64,000 nucleotides of DNA from an uncultured Candidatus Entotheonella sp. (GTDB lineage Bacteria; Tectomicrobia; Entotheonellia; Entotheonellales; Entotheonellaceae), in contig OX639990.1 of assembly GCA_951828535.1 (NCBI GenBank), forward strand, positions 3,149,300-3,213,299. Direction: 5' to 3'. The notes below the pieces were generated by a model. That model saw only the letters and a list, made by a program, of their open reading frames with translations, had not been told where the DNA came from and searched no databases. The position numbers and the translations under genes were made by a program. Below, in pieces: positions 1 through 64,000 of this stretch; the first letter of the stretch is position 1; every line of letters starts with the position of its first letter.

Positions 1-804
1 GCCGGCGGCGACGCGAAACGCGCCGACGCCGAGCGCCGTAGCGGCACCCACGGCGATGGAACTGTCGGTAACGCCGCGCCCCAGGGAATTCGTCGCCAAG
101 ACCCACATGGTCGAGCGGAACAGCTCGCGCGCCCGCACTGCCAGGGCCTCGGCTCTGGGCTTGCTCTGACCGAAGGCTTTGAGGGTCGCGAGCCCCTGGA
201 TGGAATCGAGCAGCTCGGCGGCGAAGGCGCCATAGGCGCGGCGGCGCTCAATGGATTTGCGGGAGTCCAGATGGTGCCACACCGCCGGGGCGAACAGGGC
301 GATGAGCGCGAAGACCAGCACCACCGCGGCGACAACGATATCGAGCCAGGCGATGCAGGCAAAAATCAGCAGCGGCGTCAGCATCGACACCGTGAGTTGC
401 GGCAGGTACTGGCCGAAATACACCTCGAGTTGTTCGACGCCGTCAACCAGCGACAGCGTCACGTCGCCGGAGCGCTGCTGGGCGACGTAGCCCGGACCGA
501 GCTCAGTTACCTTGGCAAATAACTGCCGGCGCAAATGCAGTTGCACCTTGGCGGCGGTCTCGTGCGCCACGATGGCCCGCCAGTGTTCCAGCGCTCCCCG
601 CAGGACGATCACCAGCCCGACCGCCAGGAGCGGTAGCAGCAAATCGTCCAATCCGTCACCCGCAAAGATGCGCCCGATGAGCCAGCCCAACAGCGCCAGC
701 CGCGCGATGCCGAACGCCGTCGCCGCCAGCCCGATGATCACGGCGTACACGATGCGCAGCCGCAGTCCCTTGGTGAAGGCCCAGAGTCGTGATTCAAAGT
801 GCAT
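1..804 (-). CDS. ABC exporter, CydD-like membrane domain (partial)
   Basis: The reverse strand is open from an ATG at 804 to the window edge, giving 268 codons without a stop. The protein has the layout of an ABC type-1 transmembrane domain: several hydrophobic helices, an early segment RIVYAVIIGLAATAFGIARL, and the cytoplasmic-loop pattern SGDVTLSLVDGVEQLEVYFG typical of CydD/CydC-type exporters. The ATP-binding half would lie left of the window. Known CydDC exporters move thiols or haem-related compounds to the periplasm for cytochrome bd assembly. The family call is good, but the substrate is a guess because no partner gene is visible. Confidence 0.75.
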   Translation of the reverse strand, partial: MHFESRLWAFTKGLRLRIVYAVIIGLAATAFGIARLALLGWLIGRIFAGDGLDDLLLPLLAVGLVIVLRGALEHWRAIVAHETAAKVQLHLRRQLFAKVTELGPGYVAQQRSGDVTLSLVDGVEQLEVYFGQYLPQLTVSMLTPLLIFACIAWLDIVVAAVVLVFALIALFAPAVWHHLDSRKSIERRRAYGAFAAELLDSIQGLATLKAFGQSKPRAEALAVRARELFRSTMWVLATNSLGRGVTDSSIAVGAATALGVGAFRVAAG

Positions 805-895
805 GGGGTCGGGTTCTCCGTTTGGGGCGTGGGGGGAGGTTGCAAAAAAGGGACGCCAGTATAAGCGCCTCAGGCTATCAGGTCCAGACGGCCCG

Positions 896-2053
896 TCACA
901 CCGGGCTTCCGAATCGCTCCGGCCGAAACGGCGCCAGCACCTCCACCCGCGCCCCGTGCACGATTTCAATCGCCGCGAAGGCGCCGATCAACGGCGTCAG
1001 CGTCACCCCACTGTGGGTGGTGGCGACGTACACGTTGGCCACCTCCGGCGCGAATCCGACGATGGACCTGCCGTCCTGAGGAATCGGGCGTCGGCCCCGC
1101 CGAACCTCGGCGATCTCGATGTCCCGCAGCATCGGCAGCACGGCCCTTGCGTCCGCGGCAATCTGCGCCGCCTCCGCGTCCGTGGCGCCGCGGTCGCCCT
1201 CCTGGGTGTTATCCAGTGAGCCGCTTTGTATCATGACCGCCCCGTTGGGCAGCTGGCGCACGTTGATCAGGGGCTGCCGCTCGCGCGGCGAATGCAGCAG
1301 GGCGATGGTCTTGAACAGCGGCGGCAGCGGCTGCGTCAGCAGCGTAGCCCCGAACGTGTGGTAGTGCGGCACCTGTATCCCGGCCATTTCCGCCAGCGCC
1401 GGCATGTCGGCCCCGCCGACCAGCGCGACGGCGTCGCAGGACACCACGTCGTCGCCGATCCGCACCGCTTCGGCCCGTGGCAGGCCCGCGCGGCTACGGC
1501 CGATCTCCACACCCGTCACCGCCGACCCTGCCCGCACCACTGCGCCCCGCTCGCACGCCGCCGCCAGGCATGCCCGCATCACCGCGGCGGTATCGACGTG
1601 CCCATCGCTGTAGGTGTACGAGGCCGCGGTGAACGCATCGAACCGCAGATCCGGCTCCAACTGCCCTACCTGGTCGGCGTCCAGAATGCGCGTCGGATAG
1701 CCCCACGCTTGCAGCGCTTCCGCCTGTTCGGCCAGCGCCGCCGCCCCAGCATCCGTCGCCGCCCAGCGCAATTCGCCGCCCCAGGTGACGTCGATCCCCA
1801 AACGGCGTGCGAAACCGGCCCACATGTCGATCGACCGGCGGTTGAGATCGTGGTACGAAAATGGCGTCTTGCCATAGGCGTTCAGCCATGCGAACGCCAC
1901 ACGCGTCGCCCCCTCGCCGGGCTGGCCGGCATCGACAATGGTCACCTGCGCCCCGTGCAGGGTGAGGTGATAAGCGATCGAGGCGCCCAGAATTCCCGCT
2001 CCAACAACGACGACATGCAATTTGCGGCCCCCCTTTCCGATGTCTTGATTCAT
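896..2053 (-). CDS. FAD-dependent oxidoreductase, DAO (glycine/D-amino-acid oxidase) family
   Basis: This 385-residue protein opens with a Rossmann dinucleotide-binding fingerprint, VVVGAGILGASIAYHL, followed by the acidic end of beta-2 (VTIVDAG). That is the FAD ADP-binding motif of the DAO superfamily. Near the C-terminus the segment RRGRRPIPQDGRSIVGF is the usual second FAD contact region. The family oxidises amines and amino acids such as glycine, sarcosine or D-amino acids; the substrate is not readable here. I chose the ATG at 2053. A GTG at 2083 would add ten residues ahead of the strand. The gene is convergent with nothing and stands alone between the ABC gene and the 2281 gene. Confidence 0.8.
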   Translation of the reverse strand: MNQDIGKGGRKLHVVVVGAGILGASIAYHLTLHGAQVTIVDAGQPGEGATRVAFAWLNAYGKTPFSYHDLNRRSIDMWAGFARRLGIDVTWGGELRWAATDAGAAALAEQAEALQAWGYPTRILDADQVGQLEPDLRFDAFTAASYTYSDGHVDTAAVMRACLAAACERGAVVRAGSAVTGVEIGRSRAGLPRAEAVRIGDDVVSCDAVALVGGADMPALAEMAGIQVPHYHTFGATLLTQPLPPLFKTIALLHSPRERQPLINVRQLPNGAVMIQSGSLDNTQEGDRGATDAEAAQIAADARAVLPMLRDIEIAEVRRGRRPIPQDGRSIVGFAPEVANVYVATTHSGVTLTPLIGAFAAIEIVHGARVEVLAPFRPERFGSPV

Positions 2054-2280
2054 GCCTGCTCTGTCGCTTCCGCGCTGTCCCACGGCCTGAATGGCCGCAT
2101 GCTACGTTCGTGCCGCGAACCGGTCAACCAGCCCCGGCGCGGCTTGAAATGGCCCCCTGATGTGCCTATGCTGTCGCCGTCACTCGCTAGCGCTCGTGCC
2201 GGATAGCTCATAGGCTCGCTGGCGTTCACTAGTGGCGGCGGTGCCGCCGCCATCCATCGACGTGAAAGGGGAAAAGGTTC

Positions 2281-2712
2281 ATGAGTGAAGAGAGCCAGCC
2301 GCGCCAGCTTGCCGACTGGATGGTCGAGCATATGCAGACGTATCTCGCCACCGACGGCGAGGAGGGGCACGTGTGGCGGGGCGTGCAGACGCTGCTGCTG
2401 ACCACCACCGGCCGCCGCTCCGGCAGATCGTTGATGCTGCCGCTCATCTACGGCACCCACGGCGACCATTATGTGATCGTGGCCTCGAAGGGCGGTCATC
2501 CACAGCACCCTGGTTGGTACGTTAACCTCGTCGCCGAACCCACCGTGGAGGTGCAGGTGGGCGCCGAGAGCTTCACGGCCCGCGCCCGAACCGCTTCAGG
2601 CGCTGAGCGTACCGCGTTGTGGGACCGCATGGCCGAGATCTGGCCGCCCTACAATGAGTATCAGACCAAGACCGAGCGGGAGATTCCAGTCGTCGTGCTG
2701 GAGCGCGCTTGA
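2281..2712 (+). CDS. Nitroreductase-family deazaflavin (F420)-dependent oxidoreductase, Ddn-like
   Basis: The 143-residue protein has the split-barrel pattern of the Ddn/FDOR family. LLLTTTGRRSGR near residues 36-50 is followed by PLIYGTHGDHYVIVASKGG and the HPGWYVNL turn, which bind the deazaflavin phosphate and ring in characterised members. A ribosome-binding site, AAAGGGGAAAAGG, lies just before the ATG. Members reduce activated double bonds or nitro groups using reduced F420, although some proteobacterial relatives may use other flavins. It lies 60 bp upstream of the hydrolase gene on the same strand and may be co-transcribed. The physiological substrate is unknown. Confidence 0.8.
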   Translation: MSEESQPRQLADWMVEHMQTYLATDGEEGHVWRGVQTLLLTTTGRRSGRSLMLPLIYGTHGDHYVIVASKGGHPQHPGWYVNLVAEPTVEVQVGAESFTARARTASGAERTALWDRMAEIWPPYNEYQTKTEREIPVVVLERA

Positions 2713-2772
2713 TGGTGCGCTGCTGCCCCCTCCCTCGGCGAGGAGGGGGTTAACGTGTTTTAGGAGAAAAAA

Positions 2773-3495
2773 ATGCCGATATTCGAACATGACGCCATCA
2801 AGCTTTATTACGAAACGCACGGCGACGGCTTCCCGGTGCTGCTTATCGCTCCTGGGGGTATGCGTTCGGCGGTGTCGTACTGGGAAACGACACCGTGGAA
2901 CCCGATCACGCATCTGTCGCCGAATTACCGGGTCATTGCCATGGACCAGCGCAACGCCGGCAACTCGGTGGCCCCGGTCAGCGCCGACGATAGCTGGCAC
3001 GTGTATACGCAGGACCAGCTCGCCCTGCTCGACCACTTGAGCGCCGAGCGTTTTCACGTCATCGGCATGTGCATCGGCGGGCCCTACATCATGGGATTGA
3101 TCCGGGAAGCACCGCAGCGGGTGGCCTCGGCTGTGCTGTTTCAAACCATTGGTCTGGACAACAACCGCCAAGCCTTCTTCGACATGTTCGATAGCTGGGC
3201 GAACGACCTGAAGCCGAGTCGTCCGGAGGTGAGCGAGGCGGCCTGGGAATCGTTCAAGGCGTCCATGTACAGCGGGGATTTCCTCTTCAACGCGTCGCGG
3301 GATTTCGTGAGCGCCTGCCAGACGCCGATGCTGGTCATGCCGGGGAACGACCTGCATCACCCCGAGATTTCGTCCAGGGACGTGCACGCACTGGCGCCCA
3401 ACTCCACCTATGTGGAGAAGTGGAAGGAGCCCGAGCACCACGCTGTGGCCATGCAGGCCGTCGAACGCTTCCTCGGGCAGCACACCCCGGCATAG
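2773..3495 (+). CDS. Alpha/beta hydrolase with a cysteine at the nucleophile elbow
   Basis: This 240-residue alpha/beta-hydrolase-fold protein has an oxyanion-hole region APGG (residues 26-29), the strand-turn MDQRNAGNS (58-65), and a nucleophile elbow HVIGMCIGGPY where the usual Ser of G-x-S-x-G is Cys100. Candidate acid Asp193 lies in MPGNDLHH and candidate base His222/223 in EPEHHAVAM. A good site, TTTAGGAGAAAAAA, precedes the ATG. The Cys nucleophile resembles dienelactone hydrolases, so lactone or thioester chemistry is possible but unproven. Its stop codon abuts the stop of the converging dioxygenase gene. Confidence 0.8.
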   Translation: MPIFEHDAIKLYYETHGDGFPVLLIAPGGMRSAVSYWETTPWNPITHLSPNYRVIAMDQRNAGNSVAPVSADDSWHVYTQDQLALLDHLSAERFHVIGMCIGGPYIMGLIREAPQRVASAVLFQTIGLDNNRQAFFDMFDSWANDLKPSRPEVSEAAWESFKASMYSGDFLFNASRDFVSACQTPMLVMPGNDLHHPEISSRDVHALAPNSTYVEKWKEPEHHAVAMQAVERFLGQHTPA

Positions 3496-4356
3496 CTAAA
3501 GAGTTGGCCCGGTGCCGGCGACCGTTGTGCGATGCAGCCGCCGCTTGTGCCGGGTGATGTCGAATGGCATGCCGCAGTGCAAGGCGGCGCGGTTGTCCCA
3601 CCACACCAGGTCGCCGACGCGCCAGGCGTGCTGATACACGAATTCGGGCTGTGTCGCGTGCTCGATGAGGCCGTCGATCAATGCCCGCCCCTCGTCCCAT
3701 TCCATCCCCTCAATGGATTCGGTGTGCGAGCCCACATACAGGGCCCGGCGCCCGGTTTCCGGGTGCCGCCGCACCACCGGATGCCGAGTCGGGGGCAGCG
3801 CGCTGGTTTCGGCCTGTGTGAAGGCCGTCACTTTGACGTTACGCCGTGACCAGTAGAAGTTGTGCACCGCCACCAAGCCCTCGAGTTTCGCCTTCATGTC
3901 GTCCGCCAGCGCCTCGTAGGCTGCGGCCATGTTGGCGTATGCCGTGTCGCCGCCGACCGGCGGCACGATGCGGGCGTGCAACAACGACGCCATGGCGGGC
4001 ACGTGCTTGAACGAACTGTCGGAGTGCCATTTGCGGTTGTCGTGATTCACCTGCATGACGGGATGGTCCGGCGGCATCAACTCGTCGTTCTCGTCCAGGT
4101 TGGTGGCCCCGTAAATCTCCGGCCTGCCGGGCATTTGCAGAGCGGACATGTTAATGAGTTCCAACGCCCCCACCTGGCGGCTGAAGGCGATCTGCTGTTC
4201 ATCGTCAATCGGCTGCTCGGGAATCACCACGACCACGTTGTCCAGCCACACCTTGCGCACCTCGGCCATGGTGGCCGGATCAAGCGGCTGCCGCAGGTCG
4301 AGGCCGCTAATTTCCGCGCCGACGTTGGGCGTCAGCTTCCGTACCGTGAAATCCAT
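3496..4356 (-). CDS. TauD/TfdA-family Fe(II)/2-oxoglutarate dioxygenase
   Basis: The 286-residue protein carries the family's facial triad: His111 and Asp113 in KWHSDSSF, and the distal His260 in DNRAALHCG. Arg276 in LHRTTV is placed to bind the 2-oxoglutarate carboxylate. The N-terminal segment GAEISGLDLRQPL is also typical. Known relatives hydroxylate taurine, 2,4-D, carnitine precursors and similar small acids; the substrate here cannot be told. AAAGGACGACT before the ATG is a strong ribosome-binding site. It overlaps the end of the upstream same-strand gene by 50 bp, so the two are probably translationally coupled. Its stop touches that of the converging hydrolase gene. Confidence 0.87.
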   Translation of the reverse strand: MDFTVRKLTPNVGAEISGLDLRQPLDPATMAEVRKVWLDNVVVVIPEQPIDDEQQIAFSRQVGALELINMSALQMPGRPEIYGATNLDENDELMPPDHPVMQVNHDNRKWHSDSSFKHVPAMASLLHARIVPPVGGDTAYANMAAAYEALADDMKAKLEGLVAVHNFYWSRRNVKVTAFTQAETSALPPTRHPVVRRHPETGRRALYVGSHTESIEGMEWDEGRALIDGLIEHATQPEFVYQHAWRVGDLVWWDNRAALHCGMPFDITRHKRRLHRTTVAGTGPTL

Positions 4357-4939
4357 AGTCGTCCTTTCCCGAGTGTGCGGCGGGGTAGCCCGCCGCCGTG
4401 ATCACGCGAATCCAGTCGCCAAGCTGGGGCACGGTCATGGTGACGGTAATGGTTTCGGCAACGATTTGGTAATGGTCCCCCAGGCGGCGTTCCATACCGC
4501 GGAATACCGATCGGCCCGGATAACGGGTGCCAGGATGACCCAGCAGCGCGTCAGACCGCCTATGCAGTTCGCAGTGGGTGTCTGACATGACGCCCAACAC
4601 CGGTCCACTGAAGCGCCATGACACCGCTACGTGGCGCGTGGGGTGATCCGGGTATGGGCTCAGAAAGATCAGATGGCTGTCCACCGCCGTGCCCGCCGAG
4701 ATGGCGCCGCCGTCCACCAGTAGACGCTTCCGCAGCACCACGCCCTGCCGCTCGTCGAAGCCCCGCATGGCATCGGCAAAAAACGCGTCGTCGTGCACCG
4801 ATGCGGGCGCCGAAATGATTGCCGCGGCTTCGCCCCGCGAGCTCGGCGGCCCGTCTACCGCCAGGATGGCGGCGTGCAACGCGTCGGTGGCTAGATGGCA
4901 TGCGAGCAACGCGGCGATTAGCCATCCAAAGTGTCGCAT
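4307..4939 (-). CDS. Secreted hypothetical protein
   Basis: A 210-residue protein whose first 23 residues (MRHFGWLIAALLACHLATDA and on) form a clean signal peptide ending at an AxA-like site, so it is probably exported to the periplasm. The mature part has no motif I recognise. It contains a central beta-rich region around SHLIFLSPYPDHPTRH and a charged C-terminus. The start at 4939 was chosen for the signal peptide; the frame stays open further upstream but the added residues look non-coding. The last 50 bp overlap the dioxygenase gene in another frame. Confidence 0.6.
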   Translation of the reverse strand: MRHFGWLIAALLACHLATDALHAAILAVDGPPSSRGEAAAIISAPASVHDDAFFADAMRGFDERQGVVLRKRLLVDGGAISAGTAVDSHLIFLSPYPDHPTRHVAVSWRFSGPVLGVMSDTHCELHRRSDALLGHPGTRYPGRSVFRGMERRLGDHYQIVAETITVTMTVPQLGDWIRVITAAGYPAAHSGKDDYGFHGTEADAQRRRGN

Positions 4940-5242
4940 CCTGCCTGCCTTTCTGTCGTGGGGTCGAGCAGCTTGGCGCCTCACCGCAGGCCGCTTCCCG
5001 GAACAACGGAGAAACGCCGTCAGCCGCGTGCCCGCCGCATGGGCGACCCTGGCCGGCGCGGCCCGGACGCACCGCATCATCGGGTTGTGTTCGGGCTGTG
5101 AATCCCGGCTGCTTGTGCTATTCTTGCGCCATTCGATCATCACGCGGGGCATACTATCACACGAGTGGGGTAAGCCTGTGTGCGAAACCCGGGCGCGACG
5201 GAAGGGCGGGCCAACCGGAGCGTCTCCAAAGGAAAATACGAG
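4940..5242. other. Divergent intergenic region, no gene seen
   Basis: This 303-bp stretch separates two divergently read genes and must hold both promoters. I could not pick a convincing -35/-10 pair in either direction. The only clear signal is the ribosome-binding sequence AAAGGAAAATACGAG in front of the ATG at 5243. Confidence 0.5.
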
Positions 5243-5695
5243 ATGACAATTCTCATGATTGTGTTGGGAGTTCTGTTGTGGGCCAACACTGCGGGGGCGG
5301 CCGAAGTGGTCGAGGTGGTACTGGCGGCCGGTGTCAGCGAGCGCCAGCCGGTGGGGGCGTTTACGCCGCCGGCGGCGTGTCAAACGAGCACGCCGCCGGC
5401 CTACCGTGTCCCCGTCGTCGATTCTCGGGCGTACCACGGCGTTTACGTTTGGACCAAGATCGCTGCCTCGGAACCCCGCGAAATCCATCACCGTTATTAC
5501 GTGGAAACGGAAGAGGGATTCACGGTGGCAGCCAACGTGGTGCTACCGGTTGACCCGAGTACCGGCTATCGAACGTGGAGCGCCAAGGCCATCTCGCCTT
5601 GGGCGTCCATGCACCAGGGGACGTGGAAGGTCGACATCTTGGAAATAGGAGACGCCGATCGGGTGCTGTGCACCATTTACTTCGACGTAGAATAG
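5243..5695 (+). CDS. DUF2914-family secreted protein
   Basis: A 150-residue protein with an N-terminal signal peptide (MTILMIVLGVLLWANTAGAA). The C-terminal half carries the DUF2914 signature: a VWTKIAASEPREIHHRYY segment, then GYRTWSAKAI, then GTWKVDIL and a final strand VLCTIYFDV. The family is a periplasmic or membrane-linked beta domain of unknown function. I chose the ATG at 5243 because it follows AAAGGAAAATACGAG and starts exactly at the signal peptide; an upstream in-frame ATG adds 21 non-hydrophobic residues. It lies directly upstream of the ribosomal protein operon but has its own reading direction and spacing. Confidence 0.75.
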   Translation: MTILMIVLGVLLWANTAGAAEVVEVVLAAGVSERQPVGAFTPPAACQTSTPPAYRVPVVDSRAYHGVYVWTKIAASEPREIHHRYYVETEEGFTVAANVVLPVDPSTGYRTWSAKAISPWASMHQGTWKVDILEIGDADRVLCTIYFDVE

Positions 5696-5731
5696 ACCAT
5701 GGTGCTGGCCAGTAGGTTCCACAAGACTGAA

Positions 5732-5760
5732 TTGACACACGCTGGACCCTCCGATATCAT
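5732..5760 (+). promoter_or_regulatory. Sigma70-type promoter of rplU-rpmA
   Basis: TTGACA at 5732-5737 and TATCAT at 5755-5760 are separated by exactly 17 bp. This is a perfect -35 box and a near-consensus -10 box at optimal spacing. Transcription would start near 5767, about 120 bp ahead of rplU. Confidence 0.75.
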
Positions 5761-5776
5761 TCGGAGCCTTTGACGG

Positions 5777-5814
5777 CCCGGACGGCGCGTTGGTGACGTG
5801 ACAAACCGTCCGGG
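5777..5814 (+). promoter_or_regulatory. rplU: Hairpin in the rplU 5' leader
   Basis: CCCGGACGG (5777-5785) is the exact complement of CCGTCCGGG (5806-5814), giving a 9-bp GC-rich stem in the predicted untranslated leader, 10 nt after the likely start site. No U-run follows, so it is not a classical terminator. A role in L21 autoregulation or mRNA stability is possible but is inference. Confidence 0.5.
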
Positions 5815-5887
5815 CTTCGCATTGTTTATGAAAACGAGACATCAGACGAGCTTGGCAAGGCGTTTTTGAGCATGAGGGATGGACGTT

Positions 5888-6328
5888 ATGTACGCAGTCG
5901 TCGCAACAGGCGGCAAGCAATATCGGGTTAGCCCGGGCGACAGGATCGAGGTGGAAAAACTCGCCGGCGAGGTCGGCCAGACCATTGCTTTGGACCACGT
6001 CATGATGATTGGCGGCGAAGGGCAGGCCGTGTCGATCGGCACCCCGAGGCTGGACGACGCGTGGGTCGAGGCGCAGATCGTTGCCCAGAAGCGAGGCAAG
6101 AAAATCATCGTCTTCAAACACAAGCGCCGCAAGGGTTACCGTCGCAAACAGGGCCATCGGCAGAGCCTGACCGCCCTGCAGATCACCGGCATTCATCCCA
6201 CGGCGGCGCAAGACGAGGCGCAGGCTGAGGTGGTCGCTGCTCCGGAGCCGCCGCAGAGCGAATCTCCGGTTTCCGCAGAAACTGACGCAACCCCCGAGGA
6301 AACACCCGCCGAAACCTCGGCAGAATAG
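5888..6328 (+). CDS. rplU: 50S ribosomal protein L21, with acidic C-terminal tail
   Basis: MYAVVATGGKQYRVSPGD and IIVFKHKRRKGYRRKQGHRQ are the hallmark L21 segments. L21 binds 23S rRNA in the large ribosomal subunit. The protein is 146 residues. The usual core of about 103 ends near LTALQITGI, and about 40 extra residues rich in Ala, Glu and Pro follow. The start at 5888 is preferred over an ATG at 5879 because it is the universal L21 N-terminus and is properly spaced from GAGGG. It is the first gene of the rplU-rpmA pair. Confidence 0.97.
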   Translation: MYAVVATGGKQYRVSPGDRIEVEKLAGEVGQTIALDHVMMIGGEGQAVSIGTPRLDDAWVEAQIVAQKRGKKIIVFKHKRRKGYRRKQGHRQSLTALQITGIHPTAAQDEAQAEVVAAPEPPQSESPVSAETDATPEETPAETSAE

Positions 6329-6352
6329 ACGCTGACAGAGGAGGCCGCAATT

Positions 6353-6610
6353 ATGGCACACAAGAAAGGGCAAGGCAGCTCGACGAACGGGCGCGATAGT
6401 ATCGGTAAGCGGCTGGGCGTCAAGCGTTTCGCCGGCCAGACGGTGACGGCCGGCAGCATTTTGGTTAGGCAGCGCGGCAGCACCTTCAAGCCCGGTGTCA
6501 ACGTCGGCGTGGGCAGCGATTACACCCTCTTTGCCAAGATCAACGGCGTCGTCGAGTTCACCAACCAAGGCAAGAAGAACCGCCGCATCCATGTGCAGGC
6601 GGAGTCTTAA
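6353..6610 (+). CDS. rpmA: 50S ribosomal protein L27
   Basis: An 85-residue L27 with the expected MAHKKGQGS start, [17 protein letters not shown], the conserved ILVRQRG, and [19 protein letters not shown]. The N-terminal tail of L27 reaches the peptidyl transferase centre. A strong site, GAGGAGGCCGC, precedes the ATG, and the gene lies 24 bp behind rplU. In most genomes obgE follows rpmA. Here a foreign integrase follows instead, so the ICE probably inserted just past this stop codon. Confidence 0.98.
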
Positions 6611-6795
6611 CTCTCCCTTCGATCCCTTCAACGCAGCCAGTCGTTCCGGCTGGTGCTCTCCCGGCCCGTCGGGTGTCTTGCTGCAAGCCTCTTGCACGAC
6701 GAGGATGCCTACGGCTCATGTTCGTTGATCCGACAGAAACCCTTATCCCCTTTCAAATCAACCTATTACCGTCTGCAACCGGCAGAATGTCCGCT
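6611..6795. other. Chromosome/ICE junction region (probable attL)
   Basis: These 185 bp lie between the rpmA stop and the integrase stop. Integrases of this type usually sit next to their attachment site, so attL should be here. No tRNA gene is present and the core repeat cannot be defined without the right end, which is outside the window. No convincing terminator for rpmA is visible. Confidence 0.45.
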
Positions 6796-7839
6796 TCATT
6801 GTCCGCGATTAAACTCAAATAGCCTCTCCATGTACGCACGCTGGTCGGCTTCCGTTACGATGTTGTAACGGTCGAACATACCCCTTGTCTTGTGCCCCAT
6901 GATCGACATGATGACCTTCTCGGGAATACCCTGGAGGCACATGTCGCGCGCAGCTGTGCGTCGGAGGCTGTGAAACATCCGACTGCCAAGACCGGCTTGG
7001 TGACAGGCCGCAAGCCAAGGCCGACGAAACTCGGTCAGCTGTTCTCCGCCACGGTGAAATACGTGCCGTGCCAGTGTCCTCCCGGCCTTGCGGGCCTTCC
7101 AGCGGCGTTCGATCAACGCCGCCACTTCTCCTTGCAACGCGAGAACCCTCACCGTGCGGTTCTTGTTTTGCTCCGGCTCCAATCGGATTACCGCGCCCGA
7201 TCGATTCACGTTTGCCCACTCCAAGCCGATAATTTCGCCTTTGCGCCAACCGGTAAGGTAGGCAAAGAGGACTACGTCCCTCAGATACTCCCGTAAACAC
7301 GGAAGCAACGCCTCGACCTCCGCACGGGTGAAGAACTCATTGCGAACCGCGTGATCTGGCAAGAGCTTGATGGCCGGCAATCTGGTAATCAGATCATGGC
7401 GGTAGGCAAGTCGGAGGGCCGAACGCAGGACGGCGATTTCGCGGTTGATGACTGGTGCTTTGCGCCCTTGTCGCTGCATGTCGGCCATGTAATGAGTGAC
7501 GGCCAGGCTCGTGCAAGCCTGAACAGTGTAACCCGCGAAGCGTTGGCGCAGGCGCCTCAAGCAGTAGTCGTTGATCCGGCTTCGACGACCGTTGAGTTGG
7601 TAATACTGCTCAAGAAGGTCTAACACGCCCAGCATTGTAACCCGGTGCGTGCCTGCGCGTCGGGACACGGGGCGACCTTGCAATACCCCCGCGGAGACTT
7701 CCCCGACACGCTGACGGAGTAACCTGACAGCCTCCTTGCGCTCCCGCGACTTCGACGACTCCCGGTATTCCCGGCCTTCGTGATAGTAGGCAACCCACCA
7801 AAGTTCGCCACGCCTAAAAACCCTTCCATCACCTTTCAT
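6796..7839 (-). CDS. int: Tyrosine recombinase (ICE integrase)
   Basis: A 347-residue tyrosine recombinase. The N-terminal third is an arm-binding/SAM-like region. The catalytic domain shows Arg199 (LTGWRKGE), candidate Lys226, His290 and Arg293 (FHSLRRTA), His316 (IMGHKT) and the nucleophile Tyr325 (FDRYN), so the active site is complete. It would catalyse site-specific integration and excision of the element. The gene reads toward the chromosomal junction, and its start overlaps the upstream excisionase-like gene by 4 bp, which implies coupled expression. The FxRRGELWWVAYYHEGREYR N-terminus is common in integrases of chromosomal islands. Confidence 0.93.
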   Translation of the reverse strand: MKGDGRVFRRGELWWVAYYHEGREYRESSKSRERKEAVRLLRQRVGEVSAGVLQGRPVSRRAGTHRVTMLGVLDLLEQYYQLNGRRSRINDYCLRRLRQRFAGYTVQACTSLAVTHYMADMQRQGRKAPVINREIAVLRSALRLAYRHDLITRLPAIKLLPDHAVRNEFFTRAEVEALLPCLREYLRDVVLFAYLTGWRKGEIIGLEWANVNRSGAVIRLEPEQNKNRTVRVLALQGEVAALIERRWKARKAGRTLARHVFHRGGEQLTEFRRPWLAACHQAGLGSRMFHSLRRTAARDMCLQGIPEKVIMSIMGHKTRGMFDRYNIVTEADQRAYMERLFEFNRGQ

Positions 7840-8195
7840 TCTGCCTCCTTTTCGGGGGGCAGTGCCGCCACCATTTTATCCGCCCGGCGTTCGGCAATCC
7901 ATTGTTCAAGCCCACGAGCTGAGAAACGGTGTTCCTTGCCGACCCGAAAGGCAAATGGCAGCCAGGCGAGATTGTCTCGCACCCACTTGGTGGACTTACC
8001 CAAGCGCCGGGCGATTTGGTCAGTGTCCAGAAGGTAGTCGGTTTCGGGCAAAACGGTTTGCTGATGGAGGGCAAGGACGCGGGCGTAGAGGGCGCTCTGC
8101 AGGGCGGCGGCCATGGGCAAGAGGGTGACGATATCCGCAGCACCGTAGCCGGGAATTTCAGCAAGCAATCGCTGGAGTTGTTGCTGTGGGGACAT
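7836..8195 (-). CDS. Excisionase-like helix-turn-helix protein
   Basis: A 119-residue protein whose C-terminal half (about 58-105) reads as an excisionase/AlpA-type winged helix: DQIARRLGKSTKWVRDNL, then FRVGKEHRFSARGLEQWI. The N-terminal half is helical with no known motif. Its stop overlaps the integrase start by 4 bp (ATGA), a usual xis-int arrangement. It is likely a recombination directionality factor or a regulator of int. Assignment rests on the helix pattern and the neighbour. Confidence 0.7.
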   Translation of the reverse strand: MSPQQQLQRLLAEIPGYGAADIVTLLPMAAALQSALYARVLALHQQTVLPETDYLLDTDQIARRLGKSTKWVRDNLAWLPFAFRVGKEHRFSARGLEQWIAERRADKMVAALPPEKEAE

Positions 8196-8264
8196 GGACC
8201 GAGTTCCATGCGTGCAGTCCCCGCAGGTCCAATCAGACTTTGGCGGGCGAAACCGGCAGGGAAC

Positions 8265-8651
8265 TTATTTCAAGGACTGCGTTTTTCTGCGGTCCCATTT
8301 CGTTGTGCCATCCACCCAACGATGCGACCCACAGCGAGGACATTGTTTGGGCTCCCTGAGCGAACTCGGGAAGCGTTCCTTGCACATGTAGCACTTGTGG
8401 TAAAAGTGCGATTTCTCGTCAGGCAGCCGGAGTTCAACGGTCGTGATGTCCGGAACTTCGATTACTGCCTCTTGCATCTGCGCCTCAAATTGTGTGTTGG
8501 GAACACATTTATTGTTGACGCTAACAAATGTAGGAGTAAACTCTGCTTTTGTCAATTCGGCGAGTTCGGCTCTCATGCGAGCCATCTCGGCTTGCAATTC
8601 GCCCATCATGCGTAACAAAGCAGAAAAATCTTCCGGGGGTCGCGTTTCCAT
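8265..8651 (-). CDS. Coiled-coil/zinc-ribbon protein (copy 1)
   Basis: A 128-residue protein with a helical N-terminus (LLRMMGELQAEMARMRAELA, likely coiled coil) and a C-terminal four-cysteine ribbon: CYMC, then 14 residues later CPRC followed by GSHRW. The pattern suggests a zinc-binding nucleic-acid or protein contact. The ATG at 8651 follows GGAGGCGCTT; an ATG at 8663 is also possible. It shares architecture and an upstream 32-bp element with the next gene on this strand (8856-9272), so the two look like duplicates that have diverged. Function unknown. Confidence 0.65.
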   Translation of the reverse strand: METRPPEDFSALLRMMGELQAEMARMRAELAELTKAEFTPTFVSVNNKCVPNTQFEAQMQEAVIEVPDITTVELRLPDEKSHFYHKCYMCKERFPSSLREPKQCPRCGSHRWVDGTTKWDRRKTQSLK

Positions 8652-8726
8652 AAGCGCCTCCATACTGCTCTGGGCGGCGTCATGGCTTGGCAGGCACCGA
8701 GGTCACCCAGAGCAAGAGCAATGTCC

Positions 8727-8758
8727 AACTATAACCGAAAGGAGGTCACAAACGGCAG
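8727..8758 (-). promoter_or_regulatory. Shared 32-bp upstream element, copy 1
   Basis: This stretch matches 9364-9395 at nearly every base (AACTATAACCGAAAGGA is identical). Read on the minus strand it contains TATAGT, a plausible -10 box, so it may be a promoter with an operator. It lies about 75 bp upstream of the copy-1 zinc-ribbon gene. Confidence 0.55.
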
Positions 8759-8764
8759 AATTCC

Positions 8765-8802
8765 GGCGCCTCCTCGCAACCATGGTGTTCCGGGGAGGCG
8801 CC
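8765..8802. repeat. 9-bp inverted repeat between the two zinc-ribbon genes
   Basis: GGCGCCTCC at 8765-8773 is the exact complement of GGAGGCGCC at 8794-8802, with a 20-nt loop. It lies downstream of the copy-2 gene and upstream of the copy-1 promoter element. No U-run follows on either strand, so a terminator role is uncertain. Confidence 0.5.
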
Positions 8803-8855
8803 TTCCATTGTGGATTTGGGATTCACTAGAGGATCGACTTCATGGGATGACCATT

Positions 8856-9272
8856 TCAGCCACCTGTCCCCCCGAACATGTCATTCGTCGGGCTGCGTTT
8901 CCGTTGACGCCGGTCGGGGCGCCATTTCCACTTGGGAGGAAACCACCAAGGGGTCTTGCAGCGTGGACAAAGATGCGGCCGCCGGGCGCGCGGCGTCCAC
9001 TGATAATTGCACCTGATGCAGGTTAACCGTGTTCCTTCTGGAACCAGAGGCGGATTGTTCTTGTTCTTTCCATCGCTTGATTCGGGTTTAGGTATTGCGA
9101 GCCCCGTCTCGGGGTTGATCTCTTGGTCGAATCCTTGAACATCCGCATAATAACTCTTAAGAGATTTATAGGTCAAGGAAGAGATTTGTTTGATTTCGGA
9201 AAGCTCCCTTCTCAAGTCAGCAATCTGTTCAGCCAGCGCTTCAATTGCGCGGGCCAGGCCGGAGATGTCCAT
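8856..9272 (-). CDS. Coiled-coil/zinc-ribbon protein (copy 2)
   Basis: A 138-residue protein built like its neighbour: an N-terminal helix (ARAIEALAEQIADLRRELSE) and a C-terminal ribbon CIRC, 14 residues, CPRC, then TPWW. A basic and aromatic tail (WKWRPDRRQRKR) follows. The ATG at 9272 is preceded by GGGAGG at good spacing; a longer open frame upstream lacks such a site. The basic tail and ribbon suggest nucleic-acid binding. I know no named family for it. It sits between the integration module and the transfer operon. Confidence 0.65.
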   Translation of the reverse strand: MDISGLARAIEALAEQIADLRRELSEIKQISSLTYKSLKSYYADVQGFDQEINPETGLAIPKPESSDGKNKNNPPLVPEGTRLTCIRCNYQWTPRARRPHLCPRCKTPWWFPPKWKWRPDRRQRKRSPTNDMFGGTGG

Positions 9273-9363
9273 CGGCAAGGCCTCCCAAAAAACGCCTCCA
9301 TTTTGCTCCGCAGTGCACCTTGGCTGAGTGGTCGCCAACCCTCCGGAGTGTCCGACAATAACT

Positions 9364-9395
9364 AACTATAACCGAAAGGAAGTAATAGACGGCAG
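9364..9395 (-). promoter_or_regulatory. Shared 32-bp upstream element, copy 2
   Basis: Near-identical partner of 8727-8758, placed about 92 bp upstream of the copy-2 zinc-ribbon gene and carrying the same minus-strand TATAGT. The conservation of this block, while the surrounding DNA differs, argues for a functional control site. Confidence 0.55.
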
Positions 9396-9849
9396 TTTCT
9401 CAGCGACTGCAGGATTACCTTGCTGGAGGCGACTCTGACAAGACGACTGGAACCCTGGAACACACGCGTCATGACGCAGTCCGGGTATGGCAGAAGTCAT
9501 CCAGGTCATCAAGCCAAATGCGACGTGATGAGGATTCTGAAGACGACCACGGAATTCAATAACCCGTTGAATTCCTGGCGCATTGGGGTCGGCTTCCTTA
9601 CTCGGAATAGTGAAGCGACAAAAGGTGCGAGCCAGCCAGTCAAGTGCGACCTACACGGATTAACGGTATCTGCCATGAGTGGCAAGAGATTTCTCTCCCT
9701 CCTCGGTATGAGTCAATTCCCCCGCCCCCCACCGGTGTACCCGTTTGTCACTACTTCGATGATTTCGTGTTGGATTTGCTCAGTACGTCTGAACGGCAGG
9801 AAAGACCCGGCGCCGTTCGTGGTGCCGGGTCCAATGAAGGGAGTGAATC
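9396..9849 (+). promoter_or_regulatory. Leader of the transfer operon, with hairpin 9804-9831
   Basis: No gene is seen in these 454 bp. GACCCGGC (9804-9811) pairs exactly with GCCGGGTC (9824-9831). The hairpin lies directly ahead of the ribosome-binding site GAAGGGAG of the first transfer gene at 9850. The region should hold the operon promoter, which I cannot place with confidence. Confidence 0.45.
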
Positions 9850-10419
9850 ATGGGTTCACGATTCTGGTTAGGTTGGTTCGTAGCGTTGGGTTTGGTGGCG
9901 CTGCTGGGAGATTTCCAGGGCTTCGTGGTGCAGGCCGGTACGATCAGCGGCGGTACGGCGATCACCCTGGGCGGTCTGGACAGCTTCGCAAACACCCTGC
10001 AGACCTACGCCAAGGGAAACCTAGGCAAGATGGTCGGCATGATCATTGCGATGGCAGGCATTGCGGGCATGGCATTCCAGAAGATCGCCATGGGCCTGTG
10101 CGCCCTGGGCGCCGGGATCGCGATTGCCTTCGTGCCAAACATCATCGGCACGGCCTTCGACACGACCGCGGCCGCGACGCTTGCGCCTGCGGCGCCGTTC
10201 GTTCCGCTGTTCGCAGGGAGCGGATTTTTCAACGTGATGGCCCAAGCAGGGCTTACGGCCCTGTGGCCGTTGATGCTGGCGGTCAAGTACGTCCGTGACC
10301 CGGTGGTTTGGGTGGCGTTGGGAATGGTAGCTCTGATGCGGCCCGCTTTGGTTCTGGGTCTGTTGAAGGACCAGGCAGGCAGGCTTAAGGCCCGGACGCA
10401 ACGGCAGATTGCGGCATAA
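9850..10419 (+). CDS. TraA-like pilin candidate / small multi-pass membrane protein
   Basis: A 189-residue hydrophobic protein with an N-terminal signal-like helix and at least three further membrane segments rich in Gly and Ala (MVGMIIAMAGIAGMAFQKIA and others). It occupies the first position of an F-type order, directly upstream of traL and traE, where the pilin gene traA is expected. Length and composition fit the pilins of this branch, which are longer than F TraA. There is no sequence signature that settles it. GAAGGGAGTGAATC precedes the ATG. Confidence 0.55.
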   Translation: MGSRFWLGWFVALGLVALLGDFQGFVVQAGTISGGTAITLGGLDSFANTLQTYAKGNLGKMVGMIIAMAGIAGMAFQKIAMGLCALGAGIAIAFVPNIIGTAFDTTAAATLAPAAPFVPLFAGSGFFNVMAQAGLTALWPLMLAVKYVRDPVVWVALGMVALMRPALVLGLLKDQAGRLKARTQRQIAA

Positions 10420-10432
10420 CGGAGGGATTGCC

Positions 10433-10735
10433 ATGTGGGTTGAGTGCCCTACGGAGCTGGACAAGCCGGTGCTGGTGTTCGGCTTCGAAGTGGAGGACCT
10501 GGGGGCTATCTGCGGCGTAATGATCATGACGGGCATGTTCCTGTTCGAGGGATTCGCCCCGGTGTTGATCGTCACGCTGGCGTTTGCCCTGTTCCTCAAG
10601 CGCCTGAAGAAGGGCAAGGCACCGGGGGTGCTCCTGCACATGGCGCACCGCTGGGACATTGTGCGGATGCCCGGCGTCCTTCCGGTTCGGGAGGTCGGGT
10701 ACTCGCCAGTCGCCGGCGAGGGTGAAGAATATTGA
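10433..10735 (+). CDS. traL: Type IV secretion protein TraL
   Basis: A 100-residue protein with the TraL pattern: a polar start (WVECPTELDKP), a paired hydrophobic region (AICGVMIMTGMFLFEGFAPV, then LIVTLAFALFLKRLKKGKAP) and a basic cytoplasmic segment. TraL is the VirB3-like inner-membrane part of the pilus machine. GGAGGGATTGCC precedes the ATG at 10433; an upstream in-frame ATG has no such site. The gene order A-L-E-K-B supports the call. Confidence 0.8.
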   Translation: MWVECPTELDKPVLVFGFEVEDLGAICGVMIMTGMFLFEGFAPVLIVTLAFALFLKRLKKGKAPGVLLHMAHRWDIVRMPGVLPVREVGYSPVAGEGEEY

Positions 10736-10752
10736 GTTAAAGAGGAGAGCGG

Positions 10753-11349
10753 ATGGCAAGGAAGATACCGGACTTGTTCGGAACTGGCGAGGTTCGGTTG
10801 CTGCGCCTAGAGACCGCTGCGGGCCTGTTGTCACTGGCGGTTTTGGTACTCGTCGTGATGCTCATGTGGCAGCGCCTGTCAGGTCTGCCGGTGTGCTACG
10901 GGACTGCAGAGGTGGCACCAGGGCTGATCGTTCCCAACGAGGTGCCGGACGCCTACGTCAAAGCGTTAAGCGAACAGGTGGCGCTGCTCCTTTACAACAA
11001 CACCGCGGCGACGGCCGAGGCGGCGCACAAGCGGGTGGCCCAGCTGTTCCATCCGCAGTTGCTCGGGGTGTTCACGGTCCGCATGGAACACGAACGCGAA
11101 TTGATGCGCGAGCACAACCTGAGTACGCAACTAAGCATCCGCAACACGGTGGTCGGCAAGTCGGGGTCGGTATACGGCGGGCACGTGGACGCGCTGCGGC
11201 GAGTGTTCGCAGGAACCTTGCCGATTCGCGACGAGGAACTGGCGGTGTCGCTAAGGTTTCAGAGAGTGTTGCCGAGTCCTGTAAATCCCTGGGGCTTGGC
11301 GCTCATCGGGCTTGAGTTTTCTGAACCCTTGCGGGCGGAGACGAGCTGA
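10753..11349 (+). CDS. traE: Type IV secretion protein TraE (VirB8-like)
   Basis: A 198-residue protein with one N-terminal membrane helix (about 24-42) and a periplasmic domain containing LSEQVALLLYNNTAATAEAA and a PSPVNPWGLALIGLEF-like end, as in TraE proteins of F-type systems. TraE stabilises the assembly platform at the inner membrane. AAAGAGGAGAGCGG is the ribosome-binding region. The stop overlaps the traK start by one base. Confidence 0.82.
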   Translation: MARKIPDLFGTGEVRLLRLETAAGLLSLAVLVLVVMLMWQRLSGLPVCYGTAEVAPGLIVPNEVPDAYVKALSEQVALLLYNNTAATAEAAHKRVAQLFHPQLLGVFTVRMEHERELMREHNLSTQLSIRNTVVGKSGSVYGGHVDALRRVFAGTLPIRDEELAVSLRFQRVLPSPVNPWGLALIGLEFSEPLRAETS

Positions 11350-12068
11350 TGAAGCGGCGGGTCATTTTCTTGTGCGCGGCCGCCGTATTGGTGTGGACAA
11401 CGGTAGCAATTGGCGCGCGCACGGAAGTGAGCATCGGTGAGCCAGTGGAGATCCGGATCGCGGTGGGGGTCCCGACGGTGGTGACGTTCCCGGAGAAGAT
11501 CAAGGGCATCCCGACAAACGCGAATCCGGAGTACGTGTCGATGGAGGCAGATGGCAATCGGCTGTTCGTGGTCAGCCGCGAAGAGGGGTTCGGCGGCAGG
11601 GTCTTCGTGATCGGGGAGAGCGACCGGCTGCACATCCTGGAGCTGGTGCAGGGCGAGCCGGCCGACACTGAGGTTCAGTTGGTGCTGCCGCAGGCGCCAC
11701 GGCGTTTCGGGGAAGAGAGCGGTGCGGCAGGGCGGCCGCGTGGCCGTGGAAACCGGACGAGCCCGATTCGCCGGCTGCTGATTGCGATGCTGAAAGGCGA
11801 ACGGCTGCCGGGCGTCGAGCTGCTGGAGCATGACCAGGTCCTGGCAATGTCCAACGAGGTAGAGATCCGGACGACACACGTGTACGCCGCGGGCCGGTAT
11901 CTGGGCTTCCTGGGAACGGCGCGCAACCTGACACGAGAGGCGTTCGTGCTGCGGCTGCCGGAGTACCAGGCGCAGGGCCTGAAGGCGATCGCAGCGGATG
12001 ACGAGACGATCGAAGCGGGCGGCGAAACGCGGGTGTACCTGGTGATCGAGCCGGGGTCGCCGTATTGA
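11349..12068 (+). CDS. traK: Type IV secretion protein TraK (VirB9/secretin-like)
   Basis: A 239-residue exported protein. A signal peptide ends near AIGA at residue 22. The body is beta-rich, with VGVPTVVTFPEKIKGI near the start and LRLPEYQAQGLKAIA near the end, as in TraK proteins. TraK forms the outer-membrane ring of the F-type channel together with TraV and TraB. It overlaps traE by one base and traB follows, so translation is probably coupled. Confidence 0.82.
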   Translation: MKRRVIFLCAAAVLVWTTVAIGARTEVSIGEPVEIRIAVGVPTVVTFPEKIKGIPTNANPEYVSMEADGNRLFVVSREEGFGGRVFVIGESDRLHILELVQGEPADTEVQLVLPQAPRRFGEESGAAGRPRGRGNRTSPIRRLLIAMLKGERLPGVELLEHDQVLAMSNEVEIRTTHVYAAGRYLGFLGTARNLTREAFVLRLPEYQAQGLKAIAADDETIEAGGETRVYLVIEPGSPY

Positions 12069-12095
12069 GGCGGTTTGGAGAAGGAAATTAAAGCA

Positions 12096-13277
12096 GTGGC
12101 GCTACCGAACTGGGCCAACGGCGCAGCTGAGTGGGCAAAGGGCCACAAGGCGCAGGCTGCAGGGATCGGCGTGGGCCTGGTGGTGCTGATGGTGTTCCTG
12201 TTTTCGGGCGGTGAGGGTCCGGGAACCGCAGACCTGGGGCCGGCTGAAGACGATCTGTTTGGCGCCGGGGCTTTGCCCGAAGACGTGACGACGGCCTCGG
12301 CGCTGAACCTGATGCAGGCGCGCATGGAGGCGCTGAATATCGACCTGGACAAGCAGAAGGAGCGCGACGCGCAGCTGGAGCAGGCACTGAGAGACCAGGG
12401 AGCGATGCTGTCAACACAGATGAAGGATCAGGAACGTGCGTACACGGAGCAGCTGGAGGCGGCGCTGGAACAGGCGATCGCCCTGGCTCGGCAGACCGAT
12501 AGACAAGCGGAACAGACGGCTCTGGCCGACCTGCCGCCACCGGTGCCGACGCTGCGCATTCTGCGGCCGGGCGGCGGACCTGAAGGAGTTCCACAGCCGG
12601 GAACAGCACAGGCGCCTCCGCCCGCGCCGCTACCGGATGCCGGTCGGCAGGAAGAGGCGTGGGTGAGGCTGCCCCTGGGATCGACGGTGACGGGGGAGCT
12701 TTTGACCGGGGCCTTTGCAACCAAGGCCAGGGGCGACGCTTTGCCGGTCCTCATGAAGATGGGCAGTGCCTTTACGGGCCCGAACGATACGGAGATCCCG
12801 CTTGAAGACTGCCTGCTCATTGGCAAGGCGACGGCGGACATTTCGAGTGTGCGGGCACGTGTGGAAGCGGTGAGCATGTCGTGCGTGCTGCCGGACGGGA
12901 CGGCGTTCGAGCGCCAGGTCAAGGGTTACTTCACCGGCGAGGACGGCACCCTGGGGGTACCTGGCCGCTGGGAGTTCAGGAGCGGCCGCTGGCTGGCGAA
13001 CCTGCTTTCGGCGATGGGCACGACGGCTGCGGGCCTGTACGCGGACGTGGTAATCGCCCAGGAGCTGGGCGGCACGAACTCCCTACTCGGAAGCCTATCG
13101 ACCTCGGACGTGACGACGCGCATCCAGGAGTTCTTTATCGAACGCGCCGAAGAGATCTTGCCGGTGGTGTGGGTTGAGAGCGGCACGCCGGTGTACGTGG
13201 TGATGCTAGAGGGTCTGACGATCGAAGGTCTGCCGGCGGAGTCCCATTACCCGGCGGCGGCCTCGGTGTGGGACTGA
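12096..13277 (+). CDS. traB: Type IV secretion protein TraB (VirB10-like)
   Basis: A protein of 393 residues with a membrane helix near residues 22-36, a coiled-coil segment (ALNIDLDKQKERDAQLEQAL), a Pro-rich linker (VPQPGTAQAPPPAPLP), and a C-terminal VirB10-like beta domain (LPLGSTVTGELLTGAFATK onward). TraB spans both membranes and links the inner platform to the TraK/TraV ring. I take the GTG at 12096 because AAGGAAATTAAAGCA precedes it; a TTG at 12075 would add seven residues. Confidence 0.85.
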   Translation: MALPNWANGAAEWAKGHKAQAAGIGVGLVVLMVFLFSGGEGPGTADLGPAEDDLFGAGALPEDVTTASALNLMQARMEALNIDLDKQKERDAQLEQALRDQGAMLSTQMKDQERAYTEQLEAALEQAIALARQTDRQAEQTALADLPPPVPTLRILRPGGGPEGVPQPGTAQAPPPAPLPDAGRQEEAWVRLPLGSTVTGELLTGAFATKARGDALPVLMKMGSAFTGPNDTEIPLEDCLLIGKATADISSVRARVEAVSMSCVLPDGTAFERQVKGYFTGEDGTLGVPGRWEFRSGRWLANLLSAMGTTAAGLYADVVIAQELGGTNSLLGSLSTSDVTTRIQEFFIERAEEILPVVWVESGTPVYVVMLEGLTIEGLPAESHYPAAASVWD

Positions 13278-13288
13278 GGGGGGATGAA

Positions 13289-13657
13289 GTGCGTTACGGG
13301 CTGATAGCGATTGCGGTGCTGCTGGCAGCGGGTTGTTCGCCGAAGCCTTATCTGGGCGATGCGCGGGACCTGCACGAGGCGATGGGGTCGCGGGGCGAGC
13401 GGGTAGAGGCGCCAGCACTTGAGACTTCGCCGGCGGTGCTGGGCCCGGAAGCTCCCTACCTGCCCCTGGTGCAGCCTCCGGAGGTAAAGCGGGTGTGGGT
13501 GACGGCGCACCTTAACCAAGTTGGAGACATGATCGCCGGGCACTGGGTGTACCTGATGCTGGAGCCGTCGTCCTGGTTCCTGCGTTACCGGGGCCCGGCC
13601 AAACTGGAACTCAAGCTGCCGCCGCGGGTACCCGTGGCGGCGCCCAGGGGGAAGTGA
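13289..13657 (+). CDS. traV: Type IV secretion lipoprotein TraV
   Basis: A 122-residue lipoprotein. The N-terminus RYGLIAIAVLLAAGCS ends in a lipobox. The C-terminal part VWVTAHLNQVGDMIAGHWVY followed by LMLEPSSWF matches the TraV end pattern (RVWIAP...Y-hydrophobic...W). It is shorter than F TraV. TraV anchors the TraK ring to the outer membrane. GTG at 13289 after GAGGGGGGATGAA gives the best start; an ATG at 13268 would place extra residues before the signal. Confidence 0.7.
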   Translation: MRYGLIAIAVLLAAGCSPKPYLGDARDLHEAMGSRGERVEAPALETSPAVLGPEAPYLPLVQPPEVKRVWVTAHLNQVGDMIAGHWVYLMLEPSSWFLRYRGPAKLELKLPPRVPVAAPRGK

Positions 13658-13660
13658 CGG

Positions 13661-16240
13661 ATGGCCGAGATCGCCCAGGAAGACCACCGGCCGTTCGCGT
13701 CACTGCTGCCGCACGGCCCTGCAGTAGGAGACCCGGCGGACGGCATCATTTTGCTGCAGGAGCCGAATAACCCGAAAGATGCCGGGCTTGGGTGCGTGTG
13801 GAAGGTACGGCCGCGCAATGTTGGAGCGATCGCGGATGCGGCGGTGGAACAGATGTCGGGCGTTTTGCACGGACTGTTTCGCAGCCTGGTACCGGGAACG
13901 GCAATCCAGGTGATCATGCACATGGCGCCGACGGATCGGGTAGACCGGTGGTCGGACTTCCGCAAGGACGCGCCGGACCTGTACAGCCTCAACGAATTTC
14001 AGGAAGCGAGCATGAAACAGGGTCTGGCGCACGCCGACGGGGGCAAGCGCTGGCGGCTACGGGACACGACGACGTTGATGACGGCGCGACTGTCGGCGCC
14101 GATCCCTGACCTGGGGCGCAAGCAGAGGGGCCTGTCGCTGTTCCGTTCGGAGCAGAAGCTGCTTCGCGACCTGAACCGGGTTACGGAAACGGTGCTGGCA
14201 AGAGTGGCTGAGGAGCTTGAGGAACTGCGGATGCTGTGCGAGAGCGTGCTGGACATGGCGGGCGTCGGACACGAGCGGCTGGACTGCGCCGGCATCCAGC
14301 GGGAAGTCGCCCGGCTGGTGCAGCCGTGGCAGCGCGAGGCGAGGTGTTACGACGACGAGCTGCCGATGCGCGAGCAGGTGCTGAGCGTACCGGCCCGGAC
14401 GACCGAACAGGGTTCGTGGATATTCGGTCCGGACGAGATGGAGGCCGAAGGCGAGCAGGAATGGGAGGCGCGGGTGATGTCGCTGCAGCAGGCGCCGCCG
14501 CGGACCTATCCGGGGATGCTGTCGAGCCTGCACCCGCCGGCGGGCGCCGAGCCCTTCGCGCCTTGGGAGGCGCTGCCGGATACGCCGCTCACGCTGGTAA
14601 CGCAGGTGGGCGTGCCCGACCAGGAAGACGAGCGCTCGATGCTCAGGCAGAAGCGCAACTTCGCGTACATCCAGCGGAACAACCTGTTCGGCGAGGAAGA
14701 CCCGGAGAAGCGGCAGCTGCGTGAGGATCTGGACGTCATGATGCGCGACATGACTTCCTACATCCTGCACACGCGGGTGCACCTGGTGCTGTGGGGCCGC
14801 GCGGGGCGCTCGATGGCCTCGACGTTCTCGGTCATTACACAAGCCGGGCGCCGCGTGGGGCTGGAGTTCATGCCGGAGACGATCATCGGCCACCAGCTGT
14901 TTCTGCAGTGCCTGCCGTTGGGGTTGAATCTCAAGTATCCGAAGGAGCAACTGCTTAGGCGGTCAAGGCGCATCCCGGCGATTTCGGCGGCGCACCTGCT
15001 GCCCCTGTACGGCGACTACACCGGCAGTGCAACGCCGGCGCAGCTCTACATCAACGCGCGCGGCGAGGCGGTGTGCGTCGACTTCTTCGACCGGCCGCTG
15101 CCACACACGATCGTGGCCGGCATGTCGCGCTCCGGCAAATCCTTCCTGGTGAACCACCTTATCCAGCAGGTCCTGCCTCTGGGCGCCTCGGTGTGCATCC
15201 TCGACCGCTGGGCTTCCTACGACACCACCACGGAGGTCTACAAGGGCGAGTACGTTGCCATCGACCTGGACAAGCCGATCTGCTTCAACCCGTTCGCGGG
15301 GGACCTGGGGCAGGAGCACAAGACATTCCTGGTGGCACTGATCGACCAGATGGCCTCCGGCGTCTCCGGCCGGGATGCGGGAGGCTTCGGTCAGGAGCAG
15401 AAGGCGGTATGTGACACCGCGCTCCAGGCGTTCGCCGAGTGGCACGCGGAAAACAGGCCGGGGCAGGAACCGGTGCTGCGGGACTTTTACAACCTGCTGC
15501 GCGATCCGCCGTTCGAGGACGAAGGCATCGGGCGCGGTATTGCGCTGCGACTGGCGCAGTACGTCGGCAAGGGAGCGTACGCCGGCTTCGTGGACGGTCC
15601 GAACGAACTGGACATGACGAACAACCTGACGGTGTTCGAGCTGGCGGGTCTGGACAAGGCCAAGGACCTGCAATCGGTGCTCTTGCTGACGCTCATGTAC
15701 CGGCTGATGCAGTTCATTACCAACCCGAACACCCGGCAAAAGCGGAAGTATCTGATTCTCGACGAGGCGTGGGCGTTGCTCAAGCAGGAGAGTGCGGCGG
15801 CGTTCCTGGAGGAAGCGGCCAGGGCTCTGGCGAGATTCCGTTGCTGTGCGATGTTCATGACCCAGCAGGTGTCGGACTTCGATTCGCCGGCGGCGCAGGC
15901 GGTCAAGAACAACAGCGGCAATTACGTCCTGCTGCAGCAGAACCCGGAGCAGATCGGCATCATCAAAGAGGTGTTCGATCTGACGGAGCAGGAGGTTCGG
16001 CTGCTTTCGAAGGTGCACGTGCGGTCAACGTGGGGCGAGGCGTTCCTGTGGCAGCCGGACGGTGCCGGGGGAATCATCCGCCTGGTGCCCGATCCGTTCC
16101 TGCGCTGGCTGGCGAGCCAGAAGCCGCACGAGCGGGGCGCCAGGGAAAAGCTGAAGGCCGAGATGGGCGGCGACCTGATGGGTGCGGTGTCGCAGCTGGC
16201 ACGCGAATACCCGCTGGGCATGCCACAGCTGGTGGCGTAG
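13661..16240 (+). CDS. traC: Type IV secretion ATPase TraC (VirB4-like)
   Basis: An 859-residue ATPase. Walker A is AGMSRSGKSF around residues 485-494 and Walker B is YLILDEAW around 696-703, followed by FMTQQVSDF, a TraC/VirB4 hallmark. The N-terminal half carries the TraC-specific region with RNFAYIQRNN. It drives pilus assembly and channel function at the inner membrane. Length agrees with F TraC, about 875 residues. It starts 3 bp behind traV. Confidence 0.93.
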   Translation: MAEIAQEDHRPFASLLPHGPAVGDPADGIILLQEPNNPKDAGLGCVWKVRPRNVGAIADAAVEQMSGVLHGLFRSLVPGTAIQVIMHMAPTDRVDRWSDFRKDAPDLYSLNEFQEASMKQGLAHADGGKRWRLRDTTTLMTARLSAPIPDLGRKQRGLSLFRSEQKLLRDLNRVTETVLARVAEELEELRMLCESVLDMAGVGHERLDCAGIQREVARLVQPWQREARCYDDELPMREQVLSVPARTTEQGSWIFGPDEMEAEGEQEWEARVMSLQQAPPRTYPGMLSSLHPPAGAEPFAPWEALPDTPLTLVTQVGVPDQEDERSMLRQKRNFAYIQRNNLFGEEDPEKRQLREDLDVMMRDMTSYILHTRVHLVLWGRAGRSMASTFSVITQAGRRVGLEFMPETIIGHQLFLQCLPLGLNLKYPKEQLLRRSRRIPAISAAHLLPLYGDYTGSATPAQLYINARGEAVCVDFFDRPLPHTIVAGMSRSGKSFLVNHLIQQVLPLGASVCILDRWASYDTTTEVYKGEYVAIDLDKPICFNPFAGDLGQEHKTFLVALIDQMASGVSGRDAGGFGQEQKAVCDTALQAFAEWHAENRPGQEPVLRDFYNLLRDPPFEDEGIGRGIALRLAQYVGKGAYAGFVDGPNELDMTNNLTVFELAGLDKAKDLQSVLLLTLMYRLMQFITNPNTRQKRKYLILDEAWALLKQESAAAFLEEAARALARFRCCAMFMTQQVSDFDSPAAQAVKNNSGNYVLLQQNPEQIGIIKEVFDLTEQEVRLLSKVHVRSTWGEAFLWQPDGAGGIIRLVPDPFLRWLASQKPHERGAREKLKAEMGGDLMGAVSQLAREYPLGMPQLVA

Positions 16241-16249
16241 GAGGCAAGC

Positions 16250-17473
16250 ATGTTTCGTGAGAATGCGGGCAGGCTGTTGATCATCGCGGCGGGCGCGGGG
16301 TGCCTTGTGCTGCTCATTTTCGTGGTTCTGCCGATGATGAACGAGCCGGCGCCGCCACTGACGCAGGATGAGATCGTGGCGGCAGTACTGGGCCCGGAGA
16401 ACCCGGAAAACGACGTGAGCGAGGGGGAGGTCGCGGGGGCTGACGACGTGATACCGGTGCCGTCGCCACTGGTAGGCTTCAGGAAGGGCGGCGGGGAAGT
16501 GGCGGTGATCTTTCCGGCGTCGGGACCGGACGCTGATGAACCGCCGGCCGCGGCGGAAGAGGGTCCTGCAGAGGAAATCGGGCTGCCGCAGATACTGAGC
16601 GCAGAGGATGTTGCGGAAGCAAGGGCGGCCCTGGAGGGTGTGGAGTCGGAACCTGTCGCGCCTGCTGAGCCGGACTCGGTTGACGGCGCTGAGGAAACCG
16701 AGGTTGCGGCACCCGCGGCCCCGGAACCGGAGCGCCCAGAGTCTGTATCGTCTGCTGTTGTGGAAGACAGGGAGGCGGCTCCTGTTGTTCCTTCGGAACC
16801 GGAAGTACACGTAGCTGGGGATGGTGACGCTGCAGAACCAGTGGTTACCGTGGGGAGCAAGGAAGAGAAGTCTATTGCGGTAGAGGCGGTGTCGGATTCC
16901 CAGGCGCCTGAACAGGATCCCGAGGCTATGGCGGTGGACGGGGCATTGCCAGTTGAAAGAATTCCGGACGCCGGTGACGGCGGACCTGACTGGGGACCGG
17001 CCGCCGTGGACAGGCCTGCGGTCCGGAGAAGCGAGTTTGACCTGCCGGTCGATTTGGGTTCTCGGAAGCCGCGGGAAGTCTCCCATCCCTCCGGGGGAGT
17101 TCCGGATTCAGCGGTGGCCGAGGCGGCGCAGGCCGGCGATCCGCAGCCCGGCCTGCCGCCGCGCAGTGTCCGGGCAGGCATCATCGTGCCGGGAACGCTG
17201 CGTGGTGTGATGGGCTACCGCCTGCCGCTGATTAGCCGGCAGGAAGTGCCGGATCAGATCGTCTCCGGTGTGCTGATCCCGGCACATACGACGTTCGTGA
17301 TCCTTCGCGAGGGATCGTGGGAACTGGTCAACGTGTCCGCTGAGGAAGTTGTGCGGTTGCAGGAACTGGCCGCGAGTCAGCAAGCGGAGGTGTCCGAACC
17401 GGAGCCGGAGAAGCAAAAGGGGTGGGCGCTGCTCAGGATGTTCAGGAAACGCCAGGCGCCTGCCGATGAATAG
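16250..17473 (+). CDS. Inner-membrane protein with long acidic Pro/Ala/Glu linker
   Basis: A 407-residue protein with one N-terminal membrane helix (about 9-30), a stretch of roughly 260 low-complexity residues rich in Glu, Ala, Pro and Val, and a small globular C-terminus (VPGTLRGVMGYRLPLISRQE to about residue 380) ending in a basic tail. This looks like a tethered periplasmic domain on a long flexible arm. It has the position of an accessory transfer gene between traC and the traH-like gene. I recognise no family. Confidence 0.6.
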   Translation: MFRENAGRLLIIAAGAGCLVLLIFVVLPMMNEPAPPLTQDEIVAAVLGPENPENDVSEGEVAGADDVIPVPSPLVGFRKGGGEVAVIFPASGPDADEPPAAAEEGPAEEIGLPQILSAEDVAEARAALEGVESEPVAPAEPDSVDGAEETEVAAPAAPEPERPESVSSAVVEDREAAPVVPSEPEVHVAGDGDAAEPVVTVGSKEEKSIAVEAVSDSQAPEQDPEAMAVDGALPVERIPDAGDGGPDWGPAAVDRPAVRRSEFDLPVDLGSRKPREVSHPSGGVPDSAVAEAAQAGDPQPGLPPRSVRAGIIVPGTLRGVMGYRLPLISRQEVPDQIVSGVLIPAHTTFVILREGSWELVNVSAEEVVRLQELAASQQAEVSEPEPEKQKGWALLRMFRKRQAPADE

Positions 17474-18023
17474 CGGAGCGGACGAGATCGCAGGCTCGCT
17501 TGGTGTCGCCCAGGAGTTTGCCTCGGCAGCCGGAGGGATAGGCGCAGTGGAGAGGAAGAAGGAAAACGAAGACGTATCCGCGGCCATGGCGTTGTTCGTG
17601 CTCGGCTTTGGCGGCCTGGGGCTCTGGTGGTGGTGGCTGGGGGAGGAAACGCGGCGCCGCTGGCTGTACTGGATCGGCCGGGAGAGTGGGTATGGCCGGG
17701 CTCCTTCGGACATGTTGGAGCAGCTGGAGTGGCTGCTCACGAATCGCATCGAAGACCTGCAAGGGATGTTCCTGTTGTTCGTTTTGATGTCGGTCGCGGG
17801 TGTGCTGGAGGGCAACGCGCGGCGGCAGGCTGCCATTCTGGGCGGCTTCGGTCTGCGGAGGCTGCGGGCTGGGCGAGTGCTCATGCTGGTGTGGCTTTGC
17901 CTGACGGCGCTGTGCCTGGTGGCGCCGGTCGCGTTGCCCTACAGGGGGGTAGCGCTGGGGCTGGCGGTTCTGCTCCTGCTGGCAATGTACACGGTTGGCC
18001 GCGGACTGCGGCGGGTTCACTAG
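17466..18023 (+). CDS. Integral membrane protein of the transfer operon
   Basis: A 185-residue protein with about four hydrophobic segments: MALFVLGFGGLGLWWWWLG (near 40-60), a segment near 98-112, and two near the C-terminus (VLMLVWLCLTALCLVAPVAL, then LGLAVLLLLAMYTVG). Its ATG overlaps the previous stop by 8 bp, so it is coupled to the upstream gene. Position suggests a channel accessory role. No family recognised. Confidence 0.65.
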   Translation: MNSGADEIAGSLGVAQEFASAAGGIGAVERKKENEDVSAAMALFVLGFGGLGLWWWWLGEETRRRWLYWIGRESGYGRAPSDMLEQLEWLLTNRIEDLQGMFLLFVLMSVAGVLEGNARRQAAILGGFGLRRLRAGRVLMLVWLCLTALCLVAPVALPYRGVALGLAVLLLLAMYTVGRGLRRVH

Positions 18024-18031
18024 GAGGCTTT

Positions 18032-19372
18032 ATGGGTAGGTTGCTGACAATCGGAATGCTGGTCGGACTGTTGGTTGGCGCTCCCATGACGACGAGGGCG
18101 GACCTCTTCGACGACGCGGTGCAGGCGCTGGGCGCTTCGAGGCTGGACGCCGCGAGCCTGGACAACATGGGGCGGGCGCTGAAGGGCGGACTGGTGACCG
18201 CATATCCGCAGTACACGCCGGCGCCGACGGTATTCCATGACTTCAATATCTCGACACCGTGCGGGTCGTTCACCTTCGGCAGCGGCCTGGTAGACAACTT
18301 TACTGCGATGCTCGATCCGACGGCGATCATCAGCGGCATACAGAACACGGCCACCAACCTGATCGGCGCGGCCATCAGCCAGCTACCGATGGTGACCCTG
18401 TGCTATGCGGCGCCGACCATGTGCGACATCGTCAAGTACCTGCAAGACATGGTGAACCAGATTCTGCAGTTCAAGGGCATGTCATGCCAGCAGGCGGAGC
18501 AGTTTTTGACCGGCATTGGCGGCCGCATCAGCGGAGGGCGCACGTCTCGGTGCATATCGGCACAGCAGCGGGCCGGCCTGACGTTGACGGCCGCGGAGGC
18601 GGCCTGCCTCGGCGGATCGGTACCGGGCATCATCGACCACGCCAGCGGCCTGGACATCACGGCGGGCGGTAGCGACGGCGATTCGCTGCTAATCGAGGAT
18701 TCGCTGACCCGCGTGGGCGCTGTTCAGGAGGTGAAAGACTTTGCGCGGGATCTGCTCGGCGAGGTGGAGGTCAAACCCGGATCCAATCCCGATGAACCGG
18801 TCGACGTGGACATCCAGGCACCGGACAAGCGGCTTCATGACTTTTACCAGGATGAACAGACGACGCTTTACACCGAGCTGGAAAACGCGATCACGACAGT
18901 GGGAACAGGCGGAGCACTCCCGGACGCCCGCAGGGAAGCGGTGTCACTGCCCGGGTTTGCGATGCCGGACGGAATTCTGAGGGGCCTGTACGAAATCAGG
19001 CAGGCGGATCCGGGTTCCTATGTGCAATACGTGTCGAAGGTCTCCGGCGTGTTCGCACTCATGAAGCTGTCGTGGCTGATCAACGAGACACGCGACAAGC
19101 TGGAGGAGGGAATACTCGACAATCCGCAGTTGGGCGAAGCGGAGCAGGAGGTCATGGAACTTCGTCTTGAACGGCTGTTGCGGGAGCGCGACCGGTTCAT
19201 CAGCGAGAAGGAACAGATGGAGCGTCACGCGCTGCCGGTACTGCGGGAGATCGTGAGGGATTACCGGGAGCGGCAACTCGGCGCGGCGGAGGCGCTACTG
19301 AATATCGGCAAGGACACGGCGACAGTGGGGAACCAGTTCGGCGCACAGACGCCGATCGGGTACGACTACTAG
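18032..19372 (+). CDS. TraH-like transfer protein (PFL_4711/TIGR03755-like)
   Basis: A 446-residue protein with a signal peptide ending near TRADLF. It contains a central region of paired cysteines and amphipathic helices (NISTPCGSFTFGSGLVDNF, then TNLIGAAISQLPMVTLCYAA, then GMSCQQAEQF) and a C-terminal coiled coil rich in Glu and Arg. This is the layout of TraH and the ICE protein family TIGR03755, involved in pilus assembly and mating-pair stabilisation. TAGGAGGCTTT precedes the ATG. It is followed by the TraG-N and TraU-like genes, as in PFGI-1/ICEclc-type elements. Confidence 0.6.
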   Translation: MGRLLTIGMLVGLLVGAPMTTRADLFDDAVQALGASRLDAASLDNMGRALKGGLVTAYPQYTPAPTVFHDFNISTPCGSFTFGSGLVDNFTAMLDPTAIISGIQNTATNLIGAAISQLPMVTLCYAAPTMCDIVKYLQDMVNQILQFKGMSCQQAEQFLTGIGGRISGGRTSRCISAQQRAGLTLTAAEAACLGGSVPGIIDHASGLDITAGGSDGDSLLIEDSLTRVGAVQEVKDFARDLLGEVEVKPGSNPDEPVDVDIQAPDKRLHDFYQDEQTTLYTELENAITTVGTGGALPDARREAVSLPGFAMPDGILRGLYEIRQADPGSYVQYVSKVSGVFALMKLSWLINETRDKLEEGILDNPQLGEAEQEVMELRLERLLRERDRFISEKEQMERHALPVLREIVRDYRERQLGAAEALLNIGKDTATVGNQFGAQTPIGYDY

Positions 19373-19389
19373 ACGGCGGGAGGTGTGCG

Positions 19390-20922
19390 GTGCGCGTGTT
19401 CCGAACAACGGGCAGGGCATGGCTGTGGGCCTGTGTGCTGGTGACCGCCTGGCCGGGTATGGCATTGGCTCAGCTGGCGGTGCAGTACCGCATGCTGACG
19501 CTGGTGGAGTCGGCGGGCATTTACTCGGGCCTGGCGATGCAGGCGGTTCTGCGGCTTTCCAGCCTGCGCCAGCTGCCGCAGGTGATCATGGTGTGCTGCA
19601 CGATGTGGCTGCTCTACCGACGCCTGACGACATCGCGGCCACAGCCATTCATGGCAGTCGTGGCCTACCTGGTCAGTTGCACATTGATCCTGGTGCTGTT
19701 CTGGCCGGAGGCGGCGCCACGTTTCTTCGGCGCCACCCTGACACGGGTGTTTCCGGGCGCCGTCACCTCCTACGTGGCGGAGCGCAACGTCATGGCAGTT
19801 GACGACGCCGGCGCTTCGGGTCTGGTGCCGGCGTCACTGGCCACGGGTACGGGCGCGGCGGTGCCGAGGTTCACGGACCTGCTGCTGAGGGTGGTGACGT
19901 CGGTGCCGCTGACGCTTGCAGAGGCCATCGACACGGCTGGGCTGCAGCGGCCGTTCCAGCGCATCCCGGTCATGACGAAGCTGATGGAGCAGGACGTGCC
20001 CGACGACCTGACGAAGGCGATGCCGGATTTTATCGAGCAGTGCTACAAGCCGGCGAGTCTGAACCTGGTGAAGGCAGCCGGCCTGACGTTCCAGGACATC
20101 CTGCCGTGGAGCTCGGCGCTGCACCCCCACCTGACGGCGCTGGAGTTGCCGTCCGACCAGGGAATGTTCGCCTCGATCGCCTCATGGTGGTCCGGGACGC
20201 CGCCCGCCGTCGTCAACTGCAAGCAGGTCTACAACACGATGGAGACGGGGGTGCAGAACTTCCTGGGCGGTGAGGTGACGCAGGGCGGCTCGAACATGCA
20301 GGCAGTGTACCAGACGGCACTGGGGATGAACGCCCAGTCACAAGCCAGGTTCTTCGTGCAGCGAGAACTGGACCGCTATCTCGATGCAGCGGTGGACGCG
20401 CCGAGTCGTATTCATAACCTGCGTGTCGCCGCCGACGCAGCGAATGCCCTGGGCGGCGCTGTCGGGAACTTCGACATTACGGCCTGGGGGAAGTCGGCGG
20501 CAACCGAGTACCAGAAGCTGATGGGGCGGCTGTCAAATTTTCTGGCGCCGGCGTCGTTTCTGGTGCACTGGGCGCCGTACATCATCGGGTTCGGGATGTT
20601 CGCCACCGTTGGGCTGTTCCCGATCGTTCTGCTTTGGAGCCTGTTTCCGGGTCAGCACTTCAAGCCCATCGTGAACTACTTCCTGGTGCTTCTGTTCCTG
20701 TGCTCGACGCCTTTGTGGTGGGCCATGGTGAACGTGACGGCAAACCTCTTGTACAACGTGAGCGTGCCGACGGGGGCCTGGTTCACCGCTTTTCCCGGTT
20801 GGTCGGGGGCCCAGATTTCCTACGTCGTGGTGACGGTCATCGGCATCGTGATGGTGCCGGTCATCCAGGCGATTCTTCTGTTCGGCACGTGGCGGGCTAT
20901 TGGAGGAATCTGGCATGCGTAG
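19390..20922 (+). CDS. TraG N-terminal-domain protein (mating-pair stabilisation)
   Basis: A 510-residue membrane protein. It has a signal-like N-terminus, membrane helices near 40-115, a periplasmic middle region with paired Cys (FIEQCYKPAS, VVNCKQVYNTME), and a cluster of helices from about 395 to 505. This matches the N-terminal, membrane half of F TraG; the large C-terminal periplasmic half of F TraG is missing, as is normal in GI-type elements. Its last 8 bp overlap the next gene. Confidence 0.75.
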   Translation: MRVFRTTGRAWLWACVLVTAWPGMALAQLAVQYRMLTLVESAGIYSGLAMQAVLRLSSLRQLPQVIMVCCTMWLLYRRLTTSRPQPFMAVVAYLVSCTLILVLFWPEAAPRFFGATLTRVFPGAVTSYVAERNVMAVDDAGASGLVPASLATGTGAAVPRFTDLLLRVVTSVPLTLAEAIDTAGLQRPFQRIPVMTKLMEQDVPDDLTKAMPDFIEQCYKPASLNLVKAAGLTFQDILPWSSALHPHLTALELPSDQGMFASIASWWSGTPPAVVNCKQVYNTMETGVQNFLGGEVTQGGSNMQAVYQTALGMNAQSQARFFVQRELDRYLDAAVDAPSRIHNLRVAADAANALGGAVGNFDITAWGKSAATEYQKLMGRLSNFLAPASFLVHWAPYIIGFGMFATVGLFPIVLLWSLFPGQHFKPIVNYFLVLLFLCSTPLWWAMVNVTANLLYNVSVPTGAWFTAFPGWSGAQISYVVVTVIGIVMVPVIQAILLFGTWRAIGGIWHA

Positions 20923-21751
20923 AAAGATACTGATGGCGGGGTTTTTCTTGATGATCCTGCTCGGAGTCGGGGCGGGATCGGCATTGGCGCAGCTCTCTTT
21001 CGGGTCGAGCGTGAACCAGAGCTGTATCAGCATGCGGATCACTTACTCGATTTGCGGGATCATTCCCTACCCATGCGCCTACATCAGTTTCTGGCAGCCG
21101 AAATGGATCGTATCGACGCGGGCAACCCAGGAGACAACGGGACGGCCGCATTATCACTTCCATCACGCGGTGGTGCGGCCGGTGGATCACCTGTTCACCT
21201 TCACCGACCCGTGCAGCGGCTGCGTGGTGCCGACGCCGGCGGCTGTGGTGCCGGCGTTCTATGAGTCGGTCACCGACCCTGCCTGGCGGGCTGCGCAGGC
21301 ACCGGTGATGTCGTCGACGGTGCAAGCATTGTGGATCGGTCCGATCCCACCTCTTCCTGGTGCCTGGGGCCCTACCTATCCCCGCGTCGGATACGTCAAT
21401 CACCCGTCACCGGTGGTGGCGTCGGGACTGGCCGCCGTACGGGCCTTCAACATCGCACGGCAGCCTGTAGACCTGTGGCCCGTGTCGGGCCTGGTACGCC
21501 CGACCATCCCTCTGGTGCCACACGCTCAGGGGATAGGGCCGTATCCGTGCATGTGCCGCCGCTTCACGCCGGTTCCGCCCGGTTGTTTCAGGGCGGGTTT
21601 TGATTTCGGCACCCTGATGCCGTCGCCGGCGTCGCCGACCGGCACCTATGAATGGGTGATCTGGAAGAGGCGAAGTTGTGTCCTGCCGGTGCCTGTCAAC
21701 TGGTGCGCGGAGGCGCTGAACGGTCTGCCGAAACTGAACGCCTGCTTCTGA
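20915..21751 (+). CDS. TraU-like transfer protein (TIGR03756-like)
   Basis: A 278-residue exported protein with many cysteines. SICGIIPYPCAYISFWQPKW (about residues 42-61) is the TraU/TIGR03756 hallmark, and CMCRRFTPVPPGC and RRSCVLPVPVNWC near the end fit a disulfide-bonded periplasmic protein. TraU is needed for DNA transfer rather than for the pilus itself. TGGAGGAATCTGGC is the ribosome-binding region, and the ATG overlaps the TraG-N stop by 8 bp. Confidence 0.78.
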   Translation: MRRKILMAGFFLMILLGVGAGSALAQLSFGSSVNQSCISMRITYSICGIIPYPCAYISFWQPKWIVSTRATQETTGRPHYHFHHAVVRPVDHLFTFTDPCSGCVVPTPAAVVPAFYESVTDPAWRAAQAPVMSSTVQALWIGPIPPLPGAWGPTYPRVGYVNHPSPVVASGLAAVRAFNIARQPVDLWPVSGLVRPTIPLVPHAQGIGPYPCMCRRFTPVPPGCFRAGFDFGTLMPSPASPTGTYEWVIWKRRSCVLPVPVNWCAEALNGLPKLNACF

Positions 21752-21760
21752 GGTGATGGG

Positions 21761-22282
21761 ATGAGGAGTCGGGCTGCCTGCATGGTGATGGCCTTGTGCC
21801 TGCTGTTTTCCCCTGCCTGGGCTGGGTGGTGCCCGCTGAGCACACGGGCCTGCGGTATCGAGGGACTGCCGAGCGCCGTGGTCGAGGGAATCATTGTCGT
21901 GGAGTCCGGGGGCAATCCCTGGGCGCTGCACGTGGGGATCGGGAAGGGACGTGCGTTCTACCCGGGCAGCGTGGCCGAGGCGCGGCGCTTCCTGTCGGTT
22001 TCGCTGGCGCTTACCGACAACGTGGATATCGGCCTGATGCAGATCAACTGGCGTACCTGGGGAGAGTCTGTCGGGGCCCTCGGCCTCGATGCCTACGACC
22101 TCCTAGATGCGCGGACGAACATGCAGGTAGGGTGCCGCATCCTGGCCGAAGCGCTGTCCGGGCGCGGCACCTTTCTGGCGCGGCTGGGGCGCTATCACTC
22201 GCTGCGGCCGGAACGGGGGCGCTGGTATGCCCGCAAGGTCATGGCGGCGGCGCGGGAGGTTGATGGAAGGCCCAGGCCATGA
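21761..22282 (+). CDS. Lytic transglycosylase (SLT domain) of the transfer system
   Basis: A 173-residue protein with a signal peptide ending near AWAGW. The SLT fold is shown by the catalytic Glu in IIVVESGGNPWALHV (about residue 48), then GLMQINWRTWG and the later NMQVGCRILAEAL. It cuts peptidoglycan so the channel can cross the cell wall, the VirB1-like role. Its stop overlaps the next small gene (ATGA). Confidence 0.87.
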   Translation: MRSRAACMVMALCLLFSPAWAGWCPLSTRACGIEGLPSAVVEGIIVVESGGNPWALHVGIGKGRAFYPGSVAEARRFLSVSLALTDNVDIGLMQINWRTWGESVGALGLDAYDLLDARTNMQVGCRILAEALSGRGTFLARLGRYHSLRPERGRWYARKVMAAAREVDGRPRP

Positions 22283-22503
22283 AGGGCTTTCTGGAAGGCT
22301 GTCAATGGGCACTACATCTTCTGATAGTCGCCCTGTACGTGTCTTGCTGGTGGATCGCAGTGAAAGCCGGGAGAGGCAGTGGTGCGATGGGGATTCTGCT
22401 CCTCTTCCACGCGTTATTACTCTGTCGAACAGCCGGAAATGGGCTGTTGGAGTATCGCCGTGAGTACAGTCATCGTTGCCGAGAAACCGAGCGTCGGGCG
22501 TGA
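22279..22503 (+). CDS. Small membrane protein
   Basis: A 74-residue frame with two hydrophobic stretches (ALHLLIVALYVSCWWIAV and MGILLLFHALLLC). The ATG overlaps the transglycosylase stop (ATGA), which supports translation by coupling. The last 44 bp overlap the start of topB in another frame. No homologue recognised; it could be non-functional. Confidence 0.45.
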   Translation: MKGFLEGCQWALHLLIVALYVSCWWIAVKAGRGSGAMGILLLFHALLLCRTAGNGLLEYRREYSHRCRETERRA

Positions 22504-24580
22504 GATCGCCGGCGTTCTGGGCGCCGGGGTGAAGCGGGACGGTTACTTTCAGACGAAAGACGGAAAGCGTGTCGTGACCTGGGCGTTCGGTCACCTGGTG
22601 CGCTACGCCGAACCGCATGAGTACGGCGAAGCCTGGTCGGGAAGGTGGAATCTTGAGGATCTGCCGATGGTACCGGAAACCTGGCTATTCAAGGTGCACG
22701 AGGAGTCGGCGCAGCAGTTCAAGACCGTCAGGCAGCTGATGAACCGGGCGGAGCGGGTCATCTGTGCCACGGACGCCGGGCGAGAAGGGGAACACATCTT
22801 CCGGCTGATCTACCAGCGGGCCAACTGCACGGCGCCGGTTCAGCGGTTGTGGGTGTCGAGCCTGACGGAGGAGGCGCTGAAAAACGGATTCCGGAACCTG
22901 AAACCGGGCAGCGAATTCGACCGGTTGGGCGAGGCGGCACAGGCGCGCGCCAAGGCCGACTGGCTGGTGGGGTTCAACCTGACGCGGGCCTACTCGGCGA
23001 AGCACAGGACAAAGTTGAGCGTCGGCCGGGTGCAGACGCCGACACTCGCGCTGGTGGTCGAGCGCGACCACCGCATCCAGACCTTCGCGCCTTCTCACTA
23101 CTACGAAGTAGTGGCGCACCTGGCACCGGGATTCGACGCCGTGTACGCCCGTGCCGGCGATCCGGACGACAAGGGACGTGTTCCCTGGGTGCGTCGCATA
23201 GAGGACCGCAGAGAAGCCGAGGCGATCGCAACGGCCGCCGACCGGCAGCCTGGGCTGGTGGACGACGTGGACATCCGCACGGTACGGCGTCGGCCGCCGG
23301 CGTTGTTCGACCTGACGGAACTGCAACGCCAAGCCAACGAACACTTCGGCAGGACGGCGGCTCAGACCCTGGAAGCGGCGCAGTCGCTCTACGAGGCCAA
23401 GGTGATTACCTATCCCCGCACGGAGTGCCGCTACTTGCCCGAAGACATGCGGCCGCAGCTGGCGGGGCTGCTGGCAGTGGTGCCTCACCCTCACGCCGCT
23501 TTGGCACTCGACCACCTGAAACGCGGGCGCGGCAGGGAGCCCGGAAAAGGTTACATCGACAGCACGAAGCTGACGGATCATCACGCCATCATCCCGACGA
23601 AAGAACCCGTTCCGGAATCAATCGCGCGAGACGACAGGCTTGGTCAGTTGTACGCGCTGATCGTCAGACGATTCGTGGCGATCTTCTTCCCTGACGAGGT
23701 CATCGAAGAGACGAAGGTACGCCTGAATATAGGGGGCCATGTGTTCCAGGCTGGCGGCCGTCGCCCAATACAGGAAGGCTGGCGGGCCGCCGAACCCAGG
23801 CGCCAAGAAGAGGCGGGCGACGCAGCGGGCGACGTGGAACTGCCGGCGCTGCATACCGGGCAGTCAATCGAGGTACGGTCGCTGGAGGTGGTGGAGAAGG
23901 CATCCGGCCCGCCGAAGCGCTACACCGACGCCACGCTGCTGGGGGCCATGAAGAACGCTGGGCGCACCATCGACGACGAGGCGCAGGCGGACGTGCTCAA
24001 GGAAGCGGGCGGCCTCGGCACACCGGCCACGCGGGCGGCCATTATCGAGGTTTTAGTGAAACGCGGGTATGTGCTGCGCAAGGGCAAGACGGTGTTGTCG
24101 ACCGAGAAAGGCCGGGCGCTGATCGCGGTGGTGTCAGCGCCGCTGCGGAGCGCCGAGCTCACGGCCCAATGGGAGCGCGAGTTGAGGGAGATCGAGGCGG
24201 GCAATGGCACGGCGGCGGGTTTCCTTGCGGGCATCACGGCGCTGGTGCGCGAGCTGCTGCCACTTGTCCGGGAATCTTCCGCACGGGTGCCCGGAATCAG
24301 AGGCCAGGGAAAGACGATCGGTCCCTGTCCGTCGTGCGGCAAGGGAGTGGTCGAAAGCGGCAAGGCATTCGGCTGCAGCGCCTGGCGGGAAACGGGATGT
24401 GGTTTCAAGGTCTGGAAGGTGATGAGCGGCAAGAAGCTGAGTGTCGCCCAGGTGAGGGCTCTGTTGAAGAACGGTCATACGGACCTGATCAGAGGGTTCA
24501 AGTCGAGGGCTGGTAACCCCTTTCAGGCATCGCTGAAGCTGGATGAGCGCAACGGCGTGGTGTTCGACTTCGGAGACTAG
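22460..24580 (+). CDS. topB: DNA topoisomerase III (ICE-borne type IA topoisomerase)
   Basis: A 706-residue type IA topoisomerase. The TOPRIM domain starts with VIVAEKPSVGREIA and continues with CATDAGREGEHIFRLIY near residue 104. The catalytic tyrosine is about Tyr318 in VITYPRTECRYLP. The C-terminus has a four-Cys zinc ribbon (CPSCGKGVVESG, then FGCSAWRETGCGF, near 622-650). It relaxes or decatenates single-stranded regions and is a standard gene of PFGI-1/ICEclc elements. GTG at 22460 after GGAG gives the canonical N-terminus; longer frames upstream have no family similarity. Confidence 0.93.
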   Translation: MSTVIVAEKPSVGREIAGVLGAGVKRDGYFQTKDGKRVVTWAFGHLVRYAEPHEYGEAWSGRWNLEDLPMVPETWLFKVHEESAQQFKTVRQLMNRAERVICATDAGREGEHIFRLIYQRANCTAPVQRLWVSSLTEEALKNGFRNLKPGSEFDRLGEAAQARAKADWLVGFNLTRAYSAKHRTKLSVGRVQTPTLALVVERDHRIQTFAPSHYYEVVAHLAPGFDAVYARAGDPDDKGRVPWVRRIEDRREAEAIATAADRQPGLVDDVDIRTVRRRPPALFDLTELQRQANEHFGRTAAQTLEAAQSLYEAKVITYPRTECRYLPEDMRPQLAGLLAVVPHPHAALALDHLKRGRGREPGKGYIDSTKLTDHHAIIPTKEPVPESIARDDRLGQLYALIVRRFVAIFFPDEVIEETKVRLNIGGHVFQAGGRRPIQEGWRAAEPRRQEEAGDAAGDVELPALHTGQSIEVRSLEVVEKASGPPKRYTDATLLGAMKNAGRTIDDEAQADVLKEAGGLGTPATRAAIIEVLVKRGYVLRKGKTVLSTEKGRALIAVVSAPLRSAELTAQWERELREIEAGNGTAAGFLAGITALVRELLPLVRESSARVPGIRGQGKTIGPCPSCGKGVVESGKAFGCSAWRETGCGFKVWKVMSGKKLSVAQVRALLKNGHTDLIRGFKSRAGNPFQASLKLDERNGVVFDFGD

Positions 24581-24590
24581 GGGAATAGGT

Positions 24591-24664
24591 AGCCCGGAGC
24601 AGCCGGACCTAACCCAAAGAGGTCCGGCGACCGCGAAGGGCGGCTGCGAGCGCCAGCGAGCGCT
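24591..24664 (+). repeat. REP-like palindromic repeat, copy 1
   Basis: Contains CCGGACCT, a 9-nt loop and AGGTCCGG, giving an 8-bp stem, followed by CGACCGCG. The same sequence recurs at 42731-42805 (same strand) and 41131-41183 (opposite strand). Similarity to the 42731 copy extends about 25 bp further. It lies between the topB stop and the HU gene. Confidence 0.7.
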
Positions 24665-24784
24665 GTGCTTCGGTTCTGTAAGGGAGAGCGCGGCCTGAGC
24701 GAAGCGAAGGCGGCGCGATAGATGACCAGCGACGCGGTACGACCGGAGGGAGTTCGGCGTCGCGCTTGCGGGAGGGACTGCGGA

Positions 24785-25060
24785 ATGAAGAAAGCAGAGT
24801 TCGTGAAGGCAGTTTCCGGCAGTTCGGGAACGGAGCTCACCCTCAGGGACCTGGAGAAGATCGTCGATACGGCCTTTCAAGAGATGGGCCGGGCGGTGTC
24901 CGTGAACGGCCGGTTTGTCTGGCCTGGGTTCGGCACCTTCACGGTAAAGGAACGGGCAGCGCGTCAGGGCCGCAACCCGAGGACCGGCGAAACCATGAGC
25001 GTCGACGCGAGCAGGACGGTCTCGTTCAAGCCTGCGCCGACGCTCAAGGGCAGTCTGTAA
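24785..25060 (+). CDS. HU-family DNA-binding protein
   Basis: A 91-residue HU/IHF-type protein: MKKAEFVKAVS at the start, FGTFTVKERAARQGRNPRTG for the beta arms, and VSFKPAPTLKGSL at the end. HU proteins bend and compact DNA and assist recombination or relaxosome formation. GGGAGGGACTGCGG precedes the ATG at 24785. It lies within the transfer operon, behind topB. Confidence 0.92.
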   Translation: MKKAEFVKAVSGSSGTELTLRDLEKIVDTAFQEMGRAVSVNGRFVWPGFGTFTVKERAARQGRNPRTGETMSVDASRTVSFKPAPTLKGSL

Positions 25061-25129
25061 CGGAGGGGTCATGAGGTTTGGTCCGGCCGGGATCCCGCTG
25101 CGATTGTGGCGTTCAAGAGGTGAACGGAA

Positions 25130-25708
25130 ATGGCGATTCGTGCAAAGACCCTGACTCTGCTGTTGGTGCTTGTCTTGTCCACAGCCTGCGGCGAGGAAGG
25201 TTCATTGTCCGAGCAGGCGGATGTAGGAGAGATATGGCGAGGTCTGGCCATCGCGCAGGAAGACAGGTGTGCGCCCTACGACCGGAGGGATTACGCCTAC
25301 AACTCGCGCGTGCTGGAACCCGAGTTGGTGCGCGAACTTGGGGGCGTGTATGGGCCTTACACCGGACGTTGTTTCGATAACGCGAGACAGACAGACGTCG
25401 AACACGTCATTGCTCTGTCCGAGGGGCACGACAGCGGCATGTGCGGGCGATCGCAAGGCGAGAAAGCCCGTTTTGCCAGCGACCCCTTGAACCTGACGCT
25501 GGCCTCTCCGGAGGTGAACCGGGAAGAGAAGCGTCATTACGACGCGGCCGAGTGGCTGCCGGAGAAAAACGCCTGCTGGTTTGCGGCTCGCGTGGTGTCG
25601 GTACGGCAAAAGTACGGCCTGACGATCGACCAGGCCGAAGCGGAGGCATTGGAGTACGTGCTGAGTGCCTGCGACTCAACGGACCTGGTTCGTCACTGCA
25701 CGCCGTGA
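25130..25708 (+). CDS. Lipoprotein with HNH (His-Me finger) nuclease-like domain
   Basis: A 192-residue protein with a lipobox (LVLVLSTACG, Cys20), so it should be anchored on the periplasmic side. The body shows an HNH-like pattern: TDVEHVIALSEG (His92), then ASDPLNLTLASPEVNREEK (Asn121, Asn130), as in secreted HNH and GmrSD-C-type domains. A surface or periplasmic nuclease in a conjugation operon could degrade incoming DNA or help channel opening; this is inference. Six cysteines beyond the lipobox Cys could form disulfides. Confidence 0.65.
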   Translation: MAIRAKTLTLLLVLVLSTACGEEGSLSEQADVGEIWRGLAIAQEDRCAPYDRRDYAYNSRVLEPELVRELGGVYGPYTGRCFDNARQTDVEHVIALSEGHDSGMCGRSQGEKARFASDPLNLTLASPEVNREEKRHYDAAEWLPEKNACWFAARVVSVRQKYGLTIDQAEAEALEYVLSACDSTDLVRHCTP

Positions 25709-25719
25709 AGGGCTGACGC

Positions 25720-26334
25720 ATGGCGGTTGACTGGGGAGAGATCGTGACCGGGTTTCAGGGCGCGCTGCAGGACTTGGGTGATTTGCTTTGGGTCCAGCTG
25801 AATGGCATGGAACCCTGGGTGCTGGTGCCGGTCTGCCTGTTCTGCGGCGCATGGGTGGTGCAGTTCCTGGATAGGTTGAGCCAATTTGCGCTGTTCGGCT
25901 GGCTTCGCCTGCTGCGCCGCCTGTGGCTTCTGGGCTTCAGCGGCTGGTGCGTCTTTCCCGGCTGCGGCATGCGCATAAAGGCAAGGCATCGGCTTTGCTA
26001 CAACCATTTCCTCGCGGCCTCGCGCTACGAGTGGGAGCACCGCGATGGCTGGGGCAGGAAGGACAGGCAGGTAAACGCCTTCTACGTCTACGTTCTGGAG
26101 CTTGATGGCGGAAAGGCTCTGTACGCCGGACAGACGCGAAACCTGATGCGTCGGATGCAGGAACACTGCGAGGGAACAACGAAGACGACACGAGGCCGGC
26201 GTCCGGTGCTGGCGTGGTTCGAGCAGATGGCTTCACGCCAGGCGGCGGTAGAGAAGGAAGCGGACCTGAAGCACCGGATCGACACGCAGCCGGACGGGGT
26301 AAGGCGGATGGTGTCGGTGTTTCGGAATCGGTAG
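25720..26334 (+). CDS. Membrane-anchored GIY-YIG nuclease-like protein
   Basis: A 204-residue protein with two hydrophobic helices (about 33-50 and 55-73), a small Cys/His cluster (CVFPGCGMRIKARHRLCYNH, 77-96), and a C-terminal GIY-YIG domain: FYVYVL (121-126), LYAGQTRNLMRRM (134-146) and a distal Glu (Glu178 or Glu180). The motif Tyr124 and Tyr135-Ala-Gly137 replaces GIY-YIG, and Arg140 fits the catalytic Arg. A nuclease domain tied to the inner membrane beside the transfer channel is unusual. Activity is unproven. Confidence 0.65.
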   Translation: MAVDWGEIVTGFQGALQDLGDLLWVQLNGMEPWVLVPVCLFCGAWVVQFLDRLSQFALFGWLRLLRRLWLLGFSGWCVFPGCGMRIKARHRLCYNHFLAASRYEWEHRDGWGRKDRQVNAFYVYVLELDGGKALYAGQTRNLMRRMQEHCEGTTKTTRGRRPVLAWFEQMASRQAAVEKEADLKHRIDTQPDGVRRMVSVFRNR

Positions 26335-26346
26335 AGGGAGAGGCTG

Positions 26347-26766
26347 ATGAGCCATGCGCTGGGACTGAAACAGGACGACATGATGAAAAGCGAACCTACG
26401 ACTCGAGAGTGCAAGTTCGGCGCGGTGGCGCACATGGGGTCGAAGGTGGGCGAGGTGATCCCTTTTTTCGGCAGCTTCCTGGTACCGCTGGCCGTGTGGT
26501 GGCTGTGCCGCGACTCGGTGTTCGTGGAACGGCATGCCCGGGCGTCGATAAATTTTCAATTGTCCATGACCGTCTACTACTGCTTGGCTCTGGGGTATGT
26601 GTTCGTGTACGTGCTGTTCGGCATGTCGCTGCTGATTTTCCTTATGGCGTTCGAGTGGGTGTCGATGCTGAAGGCGGCGCGGCGGGCGGAGGCCGGGGGT
26701 TATTACCAATACCGGATGTGCCTGACGTTCCTGAAGGTGGAGGTGCAAGGAGATGATGCCGAATAG
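26347..26766 (+). CDS. DUF4870-family membrane protein
   Basis: A 139-residue protein with the DUF4870/Tic20-like pattern: VAHMGSKVGEVIPFFGSFLV, then VERHARASINFQLSM, then hydrophobic segments near 79-108. The family is of unknown function and common in bacterial membranes. It is coupled to the next gene, whose ATG at 26753 lies inside its last codons. Confidence 0.7.
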   Translation: MSHALGLKQDDMMKSEPTTRECKFGAVAHMGSKVGEVIPFFGSFLVPLAVWWLCRDSVFVERHARASINFQLSMTVYYCLALGYVFVYVLFGMSLLIFLMAFEWVSMLKAARRAEAGGYYQYRMCLTFLKVEVQGDDAE

Positions 26767-27289
26767 GATCCTTCGGAAAGCCCTGGTGGTCTGTGCTCTC
26801 GCTTTCGGCGTGGGGGTGGCGATCTTGTCCGGTCAAGCGGAAAACAGGTTTCCGACGCCAGAGATTAGGGGCTTTGAGCCGGTTGAGGTCTCTGACGGCA
26901 TCGGCTACGTGATGCGTGCGGAATTGGGGAATACTGGGGAATACGTGGGCCTATCTCTGCTGTGCAGGCGGCCTGGTGAGGTTGAGGCCGGGGCGTACTT
27001 CGGTGGCTTTCCGAGCACGCGGCAACCGGTGCAGCTGGCGGTCAGGGACGCGGCAGGAAGGGTGCAGCGCTTCGGTCCTGTGGTAAGGGGCGGTCCGGAA
27101 GCGGGATTTCACAGTCCGCGAATTACTGGAGCTGCGGAGGTTGAGCGTTTCGTGAACATCGCCCTGCAAGCCGGGTCGCTGGTTTCAAACGGCTACCGGT
27201 CATTCTGGAACCGCGCGAGTGCAGCGGACAACCGGCGGGTACTGGACACGTTTTCTTCGTGTGCAGGGACCGGAGAACAACTGCGATGA
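26753..27289 (+). CDS. Secreted hypothetical protein of the transfer operon
   Basis: A 178-residue protein with an N-terminal hydrophobic segment (ALVVCALAFGVGVAILSG) that is either a signal peptide or an anchor. The remainder is beta-rich with two Cys (near 78 and 171). No family recognised. It overlaps the upstream gene by 14 bp and the traD start by 4 bp (ATGA), so it belongs to the same coupled block. Confidence 0.6.
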   Translation: MMPNRILRKALVVCALAFGVGVAILSGQAENRFPTPEIRGFEPVEVSDGIGYVMRAELGNTGEYVGLSLLCRRPGEVEAGAYFGGFPSTRQPVQLAVRDAAGRVQRFGPVVRGGPEAGFHSPRITGAAEVERFVNIALQAGSLVSNGYRSFWNRASAADNRRVLDTFSSCAGTGEQLR

Positions 27290-29412
27290 AAACGGAAGCA
27301 GGTTACGTGATCGCTGCGGCGGCAGTGAGCGGAATGGTTTTGCTTCCCGTGGTGGCGCCGGGGATCGAAGGCGAAGACTTTCTGGACCCGCGCATCCGGA
27401 TGTACGTGGTGGGATTCGGGATTGTGTGGACATGTTATCGATTGGGGGTGTTTCTGAAAGCCTGGTGGCGGTGGCGCTCCTGGAGGCTGCCGGCGGGGTG
27501 GTCGGTGAAGGCCCCGGAGCTGCCGGTCGAGAGCTTTCGGCGATGGTTCCCCAGGTCGTTGGTTGTTGAGTTTTATTCGTGTCTGCCGCTCAACCTGGCG
27601 AATCGGCTGTACCCGGACAAGGGCATTCTGATTGGGCGGGGGTTTCGTTGGGGTCCGGAGCACACGCAGGAGCTCGAAGACCACCTTCAGGGCGGCCAGG
27701 CGCTGCCGGTCGGCCGGGACGTACGCGGCGGTCACCCGGCGCTGCATGCGGTGGGACGGAAAAGCGAGCTGCCGTTGGTGCTGCCGTGGAGCGAGCTGGT
27801 GGGGCACGTACTGATCGGCGGGACGACGCGGAGCGGCAAGACGCGGCTGCTGGAGCTGATCGTGTCGGAAGCCATCCGCGGGCCGGGGACGGTCATCATC
27901 ATCGACCCCAAGGGGGACGCAGAATTACTAATCCGGACGGCGGCTGAGTGCTACCGAATGGGACGTGAATTTGCCTTCTTCAGCCCGGCGCATGCCGACC
28001 AGTCGGCGAGTTTCAACCCGTTCAGCATGTGCGATACGACGACCGAATTAGCCGCACGGGTACAGGCGTTGATGCCGGGCGGCGGGGGCATGGCCAAGGG
28101 CGATCCATTCTTCACGGAGTACCCGCTGGCGGTGGTCGAGCGGCTGGGCGCGGCACAGCACGCGGTGGGCGACGGGTGGACCATCGAGGGCCTGCACGCG
28201 GTCACCACGATGGTGCCCCCGCTGGACGACCTGGTGGCGCGGTATCTGTACCAGGTGCTTGGCGGCAAGGACAAGCATGTACCGACAGTCGAAGAGCTCA
28301 TGGCGGAATACGCGGCGAAGCGAAGGGAGAAACAGGACCCCCTGGCGGACGCGCTGATCGACGACAAGGAGAAGCCGCGCGACCACTTCGTGCAGGTGAC
28401 GGCCAACCTGGTCCCGGCATTCCGGGGCGTCACCGGCGGCGAGATGGCGCGACTGCTGTCGAGCGAGGATCCGGATCTGACCTGGAAGGGCGTGGTCGAG
28501 GATCGCAAGGTTGTTTACTTCGCCATGTCCTCTCTGTTGTACGGCGAGGTGGCCAACCGTATCGGTCGGGTGATCCTGCAGGACCTGATCGGGTTTCTGG
28601 GCAGGCGGTATGCGCGGGACGATCCGGCAAAGATGACGCCGCTCACCATCCTGGTGGACGAGTTCTCGAACGTGGCGTATCCGGGCTTCATCGATGCGCT
28701 CAACAAGGGCGGCGGCGCTAAGGCCAACATCATGCTGGCGATGCAAAGCCTGGCCGATCCGGAAGCGACGATGGGGAAAGACGGCACGCAGCGGGTACTG
28801 GATAACCTGAACACGCGGGTTTGGTTTCGCCTGACGGACGACGCGACGGCGAAGATGGCGGTCGAAGGTCTGGGGATGACAAGCGTGAGTCGTGAGGAGA
28901 TCAGCCATAGTTTGAGTTTCGGCGGTGGAAGTTCGACCTCGGGGGGATCCCGCGGGGCGGTGCAGTACGTCGACCGGCCGCTCATTCGTCCGGAATGGAT
29001 GACGGGACTGCCGCGCGGCGAGGCTTTCGTGCGCACGCGGGGCGAGAACTGGAAGCTGCGGGTGCCGCTGCTGGAACCGGTGCCCAGGGGCGAACTGGAG
29101 GAAGTGGCCGGGCGCTATGGGCTGGCGATGGTGCTCGCGGAGTTGAAGGGGGAGGCCGAGGCGAAGCAAGAGAGTACGGATACGGACAAGGACATGGCGG
29201 CGGGCCGCAAGTCGGCTTCGGCAAACGGTGCAACCTCGGCGCCGGGAACGAGCGGCGAGAGGCGACAGACGGCCGCCGGGGCGAGAACGGATGGCGTGAG
29301 GCAGGAAACGGCCTCCGCTGTGAAGCTGGAGGACAGCTCCAGCGAGCTGGATGCGGCGTTGGACGTGGAGAACGCCCAGGAAGGGGTGAATCAAGATGCA
29401 ACGGTTGGCTGA
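27286..29412 (+). CDS. traD: Conjugative coupling protein TraD (VirD4-like, SXT/TOL type)
   Basis: A 708-residue ATPase. Two membrane helices lie near 6-24 and 38-58. Walker A GGTTRSGKTRLLE is around residues 177-189 and Walker B TILVDEFSNVAYP around 453-465. The segment DNLNTRVWFRLTDDATA is typical of the SXT-type TraD family. The C-terminal 100 residues are low-complexity. TraD delivers the relaxase-DNA complex to the channel. The ATG overlaps the previous stop. Confidence 0.93.
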   Translation: MKTEAGYVIAAAAVSGMVLLPVVAPGIEGEDFLDPRIRMYVVGFGIVWTCYRLGVFLKAWWRWRSWRLPAGWSVKAPELPVESFRRWFPRSLVVEFYSCLPLNLANRLYPDKGILIGRGFRWGPEHTQELEDHLQGGQALPVGRDVRGGHPALHAVGRKSELPLVLPWSELVGHVLIGGTTRSGKTRLLELIVSEAIRGPGTVIIIDPKGDAELLIRTAAECYRMGREFAFFSPAHADQSASFNPFSMCDTTTELAARVQALMPGGGGMAKGDPFFTEYPLAVVERLGAAQHAVGDGWTIEGLHAVTTMVPPLDDLVARYLYQVLGGKDKHVPTVEELMAEYAAKRREKQDPLADALIDDKEKPRDHFVQVTANLVPAFRGVTGGEMARLLSSEDPDLTWKGVVEDRKVVYFAMSSLLYGEVANRIGRVILQDLIGFLGRRYARDDPAKMTPLTILVDEFSNVAYPGFIDALNKGGGAKANIMLAMQSLADPEATMGKDGTQRVLDNLNTRVWFRLTDDATAKMAVEGLGMTSVSREEISHSLSFGGGSSTSGGSRGAVQYVDRPLIRPEWMTGLPRGEAFVRTRGENWKLRVPLLEPVPRGELEEVAGRYGLAMVLAELKGEAEAKQESTDTDKDMAAGRKSASANGATSAPGTSGERRQTAAGARTDGVRQETASAVKLEDSSSELDAALDVENAQEGVNQDATVG

Positions 29413-29425
29413 AAGAAGCGCGGGG

Positions 29426-29875
29426 ATGACCAGGAAGTTCTGGTTGGTTGCAGCGATCGTGGCACTGGGAGCGTGTACGGCGGTTTCTCAGGAAAGGGAT
29501 CTGTCCAGCCCGTTTTTTGACTGCCCGTTTATCAACTACTTTGACAGCGGGTGCCCGGAGTTGGAGAGGGAGGCCCCGCAGGCGGTGCCCCAGGAGCGGC
29601 CTGAAGCCGAGCGGCCGGCGACGGAAAGAGAGGGCGATGAAGAGAGCGAGTGGGCCGAGGAGAACCCGGAGCTGCTGGTGCCGCTTTTCCCGAGGGAGAG
29701 CCTGGGGCGCGACACACCGGAGCTGTACCGGGTGTTGCTGATGAAACCAACGCTGGAAAATGCGCGTCGGTTCGTGCGCTGGTATTCGCGGCGCATGCAG
29801 CGAATCCAGGAAGTGCAGGAATTGATCGCTCTGGCCGGCGGTGAATTTCTGGCCGCTGGGGCGGCCGCGGAGTAG
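29426..29875 (+). CDS. Lipoprotein, possibly TraF-related
   Basis: A 149-residue protein. MTRKFWLVAAIVALGACT is a lipoprotein signal ending in a lipobox Cys. A Glu/Pro-rich linker and a helical C-terminus (LLMKPTLENARRFVRWYSRR) follow. The helical segment resembles the first helical part of TraF proteins (TPENVRxYLR pattern), but no thioredoxin domain follows, so the link is weak. I use the ATG at 29426 for the clean signal; an ATG at 29396 with a better upstream AAGGGG is possible. Confidence 0.5.
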   Translation: MTRKFWLVAAIVALGACTAVSQERDLSSPFFDCPFINYFDSGCPELEREAPQAVPQERPEAERPATEREGDEESEWAEENPELLVPLFPRESLGRDTPELYRVLLMKPTLENARRFVRWYSRRMQRIQEVQELIALAGGEFLAAGAAAE

Positions 29876-29880
29876 GGCCT

Positions 29881-30882
29881 ATGGCGGAGAGCGGATACGA
29901 GGCGGTGGTAGCGGTGCTGCCGGAGGTCGACCGGCATGGTCGGTATTTCTGGCAGTCGTTTGGCGAGCGCATGCAGGACCGCTTGGAAGGCCTGCCGGCA
30001 ACGGACGGCAAAGGGTCGTTCGTGGACGAATGCCTGCGGGCGGGCGCGGAAGCGGTGCCGATCGCAAGGCGAAATACACTATGGCAGAAGGATGCTCCGG
30101 ACAGTTCGAGGGCCCGTGCGCGGGGCAGGTACGAGCTGCGCATAAAGCTGGGACTGTTCTACGCGGCCAGCCTGCGGTGCTTGGTTCATGGTTTGTCCCG
30201 GCTGCGGGTCAGGTGCGGGGACGCGGAGTGGCACGGTGTGTCGGAACAAGGTCAGTCGTTCAGTGCCTTTGCAGCCGAGCAGAAGGGCGAGGTTGAGGTG
30301 AGTTGGACGGGTGCGGCGGCCGATTTCGGTAAGGCCTGCTTGGCGAGCCAGGTGTTCCTGGCTCCCAAGGAAGCCCTGATGTTGACGCCGAGGCTTGCCG
30401 AGGAGGTGTACAACAACGCATCCCCCGGTCCATCCGGGCTGTTTGCGTTGATGCTGGCGGCAGATGGCCAGGGCGAATCGGAAGGGGTGGATATCGCGGA
30501 GGTATTTCTGCACGCACTTGGCGAAGCTGTGGCGCGGAAGGCGGTAAAGGTCAACAGCAAGATGGGCGGGCATGTCTTCATCACGCCGGAGTTCTGGTTT
30601 CTGACAAACCCGGTGGGCGTAGACTTCATGATCGAAGTGATCGGCAACAGAAGGGGGGAGCGCCGGTATCAGTTTACCCGTCACGAAGTGTATCGGTCGT
30701 TGAGGGAAGGGGGGAATCTTCTGGGAGTTGTCGAGGGGATAGATACTCGCCACTGTGCCCTGAAGTCGAGGCGGTGGCGAAAGCCACTGAAACTTCACGG
30801 ATTGTGTATTGCGGCGGGTGTGCTGTTTTCGGTGCAAAATGCGCCACTGTTTGAGGGAACCGTAAATTTACTGGAGGAGTAA
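29881..30882 (+). CDS. Short MOBH (PFGI-1-class TraI_2) relaxase-like protein
   Basis: A 333-residue protein that lines up by pattern with the PFGI-1-class ICE relaxases. LEGLPATDG (near 37) matches the conserved LLPAT. LGLFYAASLRCLVHGLSRLRV (near 85-105) matches the W-ATF-AGLC-E-HR-LSHL-V block. VFLHALGEAVARKAVKVNSK (near 203-222), then FWFLTNPVGVDF, matches the C-terminal TraI_2_C pattern FLDALR...W-VN...LVWP-aaaD. The GGL motif and HD-type metal residues are not seen, and the length is about half the usual 600 or more. It sits next to traD, where a relaxase is expected. Confidence 0.5.
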   Translation: MAESGYEAVVAVLPEVDRHGRYFWQSFGERMQDRLEGLPATDGKGSFVDECLRAGAEAVPIARRNTLWQKDAPDSSRARARGRYELRIKLGLFYAASLRCLVHGLSRLRVRCGDAEWHGVSEQGQSFSAFAAEQKGEVEVSWTGAAADFGKACLASQVFLAPKEALMLTPRLAEEVYNNASPGPSGLFALMLAADGQGESEGVDIAEVFLHALGEAVARKAVKVNSKMGGHVFITPEFWFLTNPVGVDFMIEVIGNRRGERRYQFTRHEVYRSLREGGNLLGVVEGIDTRHCALKSRRWRKPLKLHGLCIAAGVLFSVQNAPLFEGTVNLLEE

Positions 30883-30886
30883 ATAG

Positions 30887-31681
30887 ATGGAGGCGGGGAG
30901 AGACAAGTTTGGCAAGCCGATGGAACGCGAGCGGGATGGGCACACGGGCGGGGGTCAGTTGTTCATGGTCCGTCGGGAATCCGCCCTGCAGGCAGGGGTG
31001 TTGAGCGCGAAGGGTCACAGTGACAATTACCTGGCGTTCAGGCCGTCGAATTTCTTCATGCGTGTTCTCGGCGATGACGTGTTGCGGCTAAACGAGGCTC
31101 TGTTTGAATTCCGGGGCCAAGGGGTCGAGCACTTGGTGTTAATGGATGACGAGAGCCTGGCGGGATATTACGGGGAACTGAAACGGCGGATGGAAGTCAT
31201 CCGCGACCGGGTTGCCGGCTTAGTCGAGTATTGCAACAAGGGATTCGACGGCACGTTTGAAGAAGCGCAGGAGATGGCGGAACCGTGGCTTGCCGGGGCG
31301 GGAGACGATGCCGGCGAGGGCTCTCAGGAAATGAAGTCGTTCGGGCCGCTGGGGCCGGACGTCTACGCGTCTGTCAGGCAGCGAAACGTGGATGAAGGCG
31401 TGCTGACGGAAGCGGGAAGCGCGGAGGGCTTCGTGGCCTTCCGTTCGTGTCCGTTTTACGGTCGCGTGATTGGGGAGATCGTGTACACGATGAATGACGC
31501 CTTGCGGCGGGTGGAAGATCGCACGCCCCAGTATATCGCGGGGGGACAGGTTGAAGCGGTGCGGAGGTTTTACGTCGGGCTGATGCGGGGGATGAAACCG
31601 CTGCGCAGCGGAATGGATGAGGCGCTGACGTTCTGTCGCGGAAATGTTGATTCGGTCGCGGTCGTTGTCGGGGATTCGTGA
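30887..31681 (+). CDS. Hypothetical protein with internal tandem duplication
   Basis: A 264-residue protein made of two related halves. AGVLSAKGHSDNYLAFRPSN (near 36-55) matches EGVLTEAGSAEGFVAFRSCP (near 168-187). Both continue with a V-GD/GE-hydrophobic-N-AL segment and end in a helix with a Cys. No known family. It starts 4 bp behind the relaxase-like gene and closes the operon; a terminator follows. Confidence 0.6.
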   Translation: MEAGRDKFGKPMERERDGHTGGGQLFMVRRESALQAGVLSAKGHSDNYLAFRPSNFFMRVLGDDVLRLNEALFEFRGQGVEHLVLMDDESLAGYYGELKRRMEVIRDRVAGLVEYCNKGFDGTFEEAQEMAEPWLAGAGDDAGEGSQEMKSFGPLGPDVYASVRQRNVDEGVLTEAGSAEGFVAFRSCPFYGRVIGEIVYTMNDALRRVEDRTPQYIAGGQVEAVRRFYVGLMRGMKPLRSGMDEALTFCRGNVDSVAVVVGDS

Positions 31682-31716
31682 GTCCGCTGGACCCTCAAGC
31701 CTGGCAACCGCAAAGG

Positions 31717-31749
31717 CCGGTATCCCGAGGGTTGGGATGCCGGTTTTTT
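31717..31749 (+). terminator. Rho-independent terminator of the transfer operon
   Basis: CCGGTATCCC pairs with GGGATGCCGG over a short loop and is followed directly by TTTTTT (31744-31749). This is a textbook intrinsic terminator, 35 bp behind the last transfer gene. Confidence 0.85.
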
Positions 31750-32148
31750 CTGTTTGCGCGAGGTGAGATTTGGGTGTATGAAGAGCGGCACAACAAAGAA
31801 CCTCGATTTCATTCTTCATCGAGAGAGTTTTTACGAGGTTCCTTTCTCGAAAGCCGGATTTCATCCTTCATTGGTTCAGTGTTTACCGGCTTTGCTGAAC
31901 CCGGTCGTGATTCTCCACGACCAGCCTTCGGGCAGCGGTTGCATACCCTGCGACCAGACCTTGGGATTGCTCCTTTAACGGGCAACCCAGACTCATCCCT
32001 GCATTCCGCAGGAATTCTCCGCGTAGTCCATTAGGACATTCGCATACAACGTCAGTTCGCTACGTGCTGGTCACGTGCGGCTGCGTATATCGACGACGCC
32101 GTATCTGCGTCTTCAGGATCGCAGAGGTGCGTTTTGAAAGGAGACTCC
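31750..32148 (+). promoter_or_regulatory. ssb upstream region with competing hairpins
   Basis: No convincing gene is present. GAACCTCG (31798-31805) pairs with CGAGGTTC (31834-31841), while CTCGAT (31802-31807) pairs with ATCGAG (31818-31823), the latter trailed by GAGTTTTT. The two pairings exclude each other, as in an attenuator. A 66-codon frame from 31778 has no good ribosome-binding site. Confidence 0.4.
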
Positions 32149-32541
32149 ATGAATAGCGTAAATCTCATTGGTTACGTAACTGGTGGAATCGAACTGCGTT
32201 ACACCGCGAATGGCAATCCCGTAGCGAATTTCGGTATGGCGTTGAACCGGCGCTATCGCCAAGGTGAAGAGGTGAAGCAAGAAACCACGTTCGTCGATCT
32301 GGTCGCCTTCAACAGGACAGCGGAAATTGCCGAGAAATATCTTGGCAAGGGTCGTCCTGTAGCGATCGAGGGTCGTTTGCGTTTCAGAACTTGGGAAACC
32401 GAGGGTGGCGCAAAACGGTCCAAGCTCGAAGTCGTAGTTAACCAGCTGCACCTGATGCCTCGCAACGGCAAGGACGGCAACGGCAGTGAAAATGCTGCTG
32501 AGGACTTCGACGGATCCGTTCCCGAGGAGATCCCGTTCTAG
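32149..32541 (+). CDS. ssb: Single-stranded DNA-binding protein
   Basis: A 130-residue SSB with the OB-fold pattern: NSVNLIGYVTGGIELRYTAN, then ANFGMALNRRYR, then TTFVDLVAFNRTAEIAEKYL, and a disordered acidic tail ending in EEIPF, the partner-binding tip. It coats single-stranded DNA during transfer and replication. GAAAGGAGACTCC precedes the ATG at 32149. Confidence 0.95.
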   Translation: MNSVNLIGYVTGGIELRYTANGNPVANFGMALNRRYRQGEEVKQETTFVDLVAFNRTAEIAEKYLGKGRPVAIEGRLRFRTWETEGGAKRSKLEVVVNQLHLMPRNGKDGNGSENAAEDFDGSVPEEIPF

Positions 32542-32561
32542 TGTTGCGAACCTTATCCGTT

Positions 32562-32598
32562 GAAATGCCCTCACACCCTTGTGGTGTCGGGGCATTTC
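32562..32598 (+). terminator. Strong hairpin after ssb
   Basis: GAAATGCCC at 32562-32570 pairs with GGGCATTTC at 32590-32598, and ACACC pairs with GGTGT inside it. The stem is long and nearly perfect. No U-run follows, so it may act as a processing or stability element rather than an intrinsic terminator. Confidence 0.5.
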
Positions 32599-32629
32599 CG
32601 GATGGTGTCGATCCGTAAAGGAGAACGTC

Positions 32630-33112
32630 ATGAAGAAACAGGTCATGAATATGTTGGCGATCATGCTTGCGGCGGTAATGTTAGTTGGCTGCGCGCAGGT
32701 TTCCAAGGAAGAGGTCGGAGCTATTGTAGGCGCTGGCCTGGGTGGTATTGCCGGGTCCTTCATCGGTGACGGCGGCGGTAAGCTGGTTGCTGTTGGCGTG
32801 GGGACCATGCTCGGCGCGATAATCGGCGGCGAGACTGGCAAGAGTCTGGACCGTGCTGACAAACTTGCGCTTGCGCATGCCCAGCACGACGCGCTTGAGA
32901 AGGGAGAATCCGGGAGCACGACGACCTGGGAAAACCCTGACTCAGGAAATTCCGGGGAAATCGTACCGCAGCCGGCTTACCAGCAGGCTGATGGCACTTA
33001 CTGTCGGGAATTCCAACAGACCATTATCGTTGGCGCCGAAATGCAACCCGCCTACGGTACGGCCTGCAGGCAACCTGACGGGTCCTGGAAGCTTAGTCAG
33101 GCCACTCTGTGA
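32630..33112 (+). CDS. Glycine-zipper lipoprotein (17-kDa surface antigen type)
   Basis: A 160-residue protein with a lipobox (MLAAVMLVGCAQ, lipid Cys near 21) and a glycine-zipper region GAIVGAGLGGIAGSFIGDGG followed by GTMLGAIIGGETGKSLDRAD, as in Rickettsia 17-kDa-antigen-like proteins. The C-terminus (YCREFQQTIIVG, then GTACRQPDGSWKL) is the usual family end. It probably sits in the outer membrane. AAAGGAGAACGTC precedes the ATG. Confidence 0.8.
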   Translation: MKKQVMNMLAIMLAAVMLVGCAQVSKEEVGAIVGAGLGGIAGSFIGDGGGKLVAVGVGTMLGAIIGGETGKSLDRADKLALAHAQHDALEKGESGSTTTWENPDSGNSGEIVPQPAYQQADGTYCREFQQTIIVGAEMQPAYGTACRQPDGSWKLSQATL

Positions 33113-33181
33113 TAACCTGCCCGGTCGTAGTTTGGGGACAGGGCAGATTGGCTGGCTACTGGAACGAAAGGAAACCGGCCT

Positions 33182-33490
33182 ATGGCTGATGAGTTCGTTC
33201 GGATCGGACAGTTTGAGGAATTCTCCACTCGCATGAGTGGGAGTTTCCAGAGTGTCGAAAAGCGGATGGACCAAGGGTTTGCTCACGCCGAAAAGGCGAG
33301 GGAAAACATCCTTGTTCATGTAAATCAACGTTTCGATAGCGTTAATCAACGCTTCGATGGCGTCAATCAACGCATTGACGACCTCAAGGATAGCTTGGAC
33401 AAACGGTGGTCTTTCCAGAGCAGGTTTGTCGTCGGGATGTTCCTGATGATGTTAGCGGCTATGGTGAAGTATCTGTTTTTCGCAAGCTGA
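33182..33490 (+). CDS. Coiled-coil protein with C-terminal membrane anchor
   Basis: A 102-residue protein. The middle is a heptad-like repeat of VNQRFD units (VNQRFDSVNQRFDGVNQRID), and the C-terminus (VVGMFLMMLAAMVKYLFF) is one membrane helix. Such small tail-anchored coiled coils are common on mobile elements; function unknown. GAAAGGAAACCGGCCT precedes the ATG. Confidence 0.65.
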   Translation: MADEFVRIGQFEEFSTRMSGSFQSVEKRMDQGFAHAEKARENILVHVNQRFDSVNQRFDGVNQRIDDLKDSLDKRWSFQSRFVVGMFLMMLAAMVKYLFFAS

Positions 33491-33510
33491 TCGAAGCGTA
33501 ACTGTTTTCA

Positions 33511-33588
33511 GGGCCTCCAGCCCTGTCCACTTCTTTGCAGAGTGGACCGGGGCGGACGCCAACCGGTCTGCTCTGCTGGAGCAGGCCG
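33511..33588 (+). ncRNA. Structured leader, copy A (ahead of the ArdC-like gene)
   Basis: First of five related leaders. GGG...CCC, then GTCCACT/AGTGGAC (33525-33531 with 33541-33547), then ACCGG/CCGGT, then CTGCT/AGCAG, which encloses the GGAG ribosome-binding site. The ATG follows at 33589. Confidence 0.7.
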
Positions 33589-34572
33589 ATGAAAAGAACC
33601 TCCGGGCACCGCAACAGTGCAGGAAACAGGGTGACCGTTTACGAGCGGGTCACCGAACAGGTCACGGAGCTTCTGTCGCAGGGTGTCGTCCCTTGGCAGA
33701 AACCCTGGCAGGCGAAGGTCGGACCGCCTCGCAATGGGGTGTCCGGTCGCTACTACCGCGGCCTCAATGTTTTCATGTTGAGTCACGCGGGGTTTGAATC
33801 TCCCTGGTGGTTTTCGCCCAAACAGGTCAACGACCTCGGCGGGCATATCATCAAGGGTGAGAAAGTGAGTTGGGTACACTTCTTCAAGCCTTGGCTTCCG
33901 AAGAGCGATCCCGGCAACCCGCTGGAAGTCGAAACCGAACAGGTTGAGATTTCCACCCGCCGCCCGATCTTGATCATCCGGGCATACAAGGTCGTCAACC
34001 TGGACCAGTGTGAAGGGCCAGGCGTCGACAAATTCCGCGCAAAGCATCCCCCGGTCGAAGGGCCGGTGAACAACGACAACGATCCGATCGCCGCGTGCGA
34101 GGAGGTCGTGTCGAACATGCCGCAACGTCCGGGTATCCGGTACGGTGGCGACAAGGCGTTTTTTCGGCCGTGGACGGACACCGTTCACATGCCGAGGCGC
34201 AGCGCGTTCATCTCTTCCGAAGCCTTTTACGGCACCCTGTTTCATGAACTGTGTCACTCGACCGGGCATGAGGACAGGCTGAATCGGAAGACGTTGACGG
34301 ACGGGACACCGTTCGGGAGTCCGACTTACAGCCGCGAGGAGCTGGTTGCCGAAATGGGCGCCGCATTCCTTTGCGCAATGGCAGGAATCGAAGATCCAAC
34401 GATTCAGAATTCAGCCTCCTATATCCACAGTTGGCTGAGGTTCCTCAAGTCCGATCCGAAGGCTCTGATCACCGCCGGCGCCCAGGCGCAAAAGGCGAGT
34501 GACTTCATCCTGGGATGGGCTGGAGTCGAACAGGCCCTGGCACCCGCCGAAATGGCGGAGGCAGCGGCTTGA
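33589..34572 (+). CDS. ArdC-like antirestriction protein (ssDNA-binding + zincin)
   Basis: A 327-residue protein. The N-terminal ArdC domain shows VTEQVTELLSQGVVPWQKPW and GRYYRGLNVFMLS. The C-terminal zincin-like metallopeptidase domain has HELCHSTGHEDR (HExxH at about 219-223), with a distal Glu in SREELVAEMGAA. ArdC proteins bind single-stranded DNA and protect incoming plasmids from restriction. It is headed by structured leader copy A, so it may be expressed early after transfer. Confidence 0.88.
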   Translation: MKRTSGHRNSAGNRVTVYERVTEQVTELLSQGVVPWQKPWQAKVGPPRNGVSGRYYRGLNVFMLSHAGFESPWWFSPKQVNDLGGHIIKGEKVSWVHFFKPWLPKSDPGNPLEVETEQVEISTRRPILIIRAYKVVNLDQCEGPGVDKFRAKHPPVEGPVNNDNDPIAACEEVVSNMPQRPGIRYGGDKAFFRPWTDTVHMPRRSAFISSEAFYGTLFHELCHSTGHEDRLNRKTLTDGTPFGSPTYSREELVAEMGAAFLCAMAGIEDPTIQNSASYIHSWLRFLKSDPKALITAGAQAQKASDFILGWAGVEQALAPAEMAEAAA

Positions 34573-34580
34573 ACTGAACA

Positions 34581-34668
34581 CGGGGCACTGTCCCCGTCCA
34601 CTTGCTTGACGAGTGGACCGGGGGCATACGCCTGGCCGGTCCGCTCTGTCCTTCATAAGGAGAGAGCC
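34581..34668 (+). ncRNA. Structured leader, copy B
   Basis: CGGGG/CCCCG, then GTCCACT/AGTGGAC, then ACCGG/CCGGT with CGCTCTG after it, then TCCTT/AAGGA, which encloses the ribosome-binding site AAGGAG. The ATG follows at 34669. Confidence 0.7.
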
Positions 34669-35142
34669 ATGTTGAGGACCATCGTTGTGAGTATCAGCAA
34701 TTTCGTCTGCCGGATTCTGGAACCCTTCCGCTCGGACTATGCGGGCTGCGGCTGCGTGTGTTGCGAAGACGCGCGGTACGACCTGCGGAAATACGAGGCC
34801 GACGTGGAAGCGGGTCTGCACGACTTCGAGCTGGACGAAAACGGTGATCCGTTGGCCGACAGCCTGGGAATTCATCTGGACAAGTTGGACAACGGACGTT
34901 GCGGTTGTGACCGCCCACGGTGGAACGTTCGCCCCTGTGGACATTGCGCCTGCGAATGCGAGTGCGATGACTGCCCTGCGAACAAGCTGTGGCGGGACCA
35001 GCAGGAGTCCTGGTGTGGTTGTGCCAGGCCAGGAAACGAGGGCGTCCTTGAGTGCGGGCACTGTGCCTGTGGTTATGGATGCCATGAGGTCGTCAGGAAC
35101 GGGTCTGATGCACCAATGCAGAAGGTTCCCTGTGTTGCCTGA
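34669..35142 (+). CDS. Cysteine-rich hypothetical protein
   Basis: A 157-residue acidic protein with about 19 cysteines in clusters: GCGCVCCEDARYDLR (near 25), RCGCDRPRW (near 77), CGHCACECECDDCPA (near 90), WCGCARP and ECGHCACGYGCHE (near 115-137). The spacing suggests metal binding. The segments CGHCAC occur twice, so the C-terminal half may be a duplication. No named family recognised. It is headed by leader copy B. Confidence 0.65.
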   Translation: MLRTIVVSISNFVCRILEPFRSDYAGCGCVCCEDARYDLRKYEADVEAGLHDFELDENGDPLADSLGIHLDKLDNGRCGCDRPRWNVRPCGHCACECECDDCPANKLWRDQQESWCGCARPGNEGVLECGHCACGYGCHEVVRNGSDAPMQKVPCVA

Positions 35143-35151
35143 CAAATTACT

Positions 35152-35232
35152 GGGGGTATGGCCCCTGTCCACTTGTTGGCGGAGTGGACCGGGGGTTTGC
35201 CCAACCGGTTCGCTCTTCCTGAAGGAACAGGC
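35152..35232 (+). ncRNA. Structured leader, copy C
   Basis: GGGG/CCCC, then GTCCACT/AGTGGAC, then ACCGG/CCGGT, then TTCCT/AGGAA, which encloses the AAGGA ribosome-binding site. The ATG follows at 35233. The last stem has a different sequence from the other copies but still pairs. Confidence 0.7.
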
Positions 35233-35469
35233 ATGAGCGTGCATTACCACCTGAAGCGCTGGCGGTTCGACAATCCCGAGGTCGTGGACACGGGTGAAGC
35301 ATTCGTTGTCCAGGCTGAGGCGCTGTTTCGGCAGCGGCAGCTTCAGGCGATAAGTACCCGGAACCACTTCTACGTGGAACCGTGTCACCGCGAGACGTGC
35401 CGGCTGCAAGCCGCGCACGTTGTTCGCAGGAACGGGACGCATCCGCAGAGGGTGTCCGTCCAGGATTGA
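35233..35469 (+). CDS. Small hypothetical protein
   Basis: A 78-residue protein starting MSVHYHLKRWRF and containing GEAFVVQAEALFRQRQLQAI and two Cys (CHRETC). It has no recognised domain. The start is fixed by leader copy C and its ribosome-binding hairpin. Confidence 0.6.
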   Translation: MSVHYHLKRWRFDNPEVVDTGEAFVVQAEALFRQRQLQAISTRNHFYVEPCHRETCRLQAAHVVRRNGTHPQRVSVQD

Positions 35470-35474
35470 TGAAT

Positions 35475-35561
35475 GGGGCCTGTGTCCCCGTCCACTGTAA
35501 CGCCGAGTGGACCGGGGGCCTTGCCCAGCCGGTCCGCTCTGCAGACGAAAGGAGCGGACAA
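35475..35561 (+). ncRNA. Structured leader, copy D (ahead of the clamp gene)
   Basis: GGGG/CCCC, then GTCCACT/AGTGGAC, then ACCGG/CCGGT, then GTCCGCTC (pairs exactly with GAGCGGAC), so the last hairpin holds the AAAGGAG ribosome-binding site in an 8-bp stem. The ATG of exon 1 follows at 35562. Confidence 0.72.
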
Positions 35562-35651
35562 ATGGAGATCATCCTTAACAGGGATCAAGCAATGAAAGCT
35601 GTCGACGTGGCAAGGAAATTCGCGGCAAGCGCCTCGGGGCTCAAAGTCCTG
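35562..35651 (+). CDS. dnaN: Sliding clamp (DnaN-like), exon 1 of 2
   Basis: Thirty codons, MEIILNRDQAMKAVDVARKF and on, matching the first helix-strand of beta clamps. It ends with the codon CTG just before the intron's GTGCG. Joined to 38004-39053 it gives a 379-residue clamp in which the TDLE motif falls at residues 47-50, the same position as in E. coli DnaN as I recall it. Without splicing the frame ends nine codons into the intron (stop at 35679). The symbol is by family; this is an ICE-borne paralogue rather than the host gene. Confidence 0.7.
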
Positions 35652-36231
35652 GTGCGACCTGAAGTCGCATTCGATGAGTGATTCCCGCAAGGAATCCCGG
35701 CCAGTGTGTAGGCCGGTCGTCAATCCCACATGCGTTGCTGGTAACGGCAAGGTGTGAAGCTGGGATGAAACGCCTAATGGGAACGGTAGCCATCACCAAA
35801 CCCAGGGCAAGGCGAAGGCCGGCATGGTGAACGAGAGTGAACCTTCGCTGGAAGCGTCGTCATGAGCAGCCACCGAAATGATGGATGACACGATGGTCAC
35901 GAGCCACATGTGAATACGAGGATTAGGACCCTCGTCACGCACACCATAGGCTCCGGCGCAGAGAAGGCACCTAACCCGGTCGTTTCTCACGGATGTGGAA
36001 CAGGGAAACCCCGATGAGGTCTGGCCTTCTGGCCAGTAACCCGACCGCAAGGAAGGGCCAATTCCTCAGCGGGAATAGGAGGTCGCAAGAAGCGAATGCC
36101 GACCGCCGAAAGGCAAGGGGAATCCATAACCCGTCGGATAGGGCTTATACCCAACCCGAAAGGGTGCTGACGTGCGACTGGTGAACCGGCCATAGGCCGC
36201 AGCGAGAGTTACTCATCTTGGGAGATGTTAG

Positions 36232-37944
36232 ATGCAACGGGAAACCGCTGTAAACAGAGCCAAGACGCCTGCTTCATGGAACGACATCAACTGGTGTCGC
36301 AACCGGAAGTTGGTGCGTAATTTGAGGCAGCGAATCTATAGGGCCTCACGGCAGGGAGACCACAAGAAGTTACGGTCCCTGCAACGTCTCATGTTGAAAA
36401 GCCGAGCCAACCGGGAACTCAGTATCCGGCAAGTGACGCAGGTCAACAAGGGACGACTGACTGCCGGCGTGGACAAGCTGGTGGTGAAAACGCCGCAAGG
36501 CAGGACGAGGCTGGTGGAGGAAGTTAGTCAATACCAGCCTTGGAAGGCCAAACCGGCAAGGCGGGTGTACATCCCAAAGGCCAATGGTAAGCAAAGGCCG
36601 CTCGGCATTCCAACGGTGCTTGACCGCTGCATGCAGGCCATCGTGAAGAATGCGCTGGAGCCCGAATGGGAAGCTCTCTTTGAGCCAGGCTCATATGGGT
36701 TCCGACCAGGTCGAGGCTGCCACGACGCCATAGAACGCATCTATGCATTGTCCATACCCAAAACCAGAAAGAAATGGGTGGTAGATGCAGACATCAAAGG
36801 AGCCTTCGACAACATCCGGCATGCAACCATTTTGGAGGCATTAGCCGGCTTCCCTGCCCGAAACCTCGTAAGACAATGGTTGAAGGCGGGGGTTGTTGAC
36901 AGGGGTGTGTTTGCGGAAACGACAGCAGGCACACCACAAGGCGGTGTTGTCAGTCCACTGTTGGCGAACATCGCCCTTCATGGCATGGAATCGGCGGTAG
37001 GCGTCTCGTATTGGAAAGATGGGGACTCCTACAAGATTAATAGCACCCGCGCACTGGTTCGGTACGCCGACGACTTCGTGATATTCGCCGAAACACGCGA
37101 GGACGCGGAAGCGGCCAAATCGGACATTGCGCGGTGGCTCGCGGGCCGAGGACTGGAACTCTCTCAAGAGAAAACCAGGATTCGGCACCTTACGGAGGGA
37201 TTCAACTTCCTGGGGTTCAACGTGCGCCAATACCCCGTCTCGAACACTCGGACGGGGTACAAGCTACTGATCAGGCCAAGCAAAGAGTCGGTTTCGGACT
37301 TTAAGCACCGCATGAAACGGGAATGGTCGGCTCTTGTCGGCCACAACGTAGACGCGGTGCTCGCGAGGCTGCGACCTATTCTTCGGGGATGGGTGAACTA
37401 CTACCGTACTGTAACCTCAAAGGAGACGTTCAATGGTCTTGACTATTGGATGCTCTCCCGCGAAATCAGATGGTGCAAACGCACCCACTCCAACAAGTCA
37501 TGGAACTGGATCAACCGGACCTACTTCGGTAGCTCTCGGGTCAGGCGTCAAGACAAATGGGTGTTTGGACACCCCAAAACGGGGAATCACCTGCCCAAAC
37601 TGTCATGGACGCCCATCAAGCGGCACATCATGGTCCGCTACGATGCGTCGCCAGATGATCCAGACCTGCGCTCCTACTGGGCATGGCGGGAGGCCAAGAA
37701 AGCGGTCCTTCTCCCAACTTGGCGGCAAAAGGAACTGGCTACACGACAGAGCGGGCATTGCCCAATCTGCCAAGACAGCCTGCACAACGATGAGGAACTT
37801 CACGTTCATCACGTCATTCCTAAGTCACAGGGCGGGGAGGACGCAATCTCCAACCTTGCGCTAGTACATCTCTACTGCCATCAGCAAGTACATACCGGTG
37901 GAAAGGTGACGGTGAAACCGGTTTGCTTGAGCCGTGTGCGGTGA
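36232..37944 (+). CDS. ltrA: Group II intron reverse transcriptase/maturase (LtrA type)
   Basis: A 570-residue intron-encoded protein. The RT domain shows VYIPKANGKQRPLGIPT, ADIKGAFDNI, GTPQGGVVSPLLANI and the catalytic RYADD (near 276-280). The maturase X region has LRGWVNYYR. A C-terminal HNH endonuclease domain holds CPICQDSLHNDEELHVHHVI and then HLYCHQQVH. The protein helps splicing and drives retrohoming. All catalytic motifs are present, so the intron may still be mobile. GGGAGATGTTAG precedes the ATG. Confidence 0.95.
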   Translation: MQRETAVNRAKTPASWNDINWCRNRKLVRNLRQRIYRASRQGDHKKLRSLQRLMLKSRANRELSIRQVTQVNKGRLTAGVDKLVVKTPQGRTRLVEEVSQYQPWKAKPARRVYIPKANGKQRPLGIPTVLDRCMQAIVKNALEPEWEALFEPGSYGFRPGRGCHDAIERIYALSIPKTRKKWVVDADIKGAFDNIRHATILEALAGFPARNLVRQWLKAGVVDRGVFAETTAGTPQGGVVSPLLANIALHGMESAVGVSYWKDGDSYKINSTRALVRYADDFVIFAETREDAEAAKSDIARWLAGRGLELSQEKTRIRHLTEGFNFLGFNVRQYPVSNTRTGYKLLIRPSKESVSDFKHRMKREWSALVGHNVDAVLARLRPILRGWVNYYRTVTSKETFNGLDYWMLSREIRWCKRTHSNKSWNWINRTYFGSSRVRRQDKWVFGHPKTGNHLPKLSWTPIKRHIMVRYDASPDDPDLRSYWAWREAKKAVLLPTWRQKELATRQSGHCPICQDSLHNDEELHVHHVIPKSQGGEDAISNLALVHLYCHQQVHTGGKVTVKPVCLSRVR

Positions 37945-37962
37945 AAGTCGCAAGCACGGTTC
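37929..37962 (+). ncRNA. Group II intron domain V
   Basis: The 34-nt hairpin starts GAGCCGTGTGCGGTGAAAGT and ends GCACGGTTC, the canonical catalytic domain V with its GAAA tetraloop-like cap and AGC-type catalytic triad region. Domain VI follows to 38003. It overlaps the last codons of the maturase gene. Confidence 0.88.
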
Positions 37963-38003
37963 TTAGGGGGGGGAGTTGCAGCGATGCGACTTCCCTACCC
38001 GAC

Positions 38004-39053
38004 CAAGGCGCTTTCTTGTCCGCGGGGTTCGGCCGCGTAAGGCTGACGACAACCGACCTGGAGCTGTGGTGCCAGGTCGAGATCGATGCCCAGACGCCGA
38101 AGCCGGGCAAGGCACTGATGCCGGTACGGGGTCTGGGAACTGTGTTGAAGAACATGCCGCTTAGCCACGTGGAGCTCCGCAGTGCGGGGGACGACGTGGT
38201 GTGCGAGGCGGCTTCTTCGGAGGTGCGCCTGGCCGGGATCGATCCGGACGAATACCCGGACATCGAGGAACCGGAAGGGTGCTTGATGTCGATGCCGTTG
38301 GCGGCCGCCCTGGTTGACAAGGTGGCTTACGCGGCGAGTCGAGACGAGACGCGGTACACGCTTAACGGTGTGCTTTTGGAAGTGGAGGGCCGGCAACTGA
38401 AGCTGGTCGGCACTGACGGGCACCGTCTGGCGCGTTTCGCGGGCAAGCTGCCTCCAGGCAGTGAGTGTGACGGCGGGGAGGAGCCGGTCAAGGCTATCGT
38501 CCCGGTGCGTCTACTTCAAGAAGGCGTGCGACTGGGCGGCAAGCTCGGTGGCTCGGTGACGTTCGAGCTCTACGAGAAGGCCGCCGGAATCCGGATCAAC
38601 GGGTCCGTCCGCATGTGGAGCAAGTTGATCGAGGGTCAGTACCCGGCATACGAAGAGGCTATTCCCTCGGAGTTCGCGGGTACGGTATCGGTGCCGAAAG
38701 GCGCCTTGTGCAGTGCTGTGTCGCGGTTGGCTGCCCTGTCAAAGGGCCGCCGGCAAGCAGGCGTGGCGCTATGTGTGGAGGATTCTCGGTTGGTGCTTCG
38801 TCTCGATGCGGATGCCGAAGGTGGCATCTCTGCGGTCGAGCGTCTGTCGCCGGCGAGGATCCAGGGAACGGTGCCGGTCTGCGGCCTGCGGATAAGCTAC
38901 CTGTCCGACGCCCTTGCGCGTTTGCCTGATGTCTCGATGGTCGACGTCAAGTTCTCGGACGACAAGGGCTGTAGCCCGGTGGCGATTCAGGGCCCGGAGA
39001 CATCCGGCGCCGGATTGTTGGCGGTGATCATGTCGTACGAGTTTTCGGCGTGA
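38004..39053 (+). CDS. dnaN: Sliding clamp (DnaN-like), exon 2 of 2
   Basis: Continues exon 1 in the same codon phase. It reads QGAFLSAGFGRVRLTTTDLE, then clamp hallmarks GTDGHRLA and VRMWSKLIEGQYPAYEEAIP, and ends MSYEFSA. The full spliced protein is 379 residues, close to the usual 366. The beta clamp tethers polymerases to DNA. A clamp on an ICE suggests self-directed replication or clamp-dependent DNA repair. An in-frame start before the exon exists only inside intron sequence, so this half alone is unlikely to be the real product. Confidence 0.82.
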   Translation, partial: QGAFLSAGFGRVRLTTTDLELWCQVEIDAQTPKPGKALMPVRGLGTVLKNMPLSHVELRSAGDDVVCEAASSEVRLAGIDPDEYPDIEEPEGCLMSMPLAAALVDKVAYAASRDETRYTLNGVLLEVEGRQLKLVGTDGHRLARFAGKLPPGSECDGGEEPVKAIVPVRLLQEGVRLGGKLGGSVTFELYEKAAGIRINGSVRMWSKLIEGQYPAYEEAIPSEFAGTVSVPKGALCSAVSRLAALSKGRRQAGVALCVEDSRLVLRLDADAEGGISAVERLSPARIQGTVPVCGLRISYLSDALARLPDVSMVDVKFSDDKGCSPVAIQGPETSGAGLLAVIMSYEFSA

Positions 39054-39059
39054 TCTGAC

Positions 39060-39141
39060 GGGGGCAAACCTCCCGTCCGCTTTTCTTGGCGGACCGGGGG
39101 GAATTGCCCTGCCGGTCCGCTCTGATGCAAGGAGCGGAGCG
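39060..39141 (+). ncRNA. Structured leader, copy E
   Basis: Here stem 2 is GTCCGC/GCGGAC instead of GTCCACT/AGTGGAC, so both sides changed together. ACCGG/CCGGT is kept. TCCGCTC/GAGCGGA encloses the AAGGAG ribosome-binding site. The ATG follows at 39142. Confidence 0.72.
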
Positions 39142-39399
39142 ATGAGTGAAGAAGGTATCTGTGTTGGCTGTGGTCGTGATTGCCTCGACACCATCGAGTG
39201 CAATTGCACCCAGGAGATCGGCGCATGCGAGGAATGCCGGGAATCCGACATCAACCTGGTATGCGGCACTTGCCGCGACCGGGCAGTACGGGTGGTTCCT
39301 GTGGGTGCTTTTCCGTGCTGGGGCTTCATGGACGACGAAGCCGGCGTGGAACGGGACCTGGGGGGACGCTTGCCCGTGACCGCTCCGGTCGGGGCGTGA
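39142..39399 (+). CDS. Cysteine-rich small protein
   Basis: An 85-residue protein with ten cysteines: EGICVGCGRDCLDTIECNC, then GACEECRES and VCGTCRDRA, which look like two zinc-binding knuckles. It is headed by leader copy E. No named family recognised. It follows the clamp gene by 88 bp. Confidence 0.6.
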   Translation: MSEEGICVGCGRDCLDTIECNCTQEIGACEECRESDINLVCGTCRDRAVRVVPVGAFPCWGFMDDEAGVERDLGGRLPVTAPVGA

Positions 39400-40116
39400 G
39401 GACCGCCGTACCGTGCTCTGTGACGGTATGGACTTTGCCGGGCCGGGTATCCCTGGCTCGCAGATGTGCTGCGCCGCGTCCAGCGGCGCTTACCTCCCCT
39501 GCGCCTTCCCAAAGGCGTGACACGCGGCGTTCAGCAGCGCTGCATTGCGGGTGCCGCAAGGCACCCCTGGCGTCGTCCAGACGCCGGCATTCCCGGCGCC
39601 CCGTCCAGGGGCGCAAGCAAGGCGGCGGCGTCCAGCCGCAACGCCTGGCGGTACGGCGCGAAAGCGTCGTCACTACCGTCGAGCTTGCGAGACTAGGTAG
39701 TGACGACGCTCTACGTCGTAGGACTGACAACCCGGAAACCCGCTCACTACGTGGGGTTTCGCAGTCCGGCGCTCGAAGGAGGAAAAGTGCCGGGAAGTGC
39801 CAGACGGCGAAAACGCAATTTTTTTCGCGCTCGGCAAAAGAGATAGACCCCGATGTTCGACCTTGTTTGCAAGGCGGAATCGGATGCCCGGTTAGCGGGG
39901 CAAGGGGCCATTTCGCTATGCGAGACTGAGGCTGCTTCAAGCATCCCAGTGGCGCCCATACGCTAACCACCCTCGGAAAATCGTAGCTTGGAAACGGACG
40001 TCATGGGTGCGCCTGGTTGTTGGGTACACGGCCTTGCGCAGGCGGCCGTATCGTGCAGACGCCTTGCCGGATGGGCAACGCCGCGCCGCGAGGCCAGGCA
40101 AAGTGAGGAAGGGCGT
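39400..40116. other. 717-bp non-coding region dense in inverted repeats
   Basis: No supported gene is present. Perfect hairpins are GGGTGCC/GGCACCC (39549-39566, GCAA loop), GGCGTC/GACGCC (39569-39585) and a 14-bp stem GCGTCGTCACTACC/GGTAGTGACGACGC (39664-39677 with 39696-39709). Such density suits an origin of transfer, a replication origin or a structured RNA. Which one cannot be told from the sequence alone. A ribosome-binding site GAGGAAGGGCGT leads into the next gene. Confidence 0.5.
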
Positions 40117-40980
40117 ATGGCAAACGGAGACCTCGTGAAGATGACCTGGCGGCATCGAGAGAATAGTTACAACACGCAGCGAGCCCGGCGGGCCATCGTC
40201 GGGATGATTGCCCAGCAGCTCGGGGACATGGGTTTCAACCGCCTCAAGGCGAAGAACCTGAAGGAAAAGCATGCAGTCGCGTTGATCGAGCGCTGGAAGG
40301 GCGAAGGCCTGGGCGCAGGGACCCTGAAGAACAGGATGGGAGTATTGCGCTGGATGTACGAAAAAGTGAACAAGTCCTGGATGCTGGCAAAGCGGAATGC
40401 GGATTACGGCATTGGTAATCGGCAATACCTGACAAACGTGAACAAGGCCCGTGAGCTGACGCCGGAGAACCTGGCTGCGATCAAGAGCGAGCACGTGCGG
40501 ATGAGTGTCGAGCTGCAGCGGCAATTCGGGCTGCGCCGTGAAGAGTCGATGAAGGTCCGGGTCGCCTGGGCGGATCGAGGGTCTTACCTGAAGCTCGAAG
40601 GGTCGTGGACGAAGGGCGGCCGCGAGCGAGCCATCCCGATCCGGACGGCCGAGCAGAGGGACTTGCTGGACCGCGTGCAAGCACTGACGGGCAACGGGTC
40701 CCTGATACCGGCCGGGTCGAAATACATAGACCACCTGAAACTGTACGAAAACCAGACCGCGGCGGCGGGCTTGGAAAAGCTTCACGGCTTGCGGCATGCC
40801 TACGCGCAGGAGCGTTACAAGGAAATCACGGGTTGGATCGCGCCTGCCGCCGGAGGGCCTTCGAGCGACGAACTGGAGAGGGACGGACGACGGGAAGAGG
40901 ACAGGGCCGCAAGGCTGCAAATCAGCCGGGAATTAGGGCATTCCAGAGAGCAAATCAGCGTCGTTTATTTGGGGAGGTGA
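40117..40980 (+). CDS. Second tyrosine recombinase (integrase-domain protein)
   Basis: A 287-residue tyrosine recombinase with Arg140 or Arg141 (QFGLRREESM), Lys166 (WTKGG), His223 and Arg226 (HGLRHAYAQ), His275 (ELGHSR) and Tyr284 (VVYLGR), so the catalytic set is complete. It is unlike the left-end integrase. ICEs of the GI type often carry such an internal recombinase of unknown target. The ATG at 40117 follows GTGAGGAAGGGCGT; the preceding inverted-repeat region may be its substrate, which is inference. Confidence 0.85.
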   Translation: MANGDLVKMTWRHRENSYNTQRARRAIVGMIAQQLGDMGFNRLKAKNLKEKHAVALIERWKGEGLGAGTLKNRMGVLRWMYEKVNKSWMLAKRNADYGIGNRQYLTNVNKARELTPENLAAIKSEHVRMSVELQRQFGLRREESMKVRVAWADRGSYLKLEGSWTKGGRERAIPIRTAEQRDLLDRVQALTGNGSLIPAGSKYIDHLKLYENQTAAAGLEKLHGLRHAYAQERYKEITGWIAPAAGGPSSDELERDGRREEDRAARLQISRELGHSREQISVVYLGR

Positions 40981-41130
40981 AGGGGTCAGGAACGTTTCCG
41001 GCGGGATCGACGGCGGTGCTTGAAAACGAGCCAAGGTATCCAGACTTGGCAGCTGAACAACAGCCATGTGGCGAGGCGCAAGCGGTCCCATAGCTGTTTC
41101 ATTAGAATCCTTAGATCGAGCCGGAGCATT

Positions 41131-41183
41131 TGCCGCCTTTCGCGGTCGCCGGACCTCTTTGGATTAGGTCCGGCTGCTCCAGA
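41131..41183 (-). repeat. REP-like palindromic repeat, copy 2
   Basis: Reverse-strand copy of the repeat at 24591 and 42731, with the same CCGGACCT/AGGTCCGG stem and 9-nt loop followed by CGACCGCG. It lies downstream of the second recombinase gene. Confidence 0.7.
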
Positions 41184-41559
41184 CTACTTTACCGTGAGAC
41201 AGACTTGCCAGTGGTAAGAATGGTCTAACTGGGTCGCCCTCGCCGGGCGTGGAAGATAGTGAGACTCAGGAAGTGCGGCGCACCTCTCCTGGGAAGCTGC
41301 CGAACAGTGCCAGAATTGCTGAATGAGACGCTTCAACGGCGACCAGCTACCATTTTTCACTCCAGGATCGCCCCTGACGGGTTTTTCGATCCAGGTAAGG
41401 TCTAATGATACTCCTCCTCCACATCTCGTCATTAGTAATTCTCGCCCACTGTCACCCCTGTCCAACTTACACGAATCCGTCTCGATCGGCTTTCACGAGA
41501 AACGGCAGGTGAACGCCTTGCCATAACAGGGCGGGAAAAGGCAAAACGCATGGCATCGG

Positions 41560-41585
41560 AATATAATAGACAGTATGGTTATATT
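41560..41585. promoter_or_regulatory. AT-rich inverted repeat upstream of parA
   Basis: AATATAA (41560-41566) and TTATATT (41579-41585) are exact complements around a 12-nt spacer. It lies 80 bp ahead of parA in a GC-rich neighbourhood. It is a candidate operator or partition site. Confidence 0.4.
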
Positions 41586-41663
41586 GACAACGCAAGGCGA
41601 AGCGCGTATTCAAGTAGGGCGACTGTAAAGTGCACGCCATGACGAAAGGGACAGAGGGATGGT

Positions 41664-42425
41664 ATGCGTATTGCGCTAATGAACCAAAAGGGAGGGGTCG
41701 GCAAGACCTCCGTGGCCGTTAACCTGGCGTATAGCCTGGCGCAACAAGGTGCGGACACCCTGCTACTTGATCTCGACCCCCAGGCCCACGCCTCAATGAT
41801 CTACTGCGACGACAACCCCACCTCAACAATCAACGATATCTTCGAGCGGCGCGACACCGAGCTGCGGGCGCTCATCCAGCCGGCTGTAGTGGCTGGATGT
41901 ACGGTAGACACGCTGGCTATCGTGCCGTCCAACATCCGGCTGGCCGTGATCGCGGAGCGCATGATTACCGAGCACTTTCGGGAGCGCCGGCTACACATGC
42001 AGCTGCAGAACGTGGGCGACAACTTCGAATACGTTGTAATGGACTGCCCACCCAACCTCGGCATATTGACCGTCAACGCGATCTACACAGCTGATGTGAT
42101 CGTTATTCCGGTAACTTACGGCCGATATGCGTTGGACGGCACGGCGGACCTGCTGGAGTCGGTAAGCATCATTCGGGAAGGATCAGGGACACAATGGGCT
42201 ATTCTGCGCAACGCCTTCGATGCCCGAAACCGCGCAACGGTGGCCTATGTTGAAAGCGAGCTCGCCAATGTTGAGACGAACGTGCTGAAAACAGTCATCC
42301 GGCGAACCGAGGCGATTAACCAGGCGCAGATTCGTCGGCAGCCGGTGTATACCTACGACCCGAAGAGCCGGGCCGCTCGGGATTTTGCCAGCCTGACAAA
42401 GGAGATCCAGGAATATGGCTGCTAA
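41664..42425 (+). CDS. parA: ParA-family partition ATPase
   Basis: A 253-residue deviant-Walker ATPase: MNQKGGVGKTSVAVNLAYSL at the start, LLLDLDPQAHAS and VVMDCPPNLGILTVNAI. ParA positions DNA during division and helps ICEs persist while excised. The next gene overlaps it by 11 bp and probably encodes its partner. Confidence 0.93.
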   Translation: MRIALMNQKGGVGKTSVAVNLAYSLAQQGADTLLLDLDPQAHASMIYCDDNPTSTINDIFERRDTELRALIQPAVVAGCTVDTLAIVPSNIRLAVIAERMITEHFRERRLHMQLQNVGDNFEYVVMDCPPNLGILTVNAIYTADVIVIPVTYGRYALDGTADLLESVSIIREGSGTQWAILRNAFDARNRATVAYVESELANVETNVLKTVIRRTEAINQAQIRRQPVYTYDPKSRAARDFASLTKEIQEYGC

Positions 42426-42717
42426 ACGAAGACTGGCCGATGCGGAGGGATCGAAACTGTCGAGGGCATCGGGATTGGGGTCGGGTGGGAGTGGGTTGGC
42501 GGCGCTGACAAGCTCCACTGCGGTTCCAGCGCGTAACAAGACCGTCAGGTTGTTTCCCCGCGATCTTGGTCGGCTCCGTGGGCTAACGGACCGGCTTGGC
42601 ACAGCGACAGGTCGGCGGGTGAGCGAGGCAGATGTATTGCGGGCGGCCTTGTTGCTTGCTGATAGGGCGGAGTCTGAATTGCTCCTGACTGCCCTCAAGG
42701 ATTCGGTATGGGAATAA
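42415..42717 (+). CDS. Small partner of ParA (possible ribbon-helix-helix/CopG-like)
   Basis: A 100-residue protein with a disordered Ser/Gly-rich N-terminus and a C-terminal helical region (NKTVRLFPRDLGRLRGLTDR, then RRVSEADVLRAALLLADRA) that has the strand-helix-helix look of plasmid partition or CopG-type DNA-binding proteins. It overlaps parA. It could be the centromere-binding protein. The family is not certain. Confidence 0.6.
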   Translation: MAAKRRLADAEGSKLSRASGLGSGGSGLAALTSSTAVPARNKTVRLFPRDLGRLRGLTDRLGTATGRRVSEADVLRAALLLADRAESELLLTALKDSVWE

Positions 42718-42730
42718 TATGGTGATAAGG

Positions 42731-42805
42731 AGCCCGAAGCAGTCGGACCTAATCCAAAGAGGTCCGGCGACCGCGGAGGGCGTGTGCAAGCGCCATCGGG
42801 TGCTG
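42731..42805 (+). repeat. REP-like palindromic repeat, copy 3
   Basis: Same 8-bp-stem repeat as at 24591-24664, one base of the stem differing (TCGGACCT against AGGTCCGG, a G-U pair in RNA), with the flank GCAAGCGCCATCGGG aligned to the flank of copy 1. It lies just ahead of the next gene. Confidence 0.7.
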
Positions 42806-42818
42806 AATGGGAGGGGTT

Positions 42819-43364
42819 ATGAAAGCGATGGTAGTAGCGGTATTCGTCGTGGGTGGTTTGGCTGCTGGTGTGGCATTGGCAGCTGATGTTCAGATAACGG
42901 AGCAAAGTGTGGTGTTTCTGTATGAGGCAAGGGCGGAAGTGCGAGTTCCAGTGCATAAGCTGGCGGAGGTCGTTTCCGGAGATTATCGAGCGGCCCAGGA
43001 CGAATTTACTCGACATGAGTTGATGAGAAGCATTGAGCCGGTGATCGAAAGAAGGTTGGAAGAAGCAAGGACGGCCGATGTGGTTTTCTTGTTGACCAGG
43101 TCCAATCTGGGGGAATTCGATTTCGAGAAGGGCGGGTTCCCGACGGGTGTGGGCGATGACACATTCTGGCGTATGCGTTCAGCGCACCCCCAAGATTATG
43201 TGGTGAGGTTCAGGAACGCTGGGAATCTGGCGTTCTTGCCGGTTTCTGTGGATTCTGCGAGGTCATTGGCAGGTGATCTGAGGACAAGTAGGAGCGCGAT
43301 TCTGACGATTCATGGTGATGTCGAGGGGCGTAAGAGAGGACACGGTTGGTTATCGCGCAAGTAA
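42819..43364 (+). CDS. Secreted hypothetical protein
   Basis: A 181-residue protein with a signal peptide (VVAVFVVGGLAAGVALAADV, cleavage after ALA). The mature part has no recognised motif. GGGAGGGGTT precedes the ATG at 42819. It stands behind REP-like copy 3 and may be transcribed with the next overlapping frame. Confidence 0.6.
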   Translation: MKAMVVAVFVVGGLAAGVALAADVQITEQSVVFLYEARAEVRVPVHKLAEVVSGDYRAAQDEFTRHELMRSIEPVIERRLEEARTADVVFLLTRSNLGEFDFEKGGFPTGVGDDTFWRMRSAHPQDYVVRFRNAGNLAFLPVSVDSARSLAGDLRTSRSAILTIHGDVEGRKRGHGWLSRK

Positions 43365-43617
43365 GGTGCTGGAGGTAGAGGCGAAGAAGTTGGAAGTCAG
43401 GTTGGAACACGGATCCGGAAGTCCTGTTGGAGCAATGGAGGTTGCTGCTGGGTCCATGGCAGAAAATCGGGATATCCAGCGGTCTTGTCAGGAGTTGGAA
43501 GATATGTGTACGGATACGTTCATGGATTGCAGTATCGGATGTGAGCGGGGTGATGAGGTATGTGGGGGAGGGTGCAGGGACAAATGGAGAGCGTGCAGAG
43601 CAGATATTGAGTGTTGA
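43312..43617 (+). CDS. Possible small protein with Cys-rich C-terminus
   Basis: A 101-residue frame overlapping the previous gene by 53 bp. Its C-terminus has eight cysteines (SCQELEDMCTDTFMDCSIGC and then VCGGGCRDKWRAC), suggesting a disulfide or metal-binding knot. The start has no clear ribosome-binding site and the N-terminal half looks ordinary. It may be a frame-shifted extension of the preceding gene. Confidence 0.35.
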   Translation: MVMSRGVREDTVGYRASKVLEVEAKKLEVRLEHGSGSPVGAMEVAAGSMAENRDIQRSCQELEDMCTDTFMDCSIGCERGDEVCGGGCRDKWRACRADIEC

Positions 43618-43887
43618 GCAGGTGAAGGCGCAATGATTAAGTTTGTGGGGATCTAGGGGACAGCCCGCGCCGTGTTGCAAAAGCGGTGGTCTGTGTAACA
43701 CCAGGTTCGAGGTGCCGGTTAGGGGTTGAAGGCAAAAGGCTGTTGCAGAGCTCGTGGCACAATCAATGTTGAAGAAAATGTTACCAAAATTGTGTTTGGC
43801 GACGAGACGACGGTTACCGTTGCGCGGCAGAATCGTGTTGCACGCATCCTTTCCTACTGGTCGGATGACAAATCTGACGGATATGTC

Positions 43888-45204
43888 TTACCTCTTTATT
43901 GATCGAACGAAAGCAAAACTGCACATTGCCAACCATATCACCTGGGTAAAGCCAATAAGTTTCAGAACAATCTTGTTAGGGGGAGATACGTCACCATAAT
44001 CATGACCAATGATCTTGCTCAATGACTGTTCATATTCGGCAATTTCTCTTACTGGTCGAAGAGTGAATTCGGTCCAGTGTGAGAAGGAAAAATCATCAAT
44101 TAATAGCCAGGGGGCCATATTCAGGAGCATATAACCCAATAACATCATCAATAACGGCTGGAGCCAAGATTTATAGAAATTGGAGGACCAACGCCTCCAA
44201 GCATATAATAACCTGTCCTGCCAATATTCACACCAAATCCAAAAGTCTGTGGGAGGCGGGGGAATCAGCTCCTTGTTCAAATGATAATCGATGCGATCAA
44301 TATGCTTGTCCAATATGTTAAGTTGGGGCGTATCGTGTGCCATAGCGGCTAACCGGCGCAGGTAAAGAAACATGTTCCTATGTTGCAGGCAATGGTTAAA
44401 ATGTCGGTCAAGTTTCTCGCGTGTACCAAAGTAAACAGTAGGTTCATGCTCACACGAATTCTCAACATGATGATTAACATCCAAATTATCATGAAACCAA
44501 AGACTGTCTATATGGTTCATTCCTGAAAAGGAAATCGATGAATATCCCTCTAATATACCCAAATCCAATATTGCTTTATTTCCAACAAATGAAATTGTGC
44601 CTGTGCCTGGAAGTTGGGACGTCGTGTCTTGAGATGTGTTATTCGTGGGAACGCAGCGTGTTTGTATGGTGTTGTGTTGGAAGTTGTTACCTTGAAACAG
44701 CGCTGTACTGCCAGCACGAAAAACAAACAACCAGTGACCAGGATATGTATCAGATCGAAAATGGAACTCGTTGTTATAAAAACGAAAGGAGCCGAGCCAA
44801 GGAAATTGAATGTCCCACATATTAGTGGAAGAAGACACTTCAAAGCGACAGAATTCAAAATGCCATTTGGCGCTGGATAATGGCTGCCAGTCATCATGAG
44901 CTGTCCAACCGGAACGATCATCTAGGTTAATGTGAAGATTGCGAACGGCGATGTTGTTCATTGAGTAGAGATGTTTTTCACTATTCAAGGGAGGTGGATT
45001 CAATTTCCAAGATGGAAACGCTATATGGGTGTCCAAACCGTATTCGGAAATGTAATGTGTGGATCGGTCGAAATCGTAACATGATGATTGATCGGACCTA
45101 GTTATAATCGAGAGTTCGCAAATCTTCTGAAAAACTGCAATCAGTTGGGAAAGGTCTATGGTTTTTGATGGATGTGCATTAGGGTAATGTCGGTTGTCCA
45201 ACAT
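43888..45204 (-). CDS. Low-GC hypothetical membrane protein with beta-helix-like middle
   Basis: A 438-residue protein. The middle (about 110-250) alternates hydrophobic and polar residues in short strands (FRFYNNEFHF, ISFVGNKAILDLGILEG), a right-handed beta-helix or pentapeptide-like look. The C-terminus has two membrane segments (LLMMLLGYMLLNMAPWL and IVLKLIGFTQVIWLAMCSFA). It is much richer in A and T than the transfer genes, pointing to separate acquisition. ATG at 45204; no family recognised. Confidence 0.55.
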   Translation of the reverse strand: MLDNRHYPNAHPSKTIDLSQLIAVFQKICELSIITRSDQSSCYDFDRSTHYISEYGLDTHIAFPSWKLNPPPLNSEKHLYSMNNIAVRNLHINLDDRSGWTAHDDWQPLSSAKWHFEFCRFEVSSSTNMWDIQFPWLGSFRFYNNEFHFRSDTYPGHWLFVFRAGSTALFQGNNFQHNTIQTRCVPTNNTSQDTTSQLPGTGTISFVGNKAILDLGILEGYSSISFSGMNHIDSLWFHDNLDVNHHVENSCEHEPTVYFGTREKLDRHFNHCLQHRNMFLYLRRLAAMAHDTPQLNILDKHIDRIDYHLNKELIPPPPTDFWIWCEYWQDRLLYAWRRWSSNFYKSWLQPLLMMLLGYMLLNMAPWLLIDDFSFSHWTEFTLRPVREIAEYEQSLSKIIGHDYGDVSPPNKIVLKLIGFTQVIWLAMCSFAFVRSIKR

Positions 45205-45532
45205 CAAAAGCTCCCATTTGTGTCATACGGTAGAATGCGTGAAATGATCTGTGCCTGAGAGTTGGGGTGATGTCTTCGGTTAGATAGGCTCTGTTTGCAC
45301 GACGTTTTGTTGGCTTGCCGAGCGTCGGGGCGCAGTTGTGTAGCGCTTCCTGCTGAGCTCTTGCTCTGGAGTTGTCCCTGGATATTCTCAACGGTGCGAG
45401 GCGGTTTTTGGACTTTGATCCTTCCCCCATGATTCTTGCTACTGGCTAGTGAATTTGGCCAAAAGATTCCCATGATAGATACATAACGGTACGTTCGTCG
45501 AGGTGAGCCAGAGGAATCCTGTTGCTGAATTC
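45205..45532. other. Intergenic, no supported gene
   Basis: A 328-bp gap between two reverse-strand cargo genes. A reverse-strand frame of 89 codons is open here but has no ribosome-binding site and a composition unlike a folded protein. No clear promoter or repeat was seen. Confidence 0.4.
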
Positions 45533-46291
45533 CTATTCGTTTAGACGTGCCGGGATGTAATGCACAGGTACGGTTACCAAATAGGCGGAATTGGGTTCTC
45601 GGAATCCTTGTACGTTTAAATTGTAATCCTGTTCACCCAACCCCAGTTCGAACAACGTTTGGGAGGCCTGAGGGAAGACCGCCCGCACTTTGTCAAGAAG
45701 GTCATTCTGTGGCTCCTTCCAAGCAATGACATGCAGGGTTCTTCCTTGCTGTAGGGCTAATCTCCCAAGTATAAAATGAGGCAATTGACTCTGCATGTTC
45801 CTTGACGAATCGGCGATAAAGAAGGAAACAACGACGATTTTCTCTTTGTGACCAATAATCACCAGTTCATCCTTGGTAATTTCCTGGATCTCAGGAGCGA
45901 TTCCGACGCCCCAGGGTGGAAATAGGAGGGTGAACGTGGCGATGGCTTGCTGCTCGAATTCTGGTTGGGTCCATACTGGCCCATATCGGTTCTGTATGCC
46001 CAATTCTGCCGCCACTTTGCTGGTGATGGAAATATGCTGCTCTCCCGAGGTGTGAAGGCTGATTTTCTCGGTGTTTGGGGCATCGCGACAATACACGTAT
46101 ACATCGCCGTACTTACTAGTGGATACCCCCCAGCGGTTCGAAAATAATCCGTCGCTTCTCAGGACTGAGAAGTTGAGCGGAGACCGGGATAAAGGGAGGA
46201 CAGGGGTCTTGTTGCGAGACACGGATACAACTTGCATTGTGTCGGCATCGAAACTGATTCGGTCGAAGTCAAAATGCTCCAGTTTCGGCAT
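45533..46291 (-). CDS. Hypothetical cargo protein
   Basis: A 252-residue soluble protein beginning MPKLEHFDFDRISFDADTMQ, with aromatic-rich beta-like segments and no known motif. Lower GC than the tra genes and the same orientation as the upstream membrane-protein gene suggest a two-gene cargo unit (this gene first). It ends with YLVTVPVHYIPARLNE. Confidence 0.55.
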   Translation of the reverse strand: MPKLEHFDFDRISFDADTMQVVSVSRNKTPVLPLSRSPLNFSVLRSDGLFSNRWGVSTSKYGDVYVYCRDAPNTEKISLHTSGEQHISITSKVAAELGIQNRYGPVWTQPEFEQQAIATFTLLFPPWGVGIAPEIQEITKDELVIIGHKEKIVVVSFFIADSSRNMQSQLPHFILGRLALQQGRTLHVIAWKEPQNDLLDKVRAVFPQASQTLFELGLGEQDYNLNVQGFREPNSAYLVTVPVHYIPARLNE

Positions 46292-46379
46292 TTACTCGGC
46301 TCCTGGAAGCTTTGGGGGCGTCTACGCCTCACGGCAGGATTCCTCCTGCTGATAACACACGACTTCGTTGATACTTTGC

Positions 46380-46961
46380 TTACGGCGCGGTGTCGTTCAG
46401 GGCAAGGTACCGATAAAACGTCGGCCTAGAAATCCCCAATGTCTCACAAATTTGGTTGATGCTCAGAGTGTGATCCCTGTGCAGGCGCTTGGCGGTCACC
46501 ACTCGCGGATCATCAGGTCTGATTGGCTTGCGGCCGCCAAGACGACCTCGTGCCCGGGCGGCGGCCAAGCCAGCGTGTGTGCGTTCCTGAATCAAGCGCC
46601 GCTCGAACTGCGCGAGGCTGGAGAAGACGTTGAACATTAACTCACCCGAGGCCGTGCTCGTGTCGATGGCGCCGTCCTGCAGTGAACGAAAGCCGATGCT
46701 CTGACCGAGCAATTCCTCCACCAACCGTACCAAGTGCGGCATAGAGCGTCCCAGGCGGTCTAGTCGCCAGACCACTAAAGTGTCGCCCGGTTCCAGTGCG
46801 GCGATGCAAGCATCTAGCCCGGGTCGGTTCGCGCGGGCTCCGGACACCTTATCCTTATAAACGTCAGCGTCGTGACATCCCGCCTTTTTCAGAGCGTCAA
46901 GTTGTAGTTGCAGGTCCTGCTCACCCGTGCTGACCCGGGCGTAACCGATCAGCTTTCCCAC
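46380..46961 (-). CDS. Serine recombinase (Tn3-type resolvase/invertase)
   Basis: A 193-residue small serine recombinase. Ser11 in GYARVSTGEQD is the nucleophile. The conserved WRLDRLGRSM and FSSLAQFERRLIQERT follow, and the C-terminal helix-turn-helix (SINQICETLGISRPTFYRYL) completes the protein. It resolves or inverts DNA at paired sites. Two AATGAGACGG repeats lie upstream (47020, 47094) and may be part of its site. No Tn3 transposase is present nearby. Confidence 0.92.
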   Translation of the reverse strand: MGKLIGYARVSTGEQDLQLQLDALKKAGCHDADVYKDKVSGARANRPGLDACIAALEPGDTLVVWRLDRLGRSMPHLVRLVEELLGQSIGFRSLQDGAIDTSTASGELMFNVFSSLAQFERRLIQERTHAGLAAARARGRLGGRKPIRPDDPRVVTAKRLHRDHTLSINQICETLGISRPTFYRYLALNDTAP

Positions 46962-47311
46962 TCCGGTTTCCTTCGTGTCTTGTGTTGTTACAAATCAATG
47001 GGTTGTTGACATCGTAATTAATGAGACGGACAAATGGAACACAAATCAGCATGTTTTAGGGAGGCTTGAGGATGTCTTGCCAAACGATCGTTAAATGAGA
47101 CGGCACTATACTGGGAGTCCTTGCCAGCTGCCGTGACGTTAGGTTAGCGGACGGGGAGCAATAAATTGACGGCACGCTGAGTTCGAGTGTGGCGCCCCAC
47201 ACCGCAGGCGGGCCCGACAAGAAGTCTCGGGCGGCGCTGGCGTCAATACCCTTCTGCCATCAGGGCCTGACACTATTGCGTGGCGATGCGTGTAGAGGCC
47301 CACATAACCCC
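46962..47311. other. Region between resolvase and IS1380-like element
   Basis: No gene is seen in 350 bp. AATGAGACGG occurs directly twice, at 47020-47029 and 47094-47103, spaced 74 bp; these may be resolvase contact sites. TTGACA near 47005 is a possible -35 box. The rest holds no recognisable signal. Confidence 0.4.
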
Positions 47312-48813
47312 AATGTTGCGGAAATTTCCTTTTGGGGTCGTTGTGAGGTAGGGCGAGATGGACGTCGCTGCCGGTGTTGTTGAGTTTGCAGACTTAAGCA
47401 ACGCCAGTCAGGAGGGGGCACATCTCGTGAAGTTAAGGAAAGCAGGTTTGAGGCGTCCAATCAATGGTCAATTGGCGTTGCGCTACGAGGCTGGAGGGCT
47501 TACGTCATTTGCAGGTTTGGAGTTGGTCGGGCGATTTCTTCGGCGCCTGGTTTTTTCGCGGCACATTGCGGCGTGTTGAACGGGCCCTGCCGCGGAGCGA
47601 TTTTGGCGCGGCACGGCTGTCGATGCTGGTACTGGCGATGCTGATAGCGGGCGCCCCGCGGGTGCGGCACGTGTGCTACCTGGCAGACGATCCGCTGGTG
47701 GAGCGGCTGTACGGACTTTCCCGGCTGCCGAGTTGGCACACCTTGGGGCGCTGGCTGCGCGGATTCGATGCCGGCGGCGTCAAGGCGTTGCTTGAAGCCA
47801 ATGAGCGCCTTGTGGCGGAGGTTATCGAACGCAGCGGATTGCCCCGGTTGACGCTGGGAGTGGACGGCTCGGTGGTATCGACAGGATTACGTATCGAGGG
47901 TGCTCGTCGGAGTTTCAATCCGCATAGGCGCAAGGTACCGAGCTATTACCCGATTACGGCGTACGAGGCGAACACGGGTCAGGTGCTGCGGGTCTACAAC
48001 CGGGCTGGCAACGTGCACGACGGCAAAGCCTCGTTGGCGTTTCTTGGCGAGCTGTTCGAACAACTGGGTGCAACGCTCGAACGCCGGCCGGTGCTGGAGA
48101 TGCCCATGGACGGGGCGTTCTTCCACGCGGGGGTGATCGACCTTCTGGACGCCGAAGGCGTCGAATACGCGATCAAGGTACCGTTTTGGCGCTGGCTGGG
48201 ACTCAAGGAGCAGATCGCCAGACGCCGCCGGCGCTGGGAGCGCGTGCCCGAGACCGTGGAGCGTTTCGAACAATGGCTTTGGGTGCGGCCGTGGTCACGC
48301 GTGATGCGTGTCGTGGTGTACCGCAAGCGTGTGCGTCACGGGCCGGCAAAGATCTGTCAACTCGACCTCTTCGATCCGGACGATGGCTACTTCGAGTACT
48401 CGGCCATCGTTACCAACAAGGAGGTTACCGGACGGACGCTATGGTTCTTCACGTGTGGGAGGGGAACCCACGAGAAGGTCTACGGTGAGCTCAAGGGCGG
48501 CTTCGCGTTCGATTGCCTGCCGACGCAGCGCTATCACGAGGGCAGCGCCTAGCAGGTGTTCAGTACCATTGCCTTCAACCTGATGCGGGCCATGCAAGCC
48601 GGTACCACAGAGCGGCGCTCCACGAATCGCAAACGGCGAACGATCCGGCCATTTCAGACCATTCAGACCTTGCGGTACGGGTTAATCAATCGCGCTGCGT
48701 TGTTGGTCCAGCCCGGCGGCCGCCTAATACTTGATGTCGGCAACAACCCGATGGTCCAGGAGCGCTTCAAGACCGTTGAGAGCGCCCTCGCTGCGTGAAT
48801 CTTTTGCAACATT
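47312..48813 (+). mobile_element. Degenerate IS1380-like insertion sequence
   Basis: Imperfect terminal inverted repeats: AATGTTGCGGAAATTTCC at 47312-47329 and, on the other strand, AATGTTGCAAAAGATTC ending at 48813. They flank one broken DDE transposase gene. The length of about 1.5 kb fits IS1380-type elements. No clear target duplication was found; a 14-bp sequence is tandemly repeated just beyond the right end. Confidence 0.6.
47427..48798 (+). pseudogene. IS1380-family DDE transposase, frameshifted and with a nonsense codon
   Basis: The N-terminus reads in one frame (LALRYEAGGLTSFAGLELVG) from GTG 47427 after AGGAGGGG. Near 47570 the frame moves, and the coding sense continues as LSMLVLAMLIAGAPRVRHVC through LTLGVDGSVVSTG (DDE Asp) and on to about 48549. 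There TAG interrupts GSA-stop-QVFSTIAFNLMRAM. The following frame is still coherent to 48798. A TGG to TAG change would explain it. Two lesions make activity unlikely. Confidence 0.78.
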
Positions 48814-48841
48814 AAGTCTAATTCTCGAAGTCTAATTCTCG
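48814..48841. repeat. 14-bp tandem direct repeat beside the IS
   Basis: AAGTCTAATTCTCG occurs twice in a row at 48814-48827 and 48828-48841, directly outside the right IS end. Confidence 0.7.
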
Positions 48842-48973
48842 CGCCCCTTGTCAATCGCCAGGGTATAGGGTACTTAGTGCATTAATTGGGCTTGTTATAA
48901 ACGACGATGGCCGGTTATGCATATCTGACTGTGCCGCGTCAAACCGACATGGCGGCATCATTGGAGAAAAGAA

Positions 48974-50449
48974 ATGGCATTTTCGGCAGCTATCCGCCGC
49001 CTTCAGAACAAATGGGTTCGTGGTGCGGGCTGGCCTAAGCGACTTGAATGGATTGAGATCTACGGGATTCGGGGGTGGGTTGGGCAGCGAATCGACTTCA
49101 AGTTTCCTATCATCGCTATCGTTGGCGAAAATGGTTCTGGCAAAAGTACGATACTACAAAGTGCCGCGTCGGTTTATCGATCACCTGACGATGACGGCAA
49201 GGACAAGTACGCATCTGATTATTTCCCAGACACTCCCTTTGAAAAGATCACCGCTGCAACAATTCGTTTCTCCTTCCGCGAGGGAGAGCAGACGCAGATT
49301 AAGACAGTACGAAAGCCCACAGTGCGCTGGCGTGGCAACCCTGATCGACCCTTTCGCCGAGTTGAATATATCGATCTCCGCCGCACTCAACCGGTGGGAG
49401 CGCGGTCTGGGTACGCAAAATTGCTGAAAGCCGGGGTGTTGGAAGGGAAGCACGCAGCGTTTGAACCCGATAAACTGGCGCGATTGAGCCAGATCATCGG
49501 CAAGAACTACGTTAGTGCTGGAATGTCTGTAACCAACGTGGATATGAACAGCCATGTTCCTGTCGTGCAGGTTGGTGACATCCGCTATTCAGGGTTCCAT
49601 CAAGGGGCGGGAGAGATTGCTGCGGCGGAGCTCCTGGCATCAGGATATCGCAATACCTCTCTGGTATTGATTGATGAAGTTGAAACATCGCTTCACCCAC
49701 GTGCGCAGAGGCGTCTTATCCGAGATTTGGCGAGAATTGCAGGGGAGCACGATTTGCAGATCATCTTGACAACCCATTCCCCTTACGTACTCGAGGAGTT
49801 GCCGGCGGAAGCTCGAATATACCTTATGGACGGCATCGCCGGCAGGAATGCGGTCCTCGGCGTGAGCCCTGATTTTGCAATGACCCGAATGGATGAAGAA
49901 CAGCATCCCGAGTGCGACGTTTATGTTGAAGACCCCCGCGCGGCGACCATGGTTTCGGAAATTCTCGCGGAAACGGAGCGAGACCTTCTTTCCCGAGTTC
50001 GACTCATTCCCTACGGCGCTGCTTCCGTAGGTACGGCGCTAGGTCAGATGGCTCATGGAAATCGATTCCCACGTCCATCCGTCGTATTCTTGGACGGGGA
50101 CCAAGCCAATTCTCTTGGATGCCATCTACTTCCCGGTGAAGATGCCCCAGAACAAGTGATATTCAACGGCTTACAAGCCGTCGACTGGCCAGATATCGCG
50201 GTTAGGGTCGGGCGTGGACCAGCGGAGACCATTGATGCTCTCAATAGATCAATGGTCCTAGCCAATCACCATGAATGGATTGAGGCTGCTGCCGATAGAC
50301 TCATCGTCGGATCCGATGCGTTGTGGCAAGCATTGTGCGCTTCATGGGCCCTGAACTGTTCAACCGTTCAAGATCGAGAGGCAGTTGTCCAGTTTGTTCG
50401 TGACGCCCTTGAGGGAATTGATGATCGACGGCAGATGGGCAGCTTATAA
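48974..50449 (+). CDS. OLD-family ATPase/TOPRIM nuclease-like protein
   Basis: A 491-residue protein. The ABC-type ATPase part has Walker A GENGSGKST (51-59), a signature-like SGFHQGAGEIAAAEL, Walker B LVLIDEVETSLHP (near 229-241) and the switch LTTHSPYVLEEL. The C-terminal part shows TOPRIM features DVYVEDPRAATMV (near 315) and FLDGDQ (near 371). This matches single-gene OLD nucleases, which act in phage defence in several cases. No UvrD-like partner is next to it. Function here is inferred. Confidence 0.75.
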   Translation: MAFSAAIRRLQNKWVRGAGWPKRLEWIEIYGIRGWVGQRIDFKFPIIAIVGENGSGKSTILQSAASVYRSPDDDGKDKYASDYFPDTPFEKITAATIRFSFREGEQTQIKTVRKPTVRWRGNPDRPFRRVEYIDLRRTQPVGARSGYAKLLKAGVLEGKHAAFEPDKLARLSQIIGKNYVSAGMSVTNVDMNSHVPVVQVGDIRYSGFHQGAGEIAAAELLASGYRNTSLVLIDEVETSLHPRAQRRLIRDLARIAGEHDLQIILTTHSPYVLEELPAEARIYLMDGIAGRNAVLGVSPDFAMTRMDEEQHPECDVYVEDPRAATMVSEILAETERDLLSRVRLIPYGAASVGTALGQMAHGNRFPRPSVVFLDGDQANSLGCHLLPGEDAPEQVIFNGLQAVDWPDIAVRVGRGPAETIDALNRSMVLANHHEWIEAAADRLIVGSDALWQALCASWALNCSTVQDREAVVQFVRDALEGIDDRRQMGSL

Positions 50450-50537
50450 CAACTGCATTTTCATGTCTCCCTCTATTTCTGCCATGCTAATCACGGTACA
50501 AACCGGTAACCCCCTTTACATAAATAAACCGGGGTAA

Positions 50538-50639
50538 ACCGGGAACGTGGTCGCGCGGGTGTTTTCGAAGAAGACTCGTCGCACGCTACGCCGGGAGATC
50601 GAATGGGCACCGCGACGCGCCAGGGAGATGATGACATGA
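50538..50639 (+). pseudogene. Remnant of a HigB-type toxin gene (C-terminus only)
   Basis: Just ahead of the antitoxin gene, the frame reads FSKKTRRTLRREIEWAPRRA and ends in a TGA that overlaps the antitoxin ATG. This is the tail of a Gp49/HigB-like toxin (FVKKTxKTPxxEIExAxxR pattern). A stop at 50535 and the absence of the remaining roughly 80 codons show that the toxin is truncated. Confidence 0.6.
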
Positions 50640-50914
50640 GCAAGATAGCCGACCTGCACAAAGAGTGGAGCCAGGATCCGGAATACCGGGAGGCGTATGA
50701 TCGGCTTGGCGCCGATTTTGAAATTACCCGTGCACTGGTCGAGGCCAGAACGGGCGCCGGATTCACGCAGGCGGAACTGGCCGACCGGATGGAAATGACG
50801 CAATCGGTGGTAGCTCGACTGGAGAGCGGTCGCGTCCACCCCTCCACTCGAACACTGGAGAAGATTGCTCGGGCAACCGGCACGCGTCTTCGGATCATCT
50901 TTGATCCGGCATGA
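50636..50914 (+). CDS. XRE-family antitoxin (HigA-like), orphaned
   Basis: A 92-residue protein with a helix-turn-helix near residues 40-75 (GFTQAELADRMEMTQSVVAR, then LESGRVHPSTRTLEKIARA), as in HigA antitoxins that also repress their own promoter. AGGGAGATGATGAC precedes the ATG at 50636. Its toxin gene is reduced to a short remnant upstream, so only the antitoxin half is left. Confidence 0.82.
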   Translation: MSKIADLHKEWSQDPEYREAYDRLGADFEITRALVEARTGAGFTQAELADRMEMTQSVVARLESGRVHPSTRTLEKIARATGTRLRIIFDPA

Positions 50915-51090
50915 CGTTCCTCATACGTGCAGTTCTTCAGCGATGCCATGTGCCGAATCCCGGCGGCAGCCCTTCGAAGTTCGTCGTCAGTTTGCGACCG
51001 TTTTCCGAAGCACCCGACGACAAGGTCCCCTGTGAGTCTTGGCGGTAAGTGGCCCGGTTCTTTCGGCGCTATATGGCACGCAGGGGACCG

Positions 51091-51672
51091 TCACGAGGAA
51101 GCAGCGGCGCGGTTGAGCGTCCTGTAGACGGTGGGTCTGGAAACAGCGAAGACCCCGGCGAGATCGCCGATGGAGTACTCGCCGGTGGCGTGCATACGGC
51201 AAAGCTCCTTTTGCTGCTTTTGGGAAAGCTTGGGCTGCTTGCCTCGCAGTTTGCCTTTTGCCCGGGCAATGGCCATTCCTTCACGCGTACGCATCCGGAT
51301 CAGGTCGGCCTCGAACTCAGCGAAGGTGGCCAGGATATTGAAGAACATCTTGCCCATCGGGTCCTCGGGGTCATGGATTGTTCGGCCCAGGGCGAGCTTC
51401 ACCCCCTTTTCCTGCAGTTCATCGGCGATGTGCCGTGCATCGGGAACCGATCTGGCCAAGCGGTCCAGCTTGAGCACCACCAGAGTGTCGCCCTTGCGCA
51501 CGGCGGCCATGGCCTGATCCAGGCCGGGGCGGGCGCGGTTGGTGCCGGTCAGCCCCTTGTCCAAGTAGATACGCTCCGGCGCAACACCGAGCCCGGCGAG
51601 CTCCTGTCGCTGTGCCGTCAGATCTTGCCTGTCCGTTGAACAACGTGCATAGCCGATCAGGGTTCCAGTCAT
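51091..51672 (-). CDS. Serine recombinase (resolvase/invertase family)
   Basis: A 193-residue serine recombinase with the nucleophile Ser12 in GYARCSTDRQD, LKLDRLARSV, FNILATFAEFEADLIRMRTR and a C-terminal helix-turn-helix (SIGDLAGVFAVSRPTVYRTL). I take the ATG at 51672; one at 51702 would add ten residues and would lie inside the adjoining inverted repeat unit. It resembles resolvases of Tn3-type or plasmid origin but is clearly different from the one at 46380. Confidence 0.9.
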   Translation of the reverse strand: MTGTLIGYARCSTDRQDLTAQRQELAGLGVAPERIYLDKGLTGTNRARPGLDQAMAAVRKGDTLVVLKLDRLARSVPDARHIADELQEKGVKLALGRTIHDPEDPMGKMFFNILATFAEFEADLIRMRTREGMAIARAKGKLRGKQPKLSQKQQKELCRMHATGEYSIGDLAGVFAVSRPTVYRTLNRAAASS

Positions 51673-51676
51673 CTGC

Positions 51677-51808
51677 GGGGTGTCCGTAAGAGGAGGGTTC
51701 ATCGTAACATCGCGTTGCCGCATCGAAGTGCCGTAAAACGGCGCTGATACGTGTATCATTTACATGGTACGATGAAATTTGCAAGAGAGGGGTCTCTTAC
51801 GGACACCC
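51677..51808. repeat. 132-bp unit bounded by perfect 15-bp inverted repeats
   Basis: GGGTGTCCGTAAGAG (51678-51692) is the exact complement of CTCTTACGGACACCC (51794-51808). The left end is GGGG, as in Tn3-family ends. The unit starts 5 bp from the recombinase ATG. It could be a Tn3-derived miniature element or the recombinase's own site. A palindrome GATACGTGTATC lies inside at about 51746. Confidence 0.6.
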
Positions 51809-51843
51809 GAACGGCAGGATCGTGAGGTCAAATGGAGGTGACG

Positions 51844-51930
51844 ATGGAAGTCCGCCTGGACACTTCCAGAACGTTAGGGATATCTTCGCTAGTAGAAGTG
51901 TTGAGTGCTATGAACTGCGCCCCAGCATAG
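51844..51930 (+). CDS. Possible 28-residue leader peptide or gene remnant
   Basis: MEVRLDTSRTLGISSLVEVL and eight more residues, preceded by AAATGGAGGTGACG, one of the best ribosome-binding sites in the area. It ends 82 bp before the DUF262 gene. It may be a true leader, the stump of a truncated gene, or the real first part of the operon. No similarity recognised. Confidence 0.35.
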   Translation: MEVRLDTSRTLGISSLVEVLSAMNCAPA

Positions 51931-52012
51931 CGCTGTGAATGCAGACTGCACGAGTCCAGAAGTAACAAACGAATCCGCCGGAGCGGCGTTCGGAGATTCA
52001 ACGGAGCTAGCC

Positions 52013-53170
52013 ATGCCGACTACCGATGACCCGCTACAGACTCAAAGAGAAGCCCGCGAGGAATACTTTGAGAGTGACGCAACTGGCGTTGAAATCGAAA
52101 ACGCTGAACCGTCTCCGTCTGAGGAGCCGGAGCCTTGGGACCCAGAGAAGATCCGGATACACACTAAGCACTATTCGCTTCGCCAAATGGTGGACATGAT
52201 CGAGGACGGCGACATAGATCTTGCTCCAGACTTTCAGCGCAATTATGTGTGGAAAGATTGGCAGCGTTGGGGATTGATCGAGTCACTCCTATTGGGAATC
52301 CCTCTTCCGTCTTTCTATTTTAACGAGGACGGCAGAGGGCGGCTTCAAGTCGTCGACGGCGTCCAGCGGCTAACAACGATTCACAATTTCGTGACCAAAC
52401 CGGCCCTAAAATTGGGCAAGGTAAAATACCTTCGCGAACTTGAAGGTCAGGGTTATATGGATATGTCGTCGCTGTTTCGACGCCGCATGAGCGGGGCACA
52501 ATTTGTTGCCCACGTAATCGATCCTCAGACTCCATATCGGGTGAAATTTGACATTTTCCGTCGCATAAACACCGGCGGAAGTCCTCTGAGTGGGCAGGAG
52601 ATCCGCCACTGCATGAGCAAGGATCGATCACGGCAATTCCTGAAGGACTTGGTAGGAGACCAGAGTTTTAAGGTAGCTACGGGAGGGGCTCTGAATAACC
52701 ATCCCCGGATGGCAGATCGAGAGGTCGCACTGCGGTTTGTCGCATTCCGACTGTTTACGCCAAATGACTATGCTAAGCATGGCAGTTTTGACGAGTTCCT
52801 GGGATTCGTGACAGATCGACTTGATGAGCCGTCGGGAGAGAATATCAAACAACTCCGCACTGATTTCGTTCGCGGCATGAACAACAACTACGCGGTATTC
52901 GGAGAGTATGCTTTCCGAAAGTGGCCCTGGCACTCGAAGCGCAAGAGTCCCATTAACCGGGCCTTGTTTGAGAGCTGGGGCACCGTGCTGGCGGATTACG
53001 ATGAGAGCTCCGTTCAGGGTGGAACCGATGATTTGGTTATACGTGCACGAGAAATGATGACTAATGACCATGAATTCTTCGATTCTATCAGTGGGAGTAC
53101 TGGTGATGTCCGCAACGTACGTATCCGGCTTGATAAGGTGCGCGAAGCGGTGTCGGAGACTATTCGGTGA
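52013..53170 (+). CDS. DUF262 (ParB/GmrSD-N-like) protein
   Basis: A 385-residue protein with the DUF262 fold: YSLRQMVDMIEDGDIDLAPD, FQRNYVWK, LLLGIPLPSFYFNED and the catalytic-type motif VVDGVQRLTTI (D-G-x-Q-R). Then FDIFRRINTGGSPLSGQEIR, the usual continuation. DUF262 proteins are NTP-driven domains of restriction and defence systems such as GmrSD. No DUF1524 nuclease half is attached. The ATG at 52013 follows GGAGCTAGCC; a GTG at 51935 would add 26 residues. The stop overlaps the ATPase start (GTGA). Confidence 0.85.
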   Translation: MPTTDDPLQTQREAREEYFESDATGVEIENAEPSPSEEPEPWDPEKIRIHTKHYSLRQMVDMIEDGDIDLAPDFQRNYVWKDWQRWGLIESLLLGIPLPSFYFNEDGRGRLQVVDGVQRLTTIHNFVTKPALKLGKVKYLRELEGQGYMDMSSLFRRRMSGAQFVAHVIDPQTPYRVKFDIFRRINTGGSPLSGQEIRHCMSKDRSRQFLKDLVGDQSFKVATGGALNNHPRMADREVALRFVAFRLFTPNDYAKHGSFDEFLGFVTDRLDEPSGENIKQLRTDFVRGMNNNYAVFGEYAFRKWPWHSKRKSPINRALFESWGTVLADYDESSVQGGTDDLVIRAREMMTNDHEFFDSISGSTGDVRNVRIRLDKVREAVSETIR

Positions 53171-54294
53171 TTACAGAGATCCATCTTGAGAATTTCAAAA
53201 GATTTCGCGACTTGAGCCTGAAAGTCGCGAATCTTACAGTCCTGACGGGTGCAAACGGTGCCGGCAAGACATCTGTGTTTCATTCGATCTTGTTGGCCCG
53301 CCAGATGGCTAGGCAGCCCGATCGAAACTATGTCGAGCTGAATGGGGTCGATACTTTGGAACTGGGCGGCGCTGACGATGTGATCAGCCGCGAAGCTGGC
53401 GACGAGGCGGCCGTCATTGAACTGTGCGACAGCCAAGGTGCCCGACGGCGTTGGTCGTTCCGTGCTGTAGGCAGTAGTGAAGTGCAGGCGCTGAATGCTA
53501 CCGTGGTCGATAGGCCCTACGACTACCCTGATGCCCTCGGTGGTCCAGCCCCGCAATTCTGCTATCTGTGCGCGGAACGCTTGGGGCCACGCGATGTGCT
53601 TGGCGCCAGTGCCGCCACGGAGTCTGAACTCGATGTTGGTTCGCGTGGTGAATTTGTGGCTCAGGTCCTGGATTCGTTCCATCGGTCACGGGTAAGTCTC
53701 GGTCGGGTCGAGAGCCTGCAAGGCGAAACGCAGTCATCCAGTTTATTGCATCAGACCGAGAATTGGATGTCGATAATCGTCCGTCCGATCGAGATTGAGG
53801 CCGTATGGTTTCCAAAAACGTCGGTGACCCGACTGCGTTTCAAGAGTCCGGGGGTTCGAGGAGAGTGGACACGGGCACCCAACGCCGGGTTCGGCGTCTC
53901 TTACGCGCTGCCAATAGTAGTTGCCGCGCTGAGGGCCGAAGCTTCCGGACTCCTCTTGGTAGAAAACCCGGAAGCCCATTTGCACCCGGCTGGGCAGTCA
54001 CAGATCGGCGGCTTTCTTGCGAGGGTCGCGGCAGACGGTGTACAGATCTTTCTTGAGACTCACAGCGACCACGTACTTAATGGTATACGGTTAGCAATTG
54101 CCGATGGCCGAGCGGCGCTTGTCCCAGATAAGGTCGCCATCCATTTCTTTCGTCCGGAAGACGATGAAGGTCCAATGGTTCAGCCGATAGAGCTGAAGGA
54201 TACTGGTCAGCTTTCGGAGTGGCCCGCTGGATTTTTCGATCAAACACAGGTTGATCTTGCGGCGTTAGCTTCCCGGCGGCGGGTCAAGCCGTGA
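53167..54294 (+). CDS. AAA ATPase with DUF3696-like C-terminus (RecF/SMC type)
   Basis: A 375-residue ATPase. Walker A is TGANGAGKTSVF (near 26-37), an ABC-signature-like GFGVSYALPIV follows, and Walker B is LLLVENPEAHLHP (near 262-274), with FLETHSDHVLNGI after it. The LVENPEAHLHP variant and the final segment fit DUF3696 ATPases. Such proteins usually control an effector partner. GTG at 53167 overlaps the DUF262 stop by 4 bp; the end overlaps the next gene's GTG by 4 bp, so the three genes form one coupled unit. Confidence 0.82.
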   Translation: MITEIHLENFKRFRDLSLKVANLTVLTGANGAGKTSVFHSILLARQMARQPDRNYVELNGVDTLELGGADDVISREAGDEAAVIELCDSQGARRRWSFRAVGSSEVQALNATVVDRPYDYPDALGGPAPQFCYLCAERLGPRDVLGASAATESELDVGSRGEFVAQVLDSFHRSRVSLGRVESLQGETQSSSLLHQTENWMSIIVRPIEIEAVWFPKTSVTRLRFKSPGVRGEWTRAPNAGFGVSYALPIVVAALRAEASGLLLVENPEAHLHPAGQSQIGGFLARVAADGVQIFLETHSDHVLNGIRLAIADGRAALVPDKVAIHFFRPEDDEGPMVQPIELKDTGQLSEWPAGFFDQTQVDLAALASRRRVKP

Positions 54295-55271
54295 CCGCAC
54301 GGTTTGTACTTGATGAGTCCTCGTGGGCGTGCGCAACGAAAGTAGATGCTGAGAAACTAACGCGTGCGATTCACCAGTTGCTCGAAAGGCTTGATATAGC
54401 CCGCGAGCGAAATGAAGGCGTTGCAATGCATGCCGACTACTACAGGACGGATCTCGGAGATGATGTGCAACTGTACTCGGCAATGTTCGGTTCCGGCGGT
54501 GCTGTAAGACTGGATCGTGATGACGTTGAACGGCTGAGACTGGCCCTAGACCGTGCAATTGAATTCGACGAGTCGATCCTCGTTGCATTCGAAGCTGAAT
54601 ACGAAGGAAGAGTTTGGTTCGCTCCCGGCGTGGCTTGGGCACACGCGTCCTGCTTGCAGGGACATCAAGTGGGCGTTCTCCCGCTAACAATCGGGGAAAC
54701 ACCACGGGGGAAAGTACCTGTAACGGTGGCCGGCGATACCATCGATATTGCCTTTGTAACCGAGGAATCCCAGCATGTGCAGTTCTTTCGGCGTGTAATC
54801 TCGTTGGAGAAAAGCGATGAGGAGATGTTCAAGCGTGTCGCGCCCTCCGCTTTCCCAGCGCTGGAGTGGGCCGATGACGTCTGGCAAGGGCTTAAAGACT
54901 TTAGACGTGGGTACATCAGCGTTCGGGAAAAACTAACCCGCTGTTTGGGCGGCCTTAGCGATCACGGGGCGACCTGTTTCTACGAGCATGGCGCTGGCGA
55001 CCCGAGAAAATTACAGCAAATTTTGTCGGCGCGGGTGGGCTGCGAAACCTCGGATGAGAATGGTCCGACGAAGGCGCATGTGCCGTCCAAAATAGATCGT
55101 ACCAAGCGTCACCGCGGGAGAAATAAAGTGTTTTGGTGGCACATGAAGCTGCAGCCTCATGTGAACCGGATTTACTTCCGATATGAGCCCCCACCGACGG
55201 TCCCGCATCCACATGAGCGTGGCAGTATCGTCGTTGGCCTCTTTAAGGACCACTGCATTATGCCGAATTGA
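54291..55271 (+). CDS. Third gene of the DUF262-ATPase operon, unknown (candidate effector)
   Basis: A 326-residue protein beginning TARFVLDESSWACATKVDAE. The N-terminal half resembles no domain I know. The C-terminal end, NKVFWWHMKLQPHVNRIYFR through SIVVGLFKDHCIMPN, has the strand order and the trailing conserved residues of small RelE-like nuclease toxins, but this is weak. It overlaps the ATPase gene by 4 bp (GTGA). By position it is the third component of a defence-type operon. Confidence 0.65.
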   Translation: MTARFVLDESSWACATKVDAEKLTRAIHQLLERLDIARERNEGVAMHADYYRTDLGDDVQLYSAMFGSGGAVRLDRDDVERLRLALDRAIEFDESILVAFEAEYEGRVWFAPGVAWAHASCLQGHQVGVLPLTIGETPRGKVPVTVAGDTIDIAFVTEESQHVQFFRRVISLEKSDEEMFKRVAPSAFPALEWADDVWQGLKDFRRGYISVREKLTRCLGGLSDHGATCFYEHGAGDPRKLQQILSARVGCETSDENGPTKAHVPSKIDRTKRHRGRNKVFWWHMKLQPHVNRIYFRYEPPPTVPHPHERGSIVVGLFKDHCIMPN

Positions 55272-55848
55272 TGGGAGACTAGTTCCACTTTTTTCGCATT
55301 GCTATCACTGTACAGTCTATCTGGCTGTCGGCTGCCCTCCACGGTTGAGTTGGCAAGGCATCAACGACAATTCTTGGGCCGAACGACAATCTGAAGACTA
55401 CGGGAAAGGGCTGGGAAGCGCTGGGACTGAGAAGCCAGAATCGTGAGTGTGGAGTTGATTGGTCTTGACCTAAGACCTAGCCCCTTTTGATCCGGGCCCG
55501 GCGATGTAGAACCTGTCTGAAGTGGAAAAACCCGCGTATCGTTTTCCGAGCTTTGCACAATCTCCATGAGGCGGTCTTGAATTGCTGTTCACCTTGCACA
55601 TCGGCCAGAACCGAATTAGCGGCAGGAAGATTTCAAGAACTCAAGCGCGGATTTAGAGCAGTACGAGATGTAAAGGGTGCGGAACGCGGGTCACAAACCT
55701 CTTGGCCCTTTGCGTGTTTGGTTGTGGGGTCCAAATGAATTGCCGGCCCTAGGAAACGGTGGCCTTTACCTGACGACGTGCCACGTACCAGCGTTGCCCT
55801 AACAGGCGAATGTTCCCAGTTTAAATCTCGGCAAGGAGTCAACTCTGG
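55272..55848. other. Intergenic, no gene or clear signal seen
   Basis: A 577-bp stretch behind the three-gene operon. All frames are short and lack ribosome-binding sites or family-like patterns. No terminator hairpin was seen directly after the operon. The DNA reads like decayed coding sequence. Confidence 0.4.
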
Positions 55849-56199
55849 TCAACGGCAAGTCTGCTTGGGTTTTCTGGGCATGGGTATTCGCCCGCTGCGG
55901 GTTGCAGCAATTGACTGGGTTTGGTGCGCCTCGAATTCGTGTACCGATGGATTCCTCATGTTAGCCGCCGAACTATACGACGACACGGATTGACCGATGA
56001 CGGTACCGAGAAACGCGCCGGCACCCGTTGCAGTCGGCTGCCCGAGCACGTCGCCGAAAGTCGAGCCGACCAAGGCACCAATCGTGCTGTGGACTAGGCC
56101 GGCCAGGTTAGGTTTGCTGTTTGGCTAGCAGGCCTCCTGAGCACTGGCCGCGGATAACGCCACCAAGACAATTGCAACTGAAGCCACGAACCGTTTCAT
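55849..56199 (-). pseudogene. Secreted glycine-zipper protein gene with internal stop
   Basis: From ATG 56199 (after GGAGGGAAGGAAAA) the frame reads a signal peptide, MKRFVASVAIVLVALSAASA, then QEAC, then an in-frame TAG. It continues in the same frame as LVHSTIGALVGSTFGDVLGQ, then GAGAFLGTVIGQSV, a glycine-zipper region, and ends at 55849. One nonsense codon interrupts an otherwise coherent gene of 116 codons. Confidence 0.65.
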
Positions 56200-56220
56200 T
56201 TTTCCTTCCCTCCTTCCTCT

Positions 56221-56483
56221 TCAGGCTCTACTTAGAACAACCCGGCAAGTACACGCGTCAGTCCGGCATTGAGCTCGGGTTCCGCTTTCCTCACACTTCA
56301 GGTTGACCTTGTAGGCCGTGCTCATTACGCGTGTGCGGTAACGCTTTTCGTCTGTGACTTCGGAAAATGTCGTCGTTTCGGAGCCGCCAATGCCCTGGCT
56401 GGCGTCGACCTGGAGATCGCGCTGGCCGGTTACGCCGGCACGAGCCTTTTGGGAAATCTGCACGTCGGTTATGGCTACTGAAC
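56221..56483 (-). pseudogene. Gene fragment truncated by an IS end
   Basis: The reverse-strand frame SSVAITDVQISQKARAGVTG, then GGSETTTFSEVTDEKRYRTR, then KVNLKCEES looks like the C-terminal part of a conserved secreted protein. It is cut at 56484 where the IS3-type terminal repeat begins. Residues upstream of that point belong to the IS. The remaining 5' part was not found on the other side of the IS. Confidence 0.4.
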
Positions 56484-56552
56484 TGGCCCCCATTTCGACC
56501 GGACCGCCTGGCATAGCTTTGGAGGCTTGAGGATATCCTCAAGGACAGGCTC

Positions 56553-56942
56553 ATGTCGGATGACTATCAACGCATCGAGATCATCACCGGAACGCCGCGT
56601 CGGCGTCGGTGGACTGCTGAACAAAAACTACGCATTGTTGAAGAGAGCCACCAGAGTGGCGAGAGCATCTCGGCAGTGGCACGCCGCCGGGGTGTAGCTG
56701 CCAACCTGTTGTATCGTTGGCGCCTACTGACTGCAGAGGGAGGGGTTGCTGCCTTGAGTGCTGACGAGGGTGTGGTGAGCGTCTCTGAGGTGCGCCGCCT
56801 TGAAGAGCGCGTGCGCGAGCTCGAACGTATGCTCGGACGCAAGACCATGGAGGCCGAGATTCTCAAAGAGGCGCTTGAGCGGCCGCGAGTAAAAAAACCG
56901 ACCTTGCTCGGTGCCTCGCCAATCAAGGACGTTACCCGGTGA
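56553..56942 (+). CDS. IS3-family transposase OrfA
   Basis: A 129-residue OrfA with a helix-turn-helix (WTAEQKLRIVEESHQSGESI, then ISAVARRRGVAANLLYRWR) and a leucine-zipper-like helix (VRRLEERVRELERMLGRKTM). It binds IS ends and is normally fused to OrfB by ribosomal frameshifting. It looks intact, but OrfB is broken. Confidence 0.88.
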   Translation: MSDDYQRIEIITGTPRRRRWTAEQKLRIVEESHQSGESISAVARRRGVAANLLYRWRLLTAEGGVAALSADEGVVSVSEVRRLEERVRELERMLGRKTMEAEILKEALERPRVKKPTLLGASPIKDVTR

Positions 56943-57790
56943 GGCGCATTGCGAAGGCACTCGGCGTCTCGGCGTCTCGCGCTCTCAGCTGCACGCCCGT
57001 CTGCAGGTAGACGCCAAGCCGCGTCGGCGCTATCAAAAAGCGCAGGACGCGGCGCTGCTGCCAGTAATTCGCCGCTTGGTGGATACGCGACCGACCTACG
57101 GCTACCGCCGCATCACGGCACTGCTGAGACGAGAGCTTGCCAGGGAAGACCAGCCCCGGGTCAATCACAAGCGCGTGTATCGGATCATGAAGCACAACGG
57201 CCTGTTGCTGGCACGCCACAGCGCTCAGCGCCCAGGACGGCTCCATGGACGGCAAGGTCATAGTGATGCGCTCCAACCTGCGCTGGTGCTCGGACGTCCT
57301 GGAGTTGCTCTGCTGGAGCGGAGAGACCGTGCGGATCGCCTTCGTGATCGACGCGCATAACCGCGAGATCATCGCCTGGCGGGCTGTCGTCGGCATGGGA
57401 ATCAGCGGCTCGCAGGTCCGTGACCTGATGCTTGAGACGGTCGAGAAACGTTTCGGAACTCTGAGGGCGCCAATGCCTGTCGAGTGGCTCTCTGACAACG
57501 GCTCGCCTTATACGGCCAAGGACACGCGCGATTTCGCCACCCAGCTCAACCTGGTTTCGTGCTTCACGCCAGTCGCGAGTCCAGAATCCAACGGCTTGGC
57601 GGAGGCCTTTGTGCGCACCTTCAAGCGCGACTATGCGCGCCTTAATCCCTTGCCCGACGCCGGCACCGTGTTCGGTCAGCTTGGCGCGTGGTTTGACGAC
57701 TACAATCACAATCACCCACACTCAGGGCTCGGCATGCGCTCGCCCCGCGAGTTCATCGCTGCCCAACAACCTGCCAAGGTGTCCGGTTAA
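56911..57790 (+). pseudogene. IS3-family transposase OrfB, broken by two frameshifts
   Basis: The opening MRRIAKALGVS block is followed by a tandem duplication of CGGCGTCT (56962-56977) that shifts the frame. RPTYGYRRITALLRRELARE is read from the shifted frame, and near 57243 the frame moves again before VIVMRSNLRWCSDVLELLCW. The DDE region continues (FVIDAHNREIIAW, LSDNGSPYTA, ASPESNGLAEAFVRTFKRDY) to 57790. Neither frame alone covers the catalytic domain. Confidence 0.8.
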
Positions 57791-57955
57791 ACGGGGGCAA
57801 CAACAGTCGGTGCGGCGCGGATTTAAGGCTCCGGTCTTAGATCCCTTGACGGAATTGAGATTGAGCGACACTCGATCAACGAAACTCTGCCAAACTCGAT
57901 AATCTCGCACTGACGCATCCTGAATTTGCGGCGCCCCAGTTGTAGCTCTGAGTTT

Positions 57956-58327
57956 TTACTGCAGCTCCCACATGGTCTGGTTGACCTTCTTCACAATCGG
58001 GTAGCGGTTTAGGTTTGGTACCTTGTCGGCATCTATAAAACCCAGAGGGATATTCCTGTCAAGAAATCTGATATTGTCCTGCCAATATCGGCGCACACGA
58101 GAGTTGCTCGCCACCACCACGCCAGCCCCTTAATCGCTTGAAAACAGCTCTGCGGCTTCAACAATTCGGTTGAAGAGAGGAAGAGATATGACACTCAGAC
58201 CCAGGTCCGATTTGGCGCTAAACGCTCTTCCAAACGTAGAGTGACATAGCCCCTTGTATCCGGGCCAAGAGGATTTAGAGTTCTTTGGTGACGGCCTGGT
58301 TCTGCACCTGGCGAAAAATAGTGACAA
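57956..58327 (-). pseudogene. Remnant of an unknown gene with an internal stop
   Basis: The reverse-strand frame LSVISLPLFNRIVEAAELFS, then SSD, TAA, then GAGVVVASNSRVRRYWQDN, then PLGFIDADKVPNLNRYPIVK runs coherently across one stop codon at 58130-58132 to a stop at 57956. It reads like the C-terminal part of a larger protein. No family recognised. Confidence 0.45.
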
Positions 58328-58550
58328 GGGAGGGGAGGAAATAGGACCGGATCATTTCTTGACGTTCGATAAGTTCTGGCGCACTCAATACCCGTATGGC
58401 TTTAGCGAGCAGTTGTTTCAAGGCTTGTGCTTTACTTTGACACCCTCTAAGTTTCCTTTCGGACGCCATGCCAGTGCTGACTGTGAGGCGAACATTAGTA
58501 TGCTCAAGTAGCTGTGGACGCCACAGGAAGGGCGCGGATGAGAAGTGTAT

Positions 58551-60512
58551 CTATTGAATTGGGCGCCATTTCCCGGCGGTGATTTCCTGTCGGTCTGCGA
58601 ATGCTGCTTCAGTCCAGAAATCCCGAGTCCCGAAAGTGAGATATTTCAGCGCTGATAGCGCCTTTTCAACCGTCAGACCTCGATCGAGCACATACAGCAC
58701 CTCACCAAGATCTAGCCAGATGACGTCGAGCATGTATCGGAACAAATCAATCCCATCGTTTTCTGGGGTCCCAGCCTTTGTCAACTCTGACGTGATCTCG
58801 TCAAGCGTCTTGTTGAATTCATCGAGAATGCGGTCGCGCTTTGGCTCTGTATCTATGGACATCAGCCTTGCGTGTGCAATTGAACGCATGAAGGTATTGG
58901 CAAGGACCTTGTCACTGGCGGGACCGTAACTCATTGGCGAGACGGCGACCTTGATGACGGAAATTGCGTCGAGGTCCTCACCGTCTTCCGTTAGGGGCGT
59001 ATCCTTCAGATGCCGGTCGTGGCGAACGAGCTGTTTCAGCAAACTCAGATAACTTTTTGTGTAGTCACTTAAGAACTCGATCATATCGCCAGAGCGCGAG
59101 GTTCTCGTGAGCGACTTCGATTTCGTTTCAAACAAGACAATCTGTTGCCCGGTTCTTGTGGCAACGTCAATTTCCAGATGCTTGCCATCGGAGGCGCAGT
59201 ACCCTTTGTTCCGGTAAGACCTGTCTGCCTTCCCTTGGCACGCGAGAAAGACGCTTGTCTCAATCGTGGCGCCGATGATTTGAGGTGCTTCTTTCGGAAT
59301 GGCGGACAAAATTCGTCCAAAAATCACCTCGCAGGCTGCTGCTGCTGTCATAGCACGGGGCAGAGTACAAGCATCACCGTCGGCCGTTCCAAGAAACACA
59401 AACTTTTCGTGGTTTCGTTTTGCTGCTTCCAGGGGGCCCAAATAGTCGGCATTGGCTTCGCCCGGCTCCGCCCGCCCGTGACACCATAATATCGGATACT
59501 GTTCGCGGGCCCTTTGTTGTGGAATTCTGGTCAAGCAATCATCAGACGATGCGCTGAGAAGATTTTCCACTTCGGCAAATAAACGATCCACCTCTTGACG
59601 TAGCTCGTCAGCACCGTTGGGCCATCTGACGTTGGAGAGTGCGTGGTGCAGAGTGTGCAACGTCCGCGGTGGCACCTGGGGCAGTGAGAAAACCTCTCGC
59701 CACGTTAATGACTCTCCGAGCACACGTAAGAAGTCCGTCGCGTGCAGGTCCATTTCGTCAAACTGATTGTATCTTTGACAATCCAGGCAGGCGGCGGCAT
59801 CAGTGGCGAGGTCTACCGCAATTTGCAAAGTGGCCTGGAATTTACGCGAGGATGGCTGTCTGTGGATATGACGAATGGCTAAAGAAAACAGCCAGCCAAT
59901 CGGCGGTGCAGGAGGGAATGTGTTGCCGAAACTTGCCACTCGATTCCCGAAAAGCCACAAACCGTCGTGCAGGTTGTTCGTTTCTCTCATGAACGCACAG
60001 ATCTGGTGCGCCACTTTGGCGCCGCCTGCTTGTAAGATTAAGGAGCTGATTCGTTCCGCTATTTCGGCTTGGGTGTTGTCGTCGAGATGCGGTCCGCGGG
60101 TGCTGATGTTCACGTGATAGCCTCGTCGCCTCAACCTCTGGCACGCCCTGCCAACCTGTAACTGGCGGTTGCTTACGATGCCATCCGTTGATTCAATTCG
60201 AGGCAGGGCCCATTGTATGGCTTTAATCCATGCATCCGAGCACGTCAACTGAACATAGCATCGTTCTTCTTCGGTGAGTTGCCGAATAATCTTGTCAAAC
60301 ACCTGAACGGCGATTTCTGGGGTGTCTCCTGCGGCGCAAGAAATATTCAAAGACCGCCAAAGATGCGTGAACTCGGCTCCGCAGAGGAGATTCGCTGAAC
60401 CTTTCTCCCCGCGGAGCGCCGATTCGGGGGGCTCCGCGTTCTGTAAGGTTTCCGTCTCCTTGGTCCTCAAGAACAGTGCGACAAAAGTATCAAGCGCGGA
60501 ATCCGGCAGCAT
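58551..60512 (-). CDS. Large hypothetical protein with PD-(D/E)XK-like nuclease motif
   Basis: A 653-residue protein. The part around residues 444-468 reads HLEIDVATRTGQQIVLFETK, placing Asp449, Glu462 and Lys464 in D-x12-E-x-K order. A beta strand of hydrophobic residues precedes each acidic residue, as in restriction-type nucleases. The rest is helical with no known domain: an N-terminal half with many short helices and a C-terminal helical region after the motif. There is no partner gene next to it. It looks like a cargo or defence gene. Nuclease activity is inferred from the motif only. Confidence 0.6.
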   Translation of the reverse strand: MLPDSALDTFVALFLRTKETETLQNAEPPESALRGEKGSANLLCGAEFTHLWRSLNISCAAGDTPEIAVQVFDKIIRQLTEEERCYVQLTCSDAWIKAIQWALPRIESTDGIVSNRQLQVGRACQRLRRRGYHVNISTRGPHLDDNTQAEIAERISSLILQAGGAKVAHQICAFMRETNNLHDGLWLFGNRVASFGNTFPPAPPIGWLFSLAIRHIHRQPSSRKFQATLQIAVDLATDAAACLDCQRYNQFDEMDLHATDFLRVLGESLTWREVFSLPQVPPRTLHTLHHALSNVRWPNGADELRQEVDRLFAEVENLLSASSDDCLTRIPQQRAREQYPILWCHGRAEPGEANADYLGPLEAAKRNHEKFVFLGTADGDACTLPRAMTAAAACEVIFGRILSAIPKEAPQIIGATIETSVFLACQGKADRSYRNKGYCASDGKHLEIDVATRTGQQIVLFETKSKSLTRTSRSGDMIEFLSDYTKSYLSLLKQLVRHDRHLKDTPLTEDGEDLDAISVIKVAVSPMSYGPASDKVLANTFMRSIAHARLMSIDTEPKRDRILDEFNKTLDEITSELTKAGTPENDGIDLFRYMLDVIWLDLGEVLYVLDRGLTVEKALSALKYLTFGTRDFWTEAAFADRQEITAGKWRPIQ

Positions 60513-60667
60513 CTCAAACCTCGTACGTCAAGAATTCGTAACAACTACTTGAGCAGACGGCCAATTGGCGACTCAGTCTTTACCTAAGCACCGCGGCCCA
60601 AAATAATCGAATAGCTTAAGCGGAAGCGGTTTCCGCCTAACCTGCCACATTGAAGCCTCATGCAACA

Positions 60668-61027
60668 TCACTGGCAACTAAGCTTCCGCATCGCCTCCAG
60701 GGTTAGCTTTTGGCGCTGACGCGTCTGCACATGATTGGATGCCCTCTGGGAAAGTGTGTAAGCTTGCCTAACTCTTATCCTAGAGGCGGTTTCTATATAT
60801 GCATCCCAGCGCACCACCAAGCGACGAAAATTGCGCGCCCAGGAAATCGTCCCCTCAACATTCCAAGGACGTTTGTACCGGCGCAGCTTGCAACCATCAT
60901 GCAACGCGGCTCGTTTCCGATTTCGGCGATGTGGGCAAGTCAGCTCAATATGCCAACGAAGCGACAAAAACCCGAAGATGCTTGTCCTGTGGCAAGGACA
61001 AACCGGTCGAGACCATTTTCGGCGCAA
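60668..61027 (-). pseudogene. IS5-family transposase C-terminal remnant
   Basis: The reverse-strand frame contains RRYKRPWNVEGTISWARNFR, then RLVVRWDAYIET, the C-terminal signature of IS5-type transposases (RRYRRRWxVERTxxWLxNFRRLVVR), with the catalytic Glu region altered (VEGT for VERT). Only this end is present and no IS ends were found, so it is a relic. Confidence 0.6.
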
Positions 61028-61060
61028 TACTGCTCGGCCAGCATCGGGTCGAATTTGTCG

Positions 61061-61513
61061 TTATACATCTGTGCTAACAACGCGGCGCATATGGAATGCC
61101 ACATTGCCGTATTGTCCACCGGAAAGTGACTCCGGACTCCGGTGTTCTATCACTGGTCCTTTGCCCATTTTGCTACGCCAGCGTCCGCCGGGCGTCTGTA
61201 ACGCCGCGTGTTTCCATACACCCTGTTCTTCGTACAGTGCGACCTTTAGGTAGCCGTCTTCGACGCTACTATCGCGGCACTGCTCGAAGCCCAGTCCCAC
61301 AAATACTCCCTTCAAGCTTTCTATGCTACTTGACCTTGTCACGTGCGCCGGCCAGTAGTGATTATTGTTGTGATCCCACCATTTGCTGGCGTCGCCTGCG
61401 GCGTAGGCGATGCAGTTGTAACCTTCCGAGGCTCGCTCTACGATCTCGAAATCCTCACCGGATAGATTGGGAAACGCCGTGATGAGCAGTTGCGCCCATC
61501 TAGGCGCATCCAT
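61061..61513 (-). CDS. DUF7689-like protein
   Basis: A 150-residue protein with the pattern YNCIAYAAGDASKWWDHNNN, HYWPAHVTRS, GFEQCRDSS and HAALQTPGGRWRSKMGKGPV, which fits the DUF7689-like family (YNCIAWAAGD...WW...YWP...AAR). The ATG at 61513 lies inside the last codons of the methyltransferase gene, a 14-bp overlap in another frame. Function unknown; relatives tend to sit next to the C-terminal module found at the end of the methyltransferase. Confidence 0.7.
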   Translation of the reverse strand: MDAPRWAQLLITAFPNLSGEDFEIVERASEGYNCIAYAAGDASKWWDHNNNHYWPAHVTRSSSIESLKGVFVGLGFEQCRDSSVEDGYLKVALYEEQGVWKHAALQTPGGRWRSKMGKGPVIEHRSPESLSGGQYGNVAFHMRRVVSTDV

Positions 61514-64000
61514 TGCGTTGACCCCACGCCTGCCAGGACGCCTGCATGGCTTCAACGTTGCCACGGTCGGCCGGTTTCACCGGGTCGGCGTTGGTGATGT
61601 CGCGTAACGCATGGAACCAGTGCCCCCCCTGCGATTGCATTCTTTCCAGAATCAAGGGGATCGCCGGCTCGCCCATGCTAACAATCATTTGGTAGGCAGG
61701 GTGCCCAGTCGCCTGGTCTGAACTTGAGAGCAGTACGGTTTCACTTTCCCATTGGTCAGCCAGTTTCTTGAAGCGTTCGCGGTCGGCAGTTTCGATTCCT
61801 GGTTCGTCGGCGTATTGGTTGTAACCGAGACCGCGAACGTGAGGCTCCTGGTGGAGCAGGTTCCGCAGGTGGGCCAGTTCGTCAGGGTCCCAGCCCATGG
61901 CCGCTGCGACGGCTTCATCCCAGAGACGGCGCACCTGGCACTCACCGTCGCGGAATTGGGGGACGATGGTGTCTTTGGTCTGTTCCCAGCAGTCTGCCAG
62001 GATTTGGCGGATGCGGTCGTCCTTGACGTTGGGGATGCGAATGTTGCCAGAGGCCGCAGGGTTATAAAGAGGAAACTCTATTGTGCGTCCCGGATTTCTC
62101 ATCAATTGCAGCCGTCCCGGCGTTGAGTTGATAAACACCGCAATTCCCTTGCTTTCTTCTGGCGTCAGACCCGTGACGGGAATGTAGCCGATACCTACGT
62201 ACTTATTGTCACTGGCGGTGGCGGTCACGCAACCTGTGTTGTTTCGCTGGCCTTGGGTAATCAACAGGTACCCTGCTTTTTCTAACATCCTCTTGGTTTC
62301 TGGGTGGATGCTACCGTTGACCTTGCGCATTTCTTCGTCGCTATTCTTGGGAATCCAGTATTCATCCGGAGTGCTGGTGATGCTGGTTTGCCCTTTCGTG
62401 CCTTTTGATGCCAATACAGGGAAGCTTCCAGACGTTTCTATCTTTGATCTCTCGAAGGGTCCGTATAAGCTCGCTCCTGTCTTGTGGATCGTTACGTTTG
62501 GAATTTTCTTTAACGCTTTCATAACTTCGTCGTCGGCAAATTGCCTCGCAGCTTCTGCAAGCTCGGGTTTTCGCCAGATAGCAGGAGTCCAGTCACCGGA
62601 CCTAATGCGTTCTGCTGGCCAGTGGGTGACTTCGCCCCATCCGTCATTCATCGTACCCTCTGGGCAATTCAATAGAGCTGTGTGCATTTCTTCTACTTCG
62701 CTGTCGCTCATCGGCATACGGTCTAGGCTGATGAATTTCGTCGCAGTACTTGTGCCATCATGTCGTTTGGCGACAACGATGCTTTCGTTGATGTTGGTGT
62801 TTTGGCTCAGGTTGGTCTGCCCCGGCTGGTGGCAAGTCAGCACGGTGTCGATCTGGTAGCGCCGGGCCAGCACGACCCGCTCATGTTGTCCTGACGGGTT
62901 GGTTAAGGCAATCGTCGGATGCACGATTGTCAGGACGCCGTCTTGTACCTTCAGGCATCGGTCTGCTAGAGCGACAAATAAAGGGGCTATTGAATTCTTG
63001 TCGACAAAATCATCCATGTCCTTGTCACTGCGCACCAGCATCCGCTCCATGGTGTCTATACGAGTACGCAGAGACTTCTGGGTACTATCTGGGAACTTTT
63101 GGCCCACGTTGCTCCTGTTGGTGAACGGTGGGTTCATGATGACGATTCGGGCATCTCTGGTCGCTTCCACGGCATCCTCCAGCGTGGCATCGTCAGGCTG
63201 ATCCCAAACGACTTGAGAGGCGATTTTGTCGTCGGTTAATCCCAATTCGTTGTCCCTGGGGACAATGGCCTTTTGCCCCAGCAGTTCCAGCGATCCCGCG
63301 GACACTCGCGCCGGGTCGTCGGCTACGGGCCCGTAGGGCATCAGGTGCAGTCCCATCTTGCGGTAGCGGATTTCCTGATTGCCGGTGGTCAGTTGCGATG
63401 CCGCCAATTGCAGCGACACTGGGTTGATGTCCAACCCTTTGATGGTTTCCTCGACCGTCAGTTTTTGCAGGTCGGCGATCTGTGCCTCGCTGGCGTCCTG
63501 CTCACGCGCTCTGCGTTTCATGTCAGTGAGTGTGGCTGCCAGCAGAGTCCCGCTGCCGCAAGCCAGGTCTACCGTCTTGTGCCTTTTCCATGTCTCGGGC
63601 TCAGTCCAATTCACGTCTCCGCAGGCGTCCAGCGTAAGACGGGCGGCGATGGACGCCGCTACCGGCCTAGTGAAATACGCCCCGTCGCTTGCTTGGTTGC
63701 CCATCACCCGGTTGAACAGAGGACCGGCGTGGTCTGCGCCCATGTCGGCGTAGGTTTCTGCGATGCGTTCTGCCTCCGCCGTGATGTGGCGCAAGGCGCG
63801 CTCCAGTCCGGCAGTCTTGCCAGTATCTTCGATGGCTTGAATTGTTCCTACTGCCGGTGCAAGGACGGGTTGAAAGTCGTGGCGCATGATCCGTTCCCAC
63901 TCCCTGGTGAGCCTGCGCACCACGTTCACGTCATTCTTGACGGCCTCCAGGTCGCTTATGCCGCTGAGCCAGCGTCCGGCGGCTATGCGCTGGTGCAGCA
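61500..64000 (-). CDS. N6-adenine DNA methyltransferase fused to a C-terminal module (partial at window edge)
   Basis: Open from the right edge, so its start lies outside the window; at least 833 codons are visible. Motif I is VDLACGSGTLLAATL and motif IV NPPFTNRSN, the signature of gamma-type N6-adenine methyltransferases. A following region resembles a target-recognition part. The last hundred residues (RERFKKLADQWESETVLLSS, then HPAYQMIVSMGEPAIPLILE, then WFHALRDITNADPVKP) match a small protein family usually encoded as a separate gene ahead of a DUF7689-like gene. Here it is fused to the enzyme. Confidence 0.8.
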   Translation of the reverse strand, partial: LHQRIAAGRWLSGISDLEAVKNDVNVVRRLTREWERIMRHDFQPVLAPAVGTIQAIEDTGKTAGLERALRHITAEAERIAETYADMGADHAGPLFNRVMGNQASDGAYFTRPVAASIAARLTLDACGDVNWTEPETWKRHKTVDLACGSGTLLAATLTDMKRRAREQDASEAQIADLQKLTVEETIKGLDINPVSLQLAASQLTTGNQEIRYRKMGLHLMPYGPVADDPARVSAGSLELLGQKAIVPRDNELGLTDDKIASQVVWDQPDDATLEDAVEATRDARIVIMNPPFTNRSNVGQKFPDSTQKSLRTRIDTMERMLVRSDKDMDDFVDKNSIAPLFVALADRCLKVQDGVLTIVHPTIALTNPSGQHERVVLARRYQIDTVLTCHQPGQTNLSQNTNINESIVVAKRHDGTSTATKFISLDRMPMSDSEVEEMHTALLNCPEGTMNDGWGEVTHWPAERIRSGDWTPAIWRKPELAEAARQFADDEVMKALKKIPNVTIHKTGASLYGPFERSKIETSGSFPVLASKGTKGQTSITSTPDEYWIPKNSDEEMRKVNGSIHPETKRMLEKAGYLLITQGQRNNTGCVTATASDNKYVGIGYIPVTGLTPEESKGIAVFINSTPGRLQLMRNPGRTIEFPLYNPAASGNIRIPNVKDDRIRQILADCWEQTKDTIVPQFRDGECQVRRLWDEAVAAAMGWDPDELAHLRNLLHQEPHVRGLGYNQYADEPGIETADRERFKKLADQWESETVLLSSSDQATGHPAYQMIVSMGEPAIPLILERMQSQGGHWFHALRDITNADPVKPADRGNVEAMQASWQAWGQRNGCA

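Follow-up and report, generated by a model that had tools for sequence, protein, structure and literature searches.

Repeated intercistronic RNA leaders with two predicted folds as candidate translation gates on a conjugative element of a Candidatus Entotheonella-like genome

A structured leader of approximately 85 nt occurs in five copies on a mobile element, an F-type ICE in a Candidatus Entotheonella-like genome, with one copy ahead of each of five genes. Control of translation at the RNA level is probable, and the best reading, which we favour with some reserve, is that the leaders form a new family of gates on translation, placed between cistrons and OFF by default. Each leader would act as an RNA gate on its downstream gene, the same letters adopting either of two mutually exclusive folds. 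We establish the anatomy of the leaders, two folds at the level of prediction, the conservation of both and which strand folds; from these we infer an effect on translation, a single operon transcript and an opener.

The five blocks of the original prediction are present in the window (the whole stretch of 64,000 nucleotides that was analysed) where it had placed them and can be aligned end to end, with 37 of 92 alignment columns invariant across the copies (Table 1). Each leader spans from shortly past the upstream stop codon up to the downstream start codon, and the distance from stop to start is 88-98 nt across the leaders of the window. A covariance model built from these five copies (87 model positions) matched them at 74-85 bits (cmsearch) and detected no further copy in the 3.6-Mb genome, where the next-best match, at 18 bits, was the reverse strand of one copy. 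Four copies fold better than all 200 of their dinucleotide shuffles (z -3.8 to -5.5); the copy at 35152 folds less strongly (z -2.6), with 3 of 200 shuffles equally good. A folding energy of -48 kcal/mol or lower is reached by only 0.3% of the window's 88-nt stretches.

Table 1. Leaders and associated genes, in window positions; SD lies in segment 4 of each leader
Feature	Coordinates	Strand	Start codon	Segments	Evidence or remark
102-aa gene	33182..33490	+			Stop codon 19 nt before copy 1
Leader copy 1 (ardC)	33510..33591	+	ATG at 33589	5' arm 33510-33515; 1 33525-33532; 2 33540-33550; 3 33563-33574; 4 33578-33587	82.5 bits (cmsearch), fold z -5.5
ardC-like gene	33589..34572	+			After copy 1; Pfam PF08401 8.7e-24, PF18818 1.7e-37
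Leader copy 2 (157-aa Cys-rich gene)	34581..34671	+	ATG at 34669	1 34596-34603; 2 34611-34621; 3 34636-34647; 4 34657-34667	73.8 bits, z -4.2
cysA (Cys-rich, 157 aa)	34669..35142	+			After copy 2; without Pfam or NCBIfam match
Leader copy 3 (78-aa gene)	35152..35235	+	ATG at 35233	1 35167-35174; 2 35182-35192; 3 35205-35216; 4 35223-35232	75.8 bits, z -2.6
78-aa gene	35233..35469	+			After copy 3; function not assigned
Leader copy 4 (clamp gene)	35475..35564	+	ATG at 35562	1 35490-35497; 2 35505-35515; 3 35529-35540; 4 35550-35560	84.9 bits, z -3.8
DnaN-type sliding clamp gene	35562..39053	+			After copy 4; Pfam PF02767 3.4e-18
Group II intron in clamp gene	35696..38003 (outer ends approximate, from Rfam matches)	+			RF02012, RF00029 above gathering score
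Intron's reverse transcriptase ORF	36232-37944	+			Within clamp gene
Leader copy 5 (85-aa Cys-rich gene)	39060..39144	+	ATG at 39142	1 39075-39082 (GTCCGCTT); 2 39087-39097 (TGGCGGACCGG); 3 39112-39123; 4 39130-39140	84.4 bits, z -5.2
cysB (Cys-rich, 85 aa)	39142..39399	+			After copy 5; without Pfam or NCBIfam match

The ardC-like product combines an ArdC N-terminal domain with a zincin-like metallopeptidase (Pfam), and a gene similar in size and position to the 102-aa gene also precedes the ardC leader of genome G002. The 78-aa gene was not seen in the related operons. In the clamp gene, the intron matches (Rfam) lie at 35696-35784 and 37927-38003, and PF00712 and PF02768 were matched on the second exon (Pfam). 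The start codon directly past the fourth block is the first-exon start of this intron-split gene, an assignment supported by an uninterrupted clamp orthologue (G002/L015). A candidate oriT/att region adjoins the leader-bearing genes, and ssb is located nearby.

Three related elements hold nine further copies before orthologous genes, giving 14 in four elements. All 14 end at the start codon and carry the SD inside segment 4, and the upstream gene's stop codon lies 4-21 nt ahead of 13 of them. On the RHO2 contig, the 60 nt ahead of the ardC leader hold the end of no ORF of 20 aa or more. Gene order is conserved among the operons with leaders, and in degree of conservation the leaders roughly equal the coding DNA that flanks them. 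Plasmids, phages and IMG/VR were searched at the DNA and protein level with the leader, the Cys-rich protein, ArdC and the clamp as queries; ArdC relatives are common, and those in IMG/VR are without such a leader. Model searches returned no more copies; they covered 386 relatives, the order to which the CO36386 bin belongs, and the RHO2 bin's class and family, with stricter filters in the large searches that may have lost weak matches. The papers examined on radC, on leaders of ArdC and on ICEs of Entotheonella gave no account of such a leader.

The original prediction had listed four stems per copy: GGGG/CCCC, GTCCACT/AGTGGAC, ACCGG/CCGGT and a hairpin around the SD. These cannot all coexist. 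GGGG/CCCC clashes with GGGC/GCCC and CCCC/GGGG, and the full ACCGG/CCGGT helix clashes with both GTCCACT/AGTGGAC and the SD stem; the stems thus belong to two alternative folds. In the predicted OFF fold, a GGGC/GCCC arm is accompanied by pairing of segments 1 and 2 (CCCCGUCCACU/AGUGGACCGGGG) and by a hairpin of segments 3 and 4 that encloses the SD. In the predicted ON fold, the 5' arm forms GGGG/CCCC while segments 2 and 3 pair (GAGUGGACCGG/CCGGUCCGCUC). OFF has the lowest energy in each of the 14 copies, lying 0.7 to 13 kcal/mol below the fold in which 2:3 is forced (the two energies are nearly equal in copy 3). In almost all copies, the stable fold keeps the SD mostly paired. When the stretch from SD to ATG is held open in the prediction, 2:3 takes over as the main pairing in 11 of 14 copies; ON is not clearly chosen for the cysB leaders of the window and L015 or the cysA leader of L022. 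Compared with shuffles that preserve OFF, the alternative fold gains 6-18 kcal/mol (mean z -3.3 and -3.8), and its exclusive GGGG/CCCC stem is kept in 14 of 14 copies, with A-U replacing G-C in two. Moreover, segment 3 still pairs with segment 2 where 3:4 is rearranged, namely in the leaders of cysA and the 78-aa gene in the window and in the cysA leaders of L022 and L015. Both folds appear to be in use, an assessment we hold with moderate confidence.

Covariation was examined in the same 14 copies. As had been claimed, an A-U pair of the GUCCAC/GUGGAC stem is G-C in the copy at 39060, and the last stem varies among copies while retaining its pairing, each time around the SD. Overall, 92.5% of cells are paired and 10 pairs show double changes, compared with 4.0 +/- 1.2 in shuffles, the alignment used for both counts having been fitted to OFF. 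Tree-aware redraws, which preserve the number and place of changes, gave p=0.0015 for segments 1:2, p=0.006 for 2:3 and p=0.027 for 3:4; in these tests both folds withstand substitution. The covariation check put forward with the original prediction is therefore positive in aggregate but not for single pairs: an R-scape-like test of the 14 copies found no individual base pair significant (best E=0.067), such tests being underpowered with so few sequences. Segments 2:3 covary little in simple column shuffles, and support for this helix comes from tolerated wobbles and from energies. Segments 1 and 3 resemble each other, as do segments 2 and 4, and some of the cross-pairing could be a relic of an old hairpin duplication. 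A search for the letters of a ligand pocket found the columns unpaired in both folds to be variable, with conservation confined to the helices and the SD. A small-molecule riboswitch is not supported, as no conserved unpaired letters are available for such a pocket. Nor is an intrinsic terminator or transcription attenuator, marked by a U run after the hairpin: a single terminator-like site overlaps a leader, that of copy 5, and such sites are no more frequent in the region than in shuffles.

The wobble pairs distinguish between the two strands. Read on the sense strand, G·U and A·C cells number 32:0 in helix 1:2 and 27:0 in helix 2:3, so that G·U accounts for all 59 wobble cells in the central pair of helices and A·C for none; hence, it is the sense RNA that folds, not the template strand. 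Together with the paired SD and the occurrence of the same leaders at orthologous genes, this supports the earlier proposal of an RNA element governing translation of the five genes.

The same observation bears on the alternative raised in the original prediction, that the leaders are single-stranded-DNA promoters of the Frpo/ssi kind, active from the transferred strand right after conjugation. Such promoters are likewise present in several structured copies in leading regions (PMC11541004), and the leaders stand ahead of genes of early type (ardC, the clamp, near ssb) with a candidate oriT/att region adjacent. However, this reading needs the minus (template) strand to fold, where the 32 + 27 G·U cells turn into C·A mismatches, and the sense strand folds better in five of five window copies, by 1.6 to 11.5 kcal/mol. 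A consensus scan of 31900-40200 found no -35/-10-like site on the plus strand and one promoter-like site on the minus strand, outside the leaders; moreover, since the structure extends into the SD and the start codon, a leader beyond a promoter hairpin would have no space. Single-stranded-DNA promoters are thus disfavoured and, in our judgement, improbable. Very improbable, too, is a mobile or cassette-joining repeat (a REP-like palindrome or attC-like site) folded as single-stranded DNA: the copies are intergenic, uniformly oriented and folded on the sense strand, but they are confined to this operon and found nowhere else in the genome, gene order is conserved rather than shuffled, and an SD and start codon always stand at the end. 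The attC core is RYYYAAC/GTTRRRY, and by eye the aligned copies are without it. The radC RNA motif, which the original prediction had suggested as a possible identity, also sits ahead of mobile-element genes. This motif (RF01754) has been catalogued among Proteobacteria as a likely cis-regulatory RNA (PMC2864571); yet no covariance-model match to it emerged from any search run, at any threshold used. Rfam gave no match to the leaders at gathering level in the window, nothing relevant at E<=10 over 33400-35700 (four copies) and no RF01754 match at E<=5 in the relative contigs L022 and L024; a weak search of 21 genomes with RF01754 found none, the control genomes also lacking a match. Its model has 149 positions, compared with 87 for the leader, which stands between genes in up to five copies per operon, and we give membership in RF01754 almost no credence. 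The leader thus falls outside the catalogued RNA families (Rfam) and has the appearance of a new switch on translation.

Two further readings accept an RNA leader and differ in how it works. The copies may be static inhibitory hairpins, in which OFF alone matters, lowering or coupling translation, and 2:3 is a by-product of similar hairpins. The uniformly lowest energy of OFF and the sparse 2:3 covariation in simple shuffles suit this account; we nevertheless regard it as unlikely, since 2:3 is retained in copies with rearranged 3:4, passes the redraw test (p=0.006) and has alternative-fold energies at z -3.3 to -3.8, and since every copy keeps the ON-only GGGG/CCCC. Alternatively, the leader may be an operator for an element-encoded RNA-binding protein (either Cys-rich protein, SSB, ArdC or the clamp), one protein binding all leaders and setting the five genes jointly, as in the operons of ribosomal proteins. 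The sharing of one leader by five genes of an operon and the invariant helix letters are consistent with such an operator; binding at the 5' third would mimic the predicted effect of a 5' block, and the RHO2 ardC leader would also be explained. Outside the helices and SD, however, no single-stranded letters are conserved, and no regulator was found: the Cys-rich proteins match no family, and the AlphaFold models of both are unusable (pLDDT 34-36). A protein operator is accordingly a doubtful, if serious, candidate.

For the intercistronic gate, the following sequence of events is envisaged. By default, the GGGC/GCCC arm and the 1:2 and 3:4 helices would bury the SD; formation of the GGGG/CCCC arm and 2:3 would remove the SD's pairing partner. 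On one operon transcript, the leaders would decide ribosome entry for each gene. The main candidates for the opener are a bound protein and ribosomes that exit the upstream gene. The likeliest may be a ribosome leaving the upstream gene, which would displace the leader's 5' third and tip the RNA to ON; this role is favoured because an upstream stop codon lies so close before 13 of 14 leaders, and we propose it only tentatively. In fold predictions, blocking the first 12 nt lets 2:3 exceed 1:2 in 13 of 14 copies but in most cases does not free the SD, since segment 4 then finds an alternative partner in segment 1. A 24-nt block frees the SD in 9 of 14 copies, and 24 nt is more than a ribosome halted at the stop codon should cover. 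Coupling cannot account for the RHO2 ardC leader, which has no ORF of 20 aa or more ending close upstream.

The arrangement recalls translational attenuators of the erm type, in which four segments pair such that 1:2 and 3:4 exclude 2:3 and the SD lies in segment 4. Predicted folds and conservation indicate the same alternative pairings around the SD here; unlike the erm type, the leader yielded no internal leader peptide in a non-systematic search, its 5' arm has two alternative partners, and there are many copies per operon. Descriptions of structured leaders usually place a single one on each transcript. In the coupled rpmI-rplT pair of Escherichia coli, an intergenic structure masks the downstream ribosome-binding site, +52 nt past the upstream stop (PMC12548453). 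The present leaders similarly place a mostly paired SD tens of nucleotides after the upstream stop; in contrast to rpmI-rplT, they are dedicated, conserved and two-fold, are repeated at successive junctions, with a spacing of 88-98 nt in the window, and any coupling is putative.

On this conjugative element of uncultured sponge symbionts, a single two-fold leader stands ahead of up to five genes, including those for an anti-restriction protein and the element's own sliding clamp. The prospect, which we place slightly short of even, is that of a previously undescribed family of two-fold switches repeated along the successive genes of a conjugative element, such that one signal opens the early set. 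With similar caution, that signal could be ribosome passage or an element-encoded protein, with release proceeding gene by gene on one transcript. The 14 natural variants provide a defined set for studying how selection keeps two competing folds, and the sense-strand wobble test is a simple means of telling RNA leaders and single-stranded-DNA promoters apart in other leading regions. If the proposed gate is correct, it would give the element a compact way to silence its early genes in the chromosome and then release them together or in order.

All five structured blocks of the original prediction, each about 85 nt long and lying before ardC, cysA and cysB (Cys-rich genes of 157 and 85 aa), a 78-aa gene and a DnaN-type sliding clamp gene, were found in their predicted places. 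These leaders can be aligned end to end, each starting with a G-run just 3' of the upstream stop codon and finishing at the start codon, and a covariance model built from them matched only the same five in the whole 3.6-Mb genome; the next-best match was the reverse strand of one copy (18 bits), and no dispersal across the leader's own genome was found by this search. Four of the five beat every dinucleotide shuffle in folding, the copy at 35152 being weaker.

Relatives bring the set to 14 copies (see table). OY282375.1 comes from an uncultured Candidatus Entotheonella, the same genus as the window's genome, while the copies from RHO2_bin_76 and CO36386bin_20 sit on short contigs that may be mis-binned, leaving their hosts uncertain. 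Operon proteins share 48-77% identity across elements, and the non-coding leaders are conserved about as well as the adjoining coding DNA. Apart from the four carrier genomes, no further copies were found in plasmids, phages, examined IMG/VR loci or some 840 genomes; the GTDB phylum of the window's genome comprises five genomes.

An integrative conjugative element occupies the window region. Its F-type secretion system comprises TraC, TrbI and TraG, weaker matches to TraK, TraH and TraU, and a TraD/TraG-type coupling protein; topoisomerase, SSB, ArdC-like protein and integrase genes are also present. Related group II introns occupy different genes of the same operon in the window and in a relative. 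The 78-aa gene and its leader were not seen in related operons, so this leader-plus-gene unit has been gained or lost. Much of the hairpin block beyond the last leader gene, possibly an origin of transfer or an attachment site, is kept in the Entotheonella relative; the repeat in OY282375.1 looks like a CRISPR array adjoining the element end.

Coordinates of element features and loci carrying leader copies
Feature	Position	Remarks
Type I topoisomerase-family protein	window 22379-24580	element-encoded
GIY-YIG domain protein	window 25720-26334	element-encoded
78-aa gene	window 35233-35469	own leader
Group II intron	window 35696-38003	570-aa reverse transcriptase; interrupts clamp gene
Related group II intron	L024:702-3009	inside 3' part of ardC
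Short-hairpin cluster	window 39460-39710	CGTCCAG loop (39473, 39598, 39625); between last leader gene and integrase
Perfect 15-bp inverted repeat	window 39663-39677 / 39696-39710	same block
Regular repeat in translations	L015:1-3300	LITPHGDWK / LPLMGIGN; beside integrase
L015 (OY282375.1)		four leader copies, before ardC, cysA, clamp, cysB
L022, 3.3-kb contig of RHO2_bin_76		three leader copies
L031, second RHO2_bin_76 contig		leader before apparent start of ardC
L024, contig of CO36386bin_20		one leader copy

Each leader contains four pairing segments, the last holding the Shine-Dalgarno sequence (SD). In the OFF fold, which hides the SD (GGGC/GCCC, with segments 1 and 2 paired to each other and likewise 3 and 4), 92.5% of cells are paired across the 14 copies and both sides have changed in 10 pairs, against 4.0 +/- 1.2 in shuffles, counts biased in its favor because the alignment had been fitted to this fold. 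Segments 2 and 3 pair equally well (96.4% of cells), which would give the 2:3 helix of a competing ON fold, and changes in segment 3 preserve that pairing nearly always, even in the four copies with a rebuilt SD stem. The GGGG/CCCC stem, exclusive to the ON fold, comprises 4-6 pairs in all 14 copies; in the window ardC and L015 cysA copies A-U takes the place of G-C. Redrawing the new letters on a tree, without altering how many changes occurred or where, gave p=0.0015 for helix 1:2, 0.006 for 2:3 and 0.027 for 3:4; in an R-scape-like test, for which 14 related sequences give little power, no single base pair reached significance.

By model energies (37 °C, proteins absent), the predicted lowest-energy fold is OFF in all 14 copies. 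With the SD-to-start-codon stretch held open, mimicking a bound ribosome, the 2:3 helix and GGGG/CCCC hairpin take over in 11. As a control for whether a second fold would arise anyway, OFF base pairs were shuffled among their own positions and the search for the best alternative fold was repeated: that of the real copies was 6-18 kcal/mol better than in such OFF-preserving permutations (mean z -3.3 with all pairs permuted, -3.8 within helices; weakest, the L015 cysB copy, -1.7).

The strand pattern fits RNA as the folded molecule. On the sense strand, 32 G.U cells occur in helix 1:2 and 27 in 2:3, with no A.C cells; each G.U is a C.A mismatch on the opposite strand, and the sense strand is the better folded in all five window copies. 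This argues against a single-stranded-DNA promoter, the alternative first entertained, which would need the template strand to fold. No promoter-like site was found on the gene strand, nor any riboswitch-like conservation of unpaired letters across copies. An intrinsic terminator was rejected, the leaders having no general U run. The suggested radC RNA identity falls away: in an Rfam check no family, radC included, matched the leader.

How the gate opens is more tentative. Opening by ribosomes ranks first, as a possibility rather than an expectation: an ORF ends 4-21 nt 5' of the leader in 13 of 14 copies (from ORF tables). With the first 12 nt blocked, 2:3 is predicted to exceed 1:2 in 13 of 14, but the SD mostly stays paired, segment 1 being its new partner; a 24-nt block leaves it exposed in nine. 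A ribosome halted at the upstream stop codon should cover only about ten nucleotides past it, so it would need to advance further or have protein help. One known case of translational coupling across an inhibitory structure is rpmI-rplT, at +52 nt (PMC12548453). Protein control ranks close behind, as a slightly weaker possibility; no ORF was found ending just upstream of the RHO2 ardC leader, so a trans-acting factor is favored for that copy at least.

The leader is a real, conserved and so far uncatalogued cis-acting RNA. As the original prediction held, it most likely gates translation, and it probably uses two folds.
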